Position numbers and translations under genes: made by a program. The notes under the pieces were generated by a model. The model did no database searches and was not told the origin of the DNA. It saw only the letters and a program-made list of their open reading frames with translations. A stretch of DNA of 13,861 nt from Rhodospirillales bacterium (GTDB lineage: Bacteria > Pseudomonadota > Alphaproteobacteria > Acetobacterales > Acetobacteraceae), in assembly GCA_015654825.1 (NCBI GenBank), contig JAATGE010000645.1:1-13861 (forward strand). Reading direction: 5' to 3'. Each line of letters starts with the position of its first letter. Position 1 is the first letter of the stretch. Shown here one piece after another: positions 1 to 13,861 of this stretch.

Positions 1-1600
1 CCACCGCCGGAATAACAAACGGATCCCGATCCACCACCACAAAATCCGCCCACTTCCCCACCTCCAGCGTCCCCGAGAACGTCTCCGCCCGGTTGGCATA
101 AGCCGCCCACAGCGTAAACGCCGCAAACGCCTGATCCAGCGTCAGCGCCTCCGCCGGATACCACCCCCCCGGCGGCAAATTATCCCGCGACTGCCGTGTC
201 ACCGCCGCATGAATACCGAAAAACGGATTGGCCGGCTCCACCGGAAAATCCGAGCCCGCCGCGAAATGCGCCCCGCTCGCAATCATGCTGTGCCACGCAT
301 ACGATGTAGCCAGCCGCGCGGTCCCCAACCGCGTCGCCGCCATCGCCATGTCCGACGTCGCATGGGTCGGCTGCATGCTGGCAATGATATTCTGCGCCGC
401 GAACCGCGGCAGCTCGGCCGCATCCAGCACCTGCGCATGTTCGATACGGTGCCGCAACCCCATCGGCGCGCCACTGCCCAGCGCCGCGAACGCATCCAGC
501 GCCTGCGCGTTCGCCGCATCCCCGATGGCGTGCACCGCCACCTGAAACCCCCGCTGCGCCGCCGTATAAACCAGGTGCTTCATTTCATCATCGCTGTGAA
601 ACGGCAGCCCCCGGTTTCCCGGATCGTCCGCGTACGGCGCCTTCAGCCACGCCCCATGCGACCCCAGCGCCCCATCCGCGAAAAACTTCACGGTCAGCAT
701 CGAAAGCCGGTCGTCATGCTCCCAATCGATCGGCGAGTATCCGATCGACACCTGCTCATCCAGCCCCATCGCCATGGCAAACACCCGCGCCGTCAGCTTC
801 CCCGCCCCCGCCAGCCGCTCGTAAATGTGCCACGCGCTGGCATCGATCCCGGCATCGCCAACCCCGGTCAGCCCCACCGAGGCCATGATCCGCAGCCCCG
901 CCTCGATCGCCGCCTGCCGCTCCGCGTCCGTCGGCGGAGGCAATTTCTGCTCCACCAGGTCGGTCGCGCGATCCACCAGCACCCCCGCCGGCGCCCCCGC
1001 CGCGGCCCGGTCGATATGCCCCCCCGGCGGATCCAGCGTCGCATTGGTAACGCCCCCCAGCAGCAGCGCCGCGCTATTCGCCCACCCCGCATGCCCATCC
1101 ACGCGCTCCAGCCAAACCGGACGCGTCCGCACCGCCACATCCAGTTCCGCCGCGGTCGGAAACCGCGGCATCTGCCACGTCACCTGGTTCCACCCGCTCC
1201 CCCGGATCCACGGCAGCCCGGGGTGCGCCGCCGCGTAAGCCTTGATCGCCGCCTGCGCCTCCGCCAGCGACTTCGTCCCACTCAGGTCGAGCGTCTGCGC
1301 CTGCCACCCCAGCGCCTCCACATGGCCATGCGCATCGATCAGCCCCGGCAGCACGGTCCGCCCCCCCGCGTCGATCACGCGGTCCGTCGGCAGCGCAACC
1401 GGCGGCGGATCGCCGGCCGCCAGCCGCTGCAAAATCCGCCCCTCATCGCTGATCACCAGCGCCGAGAACGCCTGCCGCTGCCCCGCCGCGTTCAGCGTCA
1501 TGCCATTGGCATGCAGCAGCAGCGTGCGCGCCTCCGCCCCGCCCCCCTGAAGGAGCAAGGCGACGGCCAGCGTCAGGGCGGCGGTCTCGCGCGCGTACAT
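1..1600 (-). CDS. Exported amidohydrolase, YtcJ-like (Amidohydro_3), 3' end outside window
   Basis: Metal-dependent hydrolase of the amidohydrolase superfamily, acting on an unknown amide-type substrate, probably in the periplasm. I translated 533 codons by hand; the frame stays open to the window edge, so the C-terminus is missing. A short hydrophobic leader (about residues 7-18) ends in AEA before RT, resembling a signal peptidase I site. The metal motif HGH is at residues 91-93 inside LPGLIDAHGH. Further family landmarks follow in order: VKFFADGALGS, VHAIGD, RIEHAQ, GSDFPVEP, and near the edge GKWADFVVVDRDP, typical of the C-terminal composite beta domain. The order and wording match the YtcJ / N-substituted formamide deformylase group. 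The ATG at 1600 has GGAG seven bases upstream. It diverges from the GloVer-repeat gene. The exact substrate cannot be read from sequence. Confidence 0.9.
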   Translation of the reverse strand, partial: MYARETAALTLAVALLLQGGGAEARTLLLHANGMTLNAAGQRQAFSALVISDEGRILQRLAAGDPPPVALPTDRVIDAGGRTVLPGLIDAHGHVEALGWQAQTLDLSGTKSLAEAQAAIKAYAAAHPGLPWIRGSGWNQVTWQMPRFPTAAELDVAVRTRPVWLERVDGHAGWANSAALLLGGVTNATLDPPGGHIDRAAAGAPAGVLVDRATDLVEQKLPPPTDAERQAAIEAGLRIMASVGLTGVGDAGIDASAWHIYERLAGAGKLTARVFAMAMGLDEQVSIGYSPIDWEHDDRLSMLTVKFFADGALGSHGAWLKAPYADDPGNRGLPFHSDDEMKHLVYTAAQRGFQVAVHAIGDAANAQALDAFAALGSGAPMGLRHRIEHAQVLDAAELPRFAAQNIIASMQPTHATSDMAMAATRLGTARLATSYAWHSMIASGAHFAAGSDFPVEPANPFFGIHAAVTRQSRDNLPPGGWYPAEALTLDQAFAAFTLWAAYANRAETFSGTLEVGKWADFVVVDRDPFVIPAV

Positions 1601-1869
1601 GCGTATCTCCGGGGGGAGGCCCTGCTATACTCGCTTGCGCCCCGTAAGCCAGGACAGTTTCCCGCGAGGCACCCGCGGCCACCCGATTGCCCGCCCCCTC
1701 CGCGCCTCAACCATTAATTGCGCACCTAGAGCAAAATGCTCACGCCAAGGCTATCGCCGAAGTCTGTTCAGCCCGCCCCGCGATGAACGAAAATCCGCGC
1801 CTTGCATTGCAAGTAACGCACCAAGCGCCGCGCGCCGACAGTCGCCACAATCAAAACCCGAAGCGCCCC
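1601..1869. promoter_or_regulatory. Divergent intergenic region with two short dyads
   Basis: This region separates two divergent exported-protein genes and should hold both promoters. Two perfect dyads are visible: GAGCA-AAA-TGCTC at 1729-1741 and CTTGCA-T-TGCAAG at 1801-1813, the latter 56 bases before the GloVer-repeat gene. They could be operators, but nothing identifies a regulator. On the minus strand, CTGGCT-17 bp-TATAGC is a weak sigma70-like match upstream of the amidohydrolase. An open frame runs through from 1687 but looks non-coding before 1870. Confidence 0.3.
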
Positions 1870-3174
1870 ATGAGGAACCTTCCACGCATGACGCACCAAG
1901 CCGGCACCGCGCTACTCGCCTGTGCGGCCTGCGCCGGCCTCGCCGGCCCCGCCCGCGCCACCCCCACCGAAACGACGCTCTACGGCGCACAATGCACCCC
2001 CAACGCCAGCGTGCTGCTCGCGAGCCTCATCCAGCCGACGCCCGGAAGCCTCATCGGCACCAGCTTCGCCGGCGGCCTCCTGAATATCGGCTCGGTCTTC
2101 CGACTGATGCGCAACCGCATCGTCAGCCGCCTCTGGCCGGAATCGGTGCTCTACAGTTTCGGTTCGCACACCGACCCACCCCCCGCGTCCGATCCCGCCA
2201 GCCCCATGGCCGGCCTGCTCCCCGGCCCCGGCGGCGTCTTCTACGGCACCGGCTACTACAGCAACGATCCCGGCTGCGGCGGCAACGGCTGCGGCGCCAT
2301 CTACCAGCTCACCCCCTCCCCCCACAGCGCCGCCCCCTGGCAGGAACAGGTCCTCTACGATTTCCTCGGCATGCCGGACGGCCAGAACCCCGTCGGCAAC
2401 CTCGTCGCCGACGCCTCCGGCGCGCTCTACGGCGTCACCACCAACGGCGGCGCCACCGGCGCCGGCGCCGTCTTCCGCCTGACGCCACCAGCAACCGCCG
2501 GCCACCCCTGGAAGCCCACCATCCTCTACAGCTTCCAGAACGGCCCCGACGGCGGCTTCCCCGCCGCCGGCCTCCTCATCGACGCCAACGGCGTGCTCTA
2601 CGGCACCACCGCCGACAGCGGCCAACTCGGCGCCGGAACAATCTTCCAACTCGCCCCGCGCGGCAAAGGCAACGCCTGGCAGGAAACCGTTTTGTACACG
2701 TTCGGCATTTCCGGCGCCCCCGACGACGGCGACCAGCCAATGGCCAGCCTGATCGCCGACACCTCCGGCGCGCTCTACGGCACCACGATCTTCGGCGGCA
2801 CCGCCGGCCGCGGCACCGTCTTCAGGCTGAAACCACCGAAATCCGGCAAACACCACTGGCGCGAAACGACCCTGTACAGCTTCACCAACACCGGCGACGG
2901 CGCGCTCCCCGGCGCCGCCGTCTTGCTGAAATCGAAATCCCTCTACGGCACCACCGAAGGCACCGGCGCCACCGGCAGCTACGGAACCGTATTCCAACTC
3001 ACCCCGGCCCCCGGCACCAGCCCGTGGACCGAAACGACCCTGTACAGCTTTACCGGCGGCGCCGACGGCAAATACCCGCTCGCCGCCCTGATTTCGGACG
3101 GCACGAATTTTTATGGCACCACCGAATCCGGCGGGCCCAAGGGCTGCGGCGTGGTGTTTCAGGTTACGCCGTAG
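1870..3174 (+). CDS. Exported GloVer tandem-repeat protein (TIGR03803-type), seven repeats
   Basis: Function unknown. The mature protein is almost entirely made of about 50-residue repeats of the form LYSF-x-DG-x-P-x-A-x-L-x-D-x-G-x-LYGTT-x-GG-x-GxGTVFxLTP, the pattern of the GloVer repeat family. I count seven units, the first degenerate and lacking the LYGTT core. Units are joined by short linkers ending in W-x-E-T-x-LY. Seven such units suggest a seven-bladed beta-propeller (inference). The chosen ATG gives 434 residues with two arginines, a hydrophobic stretch and a cleavage-like ARA before TP. An in-frame ATG at 1888 has GAGGA 11 bases upstream and is a good alternative, but removes both arginines. 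LLAC in the leader resembles a lipobox but sits early in the hydrophobic stretch. The frame is open upstream to 1687, but that part looks untranslated. No C-terminal sorting signal is seen. Confidence 0.83.
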   Translation: MRNLPRMTHQAGTALLACAACAGLAGPARATPTETTLYGAQCTPNASVLLASLIQPTPGSLIGTSFAGGLLNIGSVFRLMRNRIVSRLWPESVLYSFGSHTDPPPASDPASPMAGLLPGPGGVFYGTGYYSNDPGCGGNGCGAIYQLTPSPHSAAPWQEQVLYDFLGMPDGQNPVGNLVADASGALYGVTTNGGATGAGAVFRLTPPATAGHPWKPTILYSFQNGPDGGFPAAGLLIDANGVLYGTTADSGQLGAGTIFQLAPRGKGNAWQETVLYTFGISGAPDDGDQPMASLIADTSGALYGTTIFGGTAGRGTVFRLKPPKSGKHHWRETTLYSFTNTGDGALPGAAVLLKSKSLYGTTEGTGATGSYGTVFQLTPAPGTSPWTETTLYSFTGGADGKYPLAALISDGTNFYGTTESGGPKGCGVVFQVTP

Positions 3175-3206
3175 GAACCAAGTTTTAGGTTACGCCATAG
3201 GAACAA
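3161..3206 (+). repeat. 26-bp tandem duplication of the GloVer gene 3' end
   Basis: Bases 3161-3180 (AGGTTACGCCGTAGGAACCA) recur at 3187-3206 with two differences, 26 bp further on. The first copy contains the gene's stop codon; the second lies just downstream. It looks like a local duplication of the gene end followed by a few mutations. Confidence 0.75.
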
Positions 3207-3212
3207 AAAAGA

Positions 3213-3263
3213 CCGGGGGCTCTGCGCCCTGGACCCCCGACGGCGTGCCGCCGCGCCTTCCGG
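3213..3263 (+). repeat. Dispersed GC-rich hairpin repeat, copy A (divergent)
   Basis: This copy contains GGGCTCTG-CG-CCCTGGACCC, matching the core of copy D (8531-8548) except for a two-base insertion. GGGGG (3215-3219) can pair with CCCCC (3234-3238). A second hairpin, CGGCG-TGC-CGCCG, is at 3241-3253. It lies about 40 bp after the GloVer-repeat gene, but without a T-run, so it is not a classical intrinsic terminator. Confidence 0.6.
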
Positions 3264-3332
3264 CGGCCGCCTTCTAGGCCGCGGCCTTATCGACGAATCC
3301 TCGGCAGTTGAATTTAGCTTTTCCGCCGGCTT

Positions 3333-3455
3333 TCAATGCTGTGGAACCGCCTTCATGACGGTATCAACGGCACACTCGAAGCGCTCCTGTACGTCTGGGC
3401 TTTTGTCCGGCGCTGACTTATCGGCGATCTCTTGATGCTTAGCAATATTCCGGCC
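3333..3455 (-). pseudogene. 40-codon ORF remnant without a start codon
   Basis: On the minus strand an open frame begins after a TAG at 3456-3458 and ends with TGA at 3333-3335. It encodes a soluble, charged C-terminal-like peptide containing HQEIADKSAPDKSPDVQERF and ending VPQH. There is no ATG, GTG or TTG start before that block, only an in-frame ATG near the end. It follows the BECR-DUF2283 gene on the same strand by five bases but in a different frame. The composition looks protein-like rather than random, so it may be the tail of a decayed third gene of that operon. No family is recognised, and chance cannot be excluded at this length. Confidence 0.35.
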
Positions 3456-3460
3456 CTAGC

Positions 3461-4081
3461 CTATACGGCGTTTTGAAAAAGATTCGCCAGAAACTCCGCA
3501 GATATGCTCAAAGTTGACGCAATTTTCTCGCGGTATTCTGCCCTGGTTGCCGCGTCCAAGGAACGCATGCCCATAATCGTCGCATCAACAGGTTTGTCGC
3601 TCTTCGAGTATCCGATATAAAGACCTTCCGCCACCTCCTCATCCTCTATGGAGGATACAGGTGTCGTTGCGATATACATGACATCGTTCGTGTCGTCATA
3701 TGACGCTACTGCCGGAACCCCACCGGACTCACTAGACCAGACAAGAGCTCCAAGTTTAGGGCTTCTGCAATAAAAAGCAGTAACAACCTCATTGGCTTCA
3801 TACCCTGGCGTTTTTGCCTCCACGAATACAAGCAATTGGTGGCCATTATCGTTGACCACTTGTTTACTGGTCATCACGTGCCGTAAATCCCACCTTTTAT
3901 CTCTGTAAGTCGCATCAGCCTGTGAAATGGTCATTTGGACTCCCGCCACAGTGACACCCTGTTGCGATTTGAACGGCTCAATGTGGCGTTGCCATGTTTC
4001 ATGGGCGAGTACGACTCGCTCCCTATGGAAAGGGGACTCAACTGCCAAAATAGCTGGACGATTAGGTGATGGCTGCTTCAT
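3461..4081 (-). CDS. Putative BECR/DUF4258-like nuclease-fold domain fused to a DUF2283-like domain
   Basis: Hypothetical protein of 206 residues. Residues about 20-105 carry the pattern RVVLAHETWQRHI (H28, W30, H33), then a helix, QADATYRDKRWD, and strands ending EVVTAFY. This resembles small barnase-EndoU-ColicinE5/D-RelE (BECR) domains such as DUF4258 or PBECR. Residues about 123-175 (SYDDTNDVMYI, then EDEEVAEGLYIGY and VDATIMGM) match the DUF2283 pattern of a YD-x-x-x-D-x-x-YI strand followed by an E-rich turn and a G-x-x-x-x-Y strand. Separate DUF4258 and DUF2283 genes are often neighbours in bacteria, so this looks like a fusion. Its ATG overlaps the stop of the upstream DUF3467-like gene (ATGA), with AAGG seven bases upstream, implying translational coupling. 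Both assignments are by eye; the DUF2283 call is firmer than the nuclease-fold call. The surrounding DNA is less GC-rich than the rest of the window. Confidence 0.78.
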   Translation of the reverse strand: MKQPSPNRPAILAVESPFHRERVVLAHETWQRHIEPFKSQQGVTVAGVQMTISQADATYRDKRWDLRHVMTSKQVVNDNGHQLLVFVEAKTPGYEANEVVTAFYCRSPKLGALVWSSESGGVPAVASYDDTNDVMYIATTPVSSIEDEEVAEGLYIGYSKSDKPVDATIMGMRSLDAATRAEYREKIASTLSISAEFLANLFQNAV

Positions 4082-4371
4082 TTGTTGGCCTTGGGATCAG
4101 CAACTTGAAATTCTGGAATTGTTGTCGAGAAGGTTCTCTCGTAGTAATCAACATACCCCTTCAACTGAGCGATCAAAGTCTTCGCTACCGGGGCGCCTAT
4201 AGTTATCTTTGCCACTCGCTTCTGGTGACTGGTCGCCGTCCCGTCTTCCGCGAAGACGTGAATAAGCTTAAGGAGATATAGCGTAACTTCGCTGGAATCC
4301 CCTACTAGGTTGACGTTACTCGCATAGAAGGCCGGCAGATCATCTATCAACTCGTTGGAGTTACCAGGCAT
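4078..4371 (-). CDS. DUF3467-like small protein
   Basis: A 97-residue soluble protein of unknown function. The order of features fits DUF3467: an N-terminal FYASNVNLVGDSSEVTLYLL segment (the family has a YANN-x-x-V-type start), a variable charged middle, then KRVAKITIGAPVAKTLIAQL followed by a helix with YVDYYERTF. Length is normal for that family, about 100 residues. The ATG has AGGGG about eight bases upstream. Its TGA overlaps the next gene's ATG, so the two are almost certainly made together, with this protein first. A weak sigma70-like match lies upstream on the same strand. In a toxin-antitoxin-like reading this would be the first-encoded partner, but no function is established for the family. 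Hand counting 4081-4140 gives 26 G+C of 60, against 42 of 60 for 10441-10500 in ispDF. Confidence 0.74.
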   Translation of the reverse strand: MPGNSNELIDDLPAFYASNVNLVGDSSEVTLYLLKLIHVFAEDGTATSHQKRVAKITIGAPVAKTLIAQLKGYVDYYERTFSTTIPEFQVADPKANK

Positions 4372-4400
4372 TCCCCAAACCCCTCATCAAAGACCGCCTT

Positions 4401-4428
4401 TTTCTACCAGTTTAGTAGAGGATTTGAA
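4401..4428 (-). promoter_or_regulatory. Candidate promoter of the DUF3467-like operon
   Basis: On the minus strand TTCAAA (4428-4423) is followed after 16 bp by TAGAAA (4406-4401). Each hexamer matches four of six sigma70 consensus positions, and the -10 lies about 30 bases before the ATG. The match is weak and rests on position as much as sequence. Confidence 0.25.
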
Positions 4429-4595
4429 CGTTACCCGCTGTAACCAAGCTGTCATAATTCGAACCAGCGCCCAGGTGTTATGCAAGAAACGGCGATGGCG
4501 CCCCCTATATCTGTGGGACGGCCCGGCTGGAGCGGGCGGGGGGTAGGTATCTAGTTCAGGGGGTGCCCCCCCGTTCCCCTTCTGGGCAGTCTGAT

Positions 4596-4670
4596 GGGCG
4601 CGGGAGCTGGCGCCCTGGGATCTCGGGCTTACCACCCTGTCTCCAGAGGGTTCGATCCCCTCCGCCTCCA
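4596..4670 (+). ncRNA. tRNA/tmRNA-like 3' end (T-arm plus acceptor strand), possible integration-site remnant
   Basis: GAGGG-TTCGATC-CCCTC at 4646-4662 is a perfect T-arm with five base pairs and a seven-base loop. It is followed by CGCCTCC plus discriminator A (4663-4670), exactly where an acceptor 3' strand belongs; TCCA follows instead of CCA. Upstream is a GGGCGC/GCGCCC hairpin (4596-4615), but no matching 5' acceptor strand (GGAGGCG or GGGGGCG), D-arm or anticodon arm can be found within 90 bases. Nor is a tag-encoding stretch found in the nearby DNA. It fits the acceptor piece of a split alphaproteobacterial tmRNA, or the 3' tail of a tRNA-Ser left by an integrated element. Antisense reading gives MEAEGIEP, a frequent false-ORF signature opposite such RNAs. 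Confidence 0.5.
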
Positions 4671-4688
4671 TCCAACCCACGTTTGCGG

Positions 4689-4710
4689 TGCACCACATAT
4701 GCACCACTAT
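4689..4710 (+). repeat. Two-copy 11-bp tandem repeat
   Basis: TGCACCACATA is followed directly by TGCACCACTAT. The pair also forms an inverted repeat, GGTGCA (4687-4692) with TGCACC (4700-4705). It lies 18 bp beyond the tRNA-like 3' end. The role is unknown; short repeats of this kind occur near recombinase sites, but nothing proves that here. Confidence 0.4.
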
Positions 4711-4750
4711 GCGGACATATAGGGCCTTTGGCACGTTGCGTCACGCGCAA

Positions 4751-4767
4751 TTTCGCTTGCAGCGAAA
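4751..4767. repeat. Perfect 7-bp inverted repeat
   Basis: TTTCGCT-TGC-AGCGAAA forms a seven-pair stem with a three-base loop. No T-run follows on the plus strand and only mixed A/T follows on the minus, so a terminator is not convincing. It may be a protein-binding dyad or a structured RNA remnant. Confidence 0.4.
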
Positions 4768-4890
4768 GTTACTTTGGTTGCGCTGAACTTTACCTGGTCC
4801 TGGAAACTTCTGAAAATAAACCTTGCCAGCTTTCCAGCAAGATCGCGGTCAACTAACAAGCGCAAATCTAACCCGTTCACTGACTGCCAA

Positions 4891-4904
4891 TCTTATCAAT
4901 AAGA
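4891..4904. promoter_or_regulatory. TCTTAT-CA-ATAAGA dyad upstream of the TetR-like gene
   Basis: A perfect 14-bp dyad sits in the AT-rich region upstream of a TetR-like gene. TetR-family proteins usually bind palindromes near their own promoters, so it is a candidate operator. A second perfect palindrome, GAAAATTTTC, lies at 4967-4976 between the promoter-like motif and the start codon and is an equally good candidate. Confidence 0.3.
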
Positions 4905-4934
4905 CATTGAAATCACTGTTGTTTATAAATGGCG

Positions 4935-4963
4935 CTGCCACGGCGCATTGTCGCGGCTATAAT
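4935..4963 (+). promoter_or_regulatory. Sigma70-like promoter with consensus -10, upstream of the TetR-like gene
   Basis: CTGCCA (4935-4940) is separated by 17 bp from a perfect TATAAT (4958-4963). Transcription would start near 4970 and give a leader of about 45 bases before the ATG at 5017. In GC-rich DNA a perfect -10 with ideal spacing is notable, though the -35 matches only four of six positions. Confidence 0.5.
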
Positions 4964-4977
4964 TGTGAAAATTTTCC

Positions 4978-5006
4978 TTGACACCACCCGTCACCAATAC
5001 TAACAT
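4978..5006 (+). promoter_or_regulatory. Second promoter-like motif: consensus -35 directly before the TetR-like gene
   Basis: TTGACA (4978-4983), a 17-bp spacer and TAACAT (5001-5006) give a good sigma70 match. Transcription would begin at about 5013, only a few bases before the ATG at 5017, producing a nearly leaderless message. That agrees with the absence of any Shine-Dalgarno sequence before this ATG. Confidence 0.4.
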
Positions 5007-5016
5007 CCGCGCCGCC

Positions 5017-5730
5017 ATGCGAATCCCAGTCCGAATTCTCCGCGCTACCGCGGACAACCGTCACCCCCCGCCGCCACCCACCGCGCGAACCCGCGAGCGC
5101 GAGGAACGCATCCTCGCCGTCAACCAAACCATCATGGCCGAACACGGCCCCGAAACCTTCACCTTCGCCGACCTCGCCCTCACCCTGCGCATCGACCGCG
5201 CAACGCTCCGCCGACACTTCCCCGACCTAGAATCCCTGCTCGGCAAAATCCTCCGCCGCCACCTCAATCGCGTCACCCGCGCCGTCGCCGAAATCCACCC
5301 GGACGACCCGGACCGCGACAAAAAGCGCCGCAGCGCCTACCACAACGCCACGCACACGCCGCTCGGCGGCCTCAACGAGGCCCACCTGCTGCTGATCCGC
5401 AACCGCGAAATGCTCCCCGACGACCTGCTTCCCGCCATCGAGGCCAGCCGCCTCAACATCGGCAGCATCCTGGCCGGCCCCCTGGGCGAGCAAACCCTGG
5501 CCGAGTTGGACAAGCCCGGCCTAGACACCACGCGCATCGAGCCGGCCCCGCCCCCCGTCCGCGCCGAGCCCCCCAAGCCGCCCGCCATCACCTATTCCCC
5601 AGGCAAAGCCACCCTTCTAGCCCGCGGCCGAGCCACCGCCGCCGCGAACTTCCGCGCCCTTGCAAGACCGCCGCCACCGCAAGCAAGGCCGGGGCCCTGC
5701 CCTGCACCCGCTGGGGCCGCCACGCCATAG
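5017..5730 (+). CDS. TetR/AcrR-like transcriptional regulator with low-complexity C-terminus
   Basis: Probable DNA-binding repressor, 237 residues from the ATG at 5017. Residues about 26-80 form the TetR N-terminal domain: a first helix (RILAVNQTIMAEHG), then the helix-turn-helix FTFADLALTLRIDRATLRRHF at about 48-68 and a following LESLLGKIL helix. The ligand-binding half is not recognisable as a known subfamily. From about residue 170 the protein becomes rich in proline, alanine and arginine, and the last 15 residues are encoded by the dispersed repeat copy B, with the stop codon inside it. A TTG at 4978 would add 13 residues but falls in promoter-like sequence, so I prefer the ATG. No partner gene is adjacent on the same strand. 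It converges on ntrC. The ligand and targets are unknown. Confidence 0.75.
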   Translation: MRIPVRILRATADNRHPPPPPTARTREREERILAVNQTIMAEHGPETFTFADLALTLRIDRATLRRHFPDLESLLGKILRRHLNRVTRAVAEIHPDDPDRDKKRRSAYHNATHTPLGGLNEAHLLLIRNREMLPDDLLPAIEASRLNIGSILAGPLGEQTLAELDKPGLDTTRIEPAPPPVRAEPPKPPAITYSPGKATLLARGRATAAANFRALARPPPPQARPGPCPAPAGAATP

Positions 5731-5742
5731 CGTGCTGCACGC
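5682..5742 (+). repeat. Dispersed GC-rich hairpin repeat, copy B
   Basis: The first 37 bases (5682-5718) match 8521-8557 of copy D with three differences. This copy then continues into a different module, CACGC-CATA-GCGTG (5721-5734), overlapping GCGTGC-T-GCACGC (5730-5742). The stop codon of the TetR-like gene (5728-5730) lies inside it. Copy C lies 87 bp downstream in opposite orientation. Confidence 0.8.
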
Positions 5743-5829
5743 AAAGGCCCCCGCCCCCCCCTTTCGTCGTAGCCCCAACAAAGCCACCAAAACCATGGCC
5801 AACCGCCTTCGCCGATCCCCCCAAATAAT

Positions 5830-5904
5830 GGGGTCTGGGGCCTACTGGCCCCGTCGTGCGTAGCACGCCTCCGGCGTGACGGGTCCAGGGCAGAGCCCTG
5901 GCCT
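5830..5904 (-). repeat. Dispersed GC-rich hairpin repeat, copy C
   Basis: Three hairpins are visible: GGGGCC-TACT-GGCCCC (5837-5852), CACGCC-TCC-GGCGTG (5864-5878) and CCAGGGC-AGA-GCCCTGG (5885-5901). A further alternative stem, CGTGC-GTA-GCACG, spans 5855-5867. Read on the minus strand it starts 19 bases after the ntrC stop. No T-run follows, so termination would need to be atypical. It shares the outer modules with copy D and the middle module with copy B. Confidence 0.82.
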
Positions 5905-5920
5905 TCCTAACCTTGTCTAC

Positions 5921-7371
<1,451 letters not shown>

Positions 7372-7372
<1 letters not shown>

Positions 7373-8517
7373 CAGCGCAGCCCCGCCGACGGCCCCTCCG
7401 TTTCCTCAGGGAACAGCGGCAGGAAAATGCGAAATTCGGTCCGGCCCGGTCTACTGTCCACTTCGATCAAGCCCCCATGGTCGCCAACGATCTTTGCGAC
7501 CAGTGCAAGCCCCAGGCCAGAACCACCCGCCTTGGTGGACACAAACGGATCGAACAGGTTTTTCTCCACATCGGTAGGAATGCCGGGCCCGTTATCGCGC
7601 ACCGTCACCACCAGCGGCACATTGACGCGCGGCCCCGCCCCCGGCGCCGCCACGCGCATCCCCGGCTGATAGGCCGTAATCAGCGTAATCTCGCCCTCGC
7701 CCTGCGCGTCGGTAATGGCTTCCGCTGCATTCTTCACGAGATTCAGGAACACCTGCACCAATTGGTCGCGATTGGCCCATACCGGCGGCAGCGACGGATC
7801 GTACTGCTCCGTCACCCGCAAATGCGCGGCAAACCCGGTCTGCGCCAGCCGCCGCACATGCTCCAGCACGCGGTGGATATTCACCCCGCCGCGATCCACC
7901 GGCTTTTCGCCGAACATCTCCATGCGATCGACCAGCGCGCGAATGCGGTCGGCCTCCTCGCGGATCAGCACCGCCAGCTCGCGATCCGCCTCGGTAACGC
8001 TGTTCTCCAGCAACTGCGCCGCACCGCGAATGCCCGAAAGCGGGTTCTTCACCTCATGCGCCAGAATGGCCGCCATGCCCGCCACCGACCGCGCCGCGTG
8101 GCGGAAATTCAACTGCCGGTCCAACGCCTTCGCCGCCGACCAGTCGGAGAACGTGAGCATCACCGCCCCCGGCTCCTCCGGCATCGGCGAGGCCTGCACC
8201 GCCACCCCCCGCCTTGAAAGCCTGGGGCTTTCCAGCGTCAGGTCGCGCTCGGAAATCGTCACCTCATGCGCCCGCACCTGCTCCACGATCAGGAACAGCG
8301 GGCTATCCGCCGGCACCAGGTCGCTCAGCGCCAGATGCCGCAACTGCGAAATCGAAATCCCGAAAAAATCCTCCGCCGCCGGGTTTGCCGCTCGGAAATG
8401 GTTGTCGCGGCCGATCAGCGCACACGCCGCCGGCACCGTGGCAAACATCGCCGCCGGATCCGTCGGCGGCGCGGCCGCGGCCAAATGCGAGCGAACACAG
8501 GCAGCCAGCGCGTTCAT
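7372..8517 (-). CDS. ntrB: Nitrogen regulation sensor histidine kinase NtrB
   Basis: Cytosolic two-component kinase/phosphatase that sets the phosphorylation of NtrC, in known systems under PII protein control. With the chosen start it has 381 residues. A PAS-like domain covers about 22-125 ([18 protein letters not shown]). The dimerisation/phosphotransfer helix carries the H-box [20 protein letters not shown] with H154. The ATPase domain has the N-box [12 protein letters not shown] (N263), DNGPGIP (308-314), FDPFVSTK and GSGLGLALV. No membrane segment is seen. The frame is open for 37 codons upstream, but those codons lie across repeat copy D and overlap the dusB stop, so I start at ATG 8517. 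No Shine-Dalgarno is visible before it. Its stop overlaps the ntrC start. Confidence 0.95.
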
Positions 8518-8520
8518 GAT

Positions 8521-8574
8521 AGCAAGGCCAGGGCTCTGCCCTGGACCCGCTGGGGCCTGAGGCCCCAGACCCCC
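8521..8574 (+). repeat. Dispersed GC-rich hairpin repeat, copy D, in the dusB-ntrB junction
   Basis: Two perfect hairpins, CCAGGGC-TCT-GCCCTGG (8528-8544) and CTGGGGCC-TGA-GGCCCCAG (8550-8568), fill most of the gap between the dusB stop and the ntrB start. Relative to the operon it is inverted compared with copy C. The repeat ends three bases before the ntrB ATG and occupies the place where a ribosome-binding site would be expected. Confidence 0.85.
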
Positions 8575-8593
8575 GTTAATTTGGTCTCCGGGT

Positions 8594-9664
8594 TCACGCT
8601 GCGAGCGCCTCGGGCTCGGGCGATACACGCTCGATCGGGCGTACTACTCCGGCTTCGATCAACGGGGCGTAGAACCGGCCGATCAGCCCGATCACGGCGT
8701 CGGCATCGGTCAGGCGCATCACATTCGCGCGAAACTCGGCGGAGCCCGGCAAACCGCGCGAGTACCAGGCCACATGCTTGCGCGCCAGCCGCAGCCCGGC
8801 GTCGCTCCCGAAATGCTCCAGCATGTCGTTATAATGAGTCAGCAGGATTTTCTGCTGTTCCGCCAGACCGGGTTCCGGCAACCGCTCGCCTGTGCTCAAA
8901 AAATGGGCAATGTGCGCCGTCGCCCACGGCCTGCCATAACAGGCGCGTCCGACCATCACGCCGTCGGCGCCGGACCGCCGCCTTGCCTCCGCGGCGTCCT
9001 CCGGCGTCAGGATGTCGCCGTTGACAATCACCGGAATGCGCACCGCCTGCTTCACCGCGGCGACGAAATCCCAGTCCGCCGTGCCGGTATAGAATTGCTG
9101 CCGCGTGCGCCCGTGCACGGTAATCATGCGGATACCGCTCTGCTCCGCGATCTGCGCCAGGCGCGGCGCGTTCAGGCTTGAATGGTCCCAGCCCATGCGC
9201 ATTTTCAGCGTCACCGGCGCCGCCACCGCGCCGGCGGTCGCCTGCAGGATGCGCGCGGCCGCCACCTCGTCGCGCATCAGCGCGCTGCCCGCCTGCTGCC
9301 CCACCGCCACTTTCCTGACCGGACAGCCAAAATTGATGTCCACCACCTCGGCGCCGCGATCCACGACCATGCGCGCCGCCTCGGCCATCGCCTCCGGCTC
9401 GCACCCGGCCAGCTGAATGGCCCGCGGCCCTGCGCCCTCGTCCAGCGCCGCCATGCGCAGCGTGTTGCGGTTCTCCCGCACCATGGCCCAGCTCGCGATC
9501 ATTTCGGAAACCACCATGCCGGCGCCCAACCTCTTGGCCAGGCGACGAAACGGCAGGTCGGTAACGCCGGACATCGGGGCCAGGATCACCGGCACGGGCA
9601 AAGTCACGCCAAAGCCGAGGTCGATCGGCGGCAAAGCGTTCGCGGTTGAAGCGGTGCCCATCAT
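8594..9664 (-). CDS. dusB: tRNA-dihydrouridine synthase DusB (NifR3)
   Basis: Flavoenzyme reducing uridines in the tRNA D-loop with NADPH. The 356-residue protein is of normal size. The FMN-binding TIM barrel begins with [18 protein letters not shown] (24-41). The catalytic cysteine is C114 in [11 protein letters not shown], followed by the family motif GSALMRD. K154 in VTLKMRMGW and HGRTR (184-188) contact FMN and substrate in this family. IPVIVNGDI and [16 protein letters not shown] supply the phosphate-binding strands, and the C-terminal helical domain includes [13 protein letters not shown]. It is the first gene of dusB-ntrB-ntrC, the classic nifR3-ntrBC arrangement. Two adjacent ATGs (9664, 9661) are possible starts. 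It diverges from ispDF. A TGACA/TGTCA dyad lies in the divergent region. Confidence 0.97.
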
Positions 9665-9720
9665 TTGGGCAGCCTAGCCAGCGCGCGGGCATGCTGCAAT
9701 GCACAAGCCGACATAGGGCG

Positions 9721-9736
9721 TGACATTTTTCTGTCA
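9721..9736. promoter_or_regulatory. TGACA-TTTTTC-TGTCA dyad between dusB and ispDF
   Basis: Perfect five-base arms separated by six bases lie in the 122-bp divergent region. The dyad could bind a regulator of either transcript. It is followed directly by TTGACG (9737-9742), a -35-like hexamer, but no good -10 stands at the correct distance. Confidence 0.3.
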
Positions 9737-9786
9737 TTGACGCCTTTGCCACACGGGCGGCACTGGTGCGCGCTATAGGGGGCCCC

Positions 9787-10914
9787 ATGCGCGTCGCCGC
9801 CATTCTTGTCGCCGCCGGGTCCGGCAGCCGGTTCGGCGGCTCGATGCCGAAGCAGTTCGCCCTGATCGCCGGCAAACCGGTGATCCGCTGGGCCGCCGAG
9901 GCCCTCGCGCCGCACGCAACCCTGATCCAGCCCGTCGGTGAAGCCGACCTGATCGAGCCCGCGCTGGCCGGCCTGGCGCACCTCGCCTGTGTCCCCGGCG
10001 GCGCCACGCGCCAGGAGAGCGTCTATAACGGCCTCGAGGCCCTGGAAGCCTTCGCGCCCGACGTCGTTTTGGTGCATGATGCGGCCCGCCCCTGCGTGCC
10101 GCCTTTGACGGTGCCCGAACTGCTCGCGGCGCTCGAGGATTTCGAGGGCGCGATCCCCGCCGTCCCGGTCGCCGACACCCTCAAGCGCGGCGAAGCCGGA
10201 ATCATCGCCGGCACCGTGCCCCGGCAGAACCTGTACCGGGCCCAGACGCCCCAGGCCTTCTCCTACGAGACCATGCTGGCGCTGCACCGCCGCGGCCCCG
10301 CCCCCGAAGCCACCGACGACGCCTGGCTCCTCGAACAAGCCGGCCTCCCCGTCGGCCTGATCGCCGGCTCCGAGGAAAACATCAAACTCACTTACCAGGA
10401 GGATTTTTCCAGGTTGGAACGCGCCCTAGTCACCCTGTCCCCCCGTGTCGGCACCGGCTTCGACGTGCACGCGCTGGAACCCGGCCGCAAACTGATGCTG
10501 TGCGGCATCGAGGTGCCGCACGAAACCGGCCTCGCCGGCCACTCGGACGCCGATGTCGGCATCCACGCCCTGTGCGACGCGATCTACGGCGCCCTGGGCG
10601 AAGGCGACATCGGCCGCCACTTCCCCCCGAGCGAAGCCACCTGGAAGGACGCCGACAGTGCCCGCTTCCTGCGCCACGCCGCCGAACGCATCGCCGCCCG
10701 CGGCGGCATGCTGGCCAACGCCGACGTCACCCTGATCTGTGAACGCCCGAAAATCACCCCGCACGCGCAGGCGATGATCGCCCGCCTGGCGGATTTGCTG
10801 GGCGTCGAGCAGAGCCGCATATCGGTAAAGGCGACCACCACGGAACGGCTGGGCTTCACCGGGCGCCAGGAGGGTATCGCGGCCCAGGCCGCGGTTTGTG
10901 TCCTGGTTCCGTAA
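9787..10914 (+). CDS. ispDF: Bifunctional IspD-IspF (MEP pathway)
   Basis: Fused enzyme carrying out steps three and five of the MEP isoprenoid pathway: cytidylyl transfer to methylerythritol 4-phosphate, and cyclisation to methylerythritol cyclodiphosphate with release of CMP. The protein has 375 residues. IspD occupies about 1-215, with the nucleotide-binding loop [18 protein letters not shown] (7-24) and DAARP at 98-102. IspF begins near R220 and carries metal ligands D226 and H228 in GFDVHAL and H260, spaced like D8, H10 and H42 of E. coli IspF, plus [10 protein letters not shown] and the C-terminal [13 protein letters not shown]. The fusion is typical of alphaproteobacteria. ATG 9787 has AGGGGG four bases upstream; an upstream in-frame start would add only seven residues. 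The GNAT gene follows after six bases, so they are probably co-transcribed. Confidence 0.97.
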
Positions 10915-10920
10915 TCGCCG

Positions 10921-11439
10921 ATGGTTCTGCACACCGACCGGCTGCGCCTGCGCCCGCTGGCCATCGGTGACGCCGCCGAACTCCACGCCCTGATCGGCGA
11001 TCCCGATGTGATGGCATTCTGGGACGTGCCGGAAATCTCCGACGCCGAAATCGCCGGCGAAATCCTCGCCGCCCAGTTGTTCGACGTCGCCAGCGGCGCG
11101 GCGCATTACTGGGCGATCGAGCGCAGCGCCGACGGCGCCTTCATCGGCAGCTGCGACATTTCGGATATCAGCCAGCAGCACCGGCGCGCCGAAATCGGCT
11201 TCATTCTCGCCCGGCAATATTGGGGCGCCGGCTACGCGCTGGAGGCCATGCGCGCGGTCGTGCGCCACGCGGCGCTGCAACTCGGCCTGCAACGACTTTC
11301 CGCCCGCACGCACGCCGGCAACACGCGCTCGGTCGCGCTACTGACGCGGCTAGGTTTCCACCACGAGGGCCTGCTGCGCGGCTACGTAGAGCGCGCCGGT
11401 GCGCGCCACGACTGCCAGATCTTCGGCCTGCTGCTCTGA
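10921..11439 (+). CDS. GNAT-family N-acetyltransferase, RimJ/RimL type
   Basis: Probable acetyl-CoA-dependent acetyltransferase with an unknown acceptor. The 172-residue length is normal for the RimJ/RimL-like subgroup. It begins with TDRLRLRPLAIGDAAELHAL, the usual first strand and helix. The acetyl-CoA pyrophosphate loop is in IGFILARQYWGAGYALEAM (about 97-117), and AGNTRSVALLTRLGF (about 137-151) is the characteristic late motif, followed by EGLLRGYVERAGARHD. It starts six bases after the ispDF stop with no clear ribosome-binding site of its own, suggesting translation depends on ispDF. Nothing links it functionally to isoprenoid synthesis. Transcription should end at the hairpin 12 bases downstream. 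Confidence 0.9.
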   Translation: MVLHTDRLRLRPLAIGDAAELHALIGDPDVMAFWDVPEISDAEIAGEILAAQLFDVASGAAHYWAIERSADGAFIGSCDISDISQQHRRAEIGFILARQYWGAGYALEAMRAVVRHAALQLGLQRLSARTHAGNTRSVALLTRLGFHHEGLLRGYVERAGARHDCQIFGLLL

Positions 11440-11450
11440 AATTTCCACTC

Positions 11451-11489
11451 AGGTAAAAAGGCCAGGGCTCTGCCCTGGCCTTTTTACCT
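11451..11489. terminator. Perfect bidirectional intrinsic terminator built on the repeat core (copy E)
   Basis: The arms 11451-11468 and 11472-11489 are perfectly complementary over 18 bases around a TCT loop. The centre is CCAGGGC-TCT-GCCCTGG, identical to the hairpin of copy D. GGCC blocks and A5/T5 runs flank it, so a GC stem is followed by five Ts on either strand. It lies between convergent genes, 11 bases after the GNAT stop and one base from the last base of the kelch-like gene, and can terminate both. Confidence 0.93.
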
Positions 11490-11490
11490 A

Positions 11491-12990
11491 CTACTTGATC
11501 GTGACGTTACGCGGCGCGGAAGCAATGCCGTTGGCCACGACTTCGAGTGTGCTGGCACCTTTCTCGATGCCGGCGGGGATCAGCACGGACGCGGTGACCT
11601 TCTTCGGATTTGCGACGGCCATCGAGCTGAACTCGCTGGTTTTCGCAAAGGCGACGTGCCCGCTGGCCGTGTTGGTAATGCGCACGAGCGGGTAGTTGGT
11701 CGAAGCCTGGTAATCATCCCCGTAGGCCACGGCCTGCGAGAAGCCGTTCAGGTATTTCCCCGTCACCGTGTAGCTCTGTCCGTGTTTGACCTTGGCGGGG
11801 AATTTGCTGACCACCGGCGCCCACGCGGGGTTGGCGCTGCCGGTCGATTTGTACAGCTCGACATCGGTGCTGCCGTCCGTTTCCAGCACCTCGCCGGTCG
11901 GCAGCAGCAGCAGCCGCACCTGGAACGACGATTCGCCGGCCGCGTTCGGCGTGCCGGGTACCGCGTTGAGGCTGGTGCCGTCGAATTCAAAGAATTTGAC
12001 GCCGTTCTTGAACACGCCGGGGCTGGCCGCGAGCAGCACGTTGCCGTCGGGCAGCAGCGAACCGGGGCCGTCGGCTTCGTCGAGGGACTTGCCGCTGACC
12101 TTGGGGAACGCCGGGCCGGCCGACCATTTCTTGGTCTTGATCGTGTAGACCGCGGTGTTGCCGGTGGCGCCGGCGATGAACACGGTGCCGTCCGGCCGCA
12201 GAACCTGCGGGCCGAGTTCGTGCGAGTTGCTGGTACCGGAGCCGATATCGGCCAACAGCACCGGCGAGTCGCCGGCGAACGTCCACTTGCCGTTGGTGTA
12301 TATTTCGGTGTGGAACACATCAGCCGTATTGTTGGCGTCCGCGGTCAGCAACTGTCCGCTGGGCAGCAAGGTCCAGCCCTCTTCGTCGTTGATGTCCGCC
12401 TTGCCGGTGCCGACCGCGGTCCAGGTCATCGTCGCGGGGTTCAGCGTAACCGCGTCGGTGGTGCAGCAATTGGCCAGCATGTAGGTGCCGTCGTTCAGCA
12501 GCGTGCTCTGCGCGTCGCCGATCGTGGTCCAGCCATGCGGCGGCGCGACGTTCACCCAGGTGTTCGCGGCCGGATCGTAGAGCGCGCCCTTGGTGGTCCA
12601 GGAGCCTGTGCTGGAACCGTTATATTCGCCGCCGTTGACGATGACGCGGCCGTCCGGCAGCACCGCCGAGGCGAAATAAAGCGGCTTGTAGCCGCTCGGC
12701 ATCGTGGCGAGCTGGCTCCAGCTGCCGTTCAGGTAGCTGCCGGTATTGTCCGGTGTCAGCCGCCACCAGTTGCCGCCGCCGCAGCCGCAGGTTCCCTGGT
12801 CCTGCACCATGACGGTGCCGTCGGTCAGCAGCAGCATGGCGCCGGCGGTGAAGCCGGCCGGATGGCTCAGCGTCGTCCAGGTCTGGGCGCGGCCAACGGC
12901 CGGCACCAGGCCAAGTGCGATCGCCAGGACCGCGGCGGCCGGCGTGGCACGATGATTTTTTGTAGAAAGCAGCAAGGACCATCTCCCCAT
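11491..12990 (-). CDS. Exported kelch/galactose-oxidase-like beta-propeller protein
   Basis: Secreted or periplasmic propeller protein of about 499 residues; substrate unknown. The leader has a basic stretch (STKNHR), a hydrophobic core (AAAVLAIALGLVPAV) and GRA before QTW as likely cleavage site. The body contains repeated LLPDG-x-V-x-x-x-GG or LLPTGEVL motifs with intervening Y-D-P or W segments, the pattern of kelch-like blades. A CGCGGGN motif near the mature N-terminus may form a disulfide or metal site. The last about 95 residues (KYLNGFSQAVAYGDD, YPLVRITN, ASTLEVVANGI) resemble the galactose-oxidase-like C-terminal domain. The galactose oxidase catalytic Tyr-Cys set was not identified, so oxidase activity is not claimed. 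The ATG at 12990 is chosen; a TTG at 13011 extends it, and a TTG near 12975 has GGGGAG upstream. Confidence 0.88.
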   Translation of the reverse strand: MGRWSLLLSTKNHRATPAAAVLAIALGLVPAVGRAQTWTTLSHPAGFTAGAMLLLTDGTVMVQDQGTCGCGGGNWWRLTPDNTGSYLNGSWSQLATMPSGYKPLYFASAVLPDGRVIVNGGEYNGSSTGSWTTKGALYDPAANTWVNVAPPHGWTTIGDAQSTLLNDGTYMLANCCTTDAVTLNPATMTWTAVGTGKADINDEEGWTLLPSGQLLTADANNTADVFHTEIYTNGKWTFAGDSPVLLADIGSGTSNSHELGPQVLRPDGTVFIAGATGNTAVYTIKTKKWSAGPAFPKVSGKSLDEADGPGSLLPDGNVLLAASPGVFKNGVKFFEFDGTSLNAVPGTPNAAGESSFQVRLLLLPTGEVLETDGSTDVELYKSTGSANPAWAPVVSKFPAKVKHGQSYTVTGKYLNGFSQAVAYGDDYQASTNYPLVRITNTASGHVAFAKTSEFSSMAVANPKKVTASVLIPAGIEKGASTLEVVANGIASAPRNVTIK

Positions 12991-13073
12991 GGGTGAAAAT
13001 TCAACGATCAAGGCTTACGCGACGTGCTGGCGGAATGCCAGCGAAACGCGGCTTGTGGACAAGCATTTTGTGA

Positions 13074-13403
13074 TCACACCGGTGTCGGCCCGGTTTCGGC
13101 CGTGACCCAGGCAACAAACGCCGCGTTTGCCTCCGAGACAGGCACCGCCACGATCGCCGGCAAGTCGTAGCTGTGCAGCGCCAGCACCGCATCGCGCAGC
13201 GCCGGGAAATGCGCGGCCACGGTTTTCGCCAGCAGGGTGTATTCCGCCGCCTCCTCGATGCGGCCCTGCCAGCGGTAGATCGCCGTGTGCGGGCGCAGAT
13301 GCACGCACGCGGCCAGCCGTGCCTCGACCAGCGCACGGCCGATGTGCCGCGCCTCGGCTTCGTCGGCACAGGTGATCAAGACCAGCTGGAGCTGTTCGGT
13401 CAT
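13074..13403 (-). CDS. cutA: Divalent-cation tolerance protein CutA
   Basis: Small trimeric PII-like-fold protein linked by name to copper tolerance, though its cellular role is unsettled. The 109 residues are normal for CutA1. Landmarks are LVLITCADEAEARHIGRALVEARLAAC (first beta-alpha unit), YRWQGRIEEAAEYTLLAKT (central strand pair) and SYDLPAIVAVPV near the C-terminus, ending in a helix with FVAWV. I start at ATG 13403, where homology begins; the frame is open a further 40 codons to 13523, but that part lacks CutA character and is proline/cysteine rich. No strong ribosome-binding site is seen. It diverges from the FTR1-like permease gene. Confidence 0.92.
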   Translation of the reverse strand: MTEQLQLVLITCADEAEARHIGRALVEARLAACVHLRPHTAIYRWQGRIEEAAEYTLLAKTVAAHFPALRDAVLALHSYDLPAIVAVPVSEANAAFVAWVTAETGPTPV

Positions 13404-13599
13404 GGCGCCAATCGCGTTCGGCAGGGCGCCAGGGCAGCAGAAATAGCGCGATGATGGCAAGGCCGGTGGCTGGCCCGGCACTTTTCCGCGGTGCGGGAGA
13501 AGATCGGCGCTTGCACCGGCCATGACCGTCGGCTACAGAGAATTGAGAATGCGTCGCAATTGCTGATTGGCGCCTTAGCTGAATGCCGGGAAACCCAAC
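13404..13599. promoter_or_regulatory. Divergent region between cutA and the FTR1-like gene
   Basis: The only structure noted is a short dyad, AATTG (13541-13545) with CAATT (13557-13561), overlapping the palindrome GCAATTGC (13556-13563), about 40 bases before the permease start. A metal-dependent regulator such as Fur or Irr could bind here, but the match to known boxes is poor. Confidence 0.2.
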
Positions 13600-13861
13600 G
13601 TGCTCGCCAGCCTGATCGTCGTGTTTCGCGAAGCGACCGCCGGCGCCGCAGGCCGGTCGCGCTGGCTTCTTGCCGGCACCGGCGCGGGTATCGCCGGAGC
13701 GCTGGCGGCCGTGGTCGGCGTGGCGATCCTGCGCGAAGCCGGCGACGTAGTACTGTTCCTCTATGGCATCGCCGCCGGCGGCGCGCTCGACCTCGGCCTG
13801 GCGATCCTGATGTCGTGCGCGCTGTACCGTGGCCTGACGGCGCTGTCCCGAACGCTGGGAC
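13600..13861 (+). CDS. FTR1-like permease, N-terminal part, atypical motifs; 3' end outside window
   Basis: Membrane protein resembling the bacterial FTR1 iron permeases. The opening (V/M)LASLIVVFRE is the usual FTR1 start, and ILREAGDVVLFLYGIAAGG resembles the second conserved FTR1 block, normally REGAEVVLFLYG. The two blocks are only about 35 residues apart, far closer than in ordinary family members of about 280 residues, and a first transmembrane stretch (V-x-EA-x-LIVGIVLA) appears missing right after FRE. The RExxE iron-binding motifs read REATA and REAGD: the first lacks its second glutamate, the second has aspartate instead. Two hydrophobic segments are visible (about 26-48 and 52-75). 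GTG 13600 is the only usual start after an in-frame TAG at 13576. It may be a reduced homologue or a decaying gene; the window ends before this can be settled. Confidence 0.6.
   Translation, partial: MLASLIVVFREATAGAAGRSRWLLAGTGAGIAGALAAVVGVAILREAGDVVLFLYGIAAGGALDLGLAILMSCALYRGLTALSRTLG

Follow-up and report, generated by a model that had tools for sequence, protein, structure and literature searches.

Two small, overlapping genes on the minus strand of the window, by which we mean the whole stretch of 13,861 nucleotides that was analysed, raise the question of what kind of unit they form. The initial annotation had proposed that a DUF3467-like protein is followed by a BECR-type nuclease-fold domain fused to a DUF2283-like domain, and that the pair might behave as a toxin-antitoxin-like module. 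Judged from its sequence, the gene pair looks like a fused form of a three-gene module that is conserved and resembles a toxin-antitoxin system. The three parts are recognised by profile, they keep one order and a close packing, and their relatives occur in mobile settings. We put the probability at roughly 0.55 that the gene pair represents one copy, divergent and partly fused, of a mobile DUF3467/BECR-like/DUF2283 module that acts like a toxin-antitoxin system. Such a module offers a testable role for DUF2283 and DUF3467, two families of unknown function, and the fused copy could serve for studying the cis restraint of a BECR nuclease.

The gene pair and its near copy

The open reading frames bear out the two minus-strand genes and the ATGA that they share (Table 1). 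The motifs EVVTAFY and SYDDTNDVMYI and the residues W30 and H33 had been read correctly, but the first histidine is H27 and not H28 as originally numbered. The C-terminal half of the 206-amino-acid protein had been called DUF2283-like, and this call holds, with PF10049 matching residues 127-170 at 24.7 bits, over the curated cut-off of 23.

Table 1. Positions of the gene pair, its domains and its surroundings in the window.
Feature	Position	Strand	Basis
97-aa DUF3467-like protein (leading module gene)	4078..4371	-	ORF, profile score and blastp
206-aa fusion protein, BECR-like half and DUF2283 half	3461..4081	-	ORF; in-frame fusion also in P0001
BECR-like half, putative nuclease fold, residues 10-119	3725..4054	-	Profile of relatives and hhalign
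DUF2283 domain, residues 127-170	3572..3703	-	Pfam PF10049
C-terminal extension past DUF2283, residues 171-206	3464..3571	-	Also in the L033 DUF2283 protein
ATGA stop/start overlap of the two genes	4078..4081	-	Sequence
Low-GC stretch around the module, limits approximate	3300..4950	.	GC profile

Beyond DUF2283, neither window protein matched anything worth naming in Pfam, PHROGs, NCBIfam or PADLOC, and sequence searches of the PDB yielded nothing usable. The 97-amino-acid protein had no match to DUF3467 (PF11950, cut-off 25 bits) or to any other Pfam family up to E 10, and PADLOC gave nothing for it beyond a 13.6-bit match to a restriction enzyme. A direct search of 5.8 billion proteins returned this protein only itself, and returned the fusion protein only itself and a near copy, P0001. 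The fusion protein had no relative in 99 other genomes, genome contigs or viral contigs, and its only matches on plasmids and phages had E-values of 0.3 or more. P0001 differs slightly in sequence, belongs to a cluster whose longest contig has 171,650 bases, and also carries the fusion in frame; LRQL replaces the last 20 residues of the window protein, and the length of an A-run at 3523-3526 of the minus strand would explain this difference, which may be a sequencing or assembly error. Besides this near copy, the window is the sole fused copy of the module among the records read.

A conserved three-gene module

Reading the genes around 33 further DUF2283 loci, drawn from 385 genomes of the class, led to relatives. 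At one of these loci, on a proteobacterial MAG (L033), a DUF3467-like gene (Pfam E 0.012, under the cut-off), a gene for a 118-amino-acid protein, and a DUF2283 gene (33.9 bits) are consecutive. The start of the 118-amino-acid protein is a chosen internal ATG, and a database protein of the same length (P0003) is 100% identical to it over the whole query. Each part of the window pair resembles its counterpart there, where the pairwise E-values are single comparisons without composition correction: the 97-amino-acid protein is 26% identical over 76 residues (E 2e-6), the N-terminal half of the fusion is 35% identical over 37 residues at the VVTAF...LVWSS end (E 5e-4), and residues 113-205 are 23% identical to the DUF2283 protein over about 94 residues (blastp, E 1e-6).

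A neighbourhood survey, which the initial annotation had suggested, revealed a conserved association, with the same three parts in the same order in six other records that span two phyla and include plasmids, a phage and viral contigs. Ten records besides the window carry a readable BECR gene of the module type (L033, L034, L078, L081, L082, L083, L084, L085, L134 and L136), and in six of them (L033, L078, L081, L082, L084 and L136) DUF3467, BECR-like and DUF2283 stand as three packed genes. Of the six settings, one is the proteobacterial MAG and one a Staphylococcus phage, and the others are two Bacillota plasmids and two viral contigs. Within these complete modules, neighbouring genes overlap or are separated by 4 bases or fewer, and the window genes likewise overlap. 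On the Anoxybacillus plasmid L078, DUF3467 (40.7 bits), a PBECR2-matching protein (22.7 bits) and DUF2283 (40.9 bits) each overlap the next. The order recurs on an S. nepalensis plasmid (L082) and in Staphylococcus phage phiSP119-2 (L084), where the outer domains are below the Pfam cut-offs (DUF3467 20.2 bits and none, DUF2283 14.5 and 21.9 bits, respectively) and are called from alignment with other members and from position. The viral contig L081, read by ORF and profile without Pfam, has the full three-gene order. On the other viral contig, L136, BECR and DUF2283 adjoin DUF3467; this record was retrieved by DUF3467 alone and is therefore an independent test of the gene order. Because the BECR proteins of L078 and L081 are 95% alike, the six complete modules represent about five lineages.

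Excluded from the ten are second copies of L082 and L081 (L132 and L133) and of L033 (L045 and L046), a remnant (L086), a 14.2-bit match with no partner genes seen (L088), and the weak matches L047, L089 and L090. A further 17 relatives of the L033 BECR protein come from contigs no longer than 3904 bases and are outside the neighbourhood counts. The remnant retains a whole DUF2283, and of BECR just the final 32 residues are matched; loss in this direction is what one would expect if BECR depends on DUF2283. In the group of the window, the module BECR is rare: it was found in 2 of the 385 class genomes, one of them weakly, in 1 of 11 genomes in the order of the L033 genome, and in 4 of 299 genomes of the phylum, namely the window by construction and three weak matches. 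Searches with the L033 proteins against plasmids, phages and viral contigs gave no match except for DUF2283 on plasmids.

With these relatives in hand, the DUF3467-like call for the 97-amino-acid protein is upheld by profile, although Pfam is without a match. A profile of five module DUF3467 proteins, from which the window was left out, gives it 17.4 bits; 2000 shuffled sequences reach at most 5.6 bits with this profile, and the highest-scoring ORF from outside the family, out of 2147 in the loci and the window, reaches 7.7. With 32 canonical DUF3467 proteins its score is 10.3 bits, compared with at most 6.8 for 2000 shuffles. The module relatives themselves fall on both sides of the PF11950 cut-off, L078 (40.7 bits) and L136 (38.0) over it and L082 (20.2) and L033 (16.1) under it, and L084 has no match. 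By these comparisons, the 97-amino-acid protein is DUF3467-like, short of the Pfam family cut-off. The domain calls and the conserved association of the three parts are thus supported at the level of sequence.

The BECR-like half and its putative catalytic residues

No BECR family of Pfam matches the N-terminal half of the fusion, even at E 10. The BECR-like fold that had been proposed for it is nevertheless favoured by the profile of relatives. Against 12 module BECR proteins, in a profile built without the window, the half scores 32.5 bits (best of 2000 shuffles, 7.7), and hhalign gives a probability of 96%, with 110 columns aligned across residues 8-119. A set of 15 module-type BECR proteins, narrower and more redundant than the 12-member set, gives 18.1 bits (best of 2000 shuffles, 6.7), also without the window. 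Against the L033 BECR family alone, the hhalign probability is only 13.9%, and the profile of that family does not find the window at E 0.05. When seven module BECR proteins were scanned singly in Pfam, two matched PBECR2 and two PBECR3, all below the cut-offs, one matched MuF_C at E 0.2, and two matched nothing. For PBECR2 (PF18810, cut-off 27.1), the two relatives score 22.7 (L078) and 23.6 bits, and the window protein has no match. In hhalign, the module BECR profile compared with 17 PBECR2 domains gives 76% for the 15-member set and 86% for the 12-member set. Therefore, we consider a BECR identity of the N-terminal half likely, not certain.

According to the available part of PMC5512222, BECR endoRNases are characterized by a histidine in a helix and a serine or threonine in strand 4. 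In the window, Thr101 occupies what is predicted to be the strand-4 position and is kept in 13 of 13 aligned sequences. The histidine of an HPE-like motif, found in 12 of 12 aligned relatives, is absent from the window, where the alignment has a gap or, if ungapped, Lys38; the window keeps His33, five residues before it. A proline of all 12 aligned relatives is Ala55 in the window. Because the histidine is missing, the window copy may be inactive, and its BECR half may be dead, altered, or misaligned at the histidine position.

The fusion could thus belong to a decaying or inactivated module whose BECR half is without catalysis, the chain being a remnant or an antitoxin-like or RNA-binding protein. 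This is possible, though we hold it to be somewhat unlikely. The absent histidine and proline agree with it, as do the A-run difference of P0001 that turns the last 20 residues into LRQL, the lack of an integrase among the nine window proteins scanned in Pfam, and the existence of inactive PBECR domains such as that of Mu MuF (PMC5512222, in the part available). Against decay, the ATGA packs two open frames together, Thr101 is retained along with the overall pattern, and the A-run difference may be an error of sequencing or assembly. Moreover, one PBECR clade has arginine in place of the histidine (same source and part), and the window would have Lys38 there if the alignment is ungapped.

Which partner may restrain the putative nuclease

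In the reading that we prefer, of a divergent and partly fused copy of the module, the BECR part would be or would once have been an endoribonuclease toxin, and the adjacent DUF2283 protein would bind and restrain it. The DUF3467 protein, translated first, may stabilise or regulate the pair in the manner of the chaperone of tripartite systems. The toxin and DUF2283 of the window form one chain, and restraint would therefore be in cis. From knowledge of the families, we infer both an active nuclease and a DUF2283 restraint in cis, and either may prove otherwise.

The gene counts bear on this division of roles. DUF2283 is the next gene after BECR in 9 of the 10 module-type records and doubtful in the tenth, L134, which was retrieved by a BECR query along with two known loci and whose next gene could at most be called DUF2283-like, scoring 4.6 bits and going unmatched by DUF2283 in Pfam. 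When the three records retrieved by DUF2283 (L033, L034 and L078) are set aside, DUF2283 is next in 6 of 7 with one doubtful. DUF3467 precedes BECR in 6 of 10, or in 5 of 9 without L136, and was not seen before BECR in L085, L034 and L134. In the remaining record, the Leptospira noguchii plasmid L083 (2172-2996), UPF0175, BECR-like and DUF2283 genes are consecutive, with UPF0175 in the place of DUF3467.

The adjacency of BECR and DUF2283 genes had been described as common, and it is so in the class: a BECR-type gene lies directly upstream of DUF2283 at 20 of the 33 other loci, 18 times DUF4258-like and twice module-type. The DUF4258-like seed was chosen from the same 33 loci, and therefore only the position is a test; of 20 upstream proteins submitted to the Pfam DUF4258 model, it recognised 7. 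At one of the 18, L012 (3152-3658), the DUF4258-like sequence (18.3 bits) is inside the DUF2283 ORF, possibly as another fusion or a decayed gene. DUF3467 is present at 1 of the 33 loci. A Thermus plasmid and a Rhodothermus plasmid, kept outside the ten module-type records, likewise have DUF2283 after a BECR-type gene (DUF4258-like by eye in the latter) and no DUF3467. The module BECR profile and the DUF4258-like set reach only 11% in hhalign, so the BECR-type neighbours of these two sorts may belong to different families.

The roles could also be reversed, with DUF3467 as the antitoxin, encoded by the first gene, and DUF2283 as a portion of the nuclease with an accessory or dimerising role. 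DUF3467 does come first in all six complete modules, an antitoxin-before-toxin order is reported for DUF4258 and several other BECR toxins in the accessible part of PMC11980606, and DUF3467-like genes adjoin UPF0150/HicA and RelE-like genes. We nevertheless judge this arrangement unlikely, given that DUF2283 follows BECR almost throughout the ten records, whereas DUF3467 is missing from four of them, and that DUF2283 is paired with DUF4258-like genes without DUF3467 at 18 of the 33 class loci.

DUF3467 also has neighbours outside the module. On the viral contig L137 (1-1088), which the DUF3467 query retrieved along with L136 and a known locus, DUF3467 lies directly before a UPF0150/HicA pair instead of BECR/DUF2283; we take this UPF0150 protein to be HicB-like. 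At L006 (8-1277), RelE-like (Gp49, E 0.076), HTH (HTH_3, E 0.0078) and DUF3467-like (24.8 bits) genes stand in a row; because NCBIfam names none of the L006 genes as a toxin-antitoxin part, this locus is only suggestive of such a link. L130 and L131 have DUF3467 without BECR or DUF2283 alongside in the stretches scanned, and around 30 further DUF3467 loci (L048-L077, approximately 1.5 kb on each side) no ORF scored above 4 bits as BECR. In L131 (2001-2667), which is Staphylococcus phage vB_SpsX-DS12, a gene of 121 amino acids with a hydrophobic end by eye overlaps DUF3467 (41.9 bits). As a speculative extension, which we find doubtful, DUF3467-like proteins would be a general third component of several kinds of toxin-antitoxin system (BECR-DUF2283, HicB-HicA and RelE-like), and the window would encode a BECR-DUF2283 chain that restrains itself and is kept poised by a DUF3467-like partner, forming a single-chain sensor comparable to fused CapRel. 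CapRel is described as a fused toxin-antitoxin sensor in the part of PMC13423816 available. If DUF3467 is truly linked with other toxin-antitoxin pairs as well, this would point to a further class of third protein in such systems.

The phage and plasmid settings of the relatives would also suit an RNA-processing module for lysogeny or early gene control that is no toxin-antitoxin system at all. LexA repressor and antirepressor genes lie upstream in L078, a LexA-like ORF (by eye) lies upstream in L081, repressor and antirepressor genes are near the module in L084, and a peptidase-like ORF (by eye) adjoins it on the viral contig L136; furthermore, the phage RNase RegB, itself of BECR type, cuts early phage mRNAs (PMC5512222, available part). 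We regard this as quite improbable: the module is also on MAG contigs (L033 and the window) on which phage genes were not noticed by eye, and bacterial genomes of the class often have DUF2283 next to a BECR-type gene. Chance, in the form of unrelated small ORFs or of a fusion made by assembly, is extremely improbable even for a single source genome in 680 contigs that is 66% complete, since both parts score well above 2000 shuffles, the fusion recurs in P0001 with its cluster's contig of 171,650 bases, and the order conserved in other records already contradicts it.

Comparison with known systems

Among described systems, PBECR2 (PF18810) and the phage BECR nucleases of polyvalent proteins share with the module the same sequence pattern and the final threonine, as far as the available part of PMC5512222 describes them. 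In contrast to PBECR2, the module BECR proteins are below the cut-off of 27.1 and are small stand-alone genes with DUF3467 and DUF2283 partners, and the window is without the histidine. The DUF4258-DUF2283 pairs are similar in that a BECR-type gene directly precedes DUF2283, but they have no DUF3467, and their BECR proteins are linked to those of the module by no more than the 11% given above. In the part of PMC11980606 consulted, 195 fused BECR-antitoxin genes are tabulated, which, like the window, encode a BECR-fold domain and a partner domain in one chain. The partners are HigA, YiaG, MqsA, BrnA, HTH, ParD, YefM and the like, and neither DUF2283 nor PBECR2 is among those tabulated in that part. 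Tripartite toxin-antitoxin-chaperone systems (HigBAC), as presented in the same part of that source, also have three small genes, a BECR-type toxin and a third protein. By sequence, no match to the SecB chaperone was found for the 97-amino-acid protein in Pfam or for a DUF3467 alignment in the PDB search.

In the literature searched, which is a limited collection, no description of the three-part module and no mention of DUF2283 were found; the sole mention of DUF3467, in a source available in part, concerns chlorhexidine, and the sole match for the accessions PF10049, PF11950 and PF18810 is a use of PF10049 for a calcineurin-like protein.

The DNA setting of the gene pair

The pair had been described as lying in DNA less GC-rich than its neighbours, and a profile in 500-base windows agrees, with a GC content of 0.49-0.54 at 3251-4500 compared with 0.60-0.73 in windows ending by 3500 and 0.63-0.73 in windows starting from 5001. 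Pfam shows nothing unusual in the flanking genes scanned, namely a sigma-54 response regulator, a histidine kinase, a dihydrouridine synthase and a fused IspD-IspF. In a genome of the same genus (G001), a copy of the response regulator (87% identity) is accompanied by a tachylectin-like gene, as in the window, and at this site the 97-amino-acid protein, the fusion and a TetR-like protein are all without a match. The fusion protein has no match elsewhere in G001 either, and a DNA search of that genome for 3300-4950 gave no match in the 7 of 204 candidates scored. The low-GC stretch therefore looks like an insertion, although the Pfam scan showed no integrase, as noted above, and ARAGORN found no tRNA gene in the window.

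Three minor features of the window were also observed. Positions 4640-4675 of the plus strand resemble, by eye, the T-arm and acceptor end of a tRNA-Ser or tmRNA gene, the rest of which is absent; ARAGORN and Rfam gave nothing there, and the sequence might be an attachment-site scar next to the module. The gene at 1687-3174 of the plus strand encodes a repeat protein with a weak Tachylectin match, and its repeats are also evident in the DNA. Finally, a short dispersed repeat at 3198-3254 has more copies in its own genome and in the same-genus genome, with 89-98% identity among the matches listed.
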